A stretch of DNA of 64,000 bases from Methylophaga sp. 41_12_T18 (GTDB lineage: Bacteria > Pseudomonadota > Gammaproteobacteria > Nitrosococcales > Methylophagaceae): the NCBI GenBank assembly GCA_002163115.1, contig MAAI01000030.1, positions 1 to 64,000 of the forward strand, read 5' to 3'. The notes under the pieces are model-generated. The model saw only the letters and a list, made by a program, of their open reading frames with translations, ran no database searches and was not told the origin of the DNA. The translations under genes were made by a program, and so were the position numbers. Positions 1-64,000 of the stretch are shown in pieces. Numbering within the stretch: the stretch's first letter is position 1; the number at the start of each line of letters is the position of its first letter.

Positions 1-544
1 CAATACCACCACCACTACCACCCATCGTAAACGATGGACGAATAATAGTTGGGTAACCGAGTTCTTTTTGAAGTTCTAATGCTTCATCGAGGGTATGCGC
101 AATAGCTGACTTCGGCATATCTAAGCCAATTTTAGTCATTGCTGCACGAAATAAGTCACGATCTTCAGCTTTATTAATCGCTTCACTATCGGCACCGATC
201 ATTTCCACACCGAACTCTTTTAAAACGCCTTCACGTTCTAAATCTAAAGCACAGTTCAATGCTGTTTGACCGCCCATAGTAGGTAAAATGGCATCAGGAC
301 GTTCTGCCTCAATAACCTTACTTACCGCCTGCCATGTCACTGGCTCTATATAGGTAGCATCAGCCATATTTGGATCAGTCATAATCGTTGCTGGATTAGA
401 GTTAACCAAAATGACGCGATAGCCTTCTTCGCGTAAGGCTTTACAAGCCTGTGCGCCAGAATAATCAAATTCACAAGCCTGACCGATTACAATCGGACCA
501 GCACCTAGAATTAAAATACTTTCAATATCAGTACGTTTTGCCAT
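1..544 (-). CDS. carB: Carbamoyl-phosphate synthase large subunit, N-terminal part (cut by window edge)
   Basis: Only the first 181 codons are in the window. The large subunit makes carbamoyl phosphate from ammonia (supplied by CarA), bicarbonate and two ATP, for pyrimidine and arginine synthesis in the cytoplasm. The visible protein starts [20 protein letters not shown], the classic CarB opening, and continues with [18 protein letters not shown] and then the start of the first ATP-grasp domain with the glycine-rich loop FTMGGSGGG at the edge. The ATG is at 542-544. It lies six bases after the carA stop, so the two subunits are co-transcribed as carA-carB. Confidence 0.97.
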
Positions 545-550
545 CGTTGT

Positions 551-1684
551 TTATTTACCCGTCGATTGTTCAAGTAGATCGATGAAATGATCAAATAAAG
601 GAGCCGCATCTTGTGGGCCAGGACTTGCTTCTGGGTGCCCTTGAAAACTAAATGCTGGTTTGCTGGTGTGATGAAGACCCTGCAAGCTATCATCAAATAA
701 TGAGAAATGTGTTGCCCTCAAAGTTTCAGGCAATGACTCCTTATCTACAGCAAAACCATGATTCTGGCTCGTAATCATCACTAAGCCACCGGTCATTTCT
801 TGCACTGGATGGTTAGCACCATGATGGCCAAATTTCATTTTGACAGTCTTCGCACCACACGCTAAAGCGAGGATTTGATGACCTAAACAAATACCAAAAA
901 TAGGTAATTCTTTTTCTAAAAAGGTCTGCACCGCTTCAATAGCATAAGTACAAGGTTCAGGATCACCCGGACCATTTGATAAGAACACACCATCAGGATT
1001 CATCGCTAATACATCTTCCGCTGACGTTTCAGCCGGTACAACTGTCAAGCGACAGCCGCGTTCAACTAACATGCGTAAGATATTGTTTTTAGAACCAAAG
1101 TCATAAGCAACAACATGGAAACGTTCATCAGCCGCTTGTGATTCACCAGACAACTGCCAGCAACCACCGTTCTGCCATTGATATGTTTCTTTAGTAGAAA
1201 CAACTTTCGCAAGGTCCATGCCTTTTAAGCCATCAAAACCTTTCGCTGCTGCAATCGCTGCATCAACATTAATATTGTCGCCAGCAACAATACAACCTTT
1301 TAACGAGCCTTTTTCACGTAAACGACGCGTCAAGCTACGAGTATCAATACCAGCTAAGCCCACAACATTATGTCGTTCTAAATACGCATCAAGTGCTTCT
1401 TCGCTACGCCAGCTGCTCACTAGCGGAGATAAATCTCGAATGATCAAACCACTCGCAAAGATATTATTTGATTCTTCGTCTTCTGGATTAACACCTACGT
1501 TTCCGATATGCGGATAAGTGAGGGTAACGATTTGACTGCAGTATGAAGGATCAGTCAGGATTTCCTGATACCCCGTCATAGACGTATTAAAAACAACTTC
1601 ACCGACTGACTGCCCAATAGCACCAATCGATTCGCCGTGATAGACCGAACCATCTTCAAGAGCAAGTAATGCACTAGTTCGCAA
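551..1684 (-). CDS. carA: Carbamoyl-phosphate synthase small (glutaminase) subunit
   Basis: The glutamine amidotransferase subunit hydrolyses glutamine and channels ammonia to CarB. The 377 residues match the family's usual length. An N-terminal CarA domain carries the [17 protein letters not shown] signature. A class I amidotransferase domain follows, with nucleophile Cys in [10 protein letters not shown] and the His/Glu pair in GHPEASPGP. The start codon is TTG at 1682-1684, chosen because a strong Shine-Dalgarno sequence (GGAGG) lies seven to eleven bases upstream and the protein then begins [17 protein letters not shown] as in other CarA proteins. A hairpin with a U-tract sits only 20 bases before this start. 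Confidence 0.97.
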
Positions 1685-1704
1685 GGGGAACCTCCACCAA
1701 ATAT

Positions 1705-1735
1705 AAAAAATGGAGCAAACTAAACGTTAGCTCCA
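1705..1735 (-). terminator. Intrinsic terminator-like hairpin in the carA leader (attenuator candidate)
   Basis: On the minus strand, TGGAGC pairs with GCTCCA, extended by GTT/AAC after one mismatch, with a five-base loop. A run of six T residues follows at once. The T-run ends 20 bases before the carA TTG. It could end transcription of the autotransporter gene, whose stop lies about 145 bases upstream, but any carA promoter above it must read through it. This favours attenuation of carAB. Confidence 0.65.
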
Positions 1736-1750
1736 GACAAAACCTTGTAA

Positions 1751-1780
1751 ATTTTATCTCAAAAGCAGGGCCTTCGTCCA
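1751..1780 (-). promoter_or_regulatory. Candidate carAB promoter
   Basis: Minus-strand TGGACG (1775-1780) and TAAAAT (1751-1756) are 18 bases apart. Each matches four to five of six positions of the sigma-70 consensus. Transcription would start near 1744, giving a leader of about 60 bases that contains the terminator-like hairpin. This is a motif match only. Confidence 0.3.
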
Positions 1781-1879
1781 CGTAAAAAATGGTGTGTGTT
1801 TGTGAATTATGCGCTTTAACTTTTCACAAAACTATGCTTAATGAATTTTTCATCTTCTATATTATTTTAAATATTCCCA

Positions 1880-3664
1880 CTAAAAACTATATGCCAAACT
1901 GATTTGACCATTCACATAGTCTTCATCGCTATTGCCACCAAACTCTATATCCACAGCTAGGGTTAGGTTGTTTTGGTCCGCAATCCGTAAGTTAACACCG
2001 GCAAAGCGGCCATCAACATTTTCATCACCGGCATTGCTATAACTAAAGCTATTTCCCGCAAGACTAACGTCAGTATCATCATCATTACTATGACGAGAGC
2101 TTAAGCCCACTCTAAACTCTAATTCGCTGTAACTAGTAAATTGATAGGCTGCTGCTAATTGAGCACGGGCAGTGAGGACGCGTAAGGTACGGTCATCTAC
2201 CTTAAAGTTAGAGTTCGTGGTGCCTTTCTCCCGATAACCATCAACCCAAGCCATATTGTAATTAATACTGGCTGAGGGCCTAAATTCTAAATTATCAGCT
2301 AAGGTATAGGCTGAGCTTAATGTCACCGATGGACTTAAAAATACACTATCAAAATCAGCTTCGGCGGTTTCAAATCCGGTGACACTATCAAACACTAAGC
2401 GACGATTGTCATTATCAGCATACCCCGCTAATACCGAGGTACTTACATTAAAACCATCAAAGGTAAAAATACCATAGCCGCCGAGATAATAACTATCTGA
2501 CTCAGTTTTAAATGAGGCAATATCGCTACTTTCAGCTGAGGAATGTGCCACCCCGCCGATAACACCTAAACGAGTTTGGTTTCTATCCCACTCATAGCCC
2601 AAGGTGAAACCAATATGACTTGAGTCATAGGCTAAAGTGCTGCCTTGGCTATCAGAATCAGCATTGCCACCAAATACTTGTGCCCAAGCAACTGGCTTTT
2701 TCTCTTGAAATAACATGCCCGGTGATAACGTCAGGGATGCCACTTGCACAGGTTTAAAGCTTGATTTGATAAAGGTTCGCTGGTTGACAATATTATGCAC
2801 CGACGACGTAACGTCAGCCAAAACCACTGAGCTGGCAGCTTCAGCAGTAGGATCTGCGGTCACCACGGTGTTTCCATCAACAAAACCGGCAACGCCAATC
2901 AAATTGATGTTTTCAACATTTTGGATATCTAAAACCGCCGAGGCACTGCCACTATAAATATTAACGGTATCGTTATCACCGCCATTATCACCTAAATCAA
3001 TGCCACCAATAATTTGTGAGCCGGCCAATAGGTTTAAGGTCACATTATTATTATCACCACGTACCGCTAGCCCTCCGACATCGGTCGCTCTAATCGTGCC
3101 GCTATTATTGATAGTGGCATCAGCGCCAGCTGAATAAATAGCATTATTAGCTGCTGTAATCGTACCGCTATTGCTGATAGTGGCATTAGCACCATATGAA
3201 TAAACACCCAAATCATTACCTACATCAATCGTGCCGCTATTGTTGATAGTGGCATTAGCACCAGCTGAATTAATACCTACATAACCATCTACTGTAATCG
3301 CACCGCTATTGCTAATAGTGGCATTAGCATCAGCGGCATAAATACCGACATCACCACCGACTGTAATCGTACCGCTACTATTGATAGTGACATCATCACC
3401 AACCGAATTAATACCATTATCACCTCCGACTGTAATCGTGCCGCTATTTTTTATCACTATATTATCCCCATTGGCATCAATAGCACGGGTGGCACCGTCT
3501 ATCGCTCCGCCGACCTCAACAATGCCGCTCTCATTGGCATTAAGGCTTTGCGGCATTACTGTTTGACCGTTAACAATGGTGAAATCAGCAGCTTGGGCTG
3601 TGAACGAAAGAAGTGCGGTACTGACAAGAAGACTTATTTTTAGTTTAGAGCATGATAGAGGCAC
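1880..3664 (-). CDS. Autotransporter with short repeat passenger and C-terminal beta-barrel
   Basis: A 594-residue type V secreted protein. A signal peptide (residues 1-25, ending in FTAQA) is followed by a passenger of only about 280 residues. The passenger is dominated by about six copies of a 22-23-residue unit of the form NSGTITVGG-x-x-GIYSAGANATI, which should fold as a beta-solenoid. The last 270 residues form an autotransporter barrel (from about PVAWAQVFGG) and end in SLAYSF, the terminal aromatic residue expected for outer-membrane insertion by BAM. The start is GTG at 3662-3664, preceded by AAAGGA. No catalytic domain is visible, so adhesion or a surface-layer role is inferred. It is monocistronic, between carA and a nitrilase gene. 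Confidence 0.85.
   Translation of the reverse strand: MPLSCSKLKISLLVSTALLSFTAQAADFTIVNGQTVMPQSLNANESGIVEVGGAIDGATRAIDANGDNIVIKNSGTITVGGDNGINSVGDDVTINSSGTITVGGDVGIYAADANATISNSGAITVDGYVGINSAGANATINNSGTIDVGNDLGVYSYGANATISNSGTITAANNAIYSAGADATINNSGTIRATDVGGLAVRGDNNNVTLNLLAGSQIIGGIDLGDNGGDNDTVNIYSGSASAVLDIQNVENINLIGVAGFVDGNTVVTADPTAEAASSVVLADVTSSVHNIVNQRTFIKSSFKPVQVASLTLSPGMLFQEKKPVAWAQVFGGNADSDSQGSTLAYDSSHIGFTLGYEWDRNQTRLGVIGGVAHSSAESSDIASFKTESDSYYLGGYGIFTFDGFNVSTSVLAGYADNDNRRLVFDSVTGFETAEADFDSVFLSPSVTLSSAYTLADNLEFRPSASINYNMAWVDGYREKGTTNSNFKVDDRTLRVLTARAQLAAAYQFTSYSELEFRVGLSSRHSNDDDTDVSLAGNSFSYSNAGDENVDGRFAGVNLRIADQNNLTLAVDIEFGGNSDEDYVNGQISLAYSF
3091..3450 (-). repeat. Tandem repeats in the autotransporter passenger
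   Basis: The motif ATCG-T/C-ACCGCTATT recurs near 3095, 3160, 3229, 3298, 3367 and 3436. The period is mostly 69 bp (23 codons), with one shorter unit. Copies keep the frame and encode NSGTI...ANATI units. Such in-frame repeats can change copy number by slippage or recombination and so alter passenger length. Confidence 0.85.
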
Positions 3665-3953
3665 AGCTATTAATCCTTTAAAGGAACAGTTAATTTCGGT
3701 CGAATGCTAAGAGCTAATTTAATATCAAAAACAAGCTATATTTTTGACGTTAAAGCGTTTGCTCCACATGCTGATTTTCGTTATCAAATTATTAGCACGG
3801 CATAAATCGCCACTACTTATATCGTATTTGATGTACCTTAGCTATTAACTTTGCTTAGCTTTTTCCCTGTGATAGGTTCTGGTTTATTCAACATATTTAA
3901 AACCTGTAAATAGCCCCAAAATTAAAAACAATTCGAATCAAAAACTTAAGACA
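3665..3953. other. Intergenic stretch without a recognised gene
   Basis: This AT-rich gap lies upstream of the autotransporter. Its right edge at 3664 holds the autotransporter's Shine-Dalgarno sequence, and a promoter for that gene must lie here, but no clear -35/-10 pair stands out. I see no credible ORF or RNA gene. Confidence 0.5.
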
Positions 3954-3954
3954 C

Positions 3955-3990
3955 AAAAAAGGCACTCCCAATTAAAATTAAGAGTGCCTT
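3955..3990 (-). terminator. Rho-independent terminator of the nitrilase gene
   Basis: GGCACTC (3961-3967) pairs with GAGTGCC (3982-3988). On the minus strand the stem is followed by a run of six T residues. It lies about 90 bases beyond the stop of the nitrilase-family gene. Confidence 0.8.
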
Positions 3991-4078
3991 AATATTTCTT
4001 ACTCATGTGAGCTTAGGTTTAGCTTATTAGTACAAACTGATTTAAAGCCTTCTTCACAAACGCTATCAGCGCCATAGT

Positions 4079-4894
4079 TTAGGAATATAACTCTGGCCGA
4101 CGATGGGAAAGTATCGGCATGTTTTCTCTGACTTCTTTTAGATAGGCTAAATCAATCATCGTTGATACCACTTCTGGTCGTTCAGAGGCACAACAGACGA
4201 TACTCCCCCATGGATCAATCACCACACTGCTGCCGTAAGAAACTCGGCCTTCATGATGCTCACCCCATTGATTAGGTGCCACGATATACACTTGATTTTC
4301 AATCGCTCGGGCGATCAACAGCGGCAACCAATGATGCTTGCCGGTATAAAGAAAAAAAGCCGCCGGTACAAAAATAATTTCAGCTCCTCTCGCTGTTAAA
4401 TCTCGATATAACTCAGGAAAGCGAAGGTCATAACAAATAGTTAAACCAATTTTGCCAATTTCATGGTCAACCACCACCGGAATGTTACCCGGTTTAATGC
4501 CATCCGATTCGTTATAACCCAAAGCCGGTGCGTCACACATATGAATCTTCCGATAGACACCATTTAACTCGCCTTGGCGGTTCACTAATATTGAGGTGTT
4601 GTATAAGCGATTGGGATCATCGGGTGTTTTTTCGTAAATGCTACCTAATAAGATAGATAGATCATATTTTTTGGCATAGTCACGAAATGTTTGCACCAGC
4701 TCACCATCCAATGATTGTGCAACCCGATGCTTTTCTTCATTATCACGGCCGACATAAAGAAAGGTTTCAGGAAAAGCCAGCAGATCCACGCCTTTATCTG
4801 CCGCTAGCTGAATTTTTTTATGGGCACAGGCCAAGTTCTCCTCAACATCACTTGAAGATCGCATCTGTACTACACCGATATGACTTTGTATCAT
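4079..4894 (-). CDS. Carbon-nitrogen hydrolase (Nit1/deaminated-glutathione amidase-like)
   Basis: A 271-residue nitrilase-superfamily amidase. The Glu-Lys-Cys triad is visible: Glu in LLAFPETFLY, Lys in GVYRKIHMCD and Cys in IGLTICYDLRFPELYR. The CYDLRFPELYR signature and overall length fit the Nit1/YbeM group, whose studied members hydrolyse deaminated glutathione as a metabolite repair step; the substrate here is inferred. There is no signal peptide, so it should be cytoplasmic. It is divergent from hemB and has its own terminator. Confidence 0.85.
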   Translation of the reverse strand: MIQSHIGVVQMRSSSDVEENLACAHKKIQLAADKGVDLLAFPETFLYVGRDNEEKHRVAQSLDGELVQTFRDYAKKYDLSILLGSIYEKTPDDPNRLYNTSILVNRQGELNGVYRKIHMCDAPALGYNESDGIKPGNIPVVVDHEIGKIGLTICYDLRFPELYRDLTARGAEIIFVPAAFFLYTGKHHWLPLLIARAIENQVYIVAPNQWGEHHEGRVSYGSSVVIDPWGSIVCCASERPEVVSTMIDLAYLKEVRENMPILSHRRPELYS

Positions 4895-5041
4895 TTGTTG
4901 GCTCTATTCATAGTTAGCTACAACTCAAATATAGCAAACTCTAGCCATAATAGTGAAACAGCCAGCTGACTATCTTTATATATAAAGCAGACAAGACAAC
5001 GTTCTATCGGTAATATTCTCGCTAACTAACGTTTTATATAA

Positions 5042-6061
<1,020 letters not shown>

Positions 6062-6079
6062 TAAAATATAAGAATCAAC

Positions 6080-6895
6080 ATGACCGATCATTACGCCGTT
6101 ATTGGCAACCCAATCAAACACAGCAAATCACCGTTAATCCACACCGAGTTTGCCAAACAAACAGATCAAGACTTGGACTACATCACCAGAGAAGTCCCTC
6201 TTGATGGCTTAGTTGAAGGTTTAAAACAACTGCAACAGCAAGGCTTCAAAGGCATCAACGTCACCGTGCCGTTCAAAGAACAAGTCTGGCAAGCCGTCGA
6301 TAGCAAAAGTGAACATGCCACCCGTGCCGGTGCAGTAAACACCGTAGTCTTCAATGATGACGGCACTTTATATGGTGACAATACTGATGGCATCGGCCTG
6401 TGTCGTGATCTGGTTGATAACCACGCTATTGAACTGAAAGGCAAACGACTGTTACTGCTCGGTGCCGGTGGTGCTGCCCGTGGTGTCATTGAACCATTAT
6501 TAAGCTACCAACCGGCTGAACTCTTCATCGCCAATCGCACCGCCAGCAAAGCCCAAGATCTAGCTGAATTATTTAACGACTTCGGCAACATATCCGGTGG
6601 TGGCTATGATGACATATCAGGTTCATTTGATGTCATCATCAATGCCACAGCTGCCAGTCTACAAGGCGAAGTTCCGCCTTTAGCCGACAATATTTTGAAA
6701 GATAATGCCAGCTGTTATGACATGATGTACAGCAACGAAGACACTGCCTTTATTGCGTGGGCTAAGCAACATGGCGCAGCAAAAACGATTGATGGTTTGG
6801 GGATGTTAGCAGAACAAGCGGCTGAAGCTTTTCGGATATGGCGAGGGGTGAAGCCTGAAACTCGAACGGTTATAGAGCAAATTCGTAACAAATAA
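6080..6895 (+). CDS. aroE: Shikimate dehydrogenase (NADP+)
   Basis: Reduces 3-dehydroshikimate to shikimate with NADPH in aromatic amino-acid synthesis. The 271 residues fit the family. Visible motifs are the substrate-binding NPIKHSKSP near the N-terminus, NVTVPFKE with the catalytic Lys, DNTDGIG, the nucleotide-binding GAGGAARGV and the NADP-preferring NRT. It lies 18 bases downstream of hemB on the same strand. No terminator is visible between them. Confidence 0.96.
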   Translation: MTDHYAVIGNPIKHSKSPLIHTEFAKQTDQDLDYITREVPLDGLVEGLKQLQQQGFKGINVTVPFKEQVWQAVDSKSEHATRAGAVNTVVFNDDGTLYGDNTDGIGLCRDLVDNHAIELKGKRLLLLGAGGAARGVIEPLLSYQPAELFIANRTASKAQDLAELFNDFGNISGGGYDDISGSFDVIINATAASLQGEVPPLADNILKDNASCYDMMYSNEDTAFIAWAKQHGAAKTIDGLGMLAEQAAEAFRIWRGVKPETRTVIEQIRNK

Positions 6896-6956
6896 ACACC
6901 TAAAAAATTTATGAACAAATATTCATTACTATATTAATAAGGATTTTAAAATAAGA

Positions 6957-7676
6957 ATGGACTCGACAGAACGACATGTATTTAATCATTTACAGACTCG
7001 TAACTTCAGTTCAATTGAATATGAACCCGATGGCAACATACCTCCAGACTTCCTTGTTGATGGTAAAGTAGCTATCGAGGTTCGCAGGCTAAATCAACAT
7101 CACTTTTCTCAAAATAATATAAAAGGCTTAGAAGAAGTTGCCATCCCACTTTGGCAAAGAGTAACAAACTTCATTGAACACTTCAGCCCTCCAATAGATG
7201 AGGAGAGTTGGTTTGTGAACTTCACATTTTCTAGGCCAGTCCCAAAATGGAAAAAACTAGAACCCTTGCTTCAATCAGCTTTAGAACAATTTTGTAACTC
7301 ACCGATCAAAACTCCTACAGTATTAATACAAACACTAGGCATTCACCTGGAAGTCTTTCATAAGGCATCAAAAAAACATTCAACGATGTTTCTCATGGGT
7401 GCTTATATAGATAAGCAGTCCGGTGGGCTTGTATTATCTGAAATGGAAAAAAATATCATCCATTGCTCCGATGAAAAATCACTCAAAATAGCAAATTTTA
7501 AAAGTAACTATTATGAGTGGTGGCTAATATTAGTTGATCATATTGGCTACGGATTAGATGAATTAAATATATCTCAGTTCAATGAATATGTAACCATCAA
7601 ACATTCGTGGGACAAGATCATTATTATCGACCCACTAAATGAAAATATTTGGTTTGAAATAGAAAATAAAAAGTAA
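6957..7676 (+). CDS. Hypothetical protein, possible PD-(D/E)xK-type nuclease fold
   Basis: A 239-residue protein I do not recognise. Near the N-terminus, PPDFLVDGKVAIEVRRLN has the look of a restriction-endonuclease-like core (acidic residue, turn, then E-x-R in place of D/E-x-K), similar to uncharacterised nuclease-like families. The rest is rich in Trp and charged residues, with no signal peptide or membrane segment. It is visibly more AT-rich than hemB-aroE just upstream and is followed by a dispersed-type repeat, which suggests acquisition by transfer. The nuclease idea rests on one short motif. Confidence 0.5.
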   Translation: MDSTERHVFNHLQTRNFSSIEYEPDGNIPPDFLVDGKVAIEVRRLNQHHFSQNNIKGLEEVAIPLWQRVTNFIEHFSPPIDEESWFVNFTFSRPVPKWKKLEPLLQSALEQFCNSPIKTPTVLIQTLGIHLEVFHKASKKHSTMFLMGAYIDKQSGGLVLSEMEKNIIHCSDEKSLKIANFKSNYYEWWLILVDHIGYGLDELNISQFNEYVTIKHSWDKIIIIDPLNENIWFEIENKK

Positions 7677-7703
7677 CTTAAAGTTCTATATCTTCATAAA
7701 TCA

Positions 7704-7985
7704 CCCCATAAAGTCCTTAATGAGCAGCCGAGCATCGAAAAACCGTTTGGAGCAAGCTCAACGAGTGTCTGAGCGTAGCGACAAATTTGTCAGGAACAAA
7801 TTTGGATGCAGGAAGCGCCCGTAGGGTAAGTGACATGGATGTCACGAATCAGTTTTCTCGTTGAGCCCAAACTGATTGAGAAGCACAGGGAACCCGTAGG
7901 GAAAGTATGGGCTGACCTTTTCTTTGGTTCCGTTTCTTTTGGCCACGCAAAAGAAATGAACGCCCAGCGGCAGCGTACCAACAAT
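7704..7985. repeat. Dispersed-type intergenic repeat
   Basis: This stretch is richer in GC than its surroundings and carries no credible gene. Read on the minus strand it contains the block TTTCTTTTGCGTGGCCAAAA followed by GAAACGGAACCAAAGAAAAG, later CCTACGGG twice, and GCTACGCTCAGACACTCG. From memory, this resembles a family of intergenic elements scattered through many gammaproteobacterial genomes and often miscalled as small proteins. A palindrome GTGACATGGATGTCAC lies near 7830. Short ORFs here are shadows. Confidence 0.6.
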
Positions 7986-7991
7986 AAGAGT

Positions 7992-8546
7992 TTAACTTCT
8001 AACTTTTCTACGAATACCTAACAAACCAACTAAAGCCGGGGTAAATAACCAAACTGCTGCCGGAATAGGAACAGCCGAAACTTGGCTCCACTGCACATAA
8101 GTATCATGAATATAGCTCGTCGTTTGAGTAACATACCCCGCCAATACAGATGGGTATGGGGTTCCCAATTCAACACTATAAAATTCAACTCGGTTGGAGA
8201 TTAAACTAATCTCATAAGGCGTTGCTAAGGTACATGCATTGTCATAACTACAACCTCTAGTTAATTGTGCATTGGCATCCCAAACTACAAACTCTGCATC
8301 CGTACTTAAAATTAATGCCTTCAGTGCTTCAGATGCAGATTCAGCAAAAGCAATATCATACAAAGATAGCGAATTAGCTAACCAACTCCCCCCATCAAAG
8401 CTGGCATTCCAAAAAGAGCCATCGATTTCGACATTGTCTATACCAACAACTTCACCAGCCACTGTATTCAGTGTTGCTGCAGACGCTGGCAGCATCATCA
8501 CTGAAGCTACAACAATTAAACCCATCCGTAGTATCTTGTTCAACAT
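7992..8546 (-). CDS. VPLPA/PEP-CTERM sorting-domain secreted protein
   Basis: A 184-residue exported protein. The signal peptide is residues 1-23 (ending in LPASA). The C-terminus has a VPIPAAVWLFTPALVGLLG segment followed by the basic tail IRRKVRS. That is the three-part PEP-CTERM arrangement in its VPLPA form, recognised by an exosortase that removes the tail during export. The body has two Cys residues and no known domain. The exosortase is not in this window. A second protein with nearly the same tail is at 30511-31320. Function unknown. Confidence 0.85.
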   Translation of the reverse strand: MLNKILRMGLIVVASVMMLPASAATLNTVAGEVVGIDNVEIDGSFWNASFDGGSWLANSLSLYDIAFAESASEALKALILSTDAEFVVWDANAQLTRGCSYDNACTLATPYEISLISNRVEFYSVELGTPYPSVLAGYVTQTTSYIHDTYVQWSQVSAVPIPAAVWLFTPALVGLLGIRRKVRS

Positions 8547-8749
8547 ATCCCTATTCCTAATTATCCTAAAACCACTATCGCTAACTCAATTGAAAAACAG
8601 CGAATAAGGGAAGGATACAGAGCAAATAACTCTATTACGCTATGAATTAATCCTGAAACAAAAAAGCAGTGCTGCAATAAAAAACATATAGAACAAGAAG
8701 CTAGCACCAGCCCTCTATTTACCTCAGTAATACTAGGCTCATTCTCTTG

Positions 8750-8778
8750 TTAACATGCAAATAATTATCATTTACAAT
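8750..8778 (+). promoter_or_regulatory. Sigma-70 promoter with Fur box in the spacer (EAL gene)
   Basis: TTAACA (8750-8755) and TACAAT (8773-8778) are separated by exactly 17 bases and each matches five of six consensus positions. The spacer holds TGCAAATAATTATCA (8756-8770). This matches 12 of the 14 defined positions of the 7-1-7 Fur consensus TGATAATnATTATCA. Fur bound here would block RNA polymerase, so expression should rise under iron limitation. Confidence 0.65.
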
Positions 8779-8800
8779 ACTACCCTTATCAATTTAAGCG

Positions 8801-9646
8801 ATGCCCACACCATGCCTTGCAGTTATTTTGACAAAGGTCGTCAAAGACCTAACTCAGCACCACATGTTCAAAGCCCAAATCAATTATCCACTTCAACTTT
8901 ACTGGATACTTATGTCGCCTAAACAATTATTACCTGCGACATTTCTAATTGATTTAATTGAAAACCAGCGCTTCGGTGTTGAGTATCAACCTATCATCGA
9001 TGTTAATAGCCAAGAAGTTTATGCCTATGAATGTTTGTCACGATTTTTTGATGCAGACAATAAGTCGATCAGACCTGACTTAGTTTTTTCATCGTTACAT
9101 GACAGTCCATTAAGCCTTTTTCAAGTCGAGTTTCAGCAAAAGAAACTCCAACTGGGCCATGCACCTAATAATCAACATATCTTTGTAAACTTAGATCAAG
9201 ACTCTTACTTCTCTTGCAATGTTGAAGCTGAAAACAATCCATTTTTACAATTATTTAATGGTTTTAAACAAGATAATCTAACGGTTGAACTCATTGAAAA
9301 CTCAGAAATTAATGATGCCATTATGAGTTTGGCGATGATTGATTCATTAGCTAAAAACAATATCAATACGGCGATTGATGATGTTTGTAATCCCAACTCG
9401 ATGATTTCGACTTCAGTATTACAACTGGTTAACTATATAAAGCTTGATAAAGAAGTTGTTCAAAATAAACATGATCAAAGCTTTCAGCAGCTGGTGAAGT
9501 TTATTATTGATTATGCCCACGCCACCAATAAAAAAATAGTGTTAGAAGGTGTAGAAACCGATGAAGACTTAGCATTTGCTAAACAATTAAACTGCGACTT
9601 TGTGCAAGGCTTTTTGTATCGACCACAATTCATTAATGTGACGTAA
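8801..9646 (+). CDS. EAL-domain protein with altered loop 6 (c-di-GMP phosphodiesterase or receptor)
   Basis: A stand-alone EAL domain of 281 residues if it starts at 8801; ATG 8912 (MSPKQLL, preceded by GGATACTT) is an equally possible start. Many metal and catalytic positions are kept: Glu77 in YECLSRF, Asn130 in VNLD, Glu163 in VELIE, Asp193/Asp194, Lys214 in IKLD, Glu249 in LEGVET and Gln269 in QGFLYRP. Loop 6, normally DFGTG/DFGSG, reads DVCNP (194-198), which usually impairs turnover. It may therefore bind c-di-GMP without efficient hydrolysis. The promoter carries a Fur-box match. Confidence 0.8.
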   Translation: MPTPCLAVILTKVVKDLTQHHMFKAQINYPLQLYWILMSPKQLLPATFLIDLIENQRFGVEYQPIIDVNSQEVYAYECLSRFFDADNKSIRPDLVFSSLHDSPLSLFQVEFQQKKLQLGHAPNNQHIFVNLDQDSYFSCNVEAENNPFLQLFNGFKQDNLTVELIENSEINDAIMSLAMIDSLAKNNINTAIDDVCNPNSMISTSVLQLVNYIKLDKEVVQNKHDQSFQQLVKFIIDYAHATNKKIVLEGVETDEDLAFAKQLNCDFVQGFLYRPQFINVT

Positions 9647-9653
9647 GTAAAGC

Positions 9654-10751
9654 TCACTGATCAGACACGCTTTCATCCAAGCTAAGAGCCAACTGCTGCA
9701 ATGATGTAGCTGAAGTTTGTTTATCAAAGCCACTTAATGACAGACCAATTAGCCGAACCGGTTTCGAGCCTGCTTCGGTTTTCACTAACAAATTGGGGAG
9801 TGCTTGTTTTATCGCCGCTAAGTCCCATTTTTTCTCAGCTGTCACTGCTCTAGTGACTTGTTTAAAGTTGTTATATTTCACTTTCAAAGTCAGCGTATAA
9901 GCAGTCAGTTGCTGTTTTTCTAAACTGGCCAATACCAACTCTGCTAATGCCAGTACTTTGTCAGTTAACAGCTCAACAGACAGAATATCTTCGGCAAAGG
10001 TGGTCTCCTTGCCTAGTGATTTACGTATCCGTTCGCTTCGTACCGGTCGGTGGTCAATGCCACGAGCAATGTGATGATAATAGTTACCTGCCTTGCCAAA
10101 CTTATCTGTCAGTTGCTCCAGTGACCATTGAGCTAGATCATGGCCTGTGCTAATGCCGACTTCAGTCATCTTTTTTTCAGTTGCTGGACCGATGCCATGA
10201 AATTTACCGATAGCTAATTCAGCGACAAAGTCTTTGCCTTGTTCCGGCTTGATAACATATAAACCATCAGGTTTATCCATATCTGATGCGACCTTAGCGA
10301 GGAATTTATTGTAAGACACGCCGGCAGATGCAATGAGATTGGTTTCAGCTAAAATGTCTCGCTTTATCGCTTTGGCAATCAAGGTGGCCGAGCCATCATA
10401 TTCAGCGGTATAGGTCACATCTAAATAAGCTTCATCTAAAGATAAGGGTTCAACTTCAGAAGCATAACGCCAAAATACTTCTCGGATCTGTGTCGATACT
10501 TCACGGTAAGCTTCAAATCGCGGCGGCACAAAGATCGCCTGTGGACATAGCCGATAAGCTTGTGAACAGGGCATCGCCGAATGAATGCCAAACTGACGCG
10601 CCTCATAACTACAAGCGGCAACCACACCTCGACTATTAGGCTGGCCACCGACAATAAGTGGCTTACCTTGATAGTCCGGCTGGTCTCTTTGCTCTACCGA
10701 TGCAAAGAAGGCATCCATATCAACATGAATAATTTTTCGTTGTTGAGCCAT
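9654..10751 (-). CDS. dinB: DNA polymerase IV (Y-family)
   Basis: Error-prone translesion polymerase. The 365 residues begin with HVDMDAFFASVEQRD, whose aspartates bind the catalytic metal. ACSYEARQFGIHSAMP and the second catalytic motif SLDEAYLDVT follow, then a helix-hairpin-helix region (IGKFHGIGPATEKKM) and the little-finger domain. The C-terminus has no obvious clamp-binding motif. It starts 11 bases after the stop of the HxlR-type regulator on the same strand, so it may be expressed from that gene's promoter. I see no clear LexA box upstream. Confidence 0.96.
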   Translation of the reverse strand: MAQQRKIIHVDMDAFFASVEQRDQPDYQGKPLIVGGQPNSRGVVAACSYEARQFGIHSAMPCSQAYRLCPQAIFVPPRFEAYREVSTQIREVFWRYASEVEPLSLDEAYLDVTYTAEYDGSATLIAKAIKRDILAETNLIASAGVSYNKFLAKVASDMDKPDGLYVIKPEQGKDFVAELAIGKFHGIGPATEKKMTEVGISTGHDLAQWSLEQLTDKFGKAGNYYHHIARGIDHRPVRSERIRKSLGKETTFAEDILSVELLTDKVLALAELVLASLEKQQLTAYTLTLKVKYNNFKQVTRAVTAEKKWDLAAIKQALPNLLVKTEAGSKPVRLIGLSLSGFDKQTSATSLQQLALSLDESVSDQ

Positions 10752-10762
10752 AAACTAATTAC

Positions 10763-11146
10763 TTATGCTTTATGAACTTGCTGATACTCAGCACCCCAAT
10801 CACATAATAGATCCAAGGCTGGATTCAACTTATCGGCTAACTCTGTCGGAGTATATTCAACCCGTGGTGGTACTTCAGCATAGACTTTTCTAGTCACCAG
10901 TTTATGAGACTCTAATTCGCGTAGTTGATGAGTCAGCATTTTTTGAGTGATCTTTGGAATCTCACGTTTTAATTCACCAAATCGCAAGGTCTTGCCACGT
11001 AAGTGATAAAGAATAATAATCGTCCATTTACCACCGATAACATCTATAGCGGCAGCCACTGGGCATTCGCTCATAGCATCACAATCTGCAACTTCGCTAA
11101 CATTGTCTAAATTTTTTTTATCAGTCTGAGCCTTTGTTTTCGCCAT
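10763..11146 (-). CDS. HxlR-family transcriptional regulator
   Basis: A 127-residue winged-helix regulator with the family core CPVAAAIDVIGGKWTIIILYHL, RFGELKREIPKITQKMLTHQLRELE and the wing VYAEVPPRVEYTPTELA. Cys28, at the usual N-terminal CPV position, is the residue used for redox sensing in relatives such as HypR and YodB; Cys22 lies nearby. It is divergent from an old yellow enzyme gene across a perfect inverted repeat, so it probably controls that enzyme in response to electrophiles or oxidants (inference). dinB follows in the same direction. Confidence 0.92.
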   Translation of the reverse strand: MAKTKAQTDKKNLDNVSEVADCDAMSECPVAAAIDVIGGKWTIIILYHLRGKTLRFGELKREIPKITQKMLTHQLRELESHKLVTRKVYAEVPPRVEYTPTELADKLNPALDLLCDWGAEYQQVHKA

Positions 11147-11213
11147 TAGGCACCTCCAGGAAACTAAACAACAAATTGGTGCGTACTTGTTGAATCCAAT
11201 TCCACACCCTATA

Positions 11214-11246
11214 GTTACAAAAGTATACCAAATATACTTTTGTAAC
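11214..11246. promoter_or_regulatory. Perfect 14-bp inverted repeat, probable HxlR operator
   Basis: GTTACAAAAGTATA is followed by the spacer CCAAA and then its exact reverse complement TATACTTTTGTAAC. The site lies between the divergent hxlR-type and old-yellow-enzyme genes, 51 bases before the latter's ATG. Its length and symmetry suit a dimeric winged-helix regulator. Confidence 0.8.
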
Positions 11247-11297
11247 AGTGGATAGTTTTTATACTTAACTTAATACCGTAAGAATGAGGTTAGAACA

Positions 11298-12401
11298 ATG
11301 ACTCTAAATACACTTTTTAGTGAACAAAAATTAGGCGACTTAACATTACCGCACCGGATTGTAATGGCTCCGTTAACACGATCACGCTCAAGCCAACCTG
11401 GCGATATTCCTAATGATATGAATGTCGAGTATTACAAACAGCGCTCTTCTGCAGCGATGATCATCTCCGAGGCAACACAGATCTCACCTCAAGGTAAAGG
11501 TTATGCTTTCACCCCCGGTATTTACTCCGAAGAGCAAATTGCAGGTTGGAAGAAAATCACTGATGAAGTGCATGCACAAGGTGGTCGTATCTTTATGCAA
11601 CTTTGGCATGTCGGTCGTGTTTCTCATTCATCACTACAACCAGGTAACTTCCTACCCGTTGCACCATCGGCTATTGCCGTATCGGAAGGTCAAGCTTTTA
11701 CCTATGAAGGTATGCAAGATTTTGAAACACCGAGAGCACTGGATGAGAGTGAAATTCCAGCCATAGTTACACAATATCGACAAGCCGCTATCAATGCTAA
11801 ACAAGCCGGTTTTGATGGTGTAGAAATACATGCAGCGAATGGCTATTTACTCGATCAATTCTTGAAAGATGGCACCAATAAACGTACTGATATTTATGGT
11901 GGTAAGATTGAAAATCGTAGTCGATTTGTTTTAGATGTAACGCAAGCCGTCACAGATGTTTGGGGTGGCGATCGTGTTGGTATTCGCATTTCACCAACCG
12001 GCACGTTTAACTCAATGTCGGACTCAAACCCACAAGCTTTATATAATTACCTAGTCGAAAAGTTAAACCAGTTTAATCTAGCTTATTTACATGTTGTCGA
12101 AGAACTTGGCCTGAGCGAAGAATCTACTGACAACTTTGACTTTAATGCCTTACGTAGCATCTTTAATAGTGCTTATATGGCTAATGGTGGTTATACCGGC
12201 GATACTGCAGAGCAAAGCTTAACGAATGATCGCAGTGATTTTATCGCCTTTGGTGTGCCATTTATCTCTAATCCTGATTTGCCTGAGCGTATTAGACAAG
12301 GTGCAGACTTAAACGAAGCAGATCCAAATACCTTTTATGGTGGTGATGCGAAAGGTTATCTTGATTACCCAAGTTTAAACCAGCAGGCAGCGTCAGCTTA
12401 A
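11298..12401 (+). CDS. Old yellow enzyme-type alkene reductase (NemA-like)
   Basis: An FMN-dependent NAD(P)H:flavin oxidoreductase of 367 residues that should reduce activated C=C bonds or nitro compounds. Motifs are the FMN-binding MAPLTRSRS near the N-terminus, LWHVGRVSH, the substrate-binding HAAN pair (EIHAANGYLLDQFLKDGTNKR) and DIYGGKIENRSRF. The C-terminus has the FMN phosphate-binding FGVPFISNPDLPERI. It is cytoplasmic, with no signal peptide. Its partner regulator is the divergent HxlR-type gene, an arrangement common for electrophile-detoxifying reductases. A strong hairpin follows the stop. Confidence 0.93.
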   Translation: MTLNTLFSEQKLGDLTLPHRIVMAPLTRSRSSQPGDIPNDMNVEYYKQRSSAAMIISEATQISPQGKGYAFTPGIYSEEQIAGWKKITDEVHAQGGRIFMQLWHVGRVSHSSLQPGNFLPVAPSAIAVSEGQAFTYEGMQDFETPRALDESEIPAIVTQYRQAAINAKQAGFDGVEIHAANGYLLDQFLKDGTNKRTDIYGGKIENRSRFVLDVTQAVTDVWGGDRVGIRISPTGTFNSMSDSNPQALYNYLVEKLNQFNLAYLHVVEELGLSEESTDNFDFNALRSIFNSAYMANGGYTGDTAEQSLTNDRSDFIAFGVPFISNPDLPERIRQGADLNEADPNTFYGGDAKGYLDYPSLNQQAASA

Positions 12402-12410
12402 TATCAAAGT

Positions 12411-12446
12411 ATGGAAGCTATCCTAAAAGAAAGGGATAGCTTCCAT
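12411..12446. terminator. Hairpin between convergent genes
   Basis: ATGGAAGCTATCC (12411-12423) pairs perfectly with GGATAGCTTCCAT (12434-12446) around a ten-base loop. It lies between the ends of the old yellow enzyme gene and the AsmA gene. The flanks lack a clean T-run, so termination efficiency is uncertain. Confidence 0.65.
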
Positions 12447-12455
12447 TCATTATCA

Positions 12456-14483
12456 CTAAAAGATACTTTTCAAAGCATCAGTTACAGCTGAACCCGCATC
12501 TTTAACCGTATCAACTGCTTTTCCGGCAACGGTTTCGTCTTCAGCCGTTGCTTGCTGTGTTGTTGTAGCTTTTTGACCTAAGGCTGTTGCACAAGGATCT
12601 GCATCAGCAGTGCTGCGATCTAATAAGCCCTGAGCCAAGATAGATAAGCCACCTGTAGCAACAGCAGTTCCGACTGTTAAGCCTGTTGATAGTGCCTCGC
12701 CAACACCTGTGGTTGGTGTTGGGCTTGCTAGCGTGCCACCAATTCTAATAAGGGAAGCAAGTTGACCAGCACTAATACCTATCCCTTCTTTTGCCTCTGG
12801 TTTGATACCAATATCCAGCGCTTCAGTCTGTAGATTAATCGAACCACTACCAATAATGTTCATTTGAGTCGTCGAAATAGCAATACCTTGATCCGTTGTT
12901 GCTAAGCCATTTTTAATATCAAAATTGACGACTGCACAATTCAAAACAGTACCTTCGCTACTCTTTGAAAATGGGTTTAGCATACTCATTGTTTCAGCTA
13001 ATACATCGGCACCCAAAGCACCTGTCACAGAATCGGTTATTTTACCTTCGCCAACTTTGACGACTAGTTTTCCATTCAAGCCTGCCATGATTTGACTGAC
13101 ACTCTCACCACTGCCTGTAACGTTAATATTTACATCGGTTTTTGCACCACTCAGCTTGCCATGTAAATCTGTTAACTGATTTGGCTCTAAACCAGCAATA
13201 TCAAGATTTATAGCTAAACTAGCGGTTTTAGCTTTTGAGATTAAGGCAATATCGCCAGCCAACTTACCACCAGCAACCACCGTGCTCACTGGCTTAACTG
13301 ATAAATTGCCATTTTTTAATGATAACTTCACTGTCGTTTCAGCTAGATCTAAACTCGCTGTTTTTATAAGTTTTGAATCAATTGAAACAGTGGCATTAAT
13401 AGAATGTAGTGCATCTAACAACAACGGGTCATCTGAAAATAAACGCTCTTTTTTCTCAGTTTCAACTTGCTCTTCCTCACCAGCTAACTCGGCTAAATCA
13501 ATTAAGTTCGATTTGAGCATGGCAGTGATAGCAGGCTTTTTATTTAAAACAGCAACGGTGACATCACCTGAAAGGTCAGTATTTCCTGCTTTCACATCCA
13601 GTGCCTTAAGCGAATAAGCACCCGCTCCATCGATCAGTTTTGCTTTCAATGCAATGGGGCCAAAGTCTGGTAACTCTCCACCCGCTAACTCAGATAAATT
13701 TGCTAAAGAATCAACCGTAAACTCGATGCCAATATCAAGACCTTGGCCTTTCATTGGTTTGTTTATATTGCCATTAATGCCTAACTGAGCATCTGCAACT
13801 TCAATTGCTAAATCTACGGGATAATTATTATTACTAGACAATTGATTAATGGAACCTAATCGTCCAGAGACTGAAACTGGGATTTCGTTATAGGCAAACT
13901 CCAACATTAATGATAAAGGCGTATCCGTGCCGTCAGAGTCAATCGTTAATTCATCAATCACTACTTTCGTTTTTTGGCTTGTCATGCCATCAATATAGGT
14001 AACCGTTGCATTTTCGATTTGAACTTTATTTATGATTACACTAGGTACTTCAGTACTGTCAGCATCAGAAGGTGATGATTTTTCCTCTTTATTTTCAGTC
14101 GTAAATATCCAGTTGCCCATGCCTTTTTTATCGGTCTCAAGCAATATTTCCGGCTCCAGTAATATCACCTTATTTACCTGAATATTTCCGCTTAGTAATG
14201 GCAGTAATGACACCTCCACTTCGAACTTGTTTAGACTCATCATTTCAGGATTTGAGCCCCACTTTGCATTGCTAAACGTTACATCTTCAACAACCACCGT
14301 TGGCACGAGGGACAAGCCAAACTCTAAATCACCAGCAATATCTAATTTCCGACCAGTAGCTTCCTCTACCAAGCCAATTAACTCAGGCTTATATTGATTA
14401 ATATCGGTTGTTTTTATGATGACGACCATTGCGATAAGGGCTGCAATAATTAATCCCGCAGCTATTTTGATTATTTTTGGCAT
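12456..14483 (-). CDS. AsmA-family inner-membrane protein
   Basis: 675 residues. One N-terminal membrane segment (about 5-24) is followed by the AsmA signature TTDINQYKPELIGLVEEATGRKLDIAGDLEF and a long periplasmic beta-rich body ending in the AsmA C-terminal domain. AsmA-like proteins are bridge-like lipid transporters that move phospholipid between membranes; the role here is inferred from family. The C-terminal tail (about 600-675) is low-complexity Ala/Thr-rich with one Cys. An AAGGGAA Shine-Dalgarno sequence precedes the ATG. A small S24-like gene lies just upstream on the same strand. Confidence 0.88.
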   Translation of the reverse strand: MPKIIKIAAGLIIAALIAMVVIIKTTDINQYKPELIGLVEEATGRKLDIAGDLEFGLSLVPTVVVEDVTFSNAKWGSNPEMMSLNKFEVEVSLLPLLSGNIQVNKVILLEPEILLETDKKGMGNWIFTTENKEEKSSPSDADSTEVPSVIINKVQIENATVTYIDGMTSQKTKVVIDELTIDSDGTDTPLSLMLEFAYNEIPVSVSGRLGSINQLSSNNNYPVDLAIEVADAQLGINGNINKPMKGQGLDIGIEFTVDSLANLSELAGGELPDFGPIALKAKLIDGAGAYSLKALDVKAGNTDLSGDVTVAVLNKKPAITAMLKSNLIDLAELAGEEEQVETEKKERLFSDDPLLLDALHSINATVSIDSKLIKTASLDLAETTVKLSLKNGNLSVKPVSTVVAGGKLAGDIALISKAKTASLAINLDIAGLEPNQLTDLHGKLSGAKTDVNINVTGSGESVSQIMAGLNGKLVVKVGEGKITDSVTGALGADVLAETMSMLNPFSKSSEGTVLNCAVVNFDIKNGLATTDQGIAISTTQMNIIGSGSINLQTEALDIGIKPEAKEGIGISAGQLASLIRIGGTLASPTPTTGVGEALSTGLTVGTAVATGGLSILAQGLLDRSTADADPCATALGQKATTTQQATAEDETVAGKAVDTVKDAGSAVTDALKSIF

Positions 14484-14523
14484 GATTTTCCCTTCATGTT
14501 TATTGATTGCTTACTAAAGTCTT

Positions 14524-14826
14524 TCACTCAGCTATTTTTTTCACTTCAATGATACGGCCTATTATCGTGATGTTTTTTAGCCACTCATCAAAAGTGTGTT
14601 CAGCACCATCAAAGATCAATGTCACTTTTTCACCATCAAGTAGTAGCCGGCAAACCACAATAGATTTTTTGTAATTTACAACATATAGATCACCACTAAT
14701 GACAAAGGTTTGAATTAAGTCGGCAACAACAAAGTCGCCTTCATTTATGGTTGGCAGCATATCGGTGCCATTCATTACAAACGCTTTGTAGTTTGGTATT
14801 GGATTATTTATATCTGGCGCTTTCAT
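14524..14826 (-). CDS. Degenerate peptidase S24 (LexA/CI-type) domain protein
   Basis: A 100-residue protein made of only the C-terminal fold of LexA/phage-repressor proteins: MNGTDMLPTINEGDFVVAD, SGDLYVV and ITIIGRIIEV align with the family's GDSMxPT-x-xxGD, G-x-YV and IGRV elements. Where the family has the catalytic Ser (G-D-S-M), this protein has Asp22, and where it has the catalytic Lys (VKRL), it has Cys59. Self-cleavage should therefore be impossible. No DNA-binding domain is present. It precedes the AsmA gene on the same strand. Function unknown. Confidence 0.7.
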   Translation of the reverse strand: MKAPDINNPIPNYKAFVMNGTDMLPTINEGDFVVADLIQTFVISGDLYVVNYKKSIVVCRLLLDGEKVTLIFDGAEHTFDEWLKNITIIGRIIEVKKIAE

Positions 14827-14980
14827 TATCTTTATTACTAAAACTTAGTTAGTAGTATTCCTTTTTATTTTTGTCACATTTCAACACATAATTAACCTTA
14901 AAAAAGCAACCATCGTTAATTTTTTGAGCCTATACTGGTTTCCGGGCACGACCCTTCAATTTACTAAAGTAATATACCTT

Positions 14981-16111
14981 ATGAGCTTGAAAATTGATGC
15001 TACAGAATTAACGACTTTTTCTGCTAAAACACCTGCACCCAGCCTGATGCAGTTTCAATACACATCATTCCGAAAAAGCCTGATGTATATGTGCATTATC
15101 GGCATACCCTTTATCTTATTTTATATGGCGCTCTATAGTTACCTCTACCCACTTACTTCTTCGTGGGAAACCAGTGCTTGGCGTTTATATGCTGTGGCTA
15201 GCTTAGTGCTCATGTCCTTTTCCTTTTACAGCAAAACCTACAGCCCTCATATTCCGTGGTTAGTCATTCTGATGGGATGGTGCTGTTATGCGAGCTTGTG
15301 TCAGCACCTCATTTTAACCATTCCAAATTCACAATCGATAGCGCATATGATTGCTATCGGCGCTATTTTTATTGTTGGCATTACGGCGATCTCGCCATTG
15401 CTATCCTATTGGCAAATCATCACTGCCGCTATTGGTGCCGCAGCCATCCCACTTATTATTCCTGTGCTCAATGCACAGTCTGAATTTATAGATGTTGCTC
15501 TTGCTAGTCGTTTAATTACCAGTGCAGTTTTTGTTGTTTTATTAGGCTTTAAACTAAAAAAAGACAGTCATGAAAGTTATCAAACTCACTCTCAACTGCA
15601 TCAAGCGAGTCAACTTGATGGCTTAACAGGTATTTTGAATCGCATAGGCTTCTTCTCTACCGTTTATGCTGAAACAGAACGAGCTAAACGAGAGTCTTCA
15701 TCTATTGGCTTTGCCTTTATTGATATCGATCTATTTAAAGCCGTTAATGATAGGTTTGGCCATCAAGCAGGTGATAAGGTGATTAAAGCGGTTGCCAATA
15801 GCTGCTTAGAACTTATTCGACCTTATGATGTTATTGGCCGTGTTGGCGGTGAAGAGTTTCTGATTGCCTTACCTCATATCGACGTTCAATCTTTACAACA
15901 TATCGCAGAAAGAATTCGCCATCAGATTCAGCAACTAGAATTAACAGAGAACCAGAAACCGATAAAACTAACCGTAAGCATAGGATTGAGTTTGCTCACC
16001 AGTATAGAGCATAGCTCAGATATCGAAACAGCGATCAAAGAAGCAGATAAAGCCTTATATAAAGCGAAAGAGTTAGGCCGAAATCGAGTAGAGCTGGCTC
16101 GTTTTAATTGA
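14981..16111 (+). CDS. Membrane diguanylate cyclase (GGDEF)
   Basis: A 376-residue enzyme making c-di-GMP from two GTP. About six hydrophobic segments fill residues 35-195, a membrane sensor region of no named family that I can recognise. The GGDEF domain follows from LDGLTGILNR. The active site is GGEEF, and RPYD five residues before it is an intact inhibitory I-site, so product inhibition is expected. I chose ATG 14981 (MSLKIDATEL) over an in-frame TTG at 14924 because the longer N-terminus is unlikely. It ends just before a convergent tetR gene. Confidence 0.92.
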   Translation: MSLKIDATELTTFSAKTPAPSLMQFQYTSFRKSLMYMCIIGIPFILFYMALYSYLYPLTSSWETSAWRLYAVASLVLMSFSFYSKTYSPHIPWLVILMGWCCYASLCQHLILTIPNSQSIAHMIAIGAIFIVGITAISPLLSYWQIITAAIGAAAIPLIIPVLNAQSEFIDVALASRLITSAVFVVLLGFKLKKDSHESYQTHSQLHQASQLDGLTGILNRIGFFSTVYAETERAKRESSSIGFAFIDIDLFKAVNDRFGHQAGDKVIKAVANSCLELIRPYDVIGRVGGEEFLIALPHIDVQSLQHIAERIRHQIQQLELTENQKPIKLTVSIGLSLLTSIEHSSDIETAIKEADKALYKAKELGRNRVELARFN

Positions 16112-16125
16112 GAACTTAGTCGTCA

Positions 16126-16683
16126 TTATTTAAATAAACTACTACTCTGAATTGCTTGGCCAATCTGCTCAGATAACTCAGGATCGTTAACCGCTCTAGC
16201 CATCGTTACTCCGCCGACTAACATCGCCAATTTTTGCCAGGTTGCAGCAGATACATCATCACTCCCTTCCTCTGTTGCTATGCTCGCTATTTTTAATAGC
16301 TCTTGTTCATAGGCTTTTTTTAAATCCTCATCACCACGACTCACTTCAGAAGTTAAGCTTTGCAAACCACAACTATTTTTAGCATCACATGTTCGTTTTT
16401 CACTGACATAAAACCCAGCCAATGCTTGCCACCAGTTTTCTCCATGAGCTTCTTGTAATGCCATAAACGCTTGCTGCACCTCCTGTAACCCTTCTACAAC
16501 TATTGTTTCAAACGCTGCCTTTTTTGATGGGAAGTGCTTATAAAATGCTCCTGATGTCACCCCAGCTTCTTTTGCTAGCCCATCCACACCAATGCCACTA
16601 AAGCCATTTTTGCGGAAACTGCGTCCTGCAGCCGCAATTATTTTCTGATGAGTCTCTTTTTTTTGCTCTGGTTTATACCGCAT
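16126..16683 (-). CDS. TetR-family regulator
   Basis: 185 residues. The N-terminal helix-turn-helix is clear: IIAAAGRSFRKNGFSGIGVD, then GLAKEAGVTSGAFYKHFPSKKAAF. The ligand domain has a CDAKNSCGLQSL segment with two cysteines, typical of the subgroup near fatty-acid or aldehyde-responsive repressors, but the ligand cannot be told. It is divergent from a tautomerase-family gene. The gap contains repeats of ACGGTCGTTA, which are its likely operators. Confidence 0.92.
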   Translation of the reverse strand: MRYKPEQKKETHQKIIAAAGRSFRKNGFSGIGVDGLAKEAGVTSGAFYKHFPSKKAAFETIVVEGLQEVQQAFMALQEAHGENWWQALAGFYVSEKRTCDAKNSCGLQSLTSEVSRGDEDLKKAYEQELLKIASIATEEGSDDVSAATWQKLAMLVGGVTMARAVNDPELSEQIGQAIQSSSLFK

Positions 16684-16771
16684 CTACAATCTCATATATC
16701 TATTTATTTTCAATAGCTTGAAACAAAAACAATTAATTTCAAGTTCTAGTTAAGTAACATTTTATCATAAA

Positions 16772-16834
16772 ATAACGGTCGTTACCCTTTACAGGATAAC
16801 GATCACTACCTATCATTAAATCACGGTCGTTATC
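16772..16834. promoter_or_regulatory. TetR operator repeats and promoter for the tautomerase gene
   Basis: ATAACGGTCGTTACC (16772-16786) and ATCACGGTCGTTATC (16820-16834) differ at two positions, and an inverted relative, GATAACGATC, is at 16796-16805. A plus-strand promoter fits between them: TTTACA (16788-16793), 17 bases, TATCAT (16811-16816), each five of six to consensus. The inverted copy falls inside its spacer, so repressor binding would block transcription. Confidence 0.6.
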
Positions 16835-16879
16835 TTAAGACCTGGAAATACTTAATTAACCAACGATGAGGACATAACA

Positions 16880-17290
16880 ATGCCATTAACATTAACCATT
16901 ACTGAAGGTGTACTAATCAAGGGGAGAGAAGCACAAGCGATTCAACAGTTGACTGACGCAATGTTGGAATCACACGGGCTGACAGGCAATGAAGTTCTGA
17001 CACCAAATATCACTGCCAACTTACATATTCTTGATAAAAAACAAACATTTTCAGGAGGAAAACCCTTCTCTGGCGTCTGGGTTGAGTGGAAAGTACCTTC
17101 GTTTTCTTTTAGTGATCGAGAAGTGCAATTGCAGTATTTCAAAAAAGCGACCGACATCATCGAGAAGCTTTCCGGATACAGCCAAGCTCGAGACAACATC
17201 TACGTCAATGTTGTACACGCAGTAGATGGAGCTTGGAATTTTGATGGTCAAGCCATGACCAACGAACAAATTATCCAAGCCATTTCATAG
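16880..17290 (+). CDS. Tautomerase-superfamily protein
   Basis: 136 residues, cytoplasmic. The protein begins Met-Pro-Leu; after Met removal, Pro1 would be the catalytic general base of the 4-oxalocrotonate tautomerase/MIF fold. The beta-alpha-beta pattern (PLTLTITEGVL, then a helix, then NITANLHIL) and the second half from SFSDREVQLQYFKKATDII agree with a double-unit tautomerase. The substrate is unknown. It is divergent from a tetR gene with operator repeats between, and a secreted-protein gene follows 58 bases downstream, so the pair is probably induced together. Confidence 0.65.
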   Translation: MPLTLTITEGVLIKGREAQAIQQLTDAMLESHGLTGNEVLTPNITANLHILDKKQTFSGGKPFSGVWVEWKVPSFSFSDREVQLQYFKKATDIIEKLSGYSQARDNIYVNVVHAVDGAWNFDGQAMTNEQIIQAIS

Positions 17291-17348
17291 CAGGTATTCA
17301 AAAAGTTATGAATATCAAAAACTAAACAACAATTTAAAGGAAATCATC

Positions 17349-17807
17349 ATGTTTAAAAAATTAATTACCACAGCATTATTATCTGCAGTAATGACGACTG
17401 CGTATGCAAATGAAAGCTGTATGCCGATAGGTGGCACAGGGATGCCCAACTTTTTCTCCCAACAGGAAGGCGTTATTTCAGCTGTTGCCCCTTTATCAGG
17501 AAGTTTTTCTGCCGCGACGGCACGAGTGATTGCTGAAAGACAAACTGAAACAGGCTTAGAAATGGATATGCAGCATTTCTTTATGACCGATAAAGGCGGC
17601 TTTATGAATACCCATGATCTGGCAATTTTGACTAAAGTCCCAGGTAAGAAAGATCGGTTTATGATTGAAATTACCTACCATGTTCAAGCAGGTTCAACAT
17701 CTGGCCAACTAGCGGATTACACCGGAACATTTAACAGCTATGGCTTAGTCGACTTGGAAAACAATCAAGGTGTCATTCGTTACAGTGGTGAGATTTGCCA
17801 ATCGTAA
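17349..17807 (+). CDS. Secreted protein of unknown function
   Basis: 152 residues with a signal peptide (1-20, cleaved after AYA). The mature part begins NESCMPIGGTGMPNFFS and has one Cys near each end, which could form a disulfide in the periplasm. The pattern of beta-strand-like stretches (FMIEITYHV, GVIRYSGEI) suggests a small lipocalin-like or beta-sandwich fold, but I recognise no family. It follows the tautomerase gene on the same strand and has a terminator behind it. A Shine-Dalgarno sequence (AAAGGAAA) precedes the ATG. Confidence 0.7.
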   Translation: MFKKLITTALLSAVMTTAYANESCMPIGGTGMPNFFSQQEGVISAVAPLSGSFSAATARVIAERQTETGLEMDMQHFFMTDKGGFMNTHDLAILTKVPGKKDRFMIEITYHVQAGSTSGQLADYTGTFNSYGLVDLENNQGVIRYSGEICQS

Positions 17808-17864
17808 TTGATTAAATAACATGTAGGAATATCAGTTTGTTATTAGCTAGAACATATGTAAGTT

Positions 17865-17912
17865 AAGCTGGGTGGAGAGGTAAAGTTAACTTTTCCATTC
17901 AGCTTATTTTTT
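17865..17912 (+). terminator. Rho-independent terminator
   Basis: AAGCTGGGTGGA (17865-17876) pairs along 12 positions, with two G-U pairs, to TCCATTCAGCTT (17894-17905). A T-run follows at 17907-17912. It ends the tautomerase/secreted-protein unit. Confidence 0.75.
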
Positions 17913-17953
17913 AATTACCCCTCGTTCGAACAAGAAATGAATCATCTGTATTT

Positions 17954-18553
17954 CTAGGGCAGTAGCTTAGTTACAAACATATCAATAATTGATCGTAATT
18001 GTTGCTGAGATTTACCGCTTCTAGCTATCGCTGAGAGGCCATGCATTAAGGTAATCACCATCATCGTTAATTCGTTTACATCGACATCAGAATTCAGGTT
18101 TCCTTTGACTTTTTCTTGGCTAAAAAAATCCATTAAGTAACTCTCTGCATAGTTACTCGCATACCTGATTGACTCAGTTGCCTTCTCTGGCAAGGTTTCA
18201 CCAGCGAGTTCGTTTGATGCGACAGATATAAAGCAACCATTCGGCGTCGATGGGCTGCACAACATAGTCACGATAGAAAACAAATAGGCTTTTACTCTGT
18301 CACTGAGTGGTTGCTCTTGTTCATTAAGGTAGCTCACATGCGGAGAGGCATATTTAGTCAAATAGTGCTCGGTTGCACTGACAAACAGCTCTTCCTTATT
18401 ACCAAAAGTCGCATACAAGCTAGGTTTATTAATGCCCATAACTTTGGTTAGCTCAGACAATGAGGCACCTAAAAAACCTTTCTTCCAAAAAACTAGCATC
18501 GCTGCTTCAAGCGCAGTTTCTTTATCAAATTGAAGCTGTCTACCACCGACCAT
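17954..18553 (-). CDS. TetR/AcrR-family regulator
   Basis: 199 residues with the helix-turn-helix LEAAMLVFWKKGFLGASLSELTKVMGINKPSLYATFGNKEELF. The variant F-W-K-K-G-F and P-S-L-Y-A-T-F-G-N-K forms belong to the subgroup often divergent from short-chain dehydrogenases or quinone/aldehyde reductases. The divergent neighbour is an SDR gene, and two palindromes of the TACCGACCGGTA type lie between them. Repression of the SDR gene, and of itself, is the likely job. Confidence 0.93.
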   Translation of the reverse strand: MVGGRQLQFDKETALEAAMLVFWKKGFLGASLSELTKVMGINKPSLYATFGNKEELFVSATEHYLTKYASPHVSYLNEQEQPLSDRVKAYLFSIVTMLCSPSTPNGCFISVASNELAGETLPEKATESIRYASNYAESYLMDFFSQEKVKGNLNSDVDVNELTMMVITLMHGLSAIARSGKSQQQLRSIIDMFVTKLLP

Positions 18554-18580
18554 AATGTGTTTTAAACCTTACAAAAAACC

Positions 18581-18631
18581 TTGACACAATTATACCGACC
18601 GGTACAATTATCTCAACCATACCAATCGGTA
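18581..18631 (+). promoter_or_regulatory. Strong promoter overlapped by TetR operators (SDR gene)
   Basis: TTGACA (18581-18586) and TACAAT (18603-18608) are 16 bases apart. The palindrome TACCGACCGGTA (18593-18604) lies in the spacer and touches the -10. A second copy, TACCAATCGGTA (18620-18631), covers the start of the transcript, with 27 bases between the two centres. Binding of the TetR-type repressor would hide the promoter. Confidence 0.75.
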
Positions 18632-18665
18632 CATAATTATTTAACTAACCTTAATGGAGTAAAAA

Positions 18666-19406
18666 ATGAATTTTGAAATTAACAACAAAATTGCATTAGT
18701 AACAGGGGCTAATCGTGGAATAGGTAAAGCCATTGTTGAATCATTTATTCAACATGGTGCGACTAAGGTATATCTTGCTGTGCGTGACGTTGAATCGACT
18801 AATGATTTAGTAGCAAGATATGGTGATCAGGTTGAGACTGTTTATATGGATGTATCAAAGCCTGAATCGATCATAGCGGCTTCTAAAATGGCAACCGATG
18901 TACAGGTCGTGGTTAACAATGCAGGTATATTAAAACCAGCTGATCCACTCAATGATGATATCGAGGAAGCCTTTAGCCAAGAGTTAACTGTAAATACCTT
19001 TGGTTTAATCAGAGTCGCCAAAGCATTTATTCCCTTGCTTGAACAAAATGGCGGCGGTGCATTTGTTCAAATCAACTCTATCGCTTCAATTAAAAACTTT
19101 ACTGGTTTCACCAGTTATTCGGCGTCAAAAGCGGCCGCCTACTCGCTAACTCAAGGTTTAAAAGATCAAGTTGCTGATAAAAATATCCAAGTTCTTAGCG
19201 TTCACCCTGGGCCTATTGCAACCGATATGGCCGACTCCGTAGGCATGGGTGAAATGGGCGAAGCGACCTCCGTTGTTTCAGAAGGGATCGTCACAGCACT
19301 TGCTGCTGGCGACTTTCATTTATTTCCAGATACGATGGCTCAACAGTTCTGGCAGCTTTATCAAGACTTCTCTGCAGGCATAGTAGAAGCACCACTCGGT
19401 GAATAG
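18666..19406 (+). CDS. Short-chain dehydrogenase/reductase
   Basis: 246 residues, a classical SDR. It shows the nucleotide-binding TGANRGIGKA, the NNAGIL motif and the catalytic Ser in QINSIASI, followed by Tyr-x-x-x-Lys in SYSASKAA, and HPGPIATDM. The acidic residue position after the second strand (AVRDVE) has an Arg, favouring NADPH. The substrate is unknown. A TGGAG Shine-Dalgarno sequence precedes the ATG. It is expressed from a promoter overlapped by TetR-type operators, which suggests induction by a small reactive compound. Confidence 0.93.
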   Translation: MNFEINNKIALVTGANRGIGKAIVESFIQHGATKVYLAVRDVESTNDLVARYGDQVETVYMDVSKPESIIAASKMATDVQVVVNNAGILKPADPLNDDIEEAFSQELTVNTFGLIRVAKAFIPLLEQNGGGAFVQINSIASIKNFTGFTSYSASKAAAYSLTQGLKDQVADKNIQVLSVHPGPIATDMADSVGMGEMGEATSVVSEGIVTALAAGDFHLFPDTMAQQFWQLYQDFSAGIVEAPLGE

Positions 19407-19418
19407 TCACATCATGAA

Positions 19419-19450
19419 ATCATTGACGGAGATTAAATCCCGTCAGTGAT
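19419..19450. terminator. Hairpin between convergent SDR and kinase genes
   Basis: ATCATTGACGG (19419-19429) pairs with CCGTCAGTGAT (19440-19450) over 11 positions, including one G-T, around a ten-base loop. It lies between two convergent stops (19406 and 19452) and can serve both strands. T-runs are weak. Confidence 0.6.
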
Positions 19451-19451
19451 G

Positions 19452-20615
19452 TTATTCAGATTTATTTAATGGCAGACGAACAAAAAATAAACTGCCTTGC
19501 TTAGGTAAGCTTTCGAAGGTGAGGGTTCCCTTCATTTCATTTACTAAGTATTGCGCTTGATAAAGACCAATACCTGCGCCTGCAATTTCATTTTTTTCCG
19601 CATACTCTAAACGCAAAAATGGCATAAATATTTTTTCCTTATATTCACGATCTATTCCGACGCCGGTATCCATAATGCTAATTTGTACTTGCTGACCTTC
19701 TATCTGTTTAACATCGATATTAACTAAGCCTTGTGGAGAATTAAACTTAATTGCGTTGGTTAGTAAATTGCTAAAAACCTGTCTAAGGTGATGTTCATCA
19801 GCATCAATAGTTAGGTCAGTTTGATTATAATTAATCGCTATTCCAAGCTTATTGGCTTGCTGTTGAATACCTCTCACCGCAGCAAGAATGACATTGTTCA
19901 AGTCTACTTTTTCAACTGAAAATTTCAGTTGTCGATTCTCCATATCGGCCACATCGAGAATATCATTCACCAAACTCAACAGGTGATTGCCTGCATCCAT
20001 AATGCAGTCACGACCAGCCAATACTTTTTCCACTTCGCCAGCGATAATTTGCTGCTCTTGTAATTGAGTAAAACCCAAAACCGCATTTAAGGGTGTTTTA
20101 AATTCATGACTCATTCTTGATAAGAATTTTGTTTTTGCCTGATTGGCCATTTCAGCTAGGTGTTTTGCCCTGGCTAACTCCCCTGTTCGCTCAGCAACTT
20201 GATGCTCCAGTTCTTCATGTAAACATTTTAATGTCAGGTGATTTCTTACTCGGGCAATCACTTCCGATTCCACAAAAGGTTTGCGAATGTAATCGACGCA
20301 GCCGGCTTCAAAGCCTTTAATGACATCATTACTATCGGTACTGGCTGAAATAAAAACGATAGGGATGTTTTCTGTCTCTTCTGAGGCTTTCACTTTCCGA
20401 CAAATTTCGAGCCCATTAATATCAGGCAACGTTATGTCTAATAAAATCAGGTCTGGAAGGTGCTGCCAAATATGATTCAACGCTTGTTGGCCGCTTTTAG
20501 CTAATGAAATGTCATAGCCTACTGTTTTAAGCGTGTTATATAGCACTTTGAGGTTGTCTGATTGGTCATCAACAATCAATACTTTCTTATTTATTAATTT
20601 TTCAATATCAAACAT
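19452..20615 (-). CDS. Response regulator-histidine kinase (REC-HisKA-HATPase)
   Basis: 387 residues, soluble. A receiver domain comes first (VLIVDDQSDN, phospho-acceptor Asp in ILLDITLPD, Lys in YIRKPF), then a short coiled linker. The HisKA box follows with His in MSHEFKTPLNAVLGF, and the ATPase domain has the N-box LLTNAIKFN and G-boxes DTGVGID and GAGIGLY. I chose ATG 20615, preceded by GAAGG, over an upstream TTG. It lies 33 bases after the large hybrid kinase gene, so the two probably form one phosphorelay in which this receiver gates the kinase. Confidence 0.9.
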   Translation of the reverse strand: MFDIEKLINKKVLIVDDQSDNLKVLYNTLKTVGYDISLAKSGQQALNHIWQHLPDLILLDITLPDINGLEICRKVKASEETENIPIVFISASTDSNDVIKGFEAGCVDYIRKPFVESEVIARVRNHLTLKCLHEELEHQVAERTGELARAKHLAEMANQAKTKFLSRMSHEFKTPLNAVLGFTQLQEQQIIAGEVEKVLAGRDCIMDAGNHLLSLVNDILDVADMENRQLKFSVEKVDLNNVILAAVRGIQQQANKLGIAINYNQTDLTIDADEHHLRQVFSNLLTNAIKFNSPQGLVNIDVKQIEGQQVQISIMDTGVGIDREYKEKIFMPFLRLEYAEKNEIAGAGIGLYQAQYLVNEMKGTLTFESLPKQGSLFFVRLPLNKSE

Positions 20616-20648
20616 TTCATCAGCCTTCAAAAGTTAGATATTTCTATT

Positions 20649-23414
20649 TCAAGTTTCACCCAAACTGAACTGCTTTACAATCTCTGCAATACCATCGAAA
20701 TCTAGATCTTCTGCTAACAGTCTTAAATGCTGAGCTAATTCAGCCTCGATCAATTGCGTCGCCTCAAGGGAATCAATAAAATCACCTATTTTGGTAATCT
20801 GGCCAGATTCAATTGCTGTTAAAATTTTAGCAGACATTGCTTTAGGTATCGTAATGGTTGAAAAATCATAGCCATCCACACTCAGCTCAGGACTAAATTC
20901 TACATCCGCCATATAATCAAACTGCACAGCCAATAAATCAGCGAGTAATTCAAATAGCTTTTCACGAACAAACGGTTTGCCAATAAACCCATCCACACCT
21001 TCCTGACGATACATTTGTTGATGATGTTCAAATACCGAGGCAGAAATCATTACTATTTTAATGTCTTTATTAGTATGATTTTTTCTGATCTGACGGGTCA
21101 CTTCCAACCCATCAACCCCCTGCATGTGATAGTCAGAAAAAACGATATCAGGCATAAAGTCTGACACTAGGGCAATGCCATCTCTACCATTGTCAGCAAC
21201 TTTAACATCAACACCTATTCCTTCTAATACGCGTGTTAATACATCCAAGTTTTCCTGAATATCATCTATCAATACCGTTTTTACAGTTTGGCCCTGCTTG
21301 AGACGACTGACATTGATATAGGGACTCTCTACCGTCATATCATCTTGTTCAGATGCCGGTAGATGCAAACTAAAAAAGAAGCGACTACTTTCCCCAGGTA
21401 CAGATTCCATCGCCAATTCAGCGCCTAACAGTTGCAATAATGTTTTGGAAATAGACAATCCAAGTCCGGTGCCACCTTGTTTAATGCCTTCTTCATCTTG
21501 CTGGAAGGCTTTAAAAATAGACGATTGTTTGGCCATCGCTATTCCTTGGCCAGTATCACGTACTTCAAAGTAATAATCGTCATTTTCTAAAGGGTTAATA
21601 ATCAAACGAATACTGCCTGTAGAGGTGAACTTCACGGCATTGCCAATTAAGTTAACTAGAATTTGGCGTAGCTTGACTGAGTCACTATAAACATTGATTT
21701 TTTTACCTTTAGTGATCCCTTCAATCGTTAAGGCCACACCTTTTTCCTTGCAACGCATAGAGAAAATAGTGAATAAATCTTGGCTCAAACTTTCCAGGTC
21801 AAAGTGAGTTTTATGAAGCTCCATCTTGCCTGCTTCAATTTTAGAAAAATCTAAAATATCATTAATAATGCTTAACAGGTGTTTACCAGCGCGATGAATA
21901 GCATCAATATCATTTCTTTGCTGTATAGACAGTCCAAGGCTTCGATATAATATCTGGCTATAGCCCATAATGGCATTAAGAGGAGTACGAATTTCATGAC
22001 TCATACTCGAAATAAAAACACTTTTAGCTTTATTTGCTGACTCTGCTTTTTGTTGAGCAGATTTAAGATCTTGTTCGGCCTGTTCGCGTTTCATACTCAT
22101 GCTATTGATCGCTGCCGACAAAATATCTTGCTCGCTTCGAATATCTACTCGTTTACTAAAATCACCTTCAGAAATACTCACGCAAACATCGGTTAATTCA
22201 CTGTATAAGGCCATGACTTTATTAAAGCTGCCATTCATCTGAGATATTTCATCATCAACATTACTTTGCAATGCCATATTTTCAGTTAAGCCACCCAATG
22301 CTAAGGCATCAGCTGCTTGGGCTGCGAAGCCAACACGTTGTGCTATTGAACGAGCGGTTCTAAAAGATAAGAAACTAACAATCAACAAGCCAATAAAGGC
22401 AAAGCCCAATTGCAGCAACACCGCGGTTCTTATTGGAGAGATAATTGCCTCCTCAGATTTTCGGACGATAACTCCCCAACTGCCAGTCGGTACTGGTGCT
22501 GTCACAAAATAATATTTTTTGTTATCTAATGGATCCTCTACCAGCTCTAATAAGCCCGAATCCATATCAGCATAGTATTTAGCAAAAATATCCTTATAAC
22601 CTGTTTCGGCAATTGTTTTAGTAATCAATTGCTCACGTTCATCAGATGTTGCTGAGATAAACTTTCCCAAGCGACTGATCAAAAAAATATCGATTTTTTG
22701 TCGGTCCTTTATTTGTTGAATAAATTCTAAAATCGCACTTAAAGAACGGTCAACACCTGCTACACCTTTGAATTCTTCGTTAATGACTATCGGATAGGTA
22801 TATTCCATGATCATCTTGCCTTCATAATCATAAGGCTCTGTAACCATTGGCATTGCGATTTTATGCTCTATAAACTGCTCTTTATTGCCTTGGTAATAGA
22901 GACTGGATTCCATATCTACCAAATTTTCTAGATAAATATTGCCTTTATCGTGCTCCGTTTTACCTCGATACCAATACGGTATAAAACGACCTTTTTTATC
23001 GATAGATTCCGCAGAAATTTTATTTATTTCAGCTGATGACAAATAGTCTTGATCACTCTGATCAGCATTGGGCTCATAGCCAAAATAGGCACCGGTAAAT
23101 TCAGGGAAAGCAATAAGGATTTGCTGAGCATAGGCTGTCGATGAAATACGATCACCGAATAGGCCATTTTGCTGCGCATGCGCCATTGTTTTGGCCGCAA
23201 CTATAGAGCGAGTATTACCGCGTTCAATTTCTCTAGATACAATTTCGGCAATGCTTTTAAGCTGGTTTTCATTCGCGGCGAGTGCTGACGAGTAATTCTG
23301 CGAGGTGGTAAAGATAATAATAACAAGCAAAATCAATACGGTAGGTACGACGCCAAGTAATAGCATTTTACCTAATAGGCTGTGCGTAAATTTTATATTT
23401 GTATCATTTTTCAT
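20649..23414 (-). CDS. Membrane hybrid sensor kinase (dCache-HAMP-HisKA-HATPase-REC)
   Basis: 921 residues. Two membrane segments (about 13-32 and 335-357) flank a periplasmic dCache-type sensor with YFGYEPNADQ and GVAGVDRSLS, as in amino-acid or carboxylate chemosensors. A HAMP-like region, a coiled linker and HisKA (His in MSHEIRTPLNAIMGYSQ) follow, then HATPase (N-box LIGNAVKFT, GGTGLGLSIS) and a receiver (Asp in DIVFSDYHMQ). The last 100 residues are not a recognisable HPt domain. A class D beta-lactamase gene lies 162 bases upstream and a REC-kinase gene just downstream. The signal is unknown. Confidence 0.92.
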   Translation of the reverse strand: MKNDTNIKFTHSLLGKMLLLGVVPTVLILLVIIIFTTSQNYSSALAANENQLKSIAEIVSREIERGNTRSIVAAKTMAHAQQNGLFGDRISSTAYAQQILIAFPEFTGAYFGYEPNADQSDQDYLSSAEINKISAESIDKKGRFIPYWYRGKTEHDKGNIYLENLVDMESSLYYQGNKEQFIEHKIAMPMVTEPYDYEGKMIMEYTYPIVINEEFKGVAGVDRSLSAILEFIQQIKDRQKIDIFLISRLGKFISATSDEREQLITKTIAETGYKDIFAKYYADMDSGLLELVEDPLDNKKYYFVTAPVPTGSWGVIVRKSEEAIISPIRTAVLLQLGFAFIGLLIVSFLSFRTARSIAQRVGFAAQAADALALGGLTENMALQSNVDDEISQMNGSFNKVMALYSELTDVCVSISEGDFSKRVDIRSEQDILSAAINSMSMKREQAEQDLKSAQQKAESANKAKSVFISSMSHEIRTPLNAIMGYSQILYRSLGLSIQQRNDIDAIHRAGKHLLSIINDILDFSKIEAGKMELHKTHFDLESLSQDLFTIFSMRCKEKGVALTIEGITKGKKINVYSDSVKLRQILVNLIGNAVKFTSTGSIRLIINPLENDDYYFEVRDTGQGIAMAKQSSIFKAFQQDEEGIKQGGTGLGLSISKTLLQLLGAELAMESVPGESSRFFFSLHLPASEQDDMTVESPYINVSRLKQGQTVKTVLIDDIQENLDVLTRVLEGIGVDVKVADNGRDGIALVSDFMPDIVFSDYHMQGVDGLEVTRQIRKNHTNKDIKIVMISASVFEHHQQMYRQEGVDGFIGKPFVREKLFELLADLLAVQFDYMADVEFSPELSVDGYDFSTITIPKAMSAKILTAIESGQITKIGDFIDSLEATQLIEAELAQHLRLLAEDLDFDGIAEIVKQFSLGET

Positions 23415-23576
23415 GTTAACCCTAGATATACTATTAACAAGGGTGTTGAAAACTACAAAAATATAAATAATGCTTTGAATATAAAGACTTTAACTCAGTT
23501 TAAACAATGACTCAATCCATATCAAGAAGTTACCATTACTTCAATCTATTTAATTTAAGCTTTCCACATTGAATGA

Positions 23577-24347
23577 CTAGTTAATAATACCTTTAAGCTT
23601 CAATGCTTCTATAGTTAACTGTCTTCGAAGTGCTAGGTCAGACTTTGCTTTCACCTTAATATAGTTGGCAAACAACCATACTTTACCTGCAACTTCCACA
23701 TAGCCTACATACCAACCATGTTCTCCTTGCCAACCTGTTTTAGCCCAAACTTTATAATCAGGTGTGTCCTCAACCAACATAATTTCTTTTAGCGTTTTAA
23801 AATGATTGGCTGCTATTGGTAACTCTTCTAAATAAACCTTCCTCAAAAAATTTATTTGCTGTCTAGGAGATACCCGTAAATCTCCTTCTAACCAAAAAGT
23901 AGAGATATCATCGCCAACTTTCCGATTGCCATAGTCAAAAAGATTTAAATATTTTTGATAAGTCGGTTTACCAATTTTCACAGCGAAGCGTTGATAACAC
24001 CAGACGCATGACAAAGAAAATGCCGTTGCTAAAGTTTGATCAGAGTTCCAAGGTTCATATTGCCTGCTAACGCCATCCCACTTTATAATTTCAACCTGAT
24101 TTTTAATGATTCCCTCTTGTAGAGCAATCAACGTATTCGGAATTTTAAAGGTGGATGCAGGTATATTCGCCCACGTCACTTTTTTAGCATTATGCTGATA
24201 TTCAACACTGCCACTGAGCGAAGAAATCAGTAATACACCGTCTATACCAGCCGTGTCATAAAGCGTATCAATGCCATCATTATTAGCTGATAACGCTGAT
24301 GAAACGAGCAATAGCAAAATGGTGTTAACAAATATCTTTCTGAACAT
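23577..24347 (-). CDS. Class D (OXA-type) beta-lactamase
   Basis: A periplasmic serine beta-lactamase of 256 residues with a signal peptide ending near SSALSA. Family motifs are complete: the nucleophile in PASTFKIPN, where the Lys is normally carbamylated; S-x-V as SCV; FDYGN; the omega-loop FWLEGDLRVSPRQQ; and AKTGW. The start was moved to ATG 24347 because GGGGATAT sits just upstream and the signal peptide then begins MFRKIF. It has no mobile element nearby and shares the AT content of its neighbours, so it looks resident. Two Cys residues flank the S-x-V motif. The spectrum cannot be told from sequence. Confidence 0.92.
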   Translation of the reverse strand: MFRKIFVNTILLLLVSSALSANNDGIDTLYDTAGIDGVLLISSLSGSVEYQHNAKKVTWANIPASTFKIPNTLIALQEGIIKNQVEIIKWDGVSRQYEPWNSDQTLATAFSLSCVWCYQRFAVKIGKPTYQKYLNLFDYGNRKVGDDISTFWLEGDLRVSPRQQINFLRKVYLEELPIAANHFKTLKEIMLVEDTPDYKVWAKTGWQGEHGWYVGYVEVAGKVWLFANYIKVKAKSDLALRRQLTIEALKLKGIIN

Positions 24348-24549
24348 ATATCCCCAAGGTGTATTATTTTCATTCGCGATCACTATAGTATTTCTAACTA
24401 TAGATTATTCAAAATTTATATCGTTAATTTTACTCAGACTTAACAACCAACTTGCTCATTTTTAACCCAAGTAATATATATGCAATCAGGCTTTGCCAAT
24501 CACACATACTGCCGTTATGCTGACAGTAATTAAAACTAAGGAGTGATTC

Positions 24550-24963
24550 ATGTTTGAAATTGAAATTTGGGCTGTTTTGATTGCTGCCATCATTATTGCC
24601 GGTTTAATTGGCTTTGTCATTGGTCGACGCCAAGCACCGGGCGGACAGAATGAAATCGATAAACTTATCCAAGAGTATGAGCAGAAATTGAGTCAACAAC
24701 AAAGTGACATCGACTCTTATCAGCACTTAGTTCATGAACACTATGATACGACTGCTGACTTATTCAAAAATATGGCTGGCTCATATAAAAAGATGTTTGA
24801 TCATCTATCTTCGGGCAATGAGCAACTCGGTAATCTTTCTGACAAACGTGTATTGCCTGAACGTGCAGGAGCATTGTTAGATGGACCGGATGTCTATGAC
24901 GCTAAAGCCAATGACTTTATGAACCCGAATATCAAAGCTGACGAAGACGCTCTTAGCCGCTAA
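24550..24963 (+). CDS. zapG: ZapG/YhcB-type membrane protein (DUF1043)
   Basis: 137 residues: one N-terminal membrane segment (about 7-25), the family's conserved GFVIGRR turn, and a cytoplasmic coiled coil with YQHLVHEHYDTTADLFKNMAGSYKKMFDHLS, the signature of YhcB/DUF1043. In E. coli this protein links cell elongation, division and envelope synthesis. Here it is a single gene that ends where the 6S RNA/zapA cluster begins on the opposite strand. AAGGAGTGATTC is a strong ribosome site. Confidence 0.9.
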   Translation: MFEIEIWAVLIAAIIIAGLIGFVIGRRQAPGGQNEIDKLIQEYEQKLSQQQSDIDSYQHLVHEHYDTTADLFKNMAGSYKKMFDHLSSGNEQLGNLSDKRVLPERAGALLDGPDVYDAKANDFMNPNIKADEDALSR

Positions 24964-25041
24964 TATAATAGCTAAAAATAATATTTCATTCTGAAAGTTT
25001 GGAAGTAATTCTGATTCACCGAACGGTGAACTTAAAGTAAT

Positions 25042-25214
25042 AGTCCCCACAGTGTCGTTGTGACGGGGTTCTTGAACCATTGGGTTCAAGTGGTTACCTA
25101 GTTTAGGTATCGGGCTTCCCATCTTGTGGGCATGCACGCCAACCTAAATTTGATATCCATGCAATTTGCTTATCGGCTCAAGACACATGTCAGTCGCGAG
25201 CACCGCAGAGACAT
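25042..25214 (-). ncRNA. ssrS: 6S RNA
   Basis: Read on the minus strand, this stretch has the conserved 6S blocks: CTTGAGCCGATA near the 5' side, GGTTGGCGTGCATGCCCA, GAAGCCCGATACC, and the stem-loop ACTTGAACCC/GGTTCAAG. The closing stem is exact: GTCTCTGCGGTG (25201-25212) pairs with CACTGTGGGGAC (25043-25054) over 12 positions with G-U pairs. The length of about 173 bases fits. It lies immediately downstream of zapA on the same strand, its place in most gammaproteobacteria. 6S RNA mimics an open promoter and sequesters sigma-70 RNA polymerase in stationary phase. The 5-formyl-THF cyclo-ligase gene that often follows is absent. Confidence 0.93.
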
Positions 25215-25255
25215 GGTTCTATGATAACCCGAATGAATTTAAAAAAAGGATTTTT

Positions 25256-25561
25256 TTACAATTCCAGTTGGCGATCTTCATCTAAAAAAGCGCTAACTCT
25301 ATCTTTCATCTGAGAAATCTTTGCATCCATCTCATCGGTGTCTTGACCACCATCATTTTGTAAACTGATCAATTCATGCGCTAAATTTAATGCCGCAATC
25401 ACTGCAATACGGTCTAGGCCAACGACCTTACCCGTTCCTCTAATTTGCTCCATATTTTTATGCAGCATTTGTGCTGAAGCAATTAATGCGTCTTTCTCAT
25501 CTTCAGGACAGGCAACCTGATATTCCTTGCCAAGGATATTGACGTTAATAGGTGAACTCAT
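25256..25561 (-). CDS. zapA: Cell division protein ZapA
   Basis: 101 residues. ZapA binds and bundles FtsZ filaments at the division ring. The protein shows the family core VNILGKEYQVACPEDEKDALIASAQMLHKNM and then GLDRIAVIAALNLAHELI, with a C-terminal coiled coil. Its ATG overlaps the stop of the upstream ZapB-like gene by four bases (ATGA), so the two are translationally coupled. The 6S RNA gene follows within about 40 bases. Confidence 0.95.
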   Translation of the reverse strand: MSSPINVNILGKEYQVACPEDEKDALIASAQMLHKNMEQIRGTGKVVGLDRIAVIAALNLAHELISLQNDGGQDTDEMDAKISQMKDRVSAFLDEDRQLEL

Positions 25562-25767
25562 AACTCAGCATCCAATTCTTTTAATCGACCCACCATCGTC
25601 TCAATACGGCCACGTGCTAAGTCGGTTTTTTCAACTAATTGCGCACGTTCGGTCAACCAAGCCGCCTGTTGCGCTTTGAGTAACATATTTTCTTCGCGAA
25701 TGCGTCGACTAGCATGAAGGAGTTCATCTACTTGCTGTTCCAGCTGTTGAAGTGCGTCTTTTTCCAT
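25558..25767 (-). CDS. Small coiled-coil ZapB-like protein (TIGR02449 type)
   Basis: 69 residues, almost entirely a coiled coil: LEQQVDELLHASRRIREENMLLKAQQAAWLTERAQLVEKTDLARGRIETMVGRLKELD. This pattern with R-x-x-EN-x-LL and the C-terminal MVGRLKEL is that of the small family found directly upstream of zapA in gammaproteobacteria and likened to ZapB. A division role is inferred from position and length. Its stop overlaps the zapA start by four bases. It is divergent from ygfB. Confidence 0.85.
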   Translation of the reverse strand: MEKDALQQLEQQVDELLHASRRIREENMLLKAQQAAWLTERAQLVEKTDLARGRIETMVGRLKELDAEL

Positions 25768-25875
25768 TAATATTGAGTTCTTGGCTATGCGAAAATAATG
25801 CCTAACTATAGTCGTGCCCAGCTGATTGGGTCAACAACTGTCATAATATGTTTTTTAAATTTAGGTTGTATCATC

Positions 25876-26427
25876 ATGTCTCAATTATATTTTCCGTCTT
25901 TGGAAGCAGGTCAAGCAAACGGAGATGGCCCTGCTAGCACCTCTGAATTACAAGGCGCACTATGCGGCGTATTGTGCATGGATTCACAAGCTAACCGCGC
26001 AACTTGGTTCAAAACCTTATTTGAAGACATTCATCCAGATGAAGATGAACTACTTGATTTAATGGCTTTATTTGATCAAACAATACAAGCGCTTAACAGT
26101 CTTGATTTCGACTTCCAACTGGATCTTCCTGATGATAATGCGCCAATTTCGTCACGAATTACCGCTATGTCAGACTGGGGCCAAGGCCTCGTTTATGGTT
26201 TAGGTGTATCGGGATTAACGGAAGATACTGAACTATCGGCTGATTGCCAAGAATATATCGCAGACGTAGTCAAAATTGGTCAAATCAGCGATAGTGATCT
26301 AGAAGAAAACGATGATGAAGATACCAACTTCGAAGAACTAACCGAATATTTACGCATGGGTTTATTTTTACTCTACGGTGAGCTACAACCTATGAAACCT
26401 GAAGATAACGACCAACTCGAGCACTAA
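25876..26427 (+). CDS. ygfB: YgfB/UPF0149 family protein
   Basis: 183 residues from the chosen ATG. The protein carries the UPF0149 pattern: STSELQGALCGVLCMD near the N-terminus, DWGQGLVYGLG in the middle, and EELTEYLRMGLFLLYGEL at the end after an acidic stretch. An in-frame ATG at 25798 would add 26 residues that do not look like the family. In Pseudomonas a YgfB homologue tunes AmpG/AmpD-related and pyocin expression; the role here is unknown. It overlaps pepP by one base and heads the ygfB-pepP-ubiH-ubiI operon. Confidence 0.9.
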   Translation: MSQLYFPSLEAGQANGDGPASTSELQGALCGVLCMDSQANRATWFKTLFEDIHPDEDELLDLMALFDQTIQALNSLDFDFQLDLPDDNAPISSRITAMSDWGQGLVYGLGVSGLTEDTELSADCQEYIADVVKIGQISDSDLEENDDEDTNFEELTEYLRMGLFLLYGELQPMKPEDNDQLEH

Positions 26428-27746
26428 TGAACAAAAAAGAATTTGCTAAACGCCGGCAACGACTCATTGAGATTATGGGTGAAGACAGCATTGCTGTATT
26501 ACCCAATGCAAAAGTAGCAACGCGCAACCGTGATGTCGATTATATCTTTCGTAGTGATAGTAACTTTCACTATTTAAGCGGTTTTGATGAACCTCAATCG
26601 GTCGTTGTGATCGTGCCGGGGCGGCCACATGGTGAATATTTATTATTTTGCCGTGAACGCAATTTAGACAAAGAAATATGGGATGGTTATCGTGCAGGCC
26701 AAGAAGGTGCTATTGAAAAATATGGCGCTGACGACTCCTACCCTTTTTCTGATCTCAATGATATTTTGCCAGGCTTATTAGAGGGCAAAGAAAAAGTCTA
26801 TTACACCATGGGCAACCAACCAGGTTTTGACGAACGTATGGTCGGTTGGTTGAACCACCTTCGTAATGCTTCGCGACAAGGCATGCAATCGCCAACCGAG
26901 ATTGTTGAACTGGACCATGTTCTCAATGAGCTACGCTTATTCAAAAGCAGTGCCGAGATCAAGGCCATGCGCACAGCAGCAGACATCTCGGTGCAAGCTC
27001 ATATCAGAGCGATGCAATTTACCCAACCAGGTAAGTGGGAATATCAAGTTGAGGCGGAAATCATTCATGAGTTTATGAAAAATGATTGCCGCTCCCCCGC
27101 CTACCCCTCCATCGTTGGCGGTGGTGAAAATGGTTGTATTTTGCATTACATCGAAAATGATCACCGTTTAAAAAATAATGACTTATTATTGATCGATGCC
27201 GGTGCCGAATATGATTATTATGCCGCTGATATTACCCGTACATTTCCAATCAATGGCAAGTTCACTACCGCTCAGAAAGCCTTATATAACTTAGTATTAG
27301 ACGCTCAAAAAGCGGCGATTGCTGAAGTTAAGCCTGGCAACCACTGGAATCAGCCGCATGAAGCTGCAGTGCGTGTTTTGACTGAAGGCTTATTAAATTT
27401 AGGCTTATTAAAAGGTAAGTTAGAAACTCTTATTGAAAAAGAGCAGTATCGCGACTTTTACATGCACCGCACCGGCCATTGGTTGGGTATGGATGTTCAT
27501 GATGTCGGTGACTATAAAGTCGGTGGTGAGTGGCGCTTGTTAGAGCCAGGCATGGTCTTAACTGTCGAGCCCGGTTTATATGTTCGAGACTCTAATAAAA
27601 TAGATAAAAAATGGCATTTCATCGGTATTCGTATTGAGGATGATGTATTAGTAACCAAAACAGGTAACGAAGTCTTAACTGATGGCGCACCGAAAGAAGT
27701 TTATGAAATAGAAGCAATCATGGCTGCTGCAAAATCTTCCACATAA
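26427..27746 (+). CDS. pepP: Xaa-Pro aminopeptidase (PepP)
   Basis: 439 residues, cytoplasmic metallopeptidase that removes the N-terminal residue before proline. It shows the aminopeptidase P N-terminal domain (VDYIFRSDSNFHYLSGFDEP) and the pita-bread domain with the metal ligands: two Asp in LIDAGAEYDYYAADITRTFP, His in HRTGHWLGMDVHDVGDY, and Glu in LTVEPGLY and GIRIEDDV. Its ATG overlaps the ygfB stop. Placement ahead of ubiH is the conserved order. Confidence 0.97.
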   Translation: MNKKEFAKRRQRLIEIMGEDSIAVLPNAKVATRNRDVDYIFRSDSNFHYLSGFDEPQSVVVIVPGRPHGEYLLFCRERNLDKEIWDGYRAGQEGAIEKYGADDSYPFSDLNDILPGLLEGKEKVYYTMGNQPGFDERMVGWLNHLRNASRQGMQSPTEIVELDHVLNELRLFKSSAEIKAMRTAADISVQAHIRAMQFTQPGKWEYQVEAEIIHEFMKNDCRSPAYPSIVGGGENGCILHYIENDHRLKNNDLLLIDAGAEYDYYAADITRTFPINGKFTTAQKALYNLVLDAQKAAIAEVKPGNHWNQPHEAAVRVLTEGLLNLGLLKGKLETLIEKEQYRDFYMHRTGHWLGMDVHDVGDYKVGGEWRLLEPGMVLTVEPGLYVRDSNKIDKKWHFIGIRIEDDVLVTKTGNEVLTDGAPKEVYEIEAIMAAAKSST

Positions 27747-27759
27747 ATTAGGAATGACG

Positions 27760-28962
27760 ATGGATTATGATTTAATCATTGTGGGTGGCGGCATGGTCGG
27801 AGCAAGCCTTGCCATGGCGCTAGCTAATAGCTCTAAACGCATTGCCATTATTGAAGCGGTTTCACCACAAGCCGCCCAACAACCCAGCTATGATGATCGT
27901 GGTATCGCCTTATCTTATGGTTCACAACGTATTTTTGAAGCTCTGGGTTTGTGGAATGCCCTAGCACCATTCAGTACCGCCATTACAGATATTCATGTTT
28001 CAGACCGAGGTCACTTTGGTGTGACTCGTTTATCAGCCAAGGATGAACATGTACCCGCCTTAGGACAAGTGATTACGGCAAAAGCGATGGGCTACGTTCT
28101 TAATCAAGCCATCGCCAAACAAAACAACTTGGAGTTGATTTGCCCTGCATCGGTCACCAAACTACAACAGCATGCTGATCATGTTGAGTTGCAACTTAAT
28201 GATCAACGAACCATTACCAGTCAACTTGTTGTTGCAGCTGACGGTGGTCAATCTACGATACGCAAGCTACTTAACTTAGGTGCCTTACAGCACGATTATC
28301 AGCAAACGGCTATCACCGCTAACATCAGTACTGAGCGTGCTCACAATAACCAAGCTTTCGAACGATTTACTGATACAGGCCCAATAGCCTTATTACCGAT
28401 GACAGATAACCGTTGTAGCCTTGTTTGGACGGTGAAGTCAGGCCATGAAGCAGAGTTAATTAACTTGCCTGAACAAGATTTTCTAGCACAGCTCCAAGAT
28501 CGCTTTGGTTACCGACTTGGTAAATTAATACAGGTAGGTGAACGTCATAGTTACCCACTGCGTTTAATTCAAGCAGATCAACCAATACAACATCGCATTG
28601 TGCTTATTGGCAATGCAGCACATAGTTTGCACCCTATTGCCGGACAAGGCTTTAACTTAGGCTTGCGAGATGTAGCCGTTTTAGCAGATGTTTTATCCAC
28701 CAGCGATAGTGATGTTGATCTAGGCGATGCTCGATTGTTATCGAGTTACAAATCTTGGCGTTTATCAGATCAAGATTCAACTATTACAGCAACCAATAAC
28801 TTGGTGACTCTTTTTAGTAACGACAATCCTATTCTAGGCCACCTTCGAGGCGCTGGTTTAAGCCTAACGGACTCATTCCCCCCTCTCAAACATTGGTTGG
28901 CTAAAAAAAGCATGGGCTTAAATGATAAACAACCACGCTTAAGTAGAGGTTTATCATTATGA
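27760..28962 (+). CDS. ubiH: 2-polyprenyl-6-methoxyphenol hydroxylase (ubiquinone synthesis)
   Basis: A 400-residue FAD monooxygenase adding the C1 hydroxyl in ubiquinone synthesis. It has the FAD-binding IIVGGGMVGASLA at the N-terminus, a YDDRGIALSYGS segment, and LIGNAAHSLHPIAGQGFNLGLRD near residue 290. The Asn in GNAAH, instead of the usual Asp, is a trait of UbiH against its paralogues and supports this assignment. I prefer ATG 27760, since TAGGA lies seven bases before it; an ATG two codons earlier abuts the same TAGGA. It overlaps ubiI by four bases. Confidence 0.93.
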   Translation: MDYDLIIVGGGMVGASLAMALANSSKRIAIIEAVSPQAAQQPSYDDRGIALSYGSQRIFEALGLWNALAPFSTAITDIHVSDRGHFGVTRLSAKDEHVPALGQVITAKAMGYVLNQAIAKQNNLELICPASVTKLQQHADHVELQLNDQRTITSQLVVAADGGQSTIRKLLNLGALQHDYQQTAITANISTERAHNNQAFERFTDTGPIALLPMTDNRCSLVWTVKSGHEAELINLPEQDFLAQLQDRFGYRLGKLIQVGERHSYPLRLIQADQPIQHRIVLIGNAAHSLHPIAGQGFNLGLRDVAVLADVLSTSDSDVDLGDARLLSSYKSWRLSDQDSTITATNNLVTLFSNDNPILGHLRGAGLSLTDSFPPLKHWLAKKSMGLNDKQPRLSRGLSL

Positions 28963-30164
28963 ATCAACATTACGATGTCATTGTTGTTGGTGGCGGCATG
29001 GTCGGCTCAACACTGGCTGTCGCACTCAGCCAGCAACCGTCATTAAATATCGCACTCGTAGAGGCCCACCTTCCTACAACGATGGCTAATGATGACAAAC
29101 CCGAGTTAAGAGTAAGTGCTATCAGTCATGCCAGTGAAGCATTATTTAAAAACTTAGCCATCTGGCCATTATTGCAATCACAACGCATTAGTACTTTTTC
29201 TGACATGAAAGTATGGGAAACTCAATCCAGTTTATTGCACTTTGACGCTGCTGAAATAGGCGAAGCTAACCTAGGTCGAATTGTAGAAAATAAAAACATT
29301 CAACTCGCTTGCCTTGAACGCTGCCAACAGCAAACTAATATCGATGTCTTGTCGCCAGCAAAACCAGTTTCACTCGAACAACAAACATTAATACTTGAAG
29401 ATGGTCGAACCTTAACCGCAGACTTAATTGTCGGTGCAGATGGTGCTCAGTCACTACTGCGCGATTGGAAAGCAATCAACACTCATGGTTGGGACTATCA
29501 ACAGTCGGCCATTGTTTGCACCGTAAAAACAGCAAAGTCACATCAATACACAGCATGGCAACGCTTCTTACCAGAAGGCCCATTAGCATTTTTACCTTTA
29601 GCTGATGAACATCAGTGTTCCATTGTTTGGTCAAATAGCAGTGAAGAAGCTGAATTATTACTCGCCTTAGATGATGAGGATTTCAAATCAATTTTAGCCA
29701 AAGTATTTGAACACACACTAGGTGAAGTAATCGAAGTCAGTGAGCGAGCAAGTTTCCCACTTAAACTGCGTCATGCCGATCACTATATCGATGAAGGATT
29801 TGCCTTAGTCGGCGATGCAGCACATACCATCCATCCCTTAGCTGGCCAAGGTGTCAACATCGGCCTATTAGATGCAGCAACATTAGCAGAGACGGTTATA
29901 TCAGCCCATCAACAAGGTCGACATATTGGTAGTATGCATACACTTAGAAAATACCAGCGTCGCAGAAAAGCTGACAATATGATGATGCAATTGAGTATGG
30001 ATGCATTTAAACGAATTTTTGGTTCTGATATTGCACCTATCCGCTGGGCACGTCAGTTCGGCTTGAAAATAGTTAACCAAAACAGTTTACTGAAAAACTT
30101 CTTTATACAACAATCAGCTGGTCACCGGTTTGCTAATCCAGAGCTAACAAAAACGAAATTGTAA
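28959..30164 (+). CDS. ubiI: 2-polyprenylphenol 5-hydroxylase (UbiI/VisC)
   Basis: A 401-residue FAD monooxygenase, paralogue of the preceding gene: IVVGGGMVGSTLA at the N-terminus, LRVSAISHASEALF, the ADGAQS motif, and LVGDAAHTIHPLAGQGVNIGLLD, which keeps the usual Asp. UbiI performs the C5 hydroxylation of the ubiquinone head group. It starts inside the ubiH stop (ATGA), so synthesis is coupled. No terminator is evident after it; the next gene is convergent. Confidence 0.92.
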   Translation: MNQHYDVIVVGGGMVGSTLAVALSQQPSLNIALVEAHLPTTMANDDKPELRVSAISHASEALFKNLAIWPLLQSQRISTFSDMKVWETQSSLLHFDAAEIGEANLGRIVENKNIQLACLERCQQQTNIDVLSPAKPVSLEQQTLILEDGRTLTADLIVGADGAQSLLRDWKAINTHGWDYQQSAIVCTVKTAKSHQYTAWQRFLPEGPLAFLPLADEHQCSIVWSNSSEEAELLLALDDEDFKSILAKVFEHTLGEVIEVSERASFPLKLRHADHYIDEGFALVGDAAHTIHPLAGQGVNIGLLDAATLAETVISAHQQGRHIGSMHTLRKYQRRRKADNMMMQLSMDAFKRIFGSDIAPIRWARQFGLKIVNQNSLLKNFFIQQSAGHRFANPELTKTKL

Positions 30165-30210
30165 ACAACAATCAACTAAAATAAATCGCCGTTCACCGTG
30201 TCATCGTCAA

Positions 30211-30405
30211 TCAATGACTATCTTGTTCAAACTGTTGTTTTTTCTGTAGAGCAGCGTCATTGATTAACTTTTCAATGCCTTTCGCCTCGTCAATCATATC
30301 AGTCTGCTCTTGCCAAACATGACTGTCTTCCACTTTTTGGGTTTCATCTGAGCAAGCTGAGACACAACATGTCAGCACAGCAATTAAACATAAGTATTTC
30401 GTCAT
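30211..30405 (-). CDS. Small lipoprotein
   Basis: 64 residues. The signal peptide ends in the lipobox VSAC, with the lipidated Cys at residue 18, followed by a short charged, helical tail rich in Glu/Asp/Gln/Lys. An Asp at the +2/+3 positions (C-S-D) does not give a clear sorting signal. No domain is recognised. It is convergent with ubiI and separated from the upstream VPLPA-CTERM gene by a strong terminator. Confidence 0.7.
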   Translation of the reverse strand: MTKYLCLIAVLTCCVSACSDETQKVEDSHVWQEQTDMIDEAKGIEKLINDAALQKKQQFEQDSH

Positions 30406-30462
30406 TATAACTTCCTACTCTTTAGTTAAAGTCAGAGTTAGTATAGTCCTAAATTCAGACAT

Positions 30463-30491
30463 AAAAAAAGCAGCCTAGGCTGCTTTTTTTT
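30463..30491. terminator. Bidirectional rho-independent terminator
   Basis: AGCAGCC-TA-GGCTGCT is flanked by A-runs on the left and T-runs on the right, giving a classic terminator on both strands. On the minus strand it ends the VPLPA-CTERM gene whose stop is at 30511. Confidence 0.9.
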
Positions 30492-30510
30492 GAAACTATC
30501 GTGATTCGCT

Positions 30511-31320
30511 TTAAGCTTGTTTAATATTACGTCTACGTAAGCCCATAAAACCAACTAAAGCAGGTGTTAACAACCACAGTGCTGCTGGTACTGGTACAGC
30601 GGCTACATCGGCAGTAACGTAAGCTTCGTCATTTACACATGCCATCGTTATATAAGTACTAAGTCTACCGCCTTCACCTTCACTAGGGTCAAAAATACTA
30701 AGAAGGCTTAAATCAAAACCACCTTCCAAGACATTATTATCACCACCGTTATTACTCCAACTACCTTGAAAAGTAGCTAATACATCATTGCCCTTCATTT
30801 TATATGTTTCAGTAACATGCTTTGGAGCATAGTCATTGTCATAAATGTTTGCGCCTTCCCACTCATCACCCTGCAACAAAGAAAAGTTGGCAATATCGCC
30901 AACGATGCTATCTAAACGAATAGCATATTGAAATCCTGATGAATCGGTTGTTGGGTTGGTTGCAGCAACGCCAAAGTCTGTAACAGCAATAGCAATATCA
31001 CTTAGAAAGATAGGATTTCCTCTTCCTGAACCTGTTTGTCCACCATCTAATATTTCGCCACCAATCAAACCAAATTGAAATTGGCCACCGACAATACTCG
31101 TACCTAGGTAGTTAATATCCCAGCGGTCACCACCACTTGCATCGTTATATTCTTGAAAGTCATTACTTCTATCAAAGGTAGTCCATTTACTTGAACCTTC
31201 AGCGCCTTCAGTATCCCACTGATATTCTGAAGTTGAAATACTGCCATCTACGGTTGCAGCTTGAGCAAAAAATGGCGTCAAACTGAATAACAATGTCGAT
31301 ATTAAAGCTAATGATTTCAC
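30511..31320 (-). CDS. VPLPA/PEP-CTERM sorting-domain secreted protein
   Basis: 269 residues. The start was moved to GTG 31320, because GGGGATA lies eight bases upstream and the product then begins with a normal signal peptide ending in FFAQA. The mature part (WDTEGAEGSSKWTTFDRS, FQFGLIGGEILDGG, DIAIAVTDFG) looks like a beta-sandwich of secreted PEP-CTERM proteins. The C-terminus has the VPVPAALWLLTPALVGFMG segment plus the basic RRRNIKQA tail recognised by exosortase. The tail is near-identical to that of the protein at 7992-8546 (LWLLTPALVGFMG against VWLFTPALVGLLG). Function unknown; surface or matrix role inferred. Confidence 0.85.
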   Translation of the reverse strand: MKSLALISTLLFSLTPFFAQAATVDGSISTSEYQWDTEGAEGSSKWTTFDRSNDFQEYNDASGGDRWDINYLGTSIVGGQFQFGLIGGEILDGGQTGSGRGNPIFLSDIAIAVTDFGVAATNPTTDSSGFQYAIRLDSIVGDIANFSLLQGDEWEGANIYDNDYAPKHVTETYKMKGNDVLATFQGSWSNNGGDNNVLEGGFDLSLLSIFDPSEGEGGRLSTYITMACVNDEAYVTADVAAVPVPAALWLLTPALVGFMGLRRRNIKQA

Positions 31321-31442
31321 TACGAATATCCCCGAACAATTTATGAATGTTGGGCGCAGTTTAATGGCTTGCAATAACCTCGTATATTGTACCTTGGTAC
31401 AAGGTGACTGAATTAACTACTAATTTTAACAAAAACACCAAT

Positions 31443-32159
31443 TTAAATTGGTATAAAAACAAGTGATGCAGCCTTAACTACCACCGTTTTTATCAACCTT
31501 CCTGTTTTATGGGAGACAATTGTTGCCAAGTTGTCTTGCGTTGCAATCATTTGGCCAAAAAGACGTTGATAACTCAAATTGCGACGTTCATTTTCTAAGC
31601 TATCACTCAATAAATAATGTTGGCCATGCTCATTTTTACTTTCCGCGAGTAGCCATGCAGCAACTTCAATATTGCGTGCACTATTATAAAGTTTCTGTTG
31701 GTCTATGCTGGTTAGGTAATAAAACTCAGTATGATTATCATAAGATGCCATTAACATTTTTCGTAAACCAACAATAAAAGCTAAAATACGATCTTGGCCT
31801 TTGAACTCTGGTTTAAGTGCAGCACTTACCAAATCAGTAGCTGAAATATCTCGCCATTGAGAATACTCATAATCATGTGCTTTCGAAAAAACGAGCTCAA
31901 CGCTGTCGTCTATCGTTCTAAATTGCTTATCATGACGAATTGAAGGATTACGTTTATAGAGTTTAGTCATTAAACGTTTTAAGTGATTCATCACGATGTG
32001 TTGATGTATTTCAACATCTTCATCAATACCGCTTTTTGCTAACCGATAGATGCCGGCACTATTAGGATCTGAGGCGACTACTTTGGTTGGTGATGATGAA
32101 TGGGTGCAGGCAGTTAAATTAAAACAAAATAAAACAACAATAAATTTAAACAATCTCAT
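31443..32159 (-). CDS. Uncharacterised lipoprotein, third gene of the rhlB operon
   Basis: 238 residues from ATG 32159, where the signal peptide MRLFKFIVVLFCFNLTAC ends in a lipobox with Cys18. The mature protein is helical and polar (HIVMNHLKRLMTKLYKRNPS, DRILAFIVGLRKMLMASYDN) and ends in a hydrophobic stretch, VVVKAASLVFIPI. No known domain is evident. Its start codon overlaps the end of the upstream 109-residue gene by 14 bases, which indicates translational coupling. An envelope role is all that can be said. Confidence 0.75.
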   Translation of the reverse strand: MRLFKFIVVLFCFNLTACTHSSSPTKVVASDPNSAGIYRLAKSGIDEDVEIHQHIVMNHLKRLMTKLYKRNPSIRHDKQFRTIDDSVELVFSKAHDYEYSQWRDISATDLVSAALKPEFKGQDRILAFIVGLRKMLMASYDNHTEFYYLTSIDQQKLYNSARNIEVAAWLLAESKNEHGQHYLLSDSLENERRNLSYQRLFGQMIATQDNLATIVSHKTGRLIKTVVVKAASLVFIPI

Positions 32160-32475
32160 CAACCAACCTTTGACTCGACTCGATACTAGGCTGTGCCACT
32201 TGAAGATATTGCTGAACACCATAAGGTAATGATGGTGGCGCAGAGCTAGCTTCGCCGTTATCTATGCTAGCAAAGGTGCGTACAAACCGTGCTTGTTGCT
32301 GTGAATCGGTACTTTCAACAGGATTAACGACGGTTGTAGCACTAACCGCTGAAATTGTCTTAGAAAAATCAACTTCAGCTGTTGCTTCAATGACAACTGG
32401 TGGTCGCGCTTTATCCTCAAGAGCAGGAGCTTTTGAATATGGATTTTGCGTTAAAATGCCACCATTAATTTGCAT
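32146..32475 (-). CDS. Hypothetical protein, second gene of the rhlB operon
   Basis: 109 residues, without a signal peptide or membrane segment. The middle is low in complexity (TAEVDFSKTISAVSATTVVNPVEST) and probably disordered; the end (SLPYGVQQYLQVAQPSIESSQRLVDEIV) looks helical. Its ATG follows the rhlB stop TAG directly, without a spacer base, and its own end overlaps the lipoprotein gene. The tight packing argues that it is a real, coupled gene. No family recognised. Confidence 0.65.
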   Translation of the reverse strand: MQINGGILTQNPYSKAPALEDKARPPVVIEATAEVDFSKTISAVSATTVVNPVESTDSQQQARFVRTFASIDNGEASSAPPSLPYGVQQYLQVAQPSIESSQRLVDEIV

Positions 32476-33780
32476 CTAGCTCACTTTTTCGACTTTTTTG
32501 CTAGTTGCAGGTTTATGTCTAGGTTGATGTGAACGTTTTCTTTTATCACCATCACCATGTTTTTTTCGGTGCTGGACAGGTCGCCTTTCACTCTTCTTCG
32601 CCGGCAACGGTTCTATTAAGTTTTCGTCTGATGTCGCAGTAACAGGTAATTTATGCTTTATATACTGCTCAATATCAGGCAATGAAAAAGCATAATCTTC
32701 GCATGCAAAACTGACTGCAACCCCACTAGCACCTGCTCGAGCAGTACGGCCTATACGATGTACATAATCTTCCGCATCTTGTGGTAAATCATAGTTAAAG
32801 ACATGACTGACTTCGGGAATATGTAAACCACGTGCCGCCACATCAGTTGCCACCAAAAATGGAAAGTCGCCATCTTGAAAATGTTTTAACAAACTTTCGC
32901 GTTTTTTCTGTGGTACATCTCCCGACAATAATGCCGATTTATGGCCATTACCTTCTAAGAAGCCCCAAACACGATCTGCAACATTTTTGGTATTAACAAA
33001 TACGATGCCTCGCGCTGGTTTTAAGCGGGCAATTATTGCTAATAACAACGGTATTTTTTCTTCATTAGCTGGGTAATAAACACTTTCCTCAATGCGATCG
33101 CCCATTACCTTTTCAGGTTCAACTTGTACTTTTTCTGGGTTATTCATGTGCTCATAGGCAAGCTCAGTGACTTTGTAACTCAAGGTTGCTGAAAACAACA
33201 TACCTAACCGCGCTTCAGGTTTCGGTATGCGGCGCATGAAATAACGCACATCTTTAATAAAGCCCAGATCAAACATGCGATCAGCCTCATCTAAGACTAC
33301 CGCCTGAATTTGTCGTAAATTAAAGACGTGTTGCTTTTGATAATCTAATAAGCGACCAGGGGTACCAATTAAGATATCGACACCCGCAACAATATTATCT
33401 CGCTGCTTATCATAATCTTTACCACCATGAGCAACCACAATGCGCAATTTAGCGTGACTATTTAATAGGATCGCATCTTTAGCGATCTGAATGGCCAATT
33501 CCCGAGTCGGCGCTAAAATCAGTGCGCGAGGTTGTTTGCCATCCCAATTTTCAGCTGGTTTTTCAGTTAACAATCGCTGAAAAGTTGCCAATAGAAATGC
33601 GATAGTTTTTCCGGTTCCGGTTTGCGCCTGGCCCGCGACATCCTGCCCTGATAGCAAGACAGGTAAAGCTTGTGCTTGAATAGGCGTACAGAATTCAAAT
33701 CCCGCATCACGTAGACCATTAAGTAGATCTTCATGCAAAGGTAATGTCGAAAAAGCTTGTTCGGTTAAATGTGCGCTCAT
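32476..33780 (-). CDS. rhlB: DEAD-box RNA helicase RhlB
   Basis: 434 residues. Motifs in order: the Q-motif F[12 protein letters not shown], Walker [33 protein letters not shown], then [12 protein letters not shown] and [10 protein letters not shown]. The C-terminal 60 residues are strongly basic and likely bind RNA. In E. coli RhlB works with RNase E in the degradosome. Placement divergent from trxA is the conserved rhlB/trxA arrangement and supports the name over other DEAD paralogues; a second DEAD-box gene is at 44787. Confidence 0.92.
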
Positions 33781-33883
33781 AGAAATACTTGCATTACCTT
33801 TAATGATAGGAAAAAATGTCGGTTAATATCGGATTAAGTTGAGTATAGCGTTCCGATACTTTATATACCACTGGAGAAAAAAC

Positions 33884-34210
33884 ATGAGTGAAAATGTCAC
33901 CAATGTGACTGATGGCGATTTTGATAGCCTAGTACTACAGTCTGACTTACCTGTTTTAGTCGATTACTGGGCAGAATGGTGTGGTCCTTGCAAAATGATT
34001 GCCCCAATTCTAGAAGAGATTGGCGAAGAATATGCTGGCAAAATAACTGTCTGCAAGCTGAATATCGATGAAAACTCAGAAACACCGCCTCGTTACGGCA
34101 TTCGTGGTATCCCAACTTTAATGTTATTCAAAGATGGTGAAATTGAAGCGACTAAAGTAGGCGCATTAACTAAATCACAATTGACTGCATTTTTAGATAG
34201 TAATATCTAA
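33884..34210 (+). CDS. trxA: Thioredoxin 1
   Basis: 108 residues, cytoplasmic disulfide reductase with the active site WCGPCK. The buried Asp ([13 protein letters not shown]) and cis-Pro loop ([11 protein letters not shown]) are present. I chose ATG 33884, preceded by GGAGAAAAAAC, which gives the normal thioredoxin length; the in-frame extension upstream is not part of the family. It is divergent from rhlB. A strong terminator follows, so it is monocistronic; rho, the usual next gene in enterics, is not here. Confidence 0.97.
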
Positions 34211-34222
34211 ATTTGAAAGTTA

Positions 34223-34257
34223 GCTCCCTCCACATCTAATGTGGAGGGAGCATTTTT
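34223..34257 (+). terminator. Rho-independent terminator of trxA
   Basis: GCTCCCTCCACAT (34223-34235) pairs perfectly with ATGTGGAGGGAGC (34239-34251) around a three-base loop, followed by a T-run at 34253-34257. Confidence 0.93.
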
Positions 34258-34411
34258 CAACACCGCTTTCTGCGGCCTCCTCATTCAGATACTGCAAACA
34301 GTGCTCTGTTATCTGATATGAAGTCACCTTCATTCATATTCACTTTGCATTCCCAGCAATTAAAATGAAGAGTCCGACTGTAATAAAGCAATAACATGGC
34401 TTCCCCCCTAG

Positions 34412-36580
34412 ATGGATGTTTCCGAATTACTTAACGATCTAAATAAACCGCAACGAGAAGCTGTTGCTGCACCCTTGGGCCATACTCGTATTCTAGCGGG
34501 AGCTGGCAGTGGTAAAACACGCGTATTAGTCCATCGTATCGCTTGGCTTATTCAGGCCGAAAATTGTTCACCCGCAAACATCCTAGCCGTTACTTTCACC
34601 AATAAAGCAGCCGCAGAAATGCGTGCTCGAATTGAAGACGTTCTTGGCTACCCAGCAGGTGGCATGTGGGTCGGCACCTTTCATGGTTTAGCACATCGTC
34701 TATTACGATCTCACTGGAAAGATGTTGATCTGCCGCAAAGTTTCCAAATTTTAGACAGTGACGATCAGCTACGTATGCTGAAGCGTATTATTCGAGGCAT
34801 GGAACTTGATGAAGCACAATGGCCTGCCAAGCAAGCTCAATGGTTTATCAATGGCCAAAAAGATGAAGGCTTACGTGCCGAACATATCCAGGCGGGTAAT
34901 GACCCACACTCACAAAAAATGTTGGCCATCTACCAAGCCTATGAACAATCCTGCCAACGTGCCGGTGTGATCGATTTTGGTGAAATATTATTACGAAGTC
35001 ATGAGCTATGGCTAAAGCGCCCCGATATTCTGGCTACTTATCAGCAACGCTTTCAACATATTTTAGTCGATGAGTTTCAAGATACCAATACCATTCAATA
35101 TGCGTGGATTCGGTTACTCGCTGGTGATAAAAGCCATTTATTTATCGTCGGAGATGATGACCAATCAATTTATGGTTGGCGTGGTGCTAAGATTGAAAAC
35201 ATTCAAAAATTCCACCAAGACTATACTGATGCCACCTCTATTCGCTTAGAACAAAATTACCGTTCTACCGGCCATATTCTTGCTGCTGCTAATGCAGTTA
35301 TCGCTAACAATAGCGATCGCTTAGGCAAAGAATTATGGACTGAAGATGATGACGGCGATCTTATCCAGCTCTATCAAGCCTATAACGAACGGGATGAAGC
35401 CAGTTATGTTGTAGAACAGATCCGTCAAAGTGTCACTAAAGGCGGTAAACGTGCCGACAATGCCATTTTATATCGCTCTAACGCACAGTCTCGGATTATT
35501 GAAGAAGCATTAGTACAAGCCAATATGCCCTACCGTGTTTATGGTGGTTTACGTTTCTTCGAGCGTGCTGAAATCAAAGACGTTTTATCTTATTTAAGAT
35601 TAGTGGCGAACCGTAACGATGACGCTGCATTTGAGCGCGTTGTAAATACACCAACCCGAGGTATTGGCGCGGCAACCTTAACTCAATTACGCCAATATGC
35701 TCGTGAACAAAACTTAACCATGTGGCAGTCGGCAGTTGAATTAATCAATGCTAAGTTTTTTACTGCTCGTGCCAGTAATGCACTGACCGGCTTCCTGACT
35801 TTAATTGATTCCTTAACTCCAGAAGATGCTGATCTGCCTCTGCATGAACTCACCACTCTGGTTATTGATGAAAGTACCTTACGAGCTCACTTTGCAAAAG
35901 ATAAAACGGAGAAAGGTCAGGGCCGCATAGAAAATCTAGATGAACTTATCAATGCTACTCGTCAGTTTGAGCTACCAGAAGACATTGAAGAAATGCCATT
36001 GCTAGATGCCTTCTTATCCCATGCCGCATTAGAGGCGGGTGAAAACCAAGCTGATCAATGGGAAGACTGTGTACAGCTGATGACGCTACATTCAGCTAAA
36101 GGTTTGGAGTTTCCAGCGGTATTTATGGTGGGGATGGAAGAAGGTTTATTTCCAGGCCAGAAATCCAGTGATGATCCTGCTCGCCTGGCTGAAGAACGTC
36201 GACTTTGCTATGTAGGTATGACTCGAGCTAGAAAAAATTTGTATCTGCTGTATACCGAGTCACGCTTTTTATACGGCCAAGAAATGTCACCGACACCCTC
36301 TCGATTCCTACGTGAGTTACCCAGTGAGCGAATCGAAGAAGTGCGCGCCCGTAAAAGCACGGTCAGCTCTGGCGGTTACAGCCCCATGGCGCCCAAACAT
36401 AGCAATGCAATCAATGAAACCGGCTTTAAACCCGGCCAACAAGTGCATCATCACAAATTTGGTGGTGGCGTTATTATTGATACTGAAGGTTCAGGTAAAG
36501 CGGCACGCGTACAAGTCAACTTCAAACATGCTGGTAGTAAGTGGTTAGTATTAGCCTATGCCAAACTAGAAGCACTCTAA
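34412..36580 (+). CDS. uvrD: DNA helicase II (UvrD)
   Basis: 722 residues, the normal size of UvrD. This 3'-5' helicase acts in nucleotide-excision and mismatch repair. Visible motifs are NKPQREAV, Walker A AGAGSGKT (around 29-36), TFTNKAAAEMRAR, GTFHGLAHRLLR, DEFQDTN, GDDDQSIYGWRGA, QNYRST, LMTLHSAKGLEF and VGMTRARKNLYL. The C-terminal Tudor-like end (GQQVHHHKFGGGVI) is kept. No clear LexA box is seen upstream. It heads a tightly spaced run of six genes to 40915. Confidence 0.96.
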   Translation: MDVSELLNDLNKPQREAVAAPLGHTRILAGAGSGKTRVLVHRIAWLIQAENCSPANILAVTFTNKAAAEMRARIEDVLGYPAGGMWVGTFHGLAHRLLRSHWKDVDLPQSFQILDSDDQLRMLKRIIRGMELDEAQWPAKQAQWFINGQKDEGLRAEHIQAGNDPHSQKMLAIYQAYEQSCQRAGVIDFGEILLRSHELWLKRPDILATYQQRFQHILVDEFQDTNTIQYAWIRLLAGDKSHLFIVGDDDQSIYGWRGAKIENIQKFHQDYTDATSIRLEQNYRSTGHILAAANAVIANNSDRLGKELWTEDDDGDLIQLYQAYNERDEASYVVEQIRQSVTKGGKRADNAILYRSNAQSRIIEEALVQANMPYRVYGGLRFFERAEIKDVLSYLRLVANRNDDAAFERVVNTPTRGIGAATLTQLRQYAREQNLTMWQSAVELINAKFFTARASNALTGFLTLIDSLTPEDADLPLHELTTLVIDESTLRAHFAKDKTEKGQGRIENLDELINATRQFELPEDIEEMPLLDAFLSHAALEAGENQADQWEDCVQLMTLHSAKGLEFPAVFMVGMEEGLFPGQKSSDDPARLAEERRLCYVGMTRARKNLYLLYTESRFLYGQEMSPTPSRFLRELPSERIEEVRARKSTVSSGGYSPMAPKHSNAINETGFKPGQQVHHHKFGGGVIIDTEGSGKAARVQVNFKHAGSKWLVLAYAKLEAL

Positions 36581-36595
36581 TTCAGGACATTTTAA

Positions 36596-37705
36596 ATGCT
36601 TAACTCTGCCTTATTTCGTTCAATTTTTGCCCTATTGTTACTCTCACTATTATCTGGCTGTGGTTCTTCTGATGACAACACGTCAACAGGGGCTGCCAAC
36701 CTAGTTGATAACAAAACATATCGATGGAAAATGGTCACCACTTGGCCGCCAGGTTTCCCCGTTTTACAAGAAGGTGCTGAACGCTTTGCTAAAAATGTAA
36801 ACGCGATGTCGAATGGCCGCCTTGATATCAAAGTCTATGCCGGTGGCGAATTAATCCCGCCCTTACAAACCTTTGATGCTGTATCACAAGGTACCGTTGA
36901 AATGGGTCATGGCAGTGCTTATTATTGGGCCGGAAAAGTACCTGAAGCACAGTTTTTTTCCACCGTTCCTTTTGGCATGACAGCACGAGGTATGAATGCA
37001 TGGCTCTATCACGGTGGCGGTTTAGAATTATGGCGTGAAATCTACAAACCTTTTCACGTTGTGCCTTTTCCTTTAGGTAATACCGGTGTGCAAATGGGCG
37101 GCTGGTTTAATAAAGAAATCAATTCGCTTGATGATCTTAAAGGTTTGAAAATGCGTATCCCCGGTTTAGGCGGCAAAGTGTTTGCTAAAGCCGGTGGTAA
37201 TCCAGTATTACTTGCAGGCAGTGAAGTTTATACCAGTCTAGAACGTAATATGATTGATGCAACAGAGTGGATAGGTCCTTTCCATGATCAGCGTTTAGGT
37301 CTCTATCGTGCTGCCGATCATTATTATTACCCTGGCTGGCATGAGCCAGGAACCGTATTAGAGCTGACTATTAATGAACGAGCATGGTTGAGTTTACCCG
37401 CTGATTTACAAGCTATTATTTCAAACGCAGCCCAAGCAGAAAACTTACTTATGTTTTCTGAGATGGAACAAAAAAACTTGTCTGCTTTGCATGAGCTACA
37501 GCAGCGTGACAACATACAAATTCACCGTTTCCCTGATGATGTATTAAAGAAATTGAACTCATTGACCAATGAAACCTTAAGAGAAGAAGCCGAAAAAGAT
37601 CCTAAATTCAAACGTGTTTTTGAGGCTTATCAAGCTTTCCGTCATCAAAATGATGAATGGTCAGCAATTTCTGAAAATGCTTATTTAGCCATCGAAAAGC
37701 AATAA
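36596..37705 (+). CDS. TRAP-type substrate-binding lipoprotein (DctP family)
   Basis: 369 residues. The signal peptide ends in a lipobox, LLSGC (Cys22), so the protein is lipid-anchored rather than free. The mature part has the DctP-family WKMVTTWPPGFPVLQEGAERFAK, GGELIPPLQTFDAVSQGTVEMGH and the ligand-binding Arg in LKGLKMRIPGLGGKVF; the closest group from memory is TakP, which binds 2-oxo acids as a dimer. The membrane subunits DctQ/DctM are not adjacent. It is placed 15 bases after uvrD and three bases before the next gene, so it is within an operon. Confidence 0.88.
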   Translation: MLNSALFRSIFALLLLSLLSGCGSSDDNTSTGAANLVDNKTYRWKMVTTWPPGFPVLQEGAERFAKNVNAMSNGRLDIKVYAGGELIPPLQTFDAVSQGTVEMGHGSAYYWAGKVPEAQFFSTVPFGMTARGMNAWLYHGGGLELWREIYKPFHVVPFPLGNTGVQMGGWFNKEINSLDDLKGLKMRIPGLGGKVFAKAGGNPVLLAGSEVYTSLERNMIDATEWIGPFHDQRLGLYRAADHYYYPGWHEPGTVLELTINERAWLSLPADLQAIISNAAQAENLLMFSEMEQKNLSALHELQQRDNIQIHRFPDDVLKKLNSLTNETLREEAEKDPKFKRVFEAYQAFRHQNDEWSAISENAYLAIEKQ

Positions 37706-37707
37706 TT

Positions 37708-37959
37708 ATGATCTACCTTATTTTTACACCTGATGGGTTTGAACAAGCTAAAGCTGATATATTGCAAGATCAGGCCGATGTATGGATTAACGACAAGGTG
37801 TTAACCGACCCGCAACAAGATCAATTAACAGCGGCAAGCATCAACTTCAACATTTTGCCTGATATCGCTAACCCAAAGAATGAAAAATCTGTATTAGCAG
37901 CATTAGACTATGTAGAAAAAAATGCTGACAAAACTGAAATTTTAGTTGAATACTTATAA
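37708..37959 (+). CDS. Hypothetical small protein
   Basis: 83 residues, acidic, soluble, no Cys. It begins MIYLIFTPDGFEQAKADILQ and ends EKNADKTEILVEYL. The strand-helix-strand pattern suggests a small alpha/beta fold. I do not recognise a family. The ATG follows the stop of the TRAP-binding protein by two bases and the DUF411 gene starts 15 bases later, so it is co-transcribed with both. Confidence 0.75.
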   Translation: MIYLIFTPDGFEQAKADILQDQADVWINDKVLTDPQQDQLTAASINFNILPDIANPKNEKSVLAALDYVEKNADKTEILVEYL

Positions 37960-37974
37960 AGGCTTGCCCATCTG

Positions 37975-38439
37975 ATGAAATACATTGTCACTGCCTTATT
38001 GCTGTTTTTAAGTCTGCCATTACAAGCAGCAGAACCAAATAATAAAGAGATTAAGGTATATCGCAGCCCCAACTGTAACTGCTGCCATAAATGGATTAGT
38101 CATCTTGAGAAGCATAAGTTTACTGTTATCGATATATTGAGCCATGACATGGCTAGCGTTAAAGATACCGTTAAGCTACCGCGTAAACTAAGCTCCTGCC
38201 ACACAGCCATTATTGATGGTTATATTATTGAAGGTCATGTTCCTGCCACTGATATAGAGCGACTCATTGCTGAACAACCTGATATTAGCGGCTTATCTGT
38301 CCCTAATATGCCTATCGGCACACCGGGCATGGAAATGGGCAACCGTAAGGATGATTACAACGTACTCGCATTCAGTCCAAACGGTAAAGTATCAATATTC
38401 CAACAATACTTGCAGCCACAAACTGAGCATCATCACTAA
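37975..38439 (+). CDS. DUF411 periplasmic metal-binding protein
   Basis: 154 residues with a signal peptide (ending LPLQA). The mature protein has the DUF411 hallmarks: KVYRSPNCNCCHKWISHL with a C-x-C-C cluster, then KLPRKLSSCHTAIIDGYIIEGHVPATDIERLI, and a Met-rich PNMPIGTPGMEMG stretch; it ends in a His run. Members are found with copper-resistance genes, so copper binding in the periplasm is inferred. No copper pump or regulator lies nearby. The next gene begins on the base after its stop. Confidence 0.88.
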   Translation: MKYIVTALLLFLSLPLQAAEPNNKEIKVYRSPNCNCCHKWISHLEKHKFTVIDILSHDMASVKDTVKLPRKLSSCHTAIIDGYIIEGHVPATDIERLIAEQPDISGLSVPNMPIGTPGMEMGNRKDDYNVLAFSPNGKVSIFQQYLQPQTEHHH

Positions 38440-40002
38440 ATGCTAAACACAAAAACAAACCTGTTTTTAGGCATTGCCATACTACTAGGTCTTGTTTTTG
38501 CAACGCAGTTAGCTTGGACATTCTATAAATTAGAAACTAAAAATATTACTTCTGAGTTCGAACAAATAATCGACCTCCAAGTCGCCTCAATTGAACGTGA
38601 ATTAACGCTTAATTTTGAAGCTCTTTATGCTATAAAAGGCCTGTTTAATAGCTCAGCAGAAGTCACAGCAGATGAGTTCAGTCTACTCGCCAGTGAAATC
38701 ATCGCCCGCCATCGAAATATCCAAGCTCTTGAATGGATCCCGTCAATTTCTCATGCACAACGAGAAAGTATGGTGGAAAGTCGCAGACAACAAAACGCAC
38801 CTCATTTTTTAATCAGCGAACGTCAACAGCAAGGCCAAATGGTTCAGGCTAAGCAACGTGATGAATACTTTCCTGTTTATTACGTGGAACCCTTTATAGG
38901 CAATGAAGCTGCTTTTGGTTTTGATTTAGCGTCTAATCCTAAGCGTGCAGCCGCATTAAATCTTGCCCGCCAATCAGGACAGCTTATAGCCACTTCTAGC
39001 ATAACTTTAGTTCAAGAAACCCAACAGCAAAAAGGTTTTTTAGCTTTCTTACCCATTTACAATGGCCATCCAACAACGGTGACACAAAGGAAGAATCAAC
39101 TCAGTGGCTTTGCATTAGGTGTCTTTAAAATTAATGATTTAATTGATAGTGCCAACCTACATAACTCACTCTATGGCATTAATTTCTCGATCATTGATGC
39201 AACCACTTCTACCAACGAAGTTCTCTATCAGAATGAAGCTATAGAAAGTAATACTGATATTGCTTATAGCAAAAAAATACCATTAATTGGCGGCAGAGAA
39301 TGGAATATTATCGCCACTCCTTCCGCACAATACCTATCAGAACATCGTAGCTCGACACCTATTGTAATTTTCCTTTTAGCCCTTGCCTTTGTATCTTTTG
39401 GTTCTGTCTATACTTACCTACTTTCCCACCGGTCTGCAGAGATAGAAATGGCAGTTATAGAAAGAACCCAACAACTGAATGCCACCAAAGAAGAGCTGGA
39501 AAGAATCACACTATTAGATGGCTTAACAGGCGTAGCCAACCGTCGTCATTTTGATAGCTATTTAGCCCAAGAATGGTCTCGTGCTCAACGCAACAAACAA
39601 CCTTTATCTTTAATCATGATTGATATTGATCTTTTCAAACAATTCAATGATAACTACGGCCACCTTGCTGGTGATGATTGCCTCACCACTGTTGCTCAAA
39701 TATTGAAAATTACCGTGCAACGCTCCGCAGATCTCGTTGCACGTTATGGTGGTGAAGAGTTTGCGATTATCTTACCTAATATAGAAGATGCTTATATTAT
39801 TGCTGAACTCTGTCGTCAAAATATTGAAAAAGCCGTGATTCCTCATGCTTATTCTTCAGCCAGTGATTATGTGACCGTCAGCATCGGTTTTAGTACCGTT
39901 ATTCCTCATGACAAGACCGACTATCACTCATTAATAGCCAGTGCTGACAAAGCCCTATATAGCGCAAAAGAATCTGGTAGAAATACTGTCAGTAGTTCAT
40001 AA
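38440..40002 (+). CDS. CHASE-domain diguanylate cyclase
   Basis: 520 residues. Membrane segments at about 8-26 and 305-327 bracket a periplasmic CHASE domain (IIARHRNIQALEWIPSISHAQR, then YYVEPFIGNEAAFGFDLASNPKR). A GGDEF domain follows from LDGLTGVANRRHFD. The active site is GGEEF and RSAD five residues before it is an intact I-site. It should make c-di-GMP in response to a small external ligand. It starts on the base after the DUF411 stop, so it is in the uvrD-led operon. Confidence 0.93.
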   Translation: MLNTKTNLFLGIAILLGLVFATQLAWTFYKLETKNITSEFEQIIDLQVASIERELTLNFEALYAIKGLFNSSAEVTADEFSLLASEIIARHRNIQALEWIPSISHAQRESMVESRRQQNAPHFLISERQQQGQMVQAKQRDEYFPVYYVEPFIGNEAAFGFDLASNPKRAAALNLARQSGQLIATSSITLVQETQQQKGFLAFLPIYNGHPTTVTQRKNQLSGFALGVFKINDLIDSANLHNSLYGINFSIIDATTSTNEVLYQNEAIESNTDIAYSKKIPLIGGREWNIIATPSAQYLSEHRSSTPIVIFLLALAFVSFGSVYTYLLSHRSAEIEMAVIERTQQLNATKEELERITLLDGLTGVANRRHFDSYLAQEWSRAQRNKQPLSLIMIDIDLFKQFNDNYGHLAGDDCLTTVAQILKITVQRSADLVARYGGEEFAIILPNIEDAYIIAELCRQNIEKAVIPHAYSSASDYVTVSIGFSTVIPHDKTDYHSLIASADKALYSAKESGRNTVSSS

Positions 40003-40039
40003 CTCGCCACGCCCTACGCCACCACCATTATAGGTAAGC

Positions 40040-40915
40040 TTGCACTTGGAAATTTTCATCGTCATTGGTCGTATTGTTAGCTCTGCATTTGCCAATGTAT
40101 TTCAAAAAAAGTTAACACATCACGGTTTACACCCTTTCTTTATCGTAATGATGTCTTATGCCGTGCTGTCGATTATTTGTATACCATTATTATGGACATT
40201 TCAGTATACCCAGCTCAACACCGGCTTCTGGATCAATATGTTCTTGGCAGCACTATTGGATATGGCTGGCACCTTATTTTTGGTCATGTCGTTATCAAAA
40301 ACAGACTTATCGGTATTTGGTCCCCTCAATGCCTATAAAATAGTTATTTCAATGTTGCTTGCCATGTTATTCCTCGGTGAAGTTCCAAACTCACAAGGTT
40401 TTATCGGGATAGCCATTATTGTTGTCGGTAGCTTTTTTCTATTTCCCAGCCAGCAAACAATTAATACCAATCGAATTGTTCAGTTATTTTCAGAACAAGG
40501 CGTTCAATACCGCTTTCTATCTATTTTATTGTTCTCAGTCGGTACCTTACCGCTAAAAAATGCAGTCATTGTAGGTGGCGCACTGCCGACGACTGTTTTT
40601 TGGTGCCTAATCGGTCTGCCATTGGCGGTATTAGCCAACAGTCTATTTATTGGTAGGTTTACTGAACAGCTAAAATCATCAAAACAGCATCTTTATAGCT
40701 TTATTTATTTGGGCATTCTCATCTTCTTAATGCAATACATGACGATGATGGTTTTATCTAAGCTATACATTGCCTACTCACTGGCCTTATTCCAGTTAAG
40801 CATGATCTTACAAGTCTTCCTCGGCTATCGTATTTTTAATGAGCAACATCTAATAAGAAGACTTGCTGCCTGTTTAATTATGGTCGTAGGTAGCTTATTA
40901 GTAATCAAAGCATAA
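40040..40915 (+). CDS. DMT/EamA-type membrane transporter
   Basis: 291 residues with about ten membrane helices and the two-fold EamA repeat: AFANVFQKKLTHHGLHPFF at the start, and LSKTDLSVFGPLNAYKIVISMLLAMLFLGE closing the first half. The start appears to be TTG 40040 (TTG-CAC-TTG-GAA), with TAGGT upstream; no ATG near the N-terminus fits. Substrate unknown; the family exports amino acids, sugars or polyamines. It is the last gene of the run from uvrD. Confidence 0.85.
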   Translation: MHLEIFIVIGRIVSSAFANVFQKKLTHHGLHPFFIVMMSYAVLSIICIPLLWTFQYTQLNTGFWINMFLAALLDMAGTLFLVMSLSKTDLSVFGPLNAYKIVISMLLAMLFLGEVPNSQGFIGIAIIVVGSFFLFPSQQTINTNRIVQLFSEQGVQYRFLSILLFSVGTLPLKNAVIVGGALPTTVFWCLIGLPLAVLANSLFIGRFTEQLKSSKQHLYSFIYLGILIFLMQYMTMMVLSKLYIAYSLALFQLSMILQVFLGYRIFNEQHLIRRLAACLIMVVGSLLVIKA

Positions 40916-40954
40916 TCACAAACTGAACTATGTCACATATTTTCAAATTAGTAG

Positions 40955-40983
40955 TTGATCTATTTAATAGTAATCATTATCAT
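40955..40983 (+). promoter_or_regulatory. Promoter and Fur box of bfd
   Basis: TTGATC (40955-40960) and TATCAT (40978-40983) are 17 bases apart. TAGTAATCATTATCA (40968-40982) matches 12 of 14 defined positions of the 7-1-7 Fur consensus and covers the -10. Iron repression of bfd is known in enterics and pseudomonads, so the assignment fits. Confidence 0.75.
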
Positions 40984-41017
40984 TTACATCAACATTAATA
41001 AACTTAAACCCATTAAT

Positions 41018-41218
41018 ATGATTGTATGTGTTTGTAACAATGTAAATTCAGCAACGATCGAGTCCGCAGTCGAAATGGGTGCGACGACAATTGATGCTGT
41101 GCGTGACACAACCTGTGCTGGTAGTTGCTGTGGTAAATGCCAATTCAAAGTAAACCGAGTCATCCAAGATACACTCGCTGAATCTAGCTGTGTAATCCAA
41201 GCAGCAACCAACGCATAA
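41018..41218 (+). CDS. bfd: Bacterioferritin-associated ferredoxin
   Basis: 66 residues from ATG 41018 (MIVCVCNNVNSATIESA); a longer in-frame reading from 40955 begins at TTG within the promoter and is not used. The [2Fe-2S] ligands are visible as C-V-C near the start and C-A-G-S-C-C-G-K-C in the middle. Bfd delivers electrons to bacterioferritin to release stored iron. The bfr gene is the next gene downstream on the same strand, about 350 bases away. The promoter carries a Fur box. Confidence 0.93.
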   Translation: MIVCVCNNVNSATIESAVEMGATTIDAVRDTTCAGSCCGKCQFKVNRVIQDTLAESSCVIQAATNA

Positions 41219-41290
41219 ATCACTTCATCCATAAGCTAATTGCCAATCTAACTTGCGCAACTTCACTTGCCAGCCTCCCAGTAAAAGCCC

Positions 41291-41326
41291 AATATTAAAA
41301 TAATTTTTTCACATTATTTTAATATT
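41291..41326. repeat. Perfect AT-rich 14-bp inverted repeat
   Basis: AATATTAAAATAAT (41291-41304), eight-base spacer, then its exact reverse complement ATTATTTTAATATT (41313-41326). It lacks the GC-rich stem of a terminator. It may be a regulator site or a weak terminator of bfd. Confidence 0.6.
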
Positions 41327-41502
41327 CCAGTTCGCCCATTCAAAACAAACTTTACCCCGCTCTCTCTAAAAAGCTCTTAAGTAATTAATTTTGCTTAAGA
41401 ATATGACTCTCGTGCCTATTTTTTAGTAAAGCGGATAAGTACTTTTGAACTAAAAGAAAATAAGAATACTTTCTATTTACCTTTAAAATCATAAAGTTAC
41501 AG

Positions 41503-41530
41503 TTGACACGGCAATGAAACTCTCAATAAT
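41503..41530 (+). promoter_or_regulatory. Promoter of bfr
   Basis: A perfect TTGACA (41503-41508) and AATAAT (41525-41530) are 16 bases apart. Transcription would start near 41537. The leader holds arms ATAGTTG (41529-41535) and CAACTAT (41554-41560), just before the GAGGGAAG ribosome site. No Fur-box match is seen here. Confidence 0.6.
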
Positions 41531-41572
41531 AGTTGTATATCAACAATAATAATCAACTATGAGGGAAGCGAT

Positions 41573-42052
41573 ATGAAAGGCGATTCAAAAGTCATTGAAC
41601 TATTAAATACAGCGTTAGGTAATGAGCTAATTGCTATTAACCAATATTTTTTACATGCAAAAATGTATAAAGATTGGGGGATCACCAACCTAGCTGAGCA
41701 TGAATATCACGAATCTATCGATGAAATGAAACATGCTGATAAGTTAACGGATCGTATTTTATTTCTCGAAGGTTTACCTAACCTGCAAGATTTAGGCGCG
41801 TTGCGTATTGGTGAAGATACCAAAGAAATGCTGGAATGTGATCTTGCTTTAGAAAATGATGCCCTCCCAGCTCTTAAAGCAGGCATTAAATATTGTGAAT
41901 CAATCGGTGACTTTGTCACTCGCGACTTGTTTCAAGATATCTTAGAATCTGAAGAAGAACATATCGATTGGCTAGAAACACAATTAGAACTCATTGAAAA
42001 AATGGGTATCCAAAATTATATTCAAGCTCAAATTGTCAAAAAAGCAGACTAA
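41573..42052 (+). CDS. bfr: Bacterioferritin
   Basis: 159 residues, which assemble as a 24-mer iron-storage shell. The ferroxidase ligands are in place: Glu18 in [12 protein letters not shown], and Glu/His in [11 protein letters not shown], whose Met is the haem ligand; further Glu/His are in [13 protein letters not shown]. The haem Met marks it as bacterioferritin rather than ferritin. A strong GAGGGAAGCG ribosome site and TTGACA promoter precede it. bfd lies upstream. A bidirectional terminator follows. Confidence 0.97.
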
Positions 42053-42071
42053 CAATAAATCTGTTTTAAAT

Positions 42072-42103
42072 AAAAAAGCCTTGGTAAATACCAAGGCTTT
42101 TTT
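42072..42103. terminator. Bidirectional terminator between bfr and the PstS-like gene
   Basis: AAAAAAGCCTTGGTA and TACCAAGGCTTTTTT form an almost perfect palindrome around a two-base loop. A- and T-runs allow termination on both strands of these convergent genes. Confidence 0.93.
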
Positions 42104-42130
42104 GTTTGATATTAGTTCACCATTGAAGCG

Positions 42131-42595
42131 TCAATCATCCTCGCCAATCGTTTGAATAACACTGACACCTGGCTCCGCTTGTGCTTCATCCAGCCACATA
42201 AATGACAGAACGGCATCACCACGTTGTAATTCGGCATAAACAGCTTCTAATGACTTTTCTTTTGGCACATTAGCCAAGCCCGTTTTAAACGTTTTCGACA
42301 TCAACCTTTTTTCATAATTTCTATCTGATAACCGTATTAACTGACTTAAGAAAAGTTGGTATGCATCTTTATCACTTATATTCCTAACCGCAGAAATTGC
42401 TTGGCCATCTTTATTTACTTTGTAACCAAGAAAAATTTTTCGTAACTCAAATTTAGACAAAGATAATCCGTTCAAATTATTAGCGGCGCTAACGACCACC
42501 AAGTCTCTTGCAACCGCTGAGGCAGGCGAAAAAATCACACCAGCTAACATGCATGTGAACAATAACTTCATTCGTTTATTTAGTTTTATGGCCAT
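42131..42595 (-). CDS. Small PstS-like periplasmic protein
   Basis: 154 residues with a signal peptide ending near SPASA (or AVA). The mature part, LVVVSAANNLNGLSLSKFELRKIFLGYKVNKDGQAI, resembles the first lobe of phosphate-binding PstS-type proteins, as found in stand-alone short relatives annotated as phosphate ABC substrate-binding. It is too short for a full two-lobed binding protein. The first ATG (42595) overlaps the barrel gene by ten bases; ATG 42571 (MKLLFTCML) is an alternative. It is coupled to the upstream outer-membrane barrel gene, so the two probably act together. Confidence 0.65.
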   Translation of the reverse strand: MAIKLNKRMKLLFTCMLAGVIFSPASAVARDLVVVSAANNLNGLSLSKFELRKIFLGYKVNKDGQAISAVRNISDKDAYQLFLSQLIRLSDRNYEKRLMSKTFKTGLANVPKEKSLEAVYAELQRGDAVLSFMWLDEAQAEPGVSVIQTIGEDD

Positions 42596-43647
42596 GCGGC
42601 AGTCCAGTTAAAAAGCCAAATGCCAGAATGGTCATGATCAAATTCACGCGCAGTATATTCAAGCTTAAATGCTTGTTCATTCGTTATATCCCAACGAATC
42701 CCAACCGTTTTGGTTTTTTCAGCATATTTACTTAATAATTTAAGATATTCATTGCCATTATTAGCAAAGGTATCACCATATATTGCATACGGCGTCCAAC
42801 TAGAATTAATGGCATATTCTGCTTGCACATAAGCAGCAATAAAGTCATCTTTTTGCTCGCCACCATGATGGCTAGGTACCTGAGTATAAAAATAATAAAC
42901 TTCGCTTATTAATCGTAGTTGCTGTTGCTGATAATTAACAAATACGCCGGCAACATCTAAAGTAATTTCTTCTTTGGGTGAGTCACTGGTTTTAATCGTG
43001 TCATGAGTAACAAACCCACCCCACTGTGTTTCATCTAACATATTCGGTTGGTATGCAAGACGAGCGGTATAACCATAATCATGGTTGCCAGCCTTAGGGT
43101 TAAAAATATCGAAGTCGGTTAATCCACCACCCGCTGCGCCACCATGATGATCAATTCCAGTGGTTAACTGAGAAGTCATGCCCGCAGCCAAAGTATAGTG
43201 CCAAGCACTCTCGCCCTGCTCAATATTACCTTCAAGCAAAGCACCCGTAAAATGGCTAGGTACAAGGCCGCCACCGCCGCCAAAGTTGACCATGGCAGGT
43301 CTCGCTATCGAAGTTTGTAAATAGTTTCCGTGATGATATTCAGTATGGTAGTAGCCAAATGGATTATGATACCGGCCAACCCAAGCCTGCGTTGAATCAT
43401 TCAGCTTCCAGCCAAGTTGAAGACGCTCTGCACTCTCTACATCTTCAGCAACAAAAGCTTCAACCAAAAATATTGCCCGTTCAAACTCACCAGACAAAAA
43501 AAGTGTTGCTGATGGCTTAACATTTTTTGCTGAAAAATTTGCACCTTCAACATGGTCAGCCCTAACTTCAGTAAAAGCAAAAAAATCTACATCGGCATAA
43601 GCTAATGTAGAACATACCGATAGTAGTAATGTAGATAATAATTTCAC
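42586..43647 (-). CDS. Outer-membrane beta-barrel (porin-like)
   Basis: 353 residues from GTG 43647, chosen because GAGGGA lies upstream and the signal peptide then begins VKLLSTLLLSVC and ends in LAYA. The mature protein has alternating amphipathic strands, a conserved-looking QAWVGRYHNPFGYYHTEYHHGNYLQTSIARP loop, and a Gly-rich NFGGGGGLVP segment; this pattern is that of porin-like barrels without close family. Many His residues are clustered in loops (YHTEYHHG, DHHGG, SHHGGE). It ends in W-P rather than a terminal Phe, which is unusual. The PstS-like gene overlaps its end. Confidence 0.65.
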   Translation of the reverse strand: MKLLSTLLLSVCSTLAYADVDFFAFTEVRADHVEGANFSAKNVKPSATLFLSGEFERAIFLVEAFVAEDVESAERLQLGWKLNDSTQAWVGRYHNPFGYYHTEYHHGNYLQTSIARPAMVNFGGGGGLVPSHFTGALLEGNIEQGESAWHYTLAAGMTSQLTTGIDHHGGAAGGGLTDFDIFNPKAGNHDYGYTARLAYQPNMLDETQWGGFVTHDTIKTSDSPKEEITLDVAGVFVNYQQQQLRLISEVYYFYTQVPSHHGGEQKDDFIAAYVQAEYAINSSWTPYAIYGDTFANNGNEYLKLLSKYAEKTKTVGIRWDITNEQAFKLEYTAREFDHDHSGIWLFNWTAAWP

Positions 43648-43895
43648 TAATTTTCCCTCAACATAATCCTGCATATACCTTTACTAGAGCTTGCATGCAT
43701 AACAATACCCAACGATATATTTCATCCAATACTACCCGAATAGTCGAGTAAACTCCTCAAGTATTTACTAGGAATTGAATTTTGGTCGCACTTTAACAAA
43801 TAAGATTAGTAATTACGTCTAATAATAAAGCAAGTACAATAGCGACTTACCCTGCTGATTGTTAACTATCAGCCATATTACCTCCGGAACCGTTT

Positions 43896-44777
43896 ATGAC
43901 TTTAACCTTACGTTTATTTGTCGCCTTAGCTATTTCATTGTCTTCGTCAGTCGCATCAGCTGAACAGCCGCTGTTAGTACCTGCATGGCAAACCACCACC
44001 AGCTTCGATCAACCTGAATCAGTTGTATTATCTAACGATGGACAATATCTATTTGTATCTAATGTTAACGGTGATCCTAGTCAAGCAGATGGCAATGGTT
44101 ATATCTCCACATTATCGCTTTCCGGCGAGATTATGGAACAGCAATGGTTAACCGGCTTAGATGCACCTAAAGGCATGACTGTTGTCGGTGATACCTTATA
44201 TGTTGCCGATATTAATCAGTTAGTTGTTATTGATATCAAAACAAAGAAAATCAGCCATCGCTATTCAGCTCCTAAAGCCAAATTTTTAAATGATGTCGCA
44301 GCTGACGATGCTGGCAATGTCTACGTATCAGGCTTTTTAACCAACTCTATTTATCGCTTGAATAAGCAATCATTCACGCTTTGGATACAAGATGAGCAAT
44401 TAGAAGTACCTAATGGTTTATTGGTTGAAAATAATCAACTTATTGTTGGCAGTTGGGGCGTGATGACTGACGGCTTTGCTACGACAACCGCTGGCCATTT
44501 AAAAACAATCGATATTAGCAGCAAACAAATAGCCAGCCTTGGCGATAAAACACCGGCTGGCAACCTAGATGGTGTCGAAATTGATGGTAATGGCAACTAT
44601 TACGTTTCTGACTGGATGACTGGAAAATTACTCCACATTCAACCATCCGGCATCAGCACTACTTTGCTACAACTTGAACAAGGTAGTGCCGACCATACTG
44701 TATTAGCCAAGCAAAAACTGGTTATTATTCCAATGATGTTAAGTGGTAACGTCGTTGCTTACCAAATTAAACAATAA
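43896..44777 (+). CDS. Secreted SMP-30/NHL-type beta-propeller protein
   Basis: 293 residues with a signal peptide ending in VASA. Propeller-blade repeats are visible: FDQPESVVLSNDGQYLFVSNVNGD, GLDAPKGMTVVGDTLYVADIN, FLNDVAADDAGNVYVSGFL, VPNGLLVENNQLIVGSW and LDGVEIDGNGNYYVSDWM. The Asn and Asp in LNDVAADDAGN and LDGVEIDGNGN match the metal-site region of gluconolactonase/SMP-30 proteins, but the substrate is unknown. It is periplasmic. It heads a closely spaced run with an SrmB-like helicase gene (9-base gap) and a PqiA-like gene. Confidence 0.75.
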   Translation: MTLTLRLFVALAISLSSSVASAEQPLLVPAWQTTTSFDQPESVVLSNDGQYLFVSNVNGDPSQADGNGYISTLSLSGEIMEQQWLTGLDAPKGMTVVGDTLYVADINQLVVIDIKTKKISHRYSAPKAKFLNDVAADDAGNVYVSGFLTNSIYRLNKQSFTLWIQDEQLEVPNGLLVENNQLIVGSWGVMTDGFATTTAGHLKTIDISSKQIASLGDKTPAGNLDGVEIDGNGNYYVSDWMTGKLLHIQPSGISTTLLQLEQGSADHTVLAKQKLVIIPMMLSGNVVAYQIKQ

Positions 44778-44786
44778 GCTATATTT

Positions 44787-45998
44787 ATGACTTTTGATGA
44801 TCTTATGCTCGACGATGCACTCCTTATTGCATTGCAGAAACTAAATTTTGAAACACCTACGGCTATTCAAGAAGCTACCATCCCCTTCATTCTAGAAGGT
44901 AAGGATGTATTGGCTGGTGCCGCAACGGGCACAGGTAAAACAGCCGCCTTTGTTTTACCTGCTCTACAATTACTTATTGATGAATCTGAAGTACGTGATA
45001 ATCCACGTATCTTAATGCTAGCGCCTACCCGTGAACTGGCCTATCAAATTCATCATGTTGTTACCCAGTTAAGTAAGCAACTAGCAACTAAAGTAGCCAT
45101 TATCACTGGTGGTTTTTCACAGGGAAAACAAGCACAGTTTCTAGAAGATACGCCCGATATTGTTATCGCAACACCGGGGCGTTTGCTAAACCTAGTTGCT
45201 GAACATTCGATCGATTTATCAGATCTCGACATGGTGATCATAGATGAAGCTGATCGCATGCTTGATATGGGCCAAGGACCTGATGTTTTATCCCTATTAG
45301 GCACTATTGCTGATGGCTTCCAAGCTTGTCTATTCTCAGCAACTTTAGCCGGCAGTGGTGTAGAAATTTTTGCCGAAGAACTGCTGCACGATGCCGAAGT
45401 CATTCAAATTGATGCTGCCAATCAAAAATCAGATCAAGTCTCACAATATGTTTATTTCGCTGATAACAAAGAACACAAACAAGCGTTATTAACAGCAGTG
45501 ATCAATGACGATGCCTGCCAAAGTGCCATCGTATTCTGTAATAAAAAAGAACGTGCCAATGAAGTTGCAGAGTATCTGCAATCACAAAATATCTCAGCCC
45601 AAGTGATGCATGGTGACTTCAATCAAGCGGTACGCCAAGATAAAACACGAAAATTTCGTACTGGCATTATCAAAGTGATGGTCGCCACCGATGTTGCAGC
45701 CCGTGGCTTAGACTTAACCAATATTAGTCATGTTATTAACTATGATCTGCCATTTAGAGGCGATATTTATATTCACCGAATTGGTCGTACCGGCCGAGCA
45801 GATCAAGTAGGTACAGCGATTAACCTGGTTGAAAATCACGATAGTAAAAACCTGGAACGCATCGAGTATCATCTTGAAGCTAAATTACCGGTTGCTCACC
45901 TTAAGGGCCTAAAAACTAAAGCGGCTAAAAAAGACAAAAAGAAAGATAAGCCACGTTATGTAGCAAAAAAAGATCGTCCAGCTAAACCAAAGGATTAG
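44787..45998 (+). CDS. DEAD-box RNA helicase (SrmB-like)
   Basis: 403 residues. It begins MTFDDLMLDDALLIALQKLNFETPTAIQEATIP, close to SrmB. Motifs: Walker [42 protein letters not shown] and HRIGRTGRA. The C-terminus is lysine-rich. SrmB assists large ribosomal subunit assembly in E. coli; the equivalence here rests on the N-terminal likeness. It follows the propeller gene by nine bases and precedes the PqiA-like gene by eight, a cotranscribed run with no obvious common theme. Confidence 0.85.
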   Translation: MTFDDLMLDDALLIALQKLNFETPTAIQEATIPFILEGKDVLAGAATGTGKTAAFVLPALQLLIDESEVRDNPRILMLAPTRELAYQIHHVVTQLSKQLATKVAIITGGFSQGKQAQFLEDTPDIVIATPGRLLNLVAEHSIDLSDLDMVIIDEADRMLDMGQGPDVLSLLGTIADGFQACLFSATLAGSGVEIFAEELLHDAEVIQIDAANQKSDQVSQYVYFADNKEHKQALLTAVINDDACQSAIVFCNKKERANEVAEYLQSQNISAQVMHGDFNQAVRQDKTRKFRTGIIKVMVATDVAARGLDLTNISHVINYDLPFRGDIYIHRIGRTGRADQVGTAINLVENHDSKNLERIEYHLEAKLPVAHLKGLKTKAAKKDKKKDKPRYVAKKDRPAKPKD

Positions 45999-46006
45999 CT
46001 AAGCTA

Positions 46007-46474
46007 ATGCCGGTCATTGCCCCTCTTTATTTACGTTGGTTATTGCTGATCACAACCTGTTTGTTACTAACCGGTTTTATCACACCGATGCTAACCATCA
46101 CTAAACTGGTGTTTTTTGATCATTCGTTTTCAATTCTATCTGGCATCACTCAATTGTGGCGTGATCAGCACTACTTTTTGTTTGTGGTGATTGCCGCTTT
46201 CAGCGTGCTGCTACCTTTAGCAAAGGTTGTTGTTTTATTTAACCTGCTCAGTCCCAAAGCTCATCAACCTGAACACCGACAAAAACTACTGCATCTAATG
46301 CACGACTACGGACGCTGGGCAATGCTTGATGTCATGGTAGTTGCTTTATTGATCATGTCAGTCAAACTCGGTGCTATTGCCAGCATCCAAGTCCACCTTG
46401 GCTTATATATCTTTGCTGCTGCCGTCATCTTAATTATGTTAATCACTCAACAAGTGGTTAGACATCTAGACTAA
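46007..46474 (+). CDS. Single-domain PqiA/LetA-like membrane protein
   Basis: 155 residues with four membrane helices. The PqiA signature is present as KAHQPEHRQKLLHLMHDYGRWAMLDVMVVALLIM; canonical PqiA/LetA have two such domains and zinc-binding cysteines, whereas this protein has one domain and no cysteine cluster at the N-terminus. PqiA/LetA partner with MCE proteins in lipid transport; no MCE gene is adjacent. It follows the SrmB-like gene by eight bases. Confidence 0.8.
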   Translation: MPVIAPLYLRWLLLITTCLLLTGFITPMLTITKLVFFDHSFSILSGITQLWRDQHYFLFVVIAAFSVLLPLAKVVVLFNLLSPKAHQPEHRQKLLHLMHDYGRWAMLDVMVVALLIMSVKLGAIASIQVHLGLYIFAAAVILIMLITQQVVRHLD

Positions 46475-46547
46475 ACCGTCAATACAGTCACATTCACAAC
46501 ATCAAAAATCGGTGTTAGTATCTAAGTAAAAACGAGGATACACAGCC

Positions 46548-46910
46548 ATGAGCGAAGAACGGAATACCCACCGCGTTGATTTTAATGCCCTTGTTGAGTT
46601 TGAGACTGATGAGTCACAGCTAGTTTGTGACCTCTATGACATATCGCTACAAGGCGCACTCATTGGTGCTTGCTCGGGCGCAACTCCTAATGCTGGAACA
46701 AGCTGCAAACTCATTATCAAGCTTGATGATGATGGTGAAACTAGAATCGTGATGAATGGCTCTGTAGCCCATAAAATAGAAAATCGAGTAGGCATTCACT
46801 GTGATGAAATTGATGAGTTAAGTATGTCTCACCTTCGCAAGCTAGTTGAATATAATTTAGGTGATGTGGAGTTGGTTAATCGTGACTTTGATGCTTTAAG
46901 TCATGAATAA
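46548..46910 (+). CDS. PilZ-domain c-di-GMP receptor
   Basis: 120 residues, a stand-alone PilZ domain. The ligand motifs are near canonical: ERNTHR (R-x-x-x-R) at the N-terminus, then DISLQGALI (D-x-S-x-x-G). It should bind c-di-GMP and act on a partner by contact. No partner gene is adjacent; it stands between the PqiA-like gene and a convergent zinc-ribbon gene. A GAGGATAC ribosome site precedes the ATG. Confidence 0.9.
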   Translation: MSEERNTHRVDFNALVEFETDESQLVCDLYDISLQGALIGACSGATPNAGTSCKLIIKLDDDGETRIVMNGSVAHKIENRVGIHCDEIDELSMSHLRKLVEYNLGDVELVNRDFDALSHE

Positions 46911-46941
46911 TAGTCAGTTATTATTAACTACTAAAATCAGT

Positions 46942-47481
46942 CTAAAAACTATCTTCTCGAAATAGCATATTTTTCACAAACGCTGACTTGGGATGCTCAC
47001 TCAACCAAGCTCTTAACTTTTTAATTTTTTCAACATCTTCAGCGCCAATTTCATCAATATAGTTTTGTTCTATGTTGTTAGAAATCTCTTTTTTCTTGAT
47101 CGAACTTTGCCAAGGTGTACTTAAAATTTCAGGTACTAACTTACTAAAGTTCAACTGCTCTAACAGCTTCCATTCTCCACCATCAAGCCAAACCTCACCA
47201 CAAGAACCACATAGATCCAGTCTATTATCTACACCCTCTTTCATTTTATACTTCATCATGATGCTTTTACATTTCGCGCATAAAACAGCATGCTTTGTAT
47301 CTATAACATCTTGGATAGGCTCACTGAGTTCCTCATTACCAGTAACTTTCCCTTCTCGCCACACTCTGTAGTTCAACAGATCTATTTGGCAGCCTCGGCA
47401 CTTAAAGCAGGCCATTGCCGGTAATGAATATTCTAATTTTTTTGGTCTTAGCGAGTTAGTTTTACAGCTTGGACAGTTCAT
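46942..47481 (-). CDS. Two-zinc-ribbon protein (TFIIB-type)
   Basis: 179 residues, soluble. The N-terminus has C-P-S-C and C-F-K-C-R-G-C clusters; the middle has CAKC followed by CGSCGEVWLDGGEWKLLEQ, the zf-TFIIB signature of small bacterial zinc-ribbon proteins. The C-terminal 70 residues are helical and charged (EDVEKIKKLRAWLSEHPKS). Members are common and of unknown role. It has no signal peptide. It is a single gene, convergent with pilZ. Confidence 0.8.
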   Translation of the reverse strand: MNCPSCKTNSLRPKKLEYSLPAMACFKCRGCQIDLLNYRVWREGKVTGNEELSEPIQDVIDTKHAVLCAKCKSIMMKYKMKEGVDNRLDLCGSCGEVWLDGGEWKLLEQLNFSKLVPEILSTPWQSSIKKKEISNNIEQNYIDEIGAEDVEKIKKLRAWLSEHPKSAFVKNMLFREDSF

Positions 47482-47565
47482 TTTATATCCTTATAAAATC
47501 ATCTTTACGAAAAGGTTACTACTCAATACCCATCTAACTAAATATTGCTAGTTTTCATTAAATTA

Positions 47566-47602
47566 AGTCACTCAGACCAAACATCATTTAGCCTGAGTGA
47601 CT
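47566..47602 (-). terminator. Hairpin downstream of icd
   Basis: AGTCACTCAG (47566-47575) pairs with CTGAGTGACT (47593-47602) over ten bases with a 17-base loop. On the minus strand it is followed by a T-rich but interrupted stretch, 11 bases after the icd stop. Confidence 0.6.
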
Positions 47603-47612
47603 CAATATTTAA

Positions 47613-49874
<2,262 letters not shown>

Positions 49875-51335
49875 TTAGGCTAAATTATCGTAAAGTGCTT
49901 GATAACTAGAAGCACTGTTTTCCCAACTAACATCTTGTGCCATCGCGGTGATCATCATTTTCCGCCATATACGCGGTCGTTGATGCATATCAATCGCACG
50001 ATAGATTGTTTGTTCTAATTCTTCTGAGTTACTTTTCTCAAATTTAAAACCATTTGCCGTTTCATCACGACGATTATCTTCGGTAGCATCCACTATCGTA
50101 TCTGCTAAGCCACCGGTATTTCTCACCAATGGTAATGTGCCATAACGTAAGCTATATAGTTGATTCAAGCCACATGGTTCAAACCGAGAAGGCATCAAGA
50201 ATACATCGGCGCCGGCTTCAATTTGATGAGCTAACGCTTCATCATAGCCAATGTGAATGGCCACTTTATCTGGAAAACGGGCACGTAATACACGTAAATC
50301 ATGCTCAAAGTCTGGTTCGCCACTGCCTAGACAAACCAGCTGAATATTGGCGCCAGCTTCTAAAATATGAGCGATAGCTTCTAACGTTAAATCAATACCT
50401 TTCTGAGCAACAAGACGGCTGATCAAACCTAAAACTAAGCTTTGTTCTTTGACCGGTAATAAAAAGTGCTGCTGTAATGCGGCTTTATTTTTCAGTTTAT
50501 TTTTTAATTTTTTAGTGGAAAAAGTCTGATTAATGTATGGATCTGTTTCAGGGTTCCATTCTTGTTCATCAATACCATTAATAATACCGGTTAATCGCCC
50601 TTGCTCTGCCCGATATGATAATAAGCCTTCCAAACCGTAGCCAAACTCATAGCCACAAATTTCTTGTGCATAAGTTGGGCTGACTGTTGTCACGTGATCA
50701 GCATAACTTAAACCACCTTTCATAAATGATAATTGGTCATAAAACTCAAGGCCTTCACTATGCCAAAACGTGTCTGCATCTAAATCTAACGAATCAAATA
50801 CATCACGCGAATAAAGCCCTTGATAAGCCAGATTGTGAATAGTAAATACCGTTTTCGGACGGTCCGCATACTGAGATAACAAAGCAGGAGCCAAGCCTGT
50901 TTGCCAGTCATTACAGTGTAAAACATCGGCTTGCCAATCCAAACCTAGTTGATTCATTGCAATCGCGGCTATTGCCCGAGAAAACAATGCAAAGCGCGCA
51001 GCATTATCGGGCCAATCGCCATCACTATGATTTCCATAAGGACCACCATCACGATCAAAATGATGGGGAGAGTTGATTAACCACAAAATAACATCGCTAT
51101 CAGGCAAAGTTGATTGCAGTATTTCCACTGGCATATGAAAGCCATCTAATTTTATTTCAGCGATAGTATTTATCTCGCCTAAGGCTTCTAAACACTGACG
51201 ATAAGCCGGCAGAACAATACGTACATCTTCACCATGTTGCTGCAAAGCAATTGGTAAACTCGCCGAGACATCTGCCAATCCACCCGTCTTAATTAATGGG
51301 TAAACTTCACTACTGGCAAACAGAATTTTTCGCAC
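49875..51335 (-). CDS. glgA: Glycogen synthase (ADP-glucose)
   Basis: 486 residues, GT5 glycosyltransferase that extends alpha-1,4-glucan with ADP-glucose. The ADP-glucose-binding KTGGLADV is at residues 16-23, with [22 protein letters not shown] and [11 protein letters not shown] in the middle and the C-terminal retaining-transferase motif [21 protein letters not shown], including the catalytic Glu. The start is GTG 51335 with GGAGTG upstream. It is divergent from zwf across about 80 bases; no other glycogen genes are in the window. Confidence 0.96.
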
Positions 51336-51412
51336 GTTTCACTCCAAAAATAGGTACAATTGCTCAATTATATACGGTCATGGGCATTGTCGTAGCCCGC
51401 AACGGAGAAAAC

Positions 51413-52882
51413 ATGCAAGCTTGTACAATTATTATCTTTGGTGCTACTGGTGATTTATCACGTAAAAAACTATTACCAGCCCTTTATCATTTAGATGCTG
51501 AAAACCGTTTATCGGAAGAGACTAAAATCATCTGTATGGGTCGCGGCGATTCAACACAACAAGCTTGGCATGACAATGTCACTAGCTATGTTTCACCAAA
51601 AGCGCGCGATGGTGTGTGTGATGACTTATTAGCAAAATTCTTAGACCGCGTTAGTTACTTCAAATGTGATTTAACTCAAGCAGCATCGTATGAAGAATTA
51701 AACGCGCAATTGATGAATGCGGACAATAACTTCTCATCAAACATCGTATTCTATTTATCAATCAGCCCATCTTTATTTGGTGTGGTTGGTGATCAACTTG
51801 CAGCAGTCGGTTTAAACAAAGAAGACAACGGTTACCGTCATCTTGTGGTTGAAAAACCATTTGGTTACGACCAAAAGAGTGCCGCAGAGTTAGAACAAGT
51901 ATTACGTAAAAACTTTACTGAAGATCAAACATACCGTATCGATCATTACTTAGGTAAAGGTACTGTTCAAAATATCTTTGTATTCCGTTTTGCGAACTTA
52001 TTATTAGAACCATTATGGAACCGTAACTACATCGACCATGTTCAAATCACTCATGCTGAACAGCAAGGTGTCGGTGGTCGAGCTGGTTATTACGATGGTT
52101 CAGGTGCTTTACGTGACATGATTCAAAGTCACTTATTGCAAGTAATGGCCTTAGTTGCAATGGAACCACCAGCTGACTTAAACGATGAATCATTACGTGA
52201 TGAAAAAGTTAAAGTGCTTAAGTCTATTCGACCTATCACCCACGATATGGTTGATGACCATGCCTTCCGTGGCCAATATGCGGCTGGTGAAGTGAATGGC
52301 GAAAAAGTAAAAGGCTACTTAGAAGAAGATGACGCACCAGAAAACAGTGTGACTGAAACCTACGCAGCAATGAAAGTTTACATTGATAACTGGCGCTGGC
52401 GTGATGTGCCATTTTACCTACGTACCGGTAAATGCATGCCAGAATCTAAAGCGATGATTGCGATTCGTTTCAAAAAGCCGCCGCAAGAGTTATTCAAAAA
52501 TACTAACATTGGTAACAGCCACGCTAACTGGATTGTAATGGGCTTACAGCCTGACAATACATTACGTATTGAGTTACAAGCTAAAGAGCCTGGTTTAGAG
52601 TTAACTTCACATACTGTTGGCTTAGAAACAGTTGAAACAGAAGATACTAAACATAAGTTAGATGCTTATGAAGCATTAATCTTAGATGCAATTCAAGGTG
52701 ATCGTTCATTGTTCTTACGTGCTGATGAAGTCGATTTAGCCTGGAAAGCAGTTGACCCAATTATCGAAAAATGGGCACAAGACAACGATCATGTTGATAA
52801 GTACCCTGCTGGAACATGGGGCCCTGAAGGCGTAGAGAAGATTCGAGATAGTGAGTGTCATGTCTGGCGTAACAATATCTAA
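51413..52882 (+). CDS. zwf: Glucose-6-phosphate 1-dehydrogenase
   Basis: 489 residues from ATG 51413, preceded by GGAG; an upstream extension overlaps glgA and is not used. It oxidises glucose-6-phosphate to 6-phosphogluconolactone with NADP+. Motifs: the nucleotide-binding [26 protein letters not shown], the active-site [13 protein letters not shown] and [25 protein letters not shown]. It is divergent from glgA, placing glucose-6-phosphate use and storage side by side. Downstream genes of the Entner-Doudoroff or pentose phosphate route are not adjacent, and a terminator follows. Confidence 0.97.
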
Positions 52883-52900
52883 TTATTAGATAGGCTCATA

Positions 52901-52940
52901 AAAAAAGCCCGGTTATGAATATTCATAACCGGGCTTTTTT
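52901..52940. terminator. Perfect palindromic bidirectional terminator
   Basis: A 40-bp perfect palindrome: AAAAAAGCCCGGTTATGAAT followed by its reverse complement. A- and T-runs at its ends terminate zwf (+) and the outer-membrane barrel gene (-). Confidence 0.95.
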
Positions 52941-52954
52941 GTTTAAATAGTCAA

Positions 52955-54160
52955 CTAAAAGTAACGAGCAAACTCTAACTGTAAATAATCATCATCACGG
53001 ATTGAATACAATGCTGTGTCATTATTCCTAATACTAAAGAAACGGCCTTCTAACGACACTTTCCAACGGTCGCCAAGTCGACGGCTGGCTTCTATGTTCC
53101 AACTAGCATCACTGCTATCTAAATCTTGAATCATGCCGATTAGCAGCTCTGTAGATTGCTCATCATTCCAAGTGATACGTGAACCAAGCATAATGTCATT
53201 TTCAAACGGTGTTTGTAGTTCATCATTACGATCATCAAACAAATATTCACTGATCACGCCAACATCGATATCACTATCAAATACACCATAGAAGGTATAT
53301 TCCACACCGCCTGTTAAAGCGGTAAAGGTATCTGATGTAGTATCTCGACGAATGGCTTCTAACTTCCACAACCACGACTCATTGGTGTACTGAATATCTA
53401 CGCCAGATTGGTGCATAATTTCGTAATATGGCAGTAAAGCATCAAAGGTTGAATTAAGCTGTAATAACGGCTCACGGTTGGTGCCATAGAAATGAGATAA
53501 ACCAACATCCCAATCACCAAACGTTTGTGACCAACGCATTGCCACATCTAGATGCTGTCTTCCTGCTCCTGACTCGTAACTGGCTTTATCAGTATCGACT
53601 ACTAACGAGCTTCGTAGTCGGCCATCTTTACCAGCAAAGGTACGCTCTCGAAAATACGGCATCACAAATAAATCAACTGTGCCCCAATCTTTATAAAAGC
53701 TCAGGTTGATCATTGGCTGACCGAGCTTGTCTTCGGTATCACTGTTTTCAACCAAATCTGTTTGGTTAATCACATCAACTAGATGTTGTGACTCTGTTAC
53801 CCCCCAAAATACTTTACTTAAGCCAACACGTAATTCCCAATCGTCTTTAACTAATAACCATTGCAGTTCACGTATGTCAGCATGACTACGCTCGGCATCT
53901 TGATTATCTACTCGTAAAAACGGCGATATTAATAAGCTTTGCTGGCCATCATCCCACTCATGGTAATACTCAGGAGCCAACACAAATGACAAGTTATGTT
54001 GATCTGGTTCAGAAAAGGGAGATTCATGCTGAAAATAACGATATTCAGCTGCAGAAAAGCCCGACCATTCATTGGCTGTTAACGACGAGGTAAATAACAA
54101 GGCGGTGCATAATAGTCCACCTGTTAACCAAGCTCTTTTAACGTTGACGTTTAAGGTCAT
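52955..54160 (-). CDS. Outer-membrane beta-barrel, third gene of the RND operon
   Basis: 401 residues from ATG 54160; ATG 54169 is an alternative. The signal peptide ends near SSLTANEW. The mature part is a run of amphipathic strands typical of barrels and ends in LQLEFARYF, the terminal Phe needed for BAM insertion. Segments such as WELRVGLSKVFWGVTESQHLVDVINQTDLVEN and DIQYTNESWLWKLEAIRR are found in proteins that accompany RND exporters with LolA-like partners. The gene overlaps the end of the LolA-like gene by 23 bases. A role as outer-membrane acceptor or channel is inferred from context. Confidence 0.75.
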   Translation of the reverse strand: MTLNVNVKRAWLTGGLLCTALLFTSSLTANEWSGFSAAEYRYFQHESPFSEPDQHNLSFVLAPEYYHEWDDGQQSLLISPFLRVDNQDAERSHADIRELQWLLVKDDWELRVGLSKVFWGVTESQHLVDVINQTDLVENSDTEDKLGQPMINLSFYKDWGTVDLFVMPYFRERTFAGKDGRLRSSLVVDTDKASYESGAGRQHLDVAMRWSQTFGDWDVGLSHFYGTNREPLLQLNSTFDALLPYYEIMHQSGVDIQYTNESWLWKLEAIRRDTTSDTFTALTGGVEYTFYGVFDSDIDVGVISEYLFDDRNDELQTPFENDIMLGSRITWNDEQSTELLIGMIQDLDSSDASWNIEASRRLGDRWKVSLEGRFFSIRNNDTALYSIRDDDYLQLEFARYF

Positions 54161-54917
54161 TTTTCTCAAAGTCCTTTTCGGTTAAGCCGGTTTTAAACTG
54201 AAAATCATTCCAGTATAACGTTGTCGACTTACCATTTTGCTGGTTTTCCATCGTTTGAGTATGCGCACGCCAATATTGGTCTAAATAAAGTTTATAGTCG
54301 GTAAAACGTTGAATTTTAAGCAAGCTGTCTTTGCGATCATAAAAATCAATGCGTTGAATACGATATTCTGCTTTATCAATCCAAACATGCGTTTTGGTAT
54401 AACCCGAATGCTTATACTGTGGCCGTAGTTCCGATACAAAACACTCAATACCATCGATTGTTTCATCTCGTAAATAGGTATAGCTGTACTTCTCTACTTC
54501 AAACGAACTGATATCTTCATAAGCAAACTCACTACCCATAAATGGGCCCGATTTATTGCTCGATGAAATGCGTTTCACTCGCTTCAATGCAGGTAAAAAT
54601 ATCCATTGCTCATCAGGCAGTAACGAATGAGAATAACTTAAAAAGGCCGTTCCTTTTACATCGCGAGGTGTATCAAAAACAGTTAAACCTTTATCGCCAT
54701 CACCATCCATTTCAAGGTTAGTAACCCGAATTTGTCGACTACTTTCTTTACCGTGACGATTTCGTAACACCATCTTCATTTCAGCATAGCTATCACTCCA
54801 ACCTTTATCACGGTTATCTGATTCAATCGCTATTGCCAATCCTTTTTCTTCAGCAGTTTCAGCTTGTGCAAATGGCATTACTGCAATGAGTGTCAATAAT
54901 AAAATAAATTTACGCAT
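54138..54917 (-). CDS. LolA-like periplasmic protein (outer-membrane lipoprotein-sorting type)
   Basis: 259 residues with a signal peptide ending in PFAQA. The mature protein has the LolA-like pattern of half-barrel proteins partnered with RND exporters: SYAEMKMVLRNRHGKES, then SYSHSLLPDEQWIFLPALKRVKRIS, a SNKSGPFMGSEFAYEDIS loop, and THVWIDKAEYRIQRIDFYDRK. It should carry a hydrophobic cargo between membranes. It is not lolA itself, which lacks such partners. Its start overlaps the end of the RND gene by eight bases, and its own end overlaps the barrel gene. Confidence 0.85.
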   Translation of the reverse strand: MRKFILLLTLIAVMPFAQAETAEEKGLAIAIESDNRDKGWSDSYAEMKMVLRNRHGKESSRQIRVTNLEMDGDGDKGLTVFDTPRDVKGTAFLSYSHSLLPDEQWIFLPALKRVKRISSSNKSGPFMGSEFAYEDISSFEVEKYSYTYLRDETIDGIECFVSELRPQYKHSGYTKTHVWIDKAEYRIQRIDFYDRKDSLLKIQRFTDYKLYLDQYWRAHTQTMENQQNGKSTTLYWNDFQFKTGLTEKDFEKNDLKRQR

Positions 54918-57207
54918 GTTTGTTTTTCTCCAATTTCATCAACAATGGTGGCAAGAATAAGAAATCCATCACCAGAGCAACACCGATAGTAATCGCCGCC
55001 ATCGCACCCATATCAGAATTTAAGGCAAAGTTTGATTGAGCTAATACAATGAAACCGGCTACCAATACCAATGACGTTACCCATAACGCGACACCCACAG
55101 TATTAAAAGCATATCTGACCGCTTCAATTTCATTCATATTACTTTCTCTACGTGCCCGTAGGTATTTACTCAAGAAATGTACCGTATCATCGACCACGAT
55201 GCCTAAGGTCATGCCCGCGACGACTGAAAGCGACATGCCGACCTGACCTACCATTAGCCCCCAGAAACCAAAGGCCATGCCTGCTGGTATTAGGTTTGGT
55301 GCCAGACTAATTAACCCTATGCGACGGGAACGTAAAGCCGCAACCAGGATAAATGAAATCAATACTAAAGCTAAGGCTGTGCCCACTAACATGCTATTTA
55401 CATTACGCTTACCAATATGAGCAAACATTAAGTTCGGGCTTGCAGCTGAGAACTCAACTGTTGGTGCATTTTGTAATAACCAGCCAGAGACTCTCTTTTC
55501 CATCGCAAGCATTTCTTCAGTGTGTAAATTCTCAAGTGTGATAATGATGCGTGTTTGCGCTTTATCAATGTCAATTTGATCATTTAAATCCAGGCCATAA
55601 GGTAATGACAACTCATATAACAACAAATATTGTGCCGCCAAGTCTCGTGATTCTGGCAATTTATAATAGTCAGGATCATCGCCATGCATATTTTTGTTCA
55701 GACGTTTAAAGGTGTCTGAAATGGTCTGCACATGTTTCACTTTAGGTTGGGTACGTAACCACTCAGCAAAGTTATCGACATCTTGTAGAAAAGCAGGTTC
55801 ACTGATACCACCACTTTCACCGGTGCCTAATGAATACTGCAAAGTATAAATACCTGATAAATTTTCAACAGCAAAATCAGTATGCGTTCTAAAATCAACT
55901 GACTCATCAAAATATTCGACAAACTGATCATCTAGGCTGTTCTTAGGTAAGAATGAAATCACCACGACGCCAAAGATTCCCATACCCCACAACAGTTTGC
56001 GACGGTTGCCAATAACAAAGTCCGCAAAGAAATTCATCGGATGAGCTTCTTTCTGTTTGGCCGGTTTAATTCTAAGTGGCAATAACATCATCACCGCAGG
56101 TAATGCGGTTACTGATAATACAAAGGCAAACATCACTCCTATTGCCACGACATTACCTAAGTCATGGAACGGTGGCACATCACTAAAGTTCATGCTCAAG
56201 AAACCAATTGCCGTGGTAATACTAGTAATAAAGATCGGTTGCAAGTTAACTCGTATGCTATCTCGCATTGCATGAGCTCGCTCTTGTCCTTGACGTAGGT
56301 TATGGAAGAAAGTCACCAATAAATGCACCGTATCCGCGACAGCCATGGTCATGATAATGGTCGGAGCCGACGCTGATGGAGGTGTTAATTTCCAGCCTAA
56401 CCAGCCAAATATCCCCATTGCAAACATAACAGTACTCAGAATCATGACCACCACAGCAAACGTTGCCGATACGGAGCGCAGCAATACACCTAGAGTAATA
56501 ATAATAACCAAGAACATCAGCGGTACTAAAGACTGCATATCCTCTTGTGAAGATTCACCAAAGGCATTGTTCATCATTGCTAGGCCAGTGATATAAATAT
56601 TGTGGTCTGGATAAGCCTCGCCAATTTCTGTCGCTAGTTCACGAGCAAACTTAGCAACCTCAGGTACTTCCGTTAATGCCTTACCAGGAAGTTGTACCGT
56701 AATGTTTACCCCAGCGACATGACCTTGTGGTGAAACCAACCGTTCAACTAATAACGGTTCATTTAAAGCAACATCACGAACATAAGCGATCTTATCTTCT
56801 GTAAAAGATTGAGAGTCATAAACCAGATGGCTGACAACTAAGTCATCACCATCAGCAATGGTATGTTGAAAATTAGTAATGGAGTCAACACGAGTTGAAT
56901 ACGGTAGTTGCCATGATTCATCGGTCAGATTTTCGATCAAGCCCAAGGTTTCATGACTAAACACATTGCCATCTTTAGGCTCGATAACAAACAACACATT
57001 ATCTGTTTTGGAATATACGTCCTGCATGGCTTCAAAAGCGAGTAACTCAGGATTCTCTTCACTAAAGAACACCCGGTAATCATTAGTGAACTCAATGAAC
57101 CGGCCACCACTGGCAGCACCCAACACTAAAATTAATGCTAATAACAACATTCGCCAAGGGTGAGCAACAACAAATTCGGCATATCGATTGGTAAAAGATG
57201 CTTTCAT
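54910..57207 (-). CDS. RND-superfamily exporter (MMPL/HpnN-like)
   Basis: 765 residues. One helix is near residue 20, and two periplasmic loops alternate with two bundles of helices in the SSD/MMPL arrangement. The periplasmic part starts FIEFTNDYRVFFSEENPELLAFEAMQ, as in hydrophobe-exporting RND proteins with hopanoid or lipid substrates. The proton-relay region shows MAVADTVHLLVTFFHNLR in the first half and GIVVDDTVHFLSKYLRARRE in the second, each with the Asp used in coupling. No membrane fusion protein gene is present; a LolA-like gene and a barrel gene follow with overlaps. The ribosome site AGGA follows a TetR-type operator. Confidence 0.9.
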   Translation of the reverse strand: MKASFTNRYAEFVVAHPWRMLLLALILVLGAASGGRFIEFTNDYRVFFSEENPELLAFEAMQDVYSKTDNVLFVIEPKDGNVFSHETLGLIENLTDESWQLPYSTRVDSITNFQHTIADGDDLVVSHLVYDSQSFTEDKIAYVRDVALNEPLLVERLVSPQGHVAGVNITVQLPGKALTEVPEVAKFARELATEIGEAYPDHNIYITGLAMMNNAFGESSQEDMQSLVPLMFLVIIITLGVLLRSVSATFAVVVMILSTVMFAMGIFGWLGWKLTPPSASAPTIIMTMAVADTVHLLVTFFHNLRQGQERAHAMRDSIRVNLQPIFITSITTAIGFLSMNFSDVPPFHDLGNVVAIGVMFAFVLSVTALPAVMMLLPLRIKPAKQKEAHPMNFFADFVIGNRRKLLWGMGIFGVVVISFLPKNSLDDQFVEYFDESVDFRTHTDFAVENLSGIYTLQYSLGTGESGGISEPAFLQDVDNFAEWLRTQPKVKHVQTISDTFKRLNKNMHGDDPDYYKLPESRDLAAQYLLLYELSLPYGLDLNDQIDIDKAQTRIIITLENLHTEEMLAMEKRVSGWLLQNAPTVEFSAASPNLMFAHIGKRNVNSMLVGTALALVLISFILVAALRSRRIGLISLAPNLIPAGMAFGFWGLMVGQVGMSLSVVAGMTLGIVVDDTVHFLSKYLRARRESNMNEIEAVRYAFNTVGVALWVTSLVLVAGFIVLAQSNFALNSDMGAMAAITIGVALVMDFLFLPPLLMKLEKNKHA

Positions 57208-57217
57208 AATTAAATCC

Positions 57218-57239
57218 TGAATTTTTTAATCAATATTCA
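57218..57239. promoter_or_regulatory. Second TetR-type operator, before the RND gene
   Basis: A 22-bp site starting TGAATTTT and ending AATATTCA. It has the same length and right half as the site upstream of tetR (57866-57887). It lies between the tetR stop and the RND ribosome site, so the repressor could also act directly on the RND operon. Confidence 0.5.
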
Positions 57240-57255
57240 CTAATGAGGAAATTTT

Positions 57256-57840
57256 TTAGTGAACCTCTAATCCTTCGAGTAATAAACGAGATAGGTTTGT
57301 AACTTTAATTTCCAACACGTCTAGCGGGTACAAACGTAAGGTCGGCGGATAATAAAACAGCATAATCGCAGTTAAGATTGCATCGGCCGTTTCTTCAATA
57401 TTCGAGAGTTTAAACTCGCCTTTTTGCTGACCTTGCTCTAATAACTTACACAATAAAATCAGTTTTACATGGCTGTGTTTTTGAACAACATCAGGCCGCA
57501 AAACAGTCATCGCTTCTACTAATTCACTTAATTTAGGTGATTCGTCAAAGTGGTTATAGGTGTAATGCAGCACACTAGTCATGAAGGCTGTTAGTTTTTC
57601 ACTCGATGTTAATGCGTCATCATCAATCACGTTTTTTAACAATAACTCTTTATCACCCAAACACTGTTGTGACAGTTCGGCACCAATATCCAATTTATTT
57701 TTAAAGTAACGGTATAGGTTTGCCGCAGACATATCACAGTCACGTGCAATTTCAGCCATCGTCGTTTTGTTGTAGCCATATTGGCCAAAACGTATTTCGG
57801 CTGCATCTAAGATTTGAGTACGGATGTCTAATTCAGTCAT
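57256..57840 (-). CDS. TetR-family regulator of the RND operon
   Basis: 194 residues from ATG 57840 (MTELDIRTQILDAAE); two upstream in-frame ATGs at 57852 and 57876 are possible. The helix-turn-helix is clear: IRFGQYGYNKTTMAEIARDCDMSAANLYRYFKNKLDIG. The ligand domain ends with YPPTLRLYPLDVLEIKVTNLSRLLLEGLEVH, typical of regulators of lipid or drug exporters. It is placed 48 bases upstream of the RND gene on the same strand, with near-matching palindromes on both its sides, so self-control plus control of the operon is likely. Confidence 0.92.
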   Translation of the reverse strand: MTELDIRTQILDAAEIRFGQYGYNKTTMAEIARDCDMSAANLYRYFKNKLDIGAELSQQCLGDKELLLKNVIDDDALTSSEKLTAFMTSVLHYTYNHFDESPKLSELVEAMTVLRPDVVQKHSHVKLILLCKLLEQGQQKGEFKLSNIEETADAILTAIMLFYYPPTLRLYPLDVLEIKVTNLSRLLLEGLEVH

Positions 57841-57865
57841 GGCGAATACCATACCTGCTGAATTG

Positions 57866-57887
57866 TGAATATTCAATTAAATATTCA
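57866..57887. promoter_or_regulatory. TetR-type operator upstream of tetR
   Basis: TGAATATT, a six-base spacer, then AATATTCA: a perfect 8-6-8 inverted repeat. It overlaps the last codon of the P-type ATPase gene (stop at 57885) and lies just before the regulator's start. Confidence 0.6.
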
Positions 57888-60611
57888 GGATTTAGTTTTC
57901 TGTCTTCGCCTGGAAGCGTATTTTTCAAGCTCTACTAAGAAGAAGACGCTTGATGCCACGCATACAATTTCAAACCATGTGCTTGCTGAGATGGCAACCG
58001 TTCCAAATAAGCTTTGCATTGGAGAATAGTAGGTAAACAACATTTGAAATACGAGCAAAACAGCAATCGCAATCAAAGCATAACGGTTTCCTAATAAACC
58101 TTGCTTATTCATCACTGAGGCAGTTATATAGCGCGAATTAAATAAGTAAAAAACTTCAAACATGACCAATGTATTAACTGCGACTGTTTGAGCATATTCG
58201 ATCTCAAACCCTAGCGTTTGGTTATATATGAACAAGCCAAAAGTACCAATCATCAATACAAGAGACACAAAAGCAACTCGCCACAATAATGCCACCGTTA
58301 AAATAGACTCTTTAGGATTATGCGGTTTACGTTGCATCACTTGCTCTTCAGGTGGCTCAAAGGCGAGCGCTAAAGCCAAGGTCACAGCTGTAATCATATT
58401 CACCCAGAGAATTTGAACCGGTGTGATAGGCAGCGTATAGCCTAATAAAATAGCTGCAACCAGTATCAGTGCTTCACCACCATTAGTTGGCAGAATAAAG
58501 AGTATCGCTTTTTTTAGGTTGTCATAAACCGTACGCCCCTCTTCCACAGCATCAACAATCGAGGCAAAGTTATCATCAGCCAATACCATTTCGGATGACT
58601 CTTTCGCCACTTCGGTGCCGTTTTGGCCCATTGCAGTACCAATATCAGCCCGCTTAAGTGCTGGCGCATCATTCACTCCATCACCCGTCATAGCTACAAT
58701 ATGACCATTTTTTTGAAGTGCTTTAACTAAACGTAACTTATGCTCAGGACTAGAGCGAGCAAAGATATCAACCTCTTCAACTCGGTCGCAAAGTTCACTA
58801 TCAGATAAGGACTCAATTTCTTGACCCGTTAGAACACTTTTCTGTTCACCGATACCGATTTGTTCAGCTATCGCTACCGCTGTAATTTTGTGGTCGCCCG
58901 TAATCATTTTGACCTTAATTCCAGCTGACTGACATTGTTTCACAGCAGTAATAGCACTTTCTCTTGCCGGATCAAGCATGCCGACAATGCCTAAAAAAGT
59001 AAGATCTTGCTCAACAGAATCAAAGGTAAAACTATGCTGTTGCGAAGTCACTTCTTTGCTGGCTATAGCAAGCACTCTTAAGCCTGACTCAGCCATTTTA
59101 TACATTTTTGTTTGCCAAAATTCGTGGTCAAATGGCTGCTTAGTATCACCCTCGTTTTGATACCGACACATGGCAAATATTCGCTCTGGAGCACCTTTTA
59201 CATAGCTGATATTTTTACCTGTATGGTCATGATGCAAAGTGGCCATAAATTGATGTTGGGATTCGAAGGGAATCACATCTGTTCGAGGCCAAGCTTCATT
59301 TTCAAACTCTGGTTCTAGACCTGCTTTTTTGGCCAGTGTCAGCAACGCACCTTCTGTCGGGTCACCTTGTAATAACCATTCATTACCTTCGTGTATCAAC
59401 TGAGCATCATTACAAAGTAACGCTGCTCGACTTAATGCCATAAGGTCTTCATGTTCTTGGAAACGAATTGCTTGACCATCATTCAAAAACTCACCGTGAG
59501 GATCATAGCCCGTTCCAGATATCGTGACATGTGGATGACCTACTGTTGCCAACCTAGATGCAGTCATCTGATTACAGGTCAAGGTGCCCGTTTTATCGCT
59601 ACAAATAACGGTAACGGCACCTAAGGTTTCAATAGCAGGTAACTTTCTAATAATGGCATGACGTTTAGCCATGCGTTGAACACCTATCGCCAAGGTGATT
59701 GTCATTATTGCAGGCAAACCTTCAGGAATGGCGGCGACAGCTAAGCCTACTGCTGATAGAAAGAGGTATGACAGTGAAAATTGGTGGACAACGCTACCGA
59801 AGATAACCGTTAAAGTCGCGACAACCAGAATCATAGCCGTTAACAAGCGACCAAACTCTGCCATTTTTCTAACCAAAGGTGTTGTTAATGTTTCCACCTC
59901 GGCCAACATCATGCTTATTCGACCAATTTCAGTCTGAGCACCGGTTGCAACAACAACGCCAACACCTTGACCAAAGGTCACTAAGGTACTCGAAAAAGCC
60001 ATCGAGAGACGGTCCCCGAGTACGGCAGACTCAAGAACAGGAGCATTTTGTTTCTCTACCGCATCAGACTCACCGGTTAATACAGCTTCTTGAATTTTTA
60101 AATTTTTCGTTGAAATCAAACGAAGATCGGCAGGGACTTTATCGCCAGATTGCAATACAACAATATCGCCTGTGACTAGATCTACTGAAGGTACGGTTAT
60201 GCGTTTACCATCACGAATAATAACGGCATCATCAGATAGCATTTGTTTAATTGCTTTGATTGCGTCTTCGGCTTTGCCTTCTTGAACAAAGCCAATGATC
60301 GCATTGATAAATACAACACCAATGATTACCCCACTATCAATCCAATGCTCTAACAACGCAGTGACGACAGCAGCCGCTATTAATACGTAAATTAAGACAT
60401 TTTGGAATTGGCTAAAAAACCGCTCTAGTACGCTTCGCGATTGAACAGCTGGTAAAAGGTTGGGACCATTTTGTTGTAAACGTTGTTGAGCATCACTTTC
60501 CGAAAGACCTTGTTCTGTACTGCCAAAATAATTCAAGACATCGTCATCGACACTAGCATGCCATGGTGGATTTTCTTGTTTATTGCCATCGATCTCGTCG
60601 TGTAAAGTCAT
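57885..60611 (-). CDS. P-type cation-transporting ATPase (P2 type)
   Basis: 908 residues, inner-membrane pump. Order: the N-terminal cation-ATPase domain, TGES (VLTGESDAVEKQN), the M4 motif AAIPEGLPAIMTITLAIGVQRMA, the phosphorylated Asp in CSDKTGTLTCNQM, KGAPERIF, and the hinge MTGDGVNDAPALKRADIG. The C-terminal cation domain has NGGEALILVAAILLG and ILWVNMITAVTLALALAFEP. The set fits the P2A-like group of calcium, sodium or manganese pumps; the ion cannot be fixed from sequence. AAGGAG precedes the ATG. psd lies 36 bases upstream on the same strand, so they may be cotranscribed. Confidence 0.92.
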   Translation of the reverse strand: MTLHDEIDGNKQENPPWHASVDDDVLNYFGSTEQGLSESDAQQRLQQNGPNLLPAVQSRSVLERFFSQFQNVLIYVLIAAAVVTALLEHWIDSGVIIGVVFINAIIGFVQEGKAEDAIKAIKQMLSDDAVIIRDGKRITVPSVDLVTGDIVVLQSGDKVPADLRLISTKNLKIQEAVLTGESDAVEKQNAPVLESAVLGDRLSMAFSSTLVTFGQGVGVVVATGAQTEIGRISMMLAEVETLTTPLVRKMAEFGRLLTAMILVVATLTVIFGSVVHQFSLSYLFLSAVGLAVAAIPEGLPAIMTITLAIGVQRMAKRHAIIRKLPAIETLGAVTVICSDKTGTLTCNQMTASRLATVGHPHVTISGTGYDPHGEFLNDGQAIRFQEHEDLMALSRAALLCNDAQLIHEGNEWLLQGDPTEGALLTLAKKAGLEPEFENEAWPRTDVIPFESQHQFMATLHHDHTGKNISYVKGAPERIFAMCRYQNEGDTKQPFDHEFWQTKMYKMAESGLRVLAIASKEVTSQQHSFTFDSVEQDLTFLGIVGMLDPARESAITAVKQCQSAGIKVKMITGDHKITAVAIAEQIGIGEQKSVLTGQEIESLSDSELCDRVEEVDIFARSSPEHKLRLVKALQKNGHIVAMTGDGVNDAPALKRADIGTAMGQNGTEVAKESSEMVLADDNFASIVDAVEEGRTVYDNLKKAILFILPTNGGEALILVAAILLGYTLPITPVQILWVNMITAVTLALALAFEPPEEQVMQRKPHNPKESILTVALLWRVAFVSLVLMIGTFGLFIYNQTLGFEIEYAQTVAVNTLVMFEVFYLFNSRYITASVMNKQGLLGNRYALIAIAVLLVFQMLFTYYSPMQSLFGTVAISASTWFEIVCVASSVFFLVELEKYASRRRQKTKS

Positions 60612-60647
60612 ACTGAATACTCCTTGTAAACAACGTTAATATTTTCT

Positions 60648-61523
60648 TTAGCTTATTGCTTGCCCCATTTTTACAACATCACCCGCTTTTAATGTTGATA
60701 AAAATTCTTCGCTTTGTTCAGGCATTAGCATGACCACTGTTGAGCCCATATTAAACCGGCCCATTTCTTCGCCTTTTTGTAAACTAATTATATCTTGCTC
60801 TTGATAGTCCCAATGTTCAATTTTCTTACCATAAGCTGGTGTAATCATACCTTGCCAAACAGTTTCCATACTACCAACAAAAATCGCACCAACTAATACC
60901 AAAACCATCGGCCCCAGCTCAGTTTCAAACACCGTGACGACCCGTTCATTACGGGCAAATAAATTAGGTACCGCTCTGGCTGTTCTAGGACTAACAGAAA
61001 ATAGTTTGCCAGGAATATAGGTCATGCTTTTCAATGTGCCTGCTAGCGGCATATGAATGCGATGATAATCACGCGGTGATAAATAAATCGTTGCAAACTG
61101 ACCTTTTTCAAACTGCTGAGCTAATTCAGTATCACCAGCCAACAGCTCTGCAACCGTATAGTGCTGGCCTTTAGCTTGAATAATTTTGCCATCTTTTACA
61201 GGACCAAGCTGACTAATGGCACCATCTACGGGTGATACCGCTTTACTTCGCCCTTCAGCTATTGGCCGCATGCCTACTTTTAATGTCCGTGTGAAGAAGG
61301 CGTTGAAGCTAGGATAAGCCGATAATTCCGCAGTATGAGCTTCATCAAGGTTAACGTTATATTTTTTAACAATGAAACGGATAAAACTATTTTTAAACCA
61401 TTGGCATTCACTGCGAGTCAATTTATGCATCAATACTGATAAAGCATGCTGAGGAATCAAGTATTGCGGCAAGGTGACAAGTCGATCCCACAAAGTGACA
61501 TCAAGATCGTTCTTATTATTCAT
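60648..61523 (-). CDS. psd: Phosphatidylserine decarboxylase
   Basis: 291 residues from ATG 61523, close to the Pseudomonas length; a longer in-frame start at 61562 is less likely. The proenzyme cleaves itself within FNMGSTVVMLMP, where the Ser becomes the pyruvoyl group, and then makes phosphatidylethanolamine at the inner membrane. VSPVDGAISQLGPV, the YLSPRDYHRIHMPLAGTL segment and FARNERVVTVFETELGPM are conserved Psd blocks. It is divergent from the FliL-type genes. Confidence 0.95.
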   Translation of the reverse strand: MNNKNDLDVTLWDRLVTLPQYLIPQHALSVLMHKLTRSECQWFKNSFIRFIVKKYNVNLDEAHTAELSAYPSFNAFFTRTLKVGMRPIAEGRSKAVSPVDGAISQLGPVKDGKIIQAKGQHYTVAELLAGDTELAQQFEKGQFATIYLSPRDYHRIHMPLAGTLKSMTYIPGKLFSVSPRTARAVPNLFARNERVVTVFETELGPMVLVLVGAIFVGSMETVWQGMITPAYGKKIEHWDYQEQDIISLQKGEEMGRFNMGSTVVMLMPEQSEEFLSTLKAGDVVKMGQAIS

Positions 61524-61635
61524 AATATCTACTACCAATTGTATTAAAGCTCTTTCACACACGGTCCAACCTTGTCATAATTTTGATATTACGTAGGTCG
61601 CACCACTAAAAAATTAAACAGGAGTATATCAAGCA

Positions 61636-62049
61636 ATGAACAAATCACTCACCACTCTATTCATCCTTTGCTTATCATTTTTTGCAGTTCCAACATGGGC
61701 AGCCGATGAAGAAGCAGCTGTTTCACAAGCACTTTACTATAAGATTGCAGAACCATTTACCATCAACTTTCTCAAACAAAGTCAGCAACAAGCACGCTAT
61801 TTACAAATCAAAGTTGCGTTAAAAGCAGACGAGCAAAGCATACTTGATAGCGCAGATATGAACTTGCCGATGATCCAAGACAGTTTACGTAGCTTATTTT
61901 CTGAGCAAACAATGGAAAGTATTAGCTCGGTAGAAGGTAGACGCCAATTACAAGCATCTACATTAGATACGATCAACGGCATATTAAAAGAAGAAACAGG
62001 TAAAGGCGACGTTAAGGCGGTTTACTTCACAAGCTTCATCTTACAATAA
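61636..62049 (+). CDS. FliL-like protein with cleavable signal peptide
   Basis: 137 residues. The N-terminus is a signal peptide ending in PTWA (residue 22), not a lasting anchor. The rest matches the periplasmic half of FliL: YYKIAEPFTINFLKQSQQQARYLQIKVALKA, a helix region, and VKAVYFTSFILQ at the end. FliL proteins form rings around the stator at the flagellar motor. This copy lacks the cytoplasmic tail and, if cleaved, would be free in the periplasm. The true fliL gene follows 53 bases later and ends in the same VYFTSLIMQ. Confidence 0.8.
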   Translation: MNKSLTTLFILCLSFFAVPTWAADEEAAVSQALYYKIAEPFTINFLKQSQQQARYLQIKVALKADEQSILDSADMNLPMIQDSLRSLFSEQTMESISSVEGRRQLQASTLDTINGILKEETGKGDVKAVYFTSFILQ

Positions 62050-62102
62050 TCAGGCATACATATTGCTTACTAACAACATAACTAGAAACGGAACACCGAC
62101 AA

Positions 62103-62618
62103 ATGGCTGAACAAAATCAGAAAGACGATATTGAAGTAGTTGCTGAAGGCAAAGGCAACTCTAAGTTATTAATTATTATCGCTGTAGTCGTCATTGCACT
62201 TATAGGTGTCGGCGCAATGATGTTTTTAGGTGGTGATGATGAAAAAGAAACTGATGAAACCAGTGAAGAAGCGACTGCACCAATCAAGCAAGCGCCGATC
62301 TATCACACGGTAGAAACTCCTTTTGTAGTCAACTTTGCCGACCAAAGTAATGGCGAAGTACGTTACCTACAAATCAAACTAAAGGTAATGGCTAGATCAC
62401 AAGCGGTGATTGATGCTTTTCAACTTCATGATCCCGCCTTACAGCACGAATTATTATTGTTATTTTATGGTCAAATTTATGACGATTTAAATACCAGTGC
62501 TGGAACTAAAGCCCTACAACAAGCAACCTTAGATAAAATTAATGAAATATTAAGTACTGATCCGACGCTTAGCGAACAATTAGAAGCAGTTTATTTCACC
62601 AGCTTGATTATGCAGTAA
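62103..62618 (+). CDS. fliL: Flagellar basal-body protein FliL
   Basis: 171 residues with a short cytoplasmic tail, one membrane anchor (about 22-40, LLIIIAVVVIALIGVGAMM), an acidic linker, and the periplasmic FliL domain from YHTVETPFVVNFADQSNGEVRYLQIKLKVM to AVYFTSLIMQ. FliL supports stator function. The gene is directly ahead of fliM with a four-base gap, the conserved fliL-fliM-fliN order, and behind a FliL-like paralogue. Confidence 0.92.
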   Translation: MAEQNQKDDIEVVAEGKGNSKLLIIIAVVVIALIGVGAMMFLGGDDEKETDETSEEATAPIKQAPIYHTVETPFVVNFADQSNGEVRYLQIKLKVMARSQAVIDAFQLHDPALQHELLLLFYGQIYDDLNTSAGTKALQQATLDKINEILSTDPTLSEQLEAVYFTSLIMQ

Positions 62619-62622
62619 TACG

Positions 62623-63639
62623 ATGGCCGTTCACGACATACTTTCCCAAGATGAAGTTGATGCCTTATTAGGTGGCAACGATGATGGTGCTTTAGAAACG
62701 GATATCGACGATGTAGATGCCGGTGATGCACGCGAATATGACTTTGGTAATGAAGATCGTATTATTCGTGGCCGGATGCCAACGCTGGAAATGATTAATG
62801 AACGTTTCAGTCGCCATTTTCGAATCAACCTATTTAATATGTTACGTCGCTCTGCTGAAATATCAGCCGGTGGCATCCAAGTAATGAAGTTTTCTGAGTA
62901 CATACATACCTTGTTTGTACCGACCAGCTTAAACTTAATTCATATGCATCCGTTACGGGGTACTGGCTTAATTGTTTTTGAACCTAAGCTTGTATTCACA
63001 ATATTAGATAACTACTTTGGTGGTGAAGGTCGCTTCCAAGCTCGTATCGAAGGCCGTGAATTTACCGCCACCGAGTTACGCGTTATCAATATGGTGTTAA
63101 AGCTATGTTTTGAAGACTTGGCCAATGCGTGGGCACCAGTAATGGATATGACTTTTGAGTTTGTCCATCATGAAGTTAATCCACAATTTGCCAATATCGT
63201 GACCCCAAGTGAAGTCGTCGTCATTTCCACTTTTCATATTGAATTAGATGGTGGTGGTGGAGATATACACGTCACCTTGCCTTATTCAATGTTAGAGCCT
63301 ATTCGTGAATTACTGGATACTGGCTTACAAAGTGATCGCTCGCAAGATGATGGCCGTTGGGGAAAATCAATGCGTGAAGAAATTATGGCAGCCGATGTCA
63401 CTTTAGCAGCTGACTTGACCGAAACATCACTTAGCCTGCAGAAGATATTAGCATTAAAAGTCGGTGACATATTACCGATCTCGATGCCAAAGCAAGTGGT
63501 CGCAAAAGTAGAAGATATTCCCATGTTTCATGCCACCTTTGGTGAGCACAAAAATAATGTTGCTTTAAAAATTGTTGATGTCATCGAACATCCTAAAGAT
63601 ACCTCCCCGCTCTATATACAAAAAGGTCAACAGTCATGA
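62623..63639 (+). CDS. fliM: Flagellar motor switch protein FliM
   Basis: 338 residues. The N-terminal segment DILSQDEVDALLGG binds CheY-P; the middle CheC-like domain includes GRMPTLEMINERFSRHFRINLFNMLRR; the C-terminal domain binds FliN. FliM sets rotation direction in the C-ring. The start is ATG 62623, four bases after the fliL stop, and its stop overlaps fliN by four bases. Confidence 0.97.
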   Translation: MAVHDILSQDEVDALLGGNDDGALETDIDDVDAGDAREYDFGNEDRIIRGRMPTLEMINERFSRHFRINLFNMLRRSAEISAGGIQVMKFSEYIHTLFVPTSLNLIHMHPLRGTGLIVFEPKLVFTILDNYFGGEGRFQARIEGREFTATELRVINMVLKLCFEDLANAWAPVMDMTFEFVHHEVNPQFANIVTPSEVVVISTFHIELDGGGGDIHVTLPYSMLEPIRELLDTGLQSDRSQDDGRWGKSMREEIMAADVTLAADLTETSLSLQKILALKVGDILPISMPKQVVAKVEDIPMFHATFGEHKNNVALKIVDVIEHPKDTSPLYIQKGQQS

Positions 63640-64000
63640 GTGAAGATACTTCTCAATCCGATCAAGATGTCGCTGATGAATGGGCGGCCGCTTTAGATGA
63701 GCAAGCCCCAGCCGATAGCGGTGCCGAAGAAGATCCATGGGCTGCAGCTTTAGAAGAACAAGCAGACTCTGAAGCGGTGCAAGCTGATCCTGCACCGGTC
63801 GCGCAATTATCAGATGATGCAGGCCCTAAATCAGATATAGATCTCGATATGGTACTGGATATTCCGGTGACTATTGCGATGGAGATCGGTCGTACCAAAA
63901 TCAATATTCGTAACCTATTACAACTGAGCCAAGGTTCGGTCGTTGAGCTAGATCGTCTTGCCGGTGAGCCGATGGATGTTTTAGTTAACGATACTTTGAT
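63636..64000 (+). CDS. fliN: Flagellar motor switch protein FliN, N-terminal part (cut by window edge)
   Basis: About 121 codons are visible. The start ATG overlaps the fliM stop (ATGA). The N-terminus is acidic and contains two copies of a W-AAAL-D/E-EQA unit (EWAAALDEQAPAD and PWAAALEEQADSE). The C-ring domain starts at DLDMVLDIPVTIAMEIGRTKINIRNLLQLSQGSVVELDRLAGEP, the FliN signature. The duplicated N-terminal unit may serve as a binding element for the export ATPase complex. Confidence 0.95.
   Translation, partial: MSEDTSQSDQDVADEWAAALDEQAPADSGAEEDPWAAALEEQADSEAVQADPAPVAQLSDDAGPKSDIDLDMVLDIPVTIAMEIGRTKINIRNLLQLSQGSVVELDRLAGEPMDVLVNDTL

Follow-up and report, generated by a model that had tools for sequence, protein, structure and literature searches.

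The window (the whole stretch of 64,000 nucleotides analysed here, from Methylophaga sp. 41_12_T18) carries a gene for a stand-alone EAL-domain protein, whose promoter hexamers are overlapped by a predicted Fur box (Table 1). The original prediction had described a promoter TTAACA-17-TACAAT with a Fur-like match inside its spacer, and these positions were recovered in the sequence: the two hexamers (8750-8778) are 17 nt apart, and TGCAAATAATTATCA at 8756-8770 lies within the spacer and agrees with TGATAATnATTATCA at 12 of 14 positions. The longer 21-bp form of the Fur motif, AAATGATAATnATTATCATTT, is matched at 17 of 20 positions and covers parts of both promoter elements. The intergenic region that contains the box has a G+C content of 36%.

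Table 1. Positions of the features discussed (strand as assigned; a point marks a feature given no strand).
Feature	Position	Strand	Basis
-35-like hexamer TTAACA	8750-8755	+	Sequence; TTTACA/TTCACA-like hexamer at the equivalent position in many Colwelliaceae orthologues
Predicted Fur box ACATGCAAATAATTATCATTT	8753-8773	.	Within promoter spacer; 21-mer match, matrix, conservation before orthologues
-10-like hexamer TACAAT	8773-8778	+	Sequence; TACAAT/TACAGT at the equivalent position in many Colwelliaceae orthologues
5' leader with in-frame ATG 8801	8779-8911	+	Starts of relatives; ~77 nt longer than in most orthologues
Stand-alone EAL-domain protein, predicted c-di-GMP phosphodiesterase, SO2039-type family, 244 aa	8912-9646	+	Pfam, family, model
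Fur box before bfd (internal yardstick)	40965-40985	.	21-mer match and matrix; downstream protein with Fer2_BFD

Two in-frame start codons were considered. The upstream one, ATG 8801, was rejected because the relatives begin at the codon matching ATG 8912; on this alignment the latter is more probably the start, and the region between promoter and gene would thus be mostly 5' leader. A structured leader or riboswitch was also rejected, as Rfam gave no match apart from one irrelevant hit below threshold.

The protein is made up of a single EAL domain (Pfam EAL, 125.4 bits). Its AlphaFold model (pLDDT 93, pTM 0.90) found EAL phosphodiesterase domains as the best PDB matches, for example 3n3t and YahA. 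The Thiobacillus denitrificans structures 3n3t/2r6o and YahA (4lj3) have the fold and the catalytic residues in common with the 244-aa protein, at about 22–24% identity. The family alignment (A1) shows no variation at residues E40, N93, E126, D156, D157, K177, E212, E215 and Q232, and the Shewanella members keep all of them too.

Fur-like sites in the window and in the genome

The specificity of the match was assessed with a short and a long form of the motif. The 15-mer, allowing up to 3 mismatches, occurs 84 times in the window against ~48 expected; since this is weak evidence on its own, the claim of a Fur box rests on the 21-mer and on matrix scores. With at most 3 mismatches, AAATGATAATnATTATCATTT is confined to two places in the window, the EAL promoter and the site before bfd, where dinucleotide shuffles gave an expectation of 0.00. 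Over the 2.43-Mb assembly the same search returned 12 sites, and the reversed-pattern control none. Sites other than these two adjoin genes for two TonB receptors, two ECF sigma factors, a flavodoxin, an enterochelin esterase and an Fe2+ transport protein; further genes at such sites encode a Fer4_5 protein, a cupredoxin and a MATE protein. The genome holds seven EAL matches at E<=1e-10, and the gene at 8912 is the sole EAL gene among those identified at the 12 Fur-like sites. Fur itself is encoded in the genome (PF01475, 151.7 bits). As a separate observation, a cupredoxin gene (plastocyanin/azurin family; locus L112, site at ~1501) adjoins a strong Fur site with 1 mismatch, and a swap of copper for iron under iron shortage is possible there.

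A weight matrix was trained on ten genomic sites, mostly at iron genes, with the EAL and bfd sites left out and the window alone as background. On this scale the bfd site scored 21.63 bits and the EAL site 21.60 bits, compared with 22.7–30.0 bits for the training sites and 9.83 bits for the next-best non-overlapping site of the window. The original prediction that the match before the EAL gene equals the one before bfd in strength holds by matrix score, as does its proposed check with a matrix built from the organism's own iron genes (within a background limited to the window).

The EAL family and the box before its genes

A search of genome contigs yielded about 60 confident relatives, 41–74% identical, in Colwellia, Thalassotalea, Shewanella, Marinomonas, Moritella, Neptuniibacter, Oceanisphaera, Nitrosomonas-type MAGs, Marinobacterium and Chitinimonas. 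They form a family of single-domain proteins of ~245 aa, with E-values below 1e-36 for its members versus 1e-22 for the best generic EAL protein of the relatives. In Shewanella a member is present in 66 of 117 genomes, most of these proteins being 34–42% identical to the 244-aa protein.

The best match of the whole locus was a Fur-like box directly before the EAL gene for 23 of the 26 Colwelliaceae and 6 of the 8 Marinomonas, and for all 7 Neptuniibacter and all 3 close Shewanella; among 28 more distant Shewanella loci examined, 25 showed this as well. In many Colwelliaceae the same promoter-like letters flank it. The box is weak in some Marinomonas and Shewanella, and was not found in Marinobacterium, Chitinimonas or at loci L065 and L124. 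The genes next to the EAL gene vary by lineage, so it is the EAL gene, and none of its neighbours, that the box travels with. The idea that iron genes are constant neighbours was rejected, none being common to the loci; the exceptions are fur in two Shewanella and a cluster in Nitrosomonas-type genomes. In the former (L132, 796-2220, and L151, the latter confirmed by tblastn) the EAL gene lies directly beside a fur-family gene. In the latter (L056, 103-4726; L057, 73-4726) a Fur-like box is followed by co-directional genes for an FEA1-related lipoprotein, a multicopper oxidase and, third, the EAL protein, with gaps of ~130–275 nt; this row looks like iron uptake genes ending in a gene for a c-di-GMP enzyme.

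These data bear on two other readings of the box. A functionless match arising by chance might be expected where the intergenic DNA is AT-rich and a 15-mer allowed 3 mismatches has many matches, as is the case here, but the zero expectation for the 21-mer, the matrix score equal to that of bfd and the conservation of the box across genera with unrelated flanks make it hardly conceivable. Alternatively, the box could serve the divergent PEP-CTERM-type gene on the minus strand (7992-8546), which shares the intergenic region and starts ~200 nt from the site. The box is centred in the plus-strand promoter, however, and many genomes have it before the EAL gene although the adjoining genes are different ones, so that control of the divergent gene instead of the EAL gene is very improbable. 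The protein of 7992-8546 has no Pfam match; its C-terminus, like that of 30511-31374 (also minus), is of the form VP(I/V)PAA(L/V)WL...GLRRR, typical of PEP-CTERM/VPLPA-CTERM sorting signals. Elsewhere on the minus strand, the product of 23577-24383 resembles a class D beta-lactamase by eye.

The distribution of the family also informs on the origin of the gene. A search of 56 other genomes from the taxonomic family of the window found no relative at E<=1e-25, and vertical inheritance within that family was rejected on this ground; over a spread of 369 genomes of the class, only 2 others had one. The tree places the window gene within a clade of 36 members, most of them from Colwelliaceae (support 100/95). 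A sister genome (G001) keeps the order nitrilase-hemB-aroE and dinB-HxlR-OYE-asmA, and between aroE and dinB it has neither the EAL gene nor its two left neighbours. The G+C content of the EAL gene is 34% versus 40.5% for the window. Judged by these sequence comparisons, the EAL gene is horizontally acquired and a recent arrival in this lineage, and its promoter was probably acquired together with it. The spot between aroE and dinB is variable: in the sister genome (locus L161, 5836-7039) it holds an unrelated 242-aa ORF, whereas the window has three other genes at 6957-9646.

SO2039 and the predicted activity

A candidate member described in the literature is SO2039 of Shewanella oneidensis MR-1, likened to the window gene by description. 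In 24 of 28 Shewanella loci the EAL gene is preceded by a co-directional slt; the sltY gene of S. oneidensis is SO2040 (PMC5786531), and SO2039 adjoins SO2040 by locus number. Synteny, description and family together suggest that the Shewanella family gene is SO2039. This gene encodes an EAL protein placed in an iron-acquisition module with a Fur motif and is induced ~3–5 fold on iron depletion (PMC2667191); its expression is also higher early in surface growth (PMC3409153). A 2008 paper on the S. oneidensis fur mutant makes no mention of SO2039 in its main text. The contexts differ: the slt-linked Shewanella members lie in the order slt-EAL-moxR, while the window gene occupies the acquired spot, with aroE and dinB on either side.

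The main reservation about the activity concerns loop 6. In canonical EAL enzymes this loop reads DDFG[AT]GYSS and is needed for dimerisation and activity (PMC7290235). YahA has the canonical DDFGTGY; in the 244-aa protein it is replaced by DDVCNPNSM, and the Shewanella members have DDxGAPHSM, so that activity or dimerisation could differ. The noncanonical loop lowers our confidence in hydrolysis. Since the divergence extends across the family, including the presumed SO2039 type, it was treated as a family feature and not as proof of inactivity. The protein could nevertheless be under Fur control and yet only sense c-di-GMP, or be a dead enzyme, signalling in either case by contact with partners and not by hydrolysis. 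Such a role would fit the family-specific loop (DDVCNPxSM, or DDxGAPHSM in Shewanella), but none of the catalytic and metal-binding residues varies, which is unusual in degenerate EAL proteins, active phosphodiesterases are among the nearest structures by fold, and SO2039 has been aligned among functionally characterised phosphodiesterases (PMC7290235). We therefore regard a sensor or dead enzyme as unlikely. The original prediction had left open whether iron would set the breakdown or the sensing of c-di-GMP; the invariant residues and the place of SO2039 among characterised enzymes favour breakdown, and sensing is the less favoured half of that proposal.

Iron and c-di-GMP

Overall, the data argue with good confidence for an acquired single-gene unit, in which a sigma-70 promoter with a Fur box in its spacer drives a soluble EAL phosphodiesterase that is raised in iron shortage. 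Control by Fur, the core of the original prediction, is supported by the bfd-equal score, by the box before nearly all relatives with differing neighbours and by the published induction of SO2039. From its place in the spacer, the box is predicted to mediate repression by iron-loaded Fur and release in iron shortage, in agreement with SO2039. With enough iron, Fe(II)-Fur would sit on the 17-bp spacer and block RNA polymerase. In iron shortage, Fur would leave and the EAL enzyme would be made; it would hydrolyse c-di-GMP to pGpG, and the lower c-di-GMP level would tilt the cell to motility and off attachment. In this scheme we infer the binding of Fur to the box, the phosphodiesterase activity of the 244-aa protein and the behavioural outcome. 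Targets for such a signal exist in the window, as it encodes GGDEF cyclases and, from a reading of its ORFs, flagellar motor genes.

Regulation of this kind is already known from Vibrio cholerae and from the iron response of SO2039. In V. cholerae, Fur is reported to activate vieSAB (EAL) and to repress cdgD (GGDEF), both described as independent of iron (PMC7641913). Direct control of genes for c-di-GMP enzymes by Fur is also what we propose for the window gene; the box position in the window predicts repression of a phosphodiesterase, in contrast to the activation given there for vieSAB, and the two are likened by description. In Pseudomonas aeruginosa, IsmP-ImcA raises c-di-GMP with iron, and iron shortage lowers it (PMC10904736). 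The direction is the same as in the proposed unit, but IsmP-ImcA works post-translationally, has no Fur box and relies on a CHASE4 iron sensor that acts on a cyclase. The present analysis contributes breadth and portability, and extends the finding with confidence to the Methylophaga lineage; a search of part of the literature found no description of a family-wide link to Fur for these EAL proteins.

To our knowledge, the effects of iron on c-di-GMP levels have usually been studied species by species. With somewhat more in favour than against, the gene may be a portable unit connecting iron to c-di-GMP that spreads as a single gene among unrelated proteobacteria, each host gaining c-di-GMP breakdown under iron limitation, and the family-specific loop 6 may tune the activity. 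A Fur box kept in many marine genera, although the gene neighbourhoods vary, points to a direct transcriptional route, shared among them, by which iron shortage would lower c-di-GMP, and a line on SO2039 in a 2009 microarray table becomes a general prediction.
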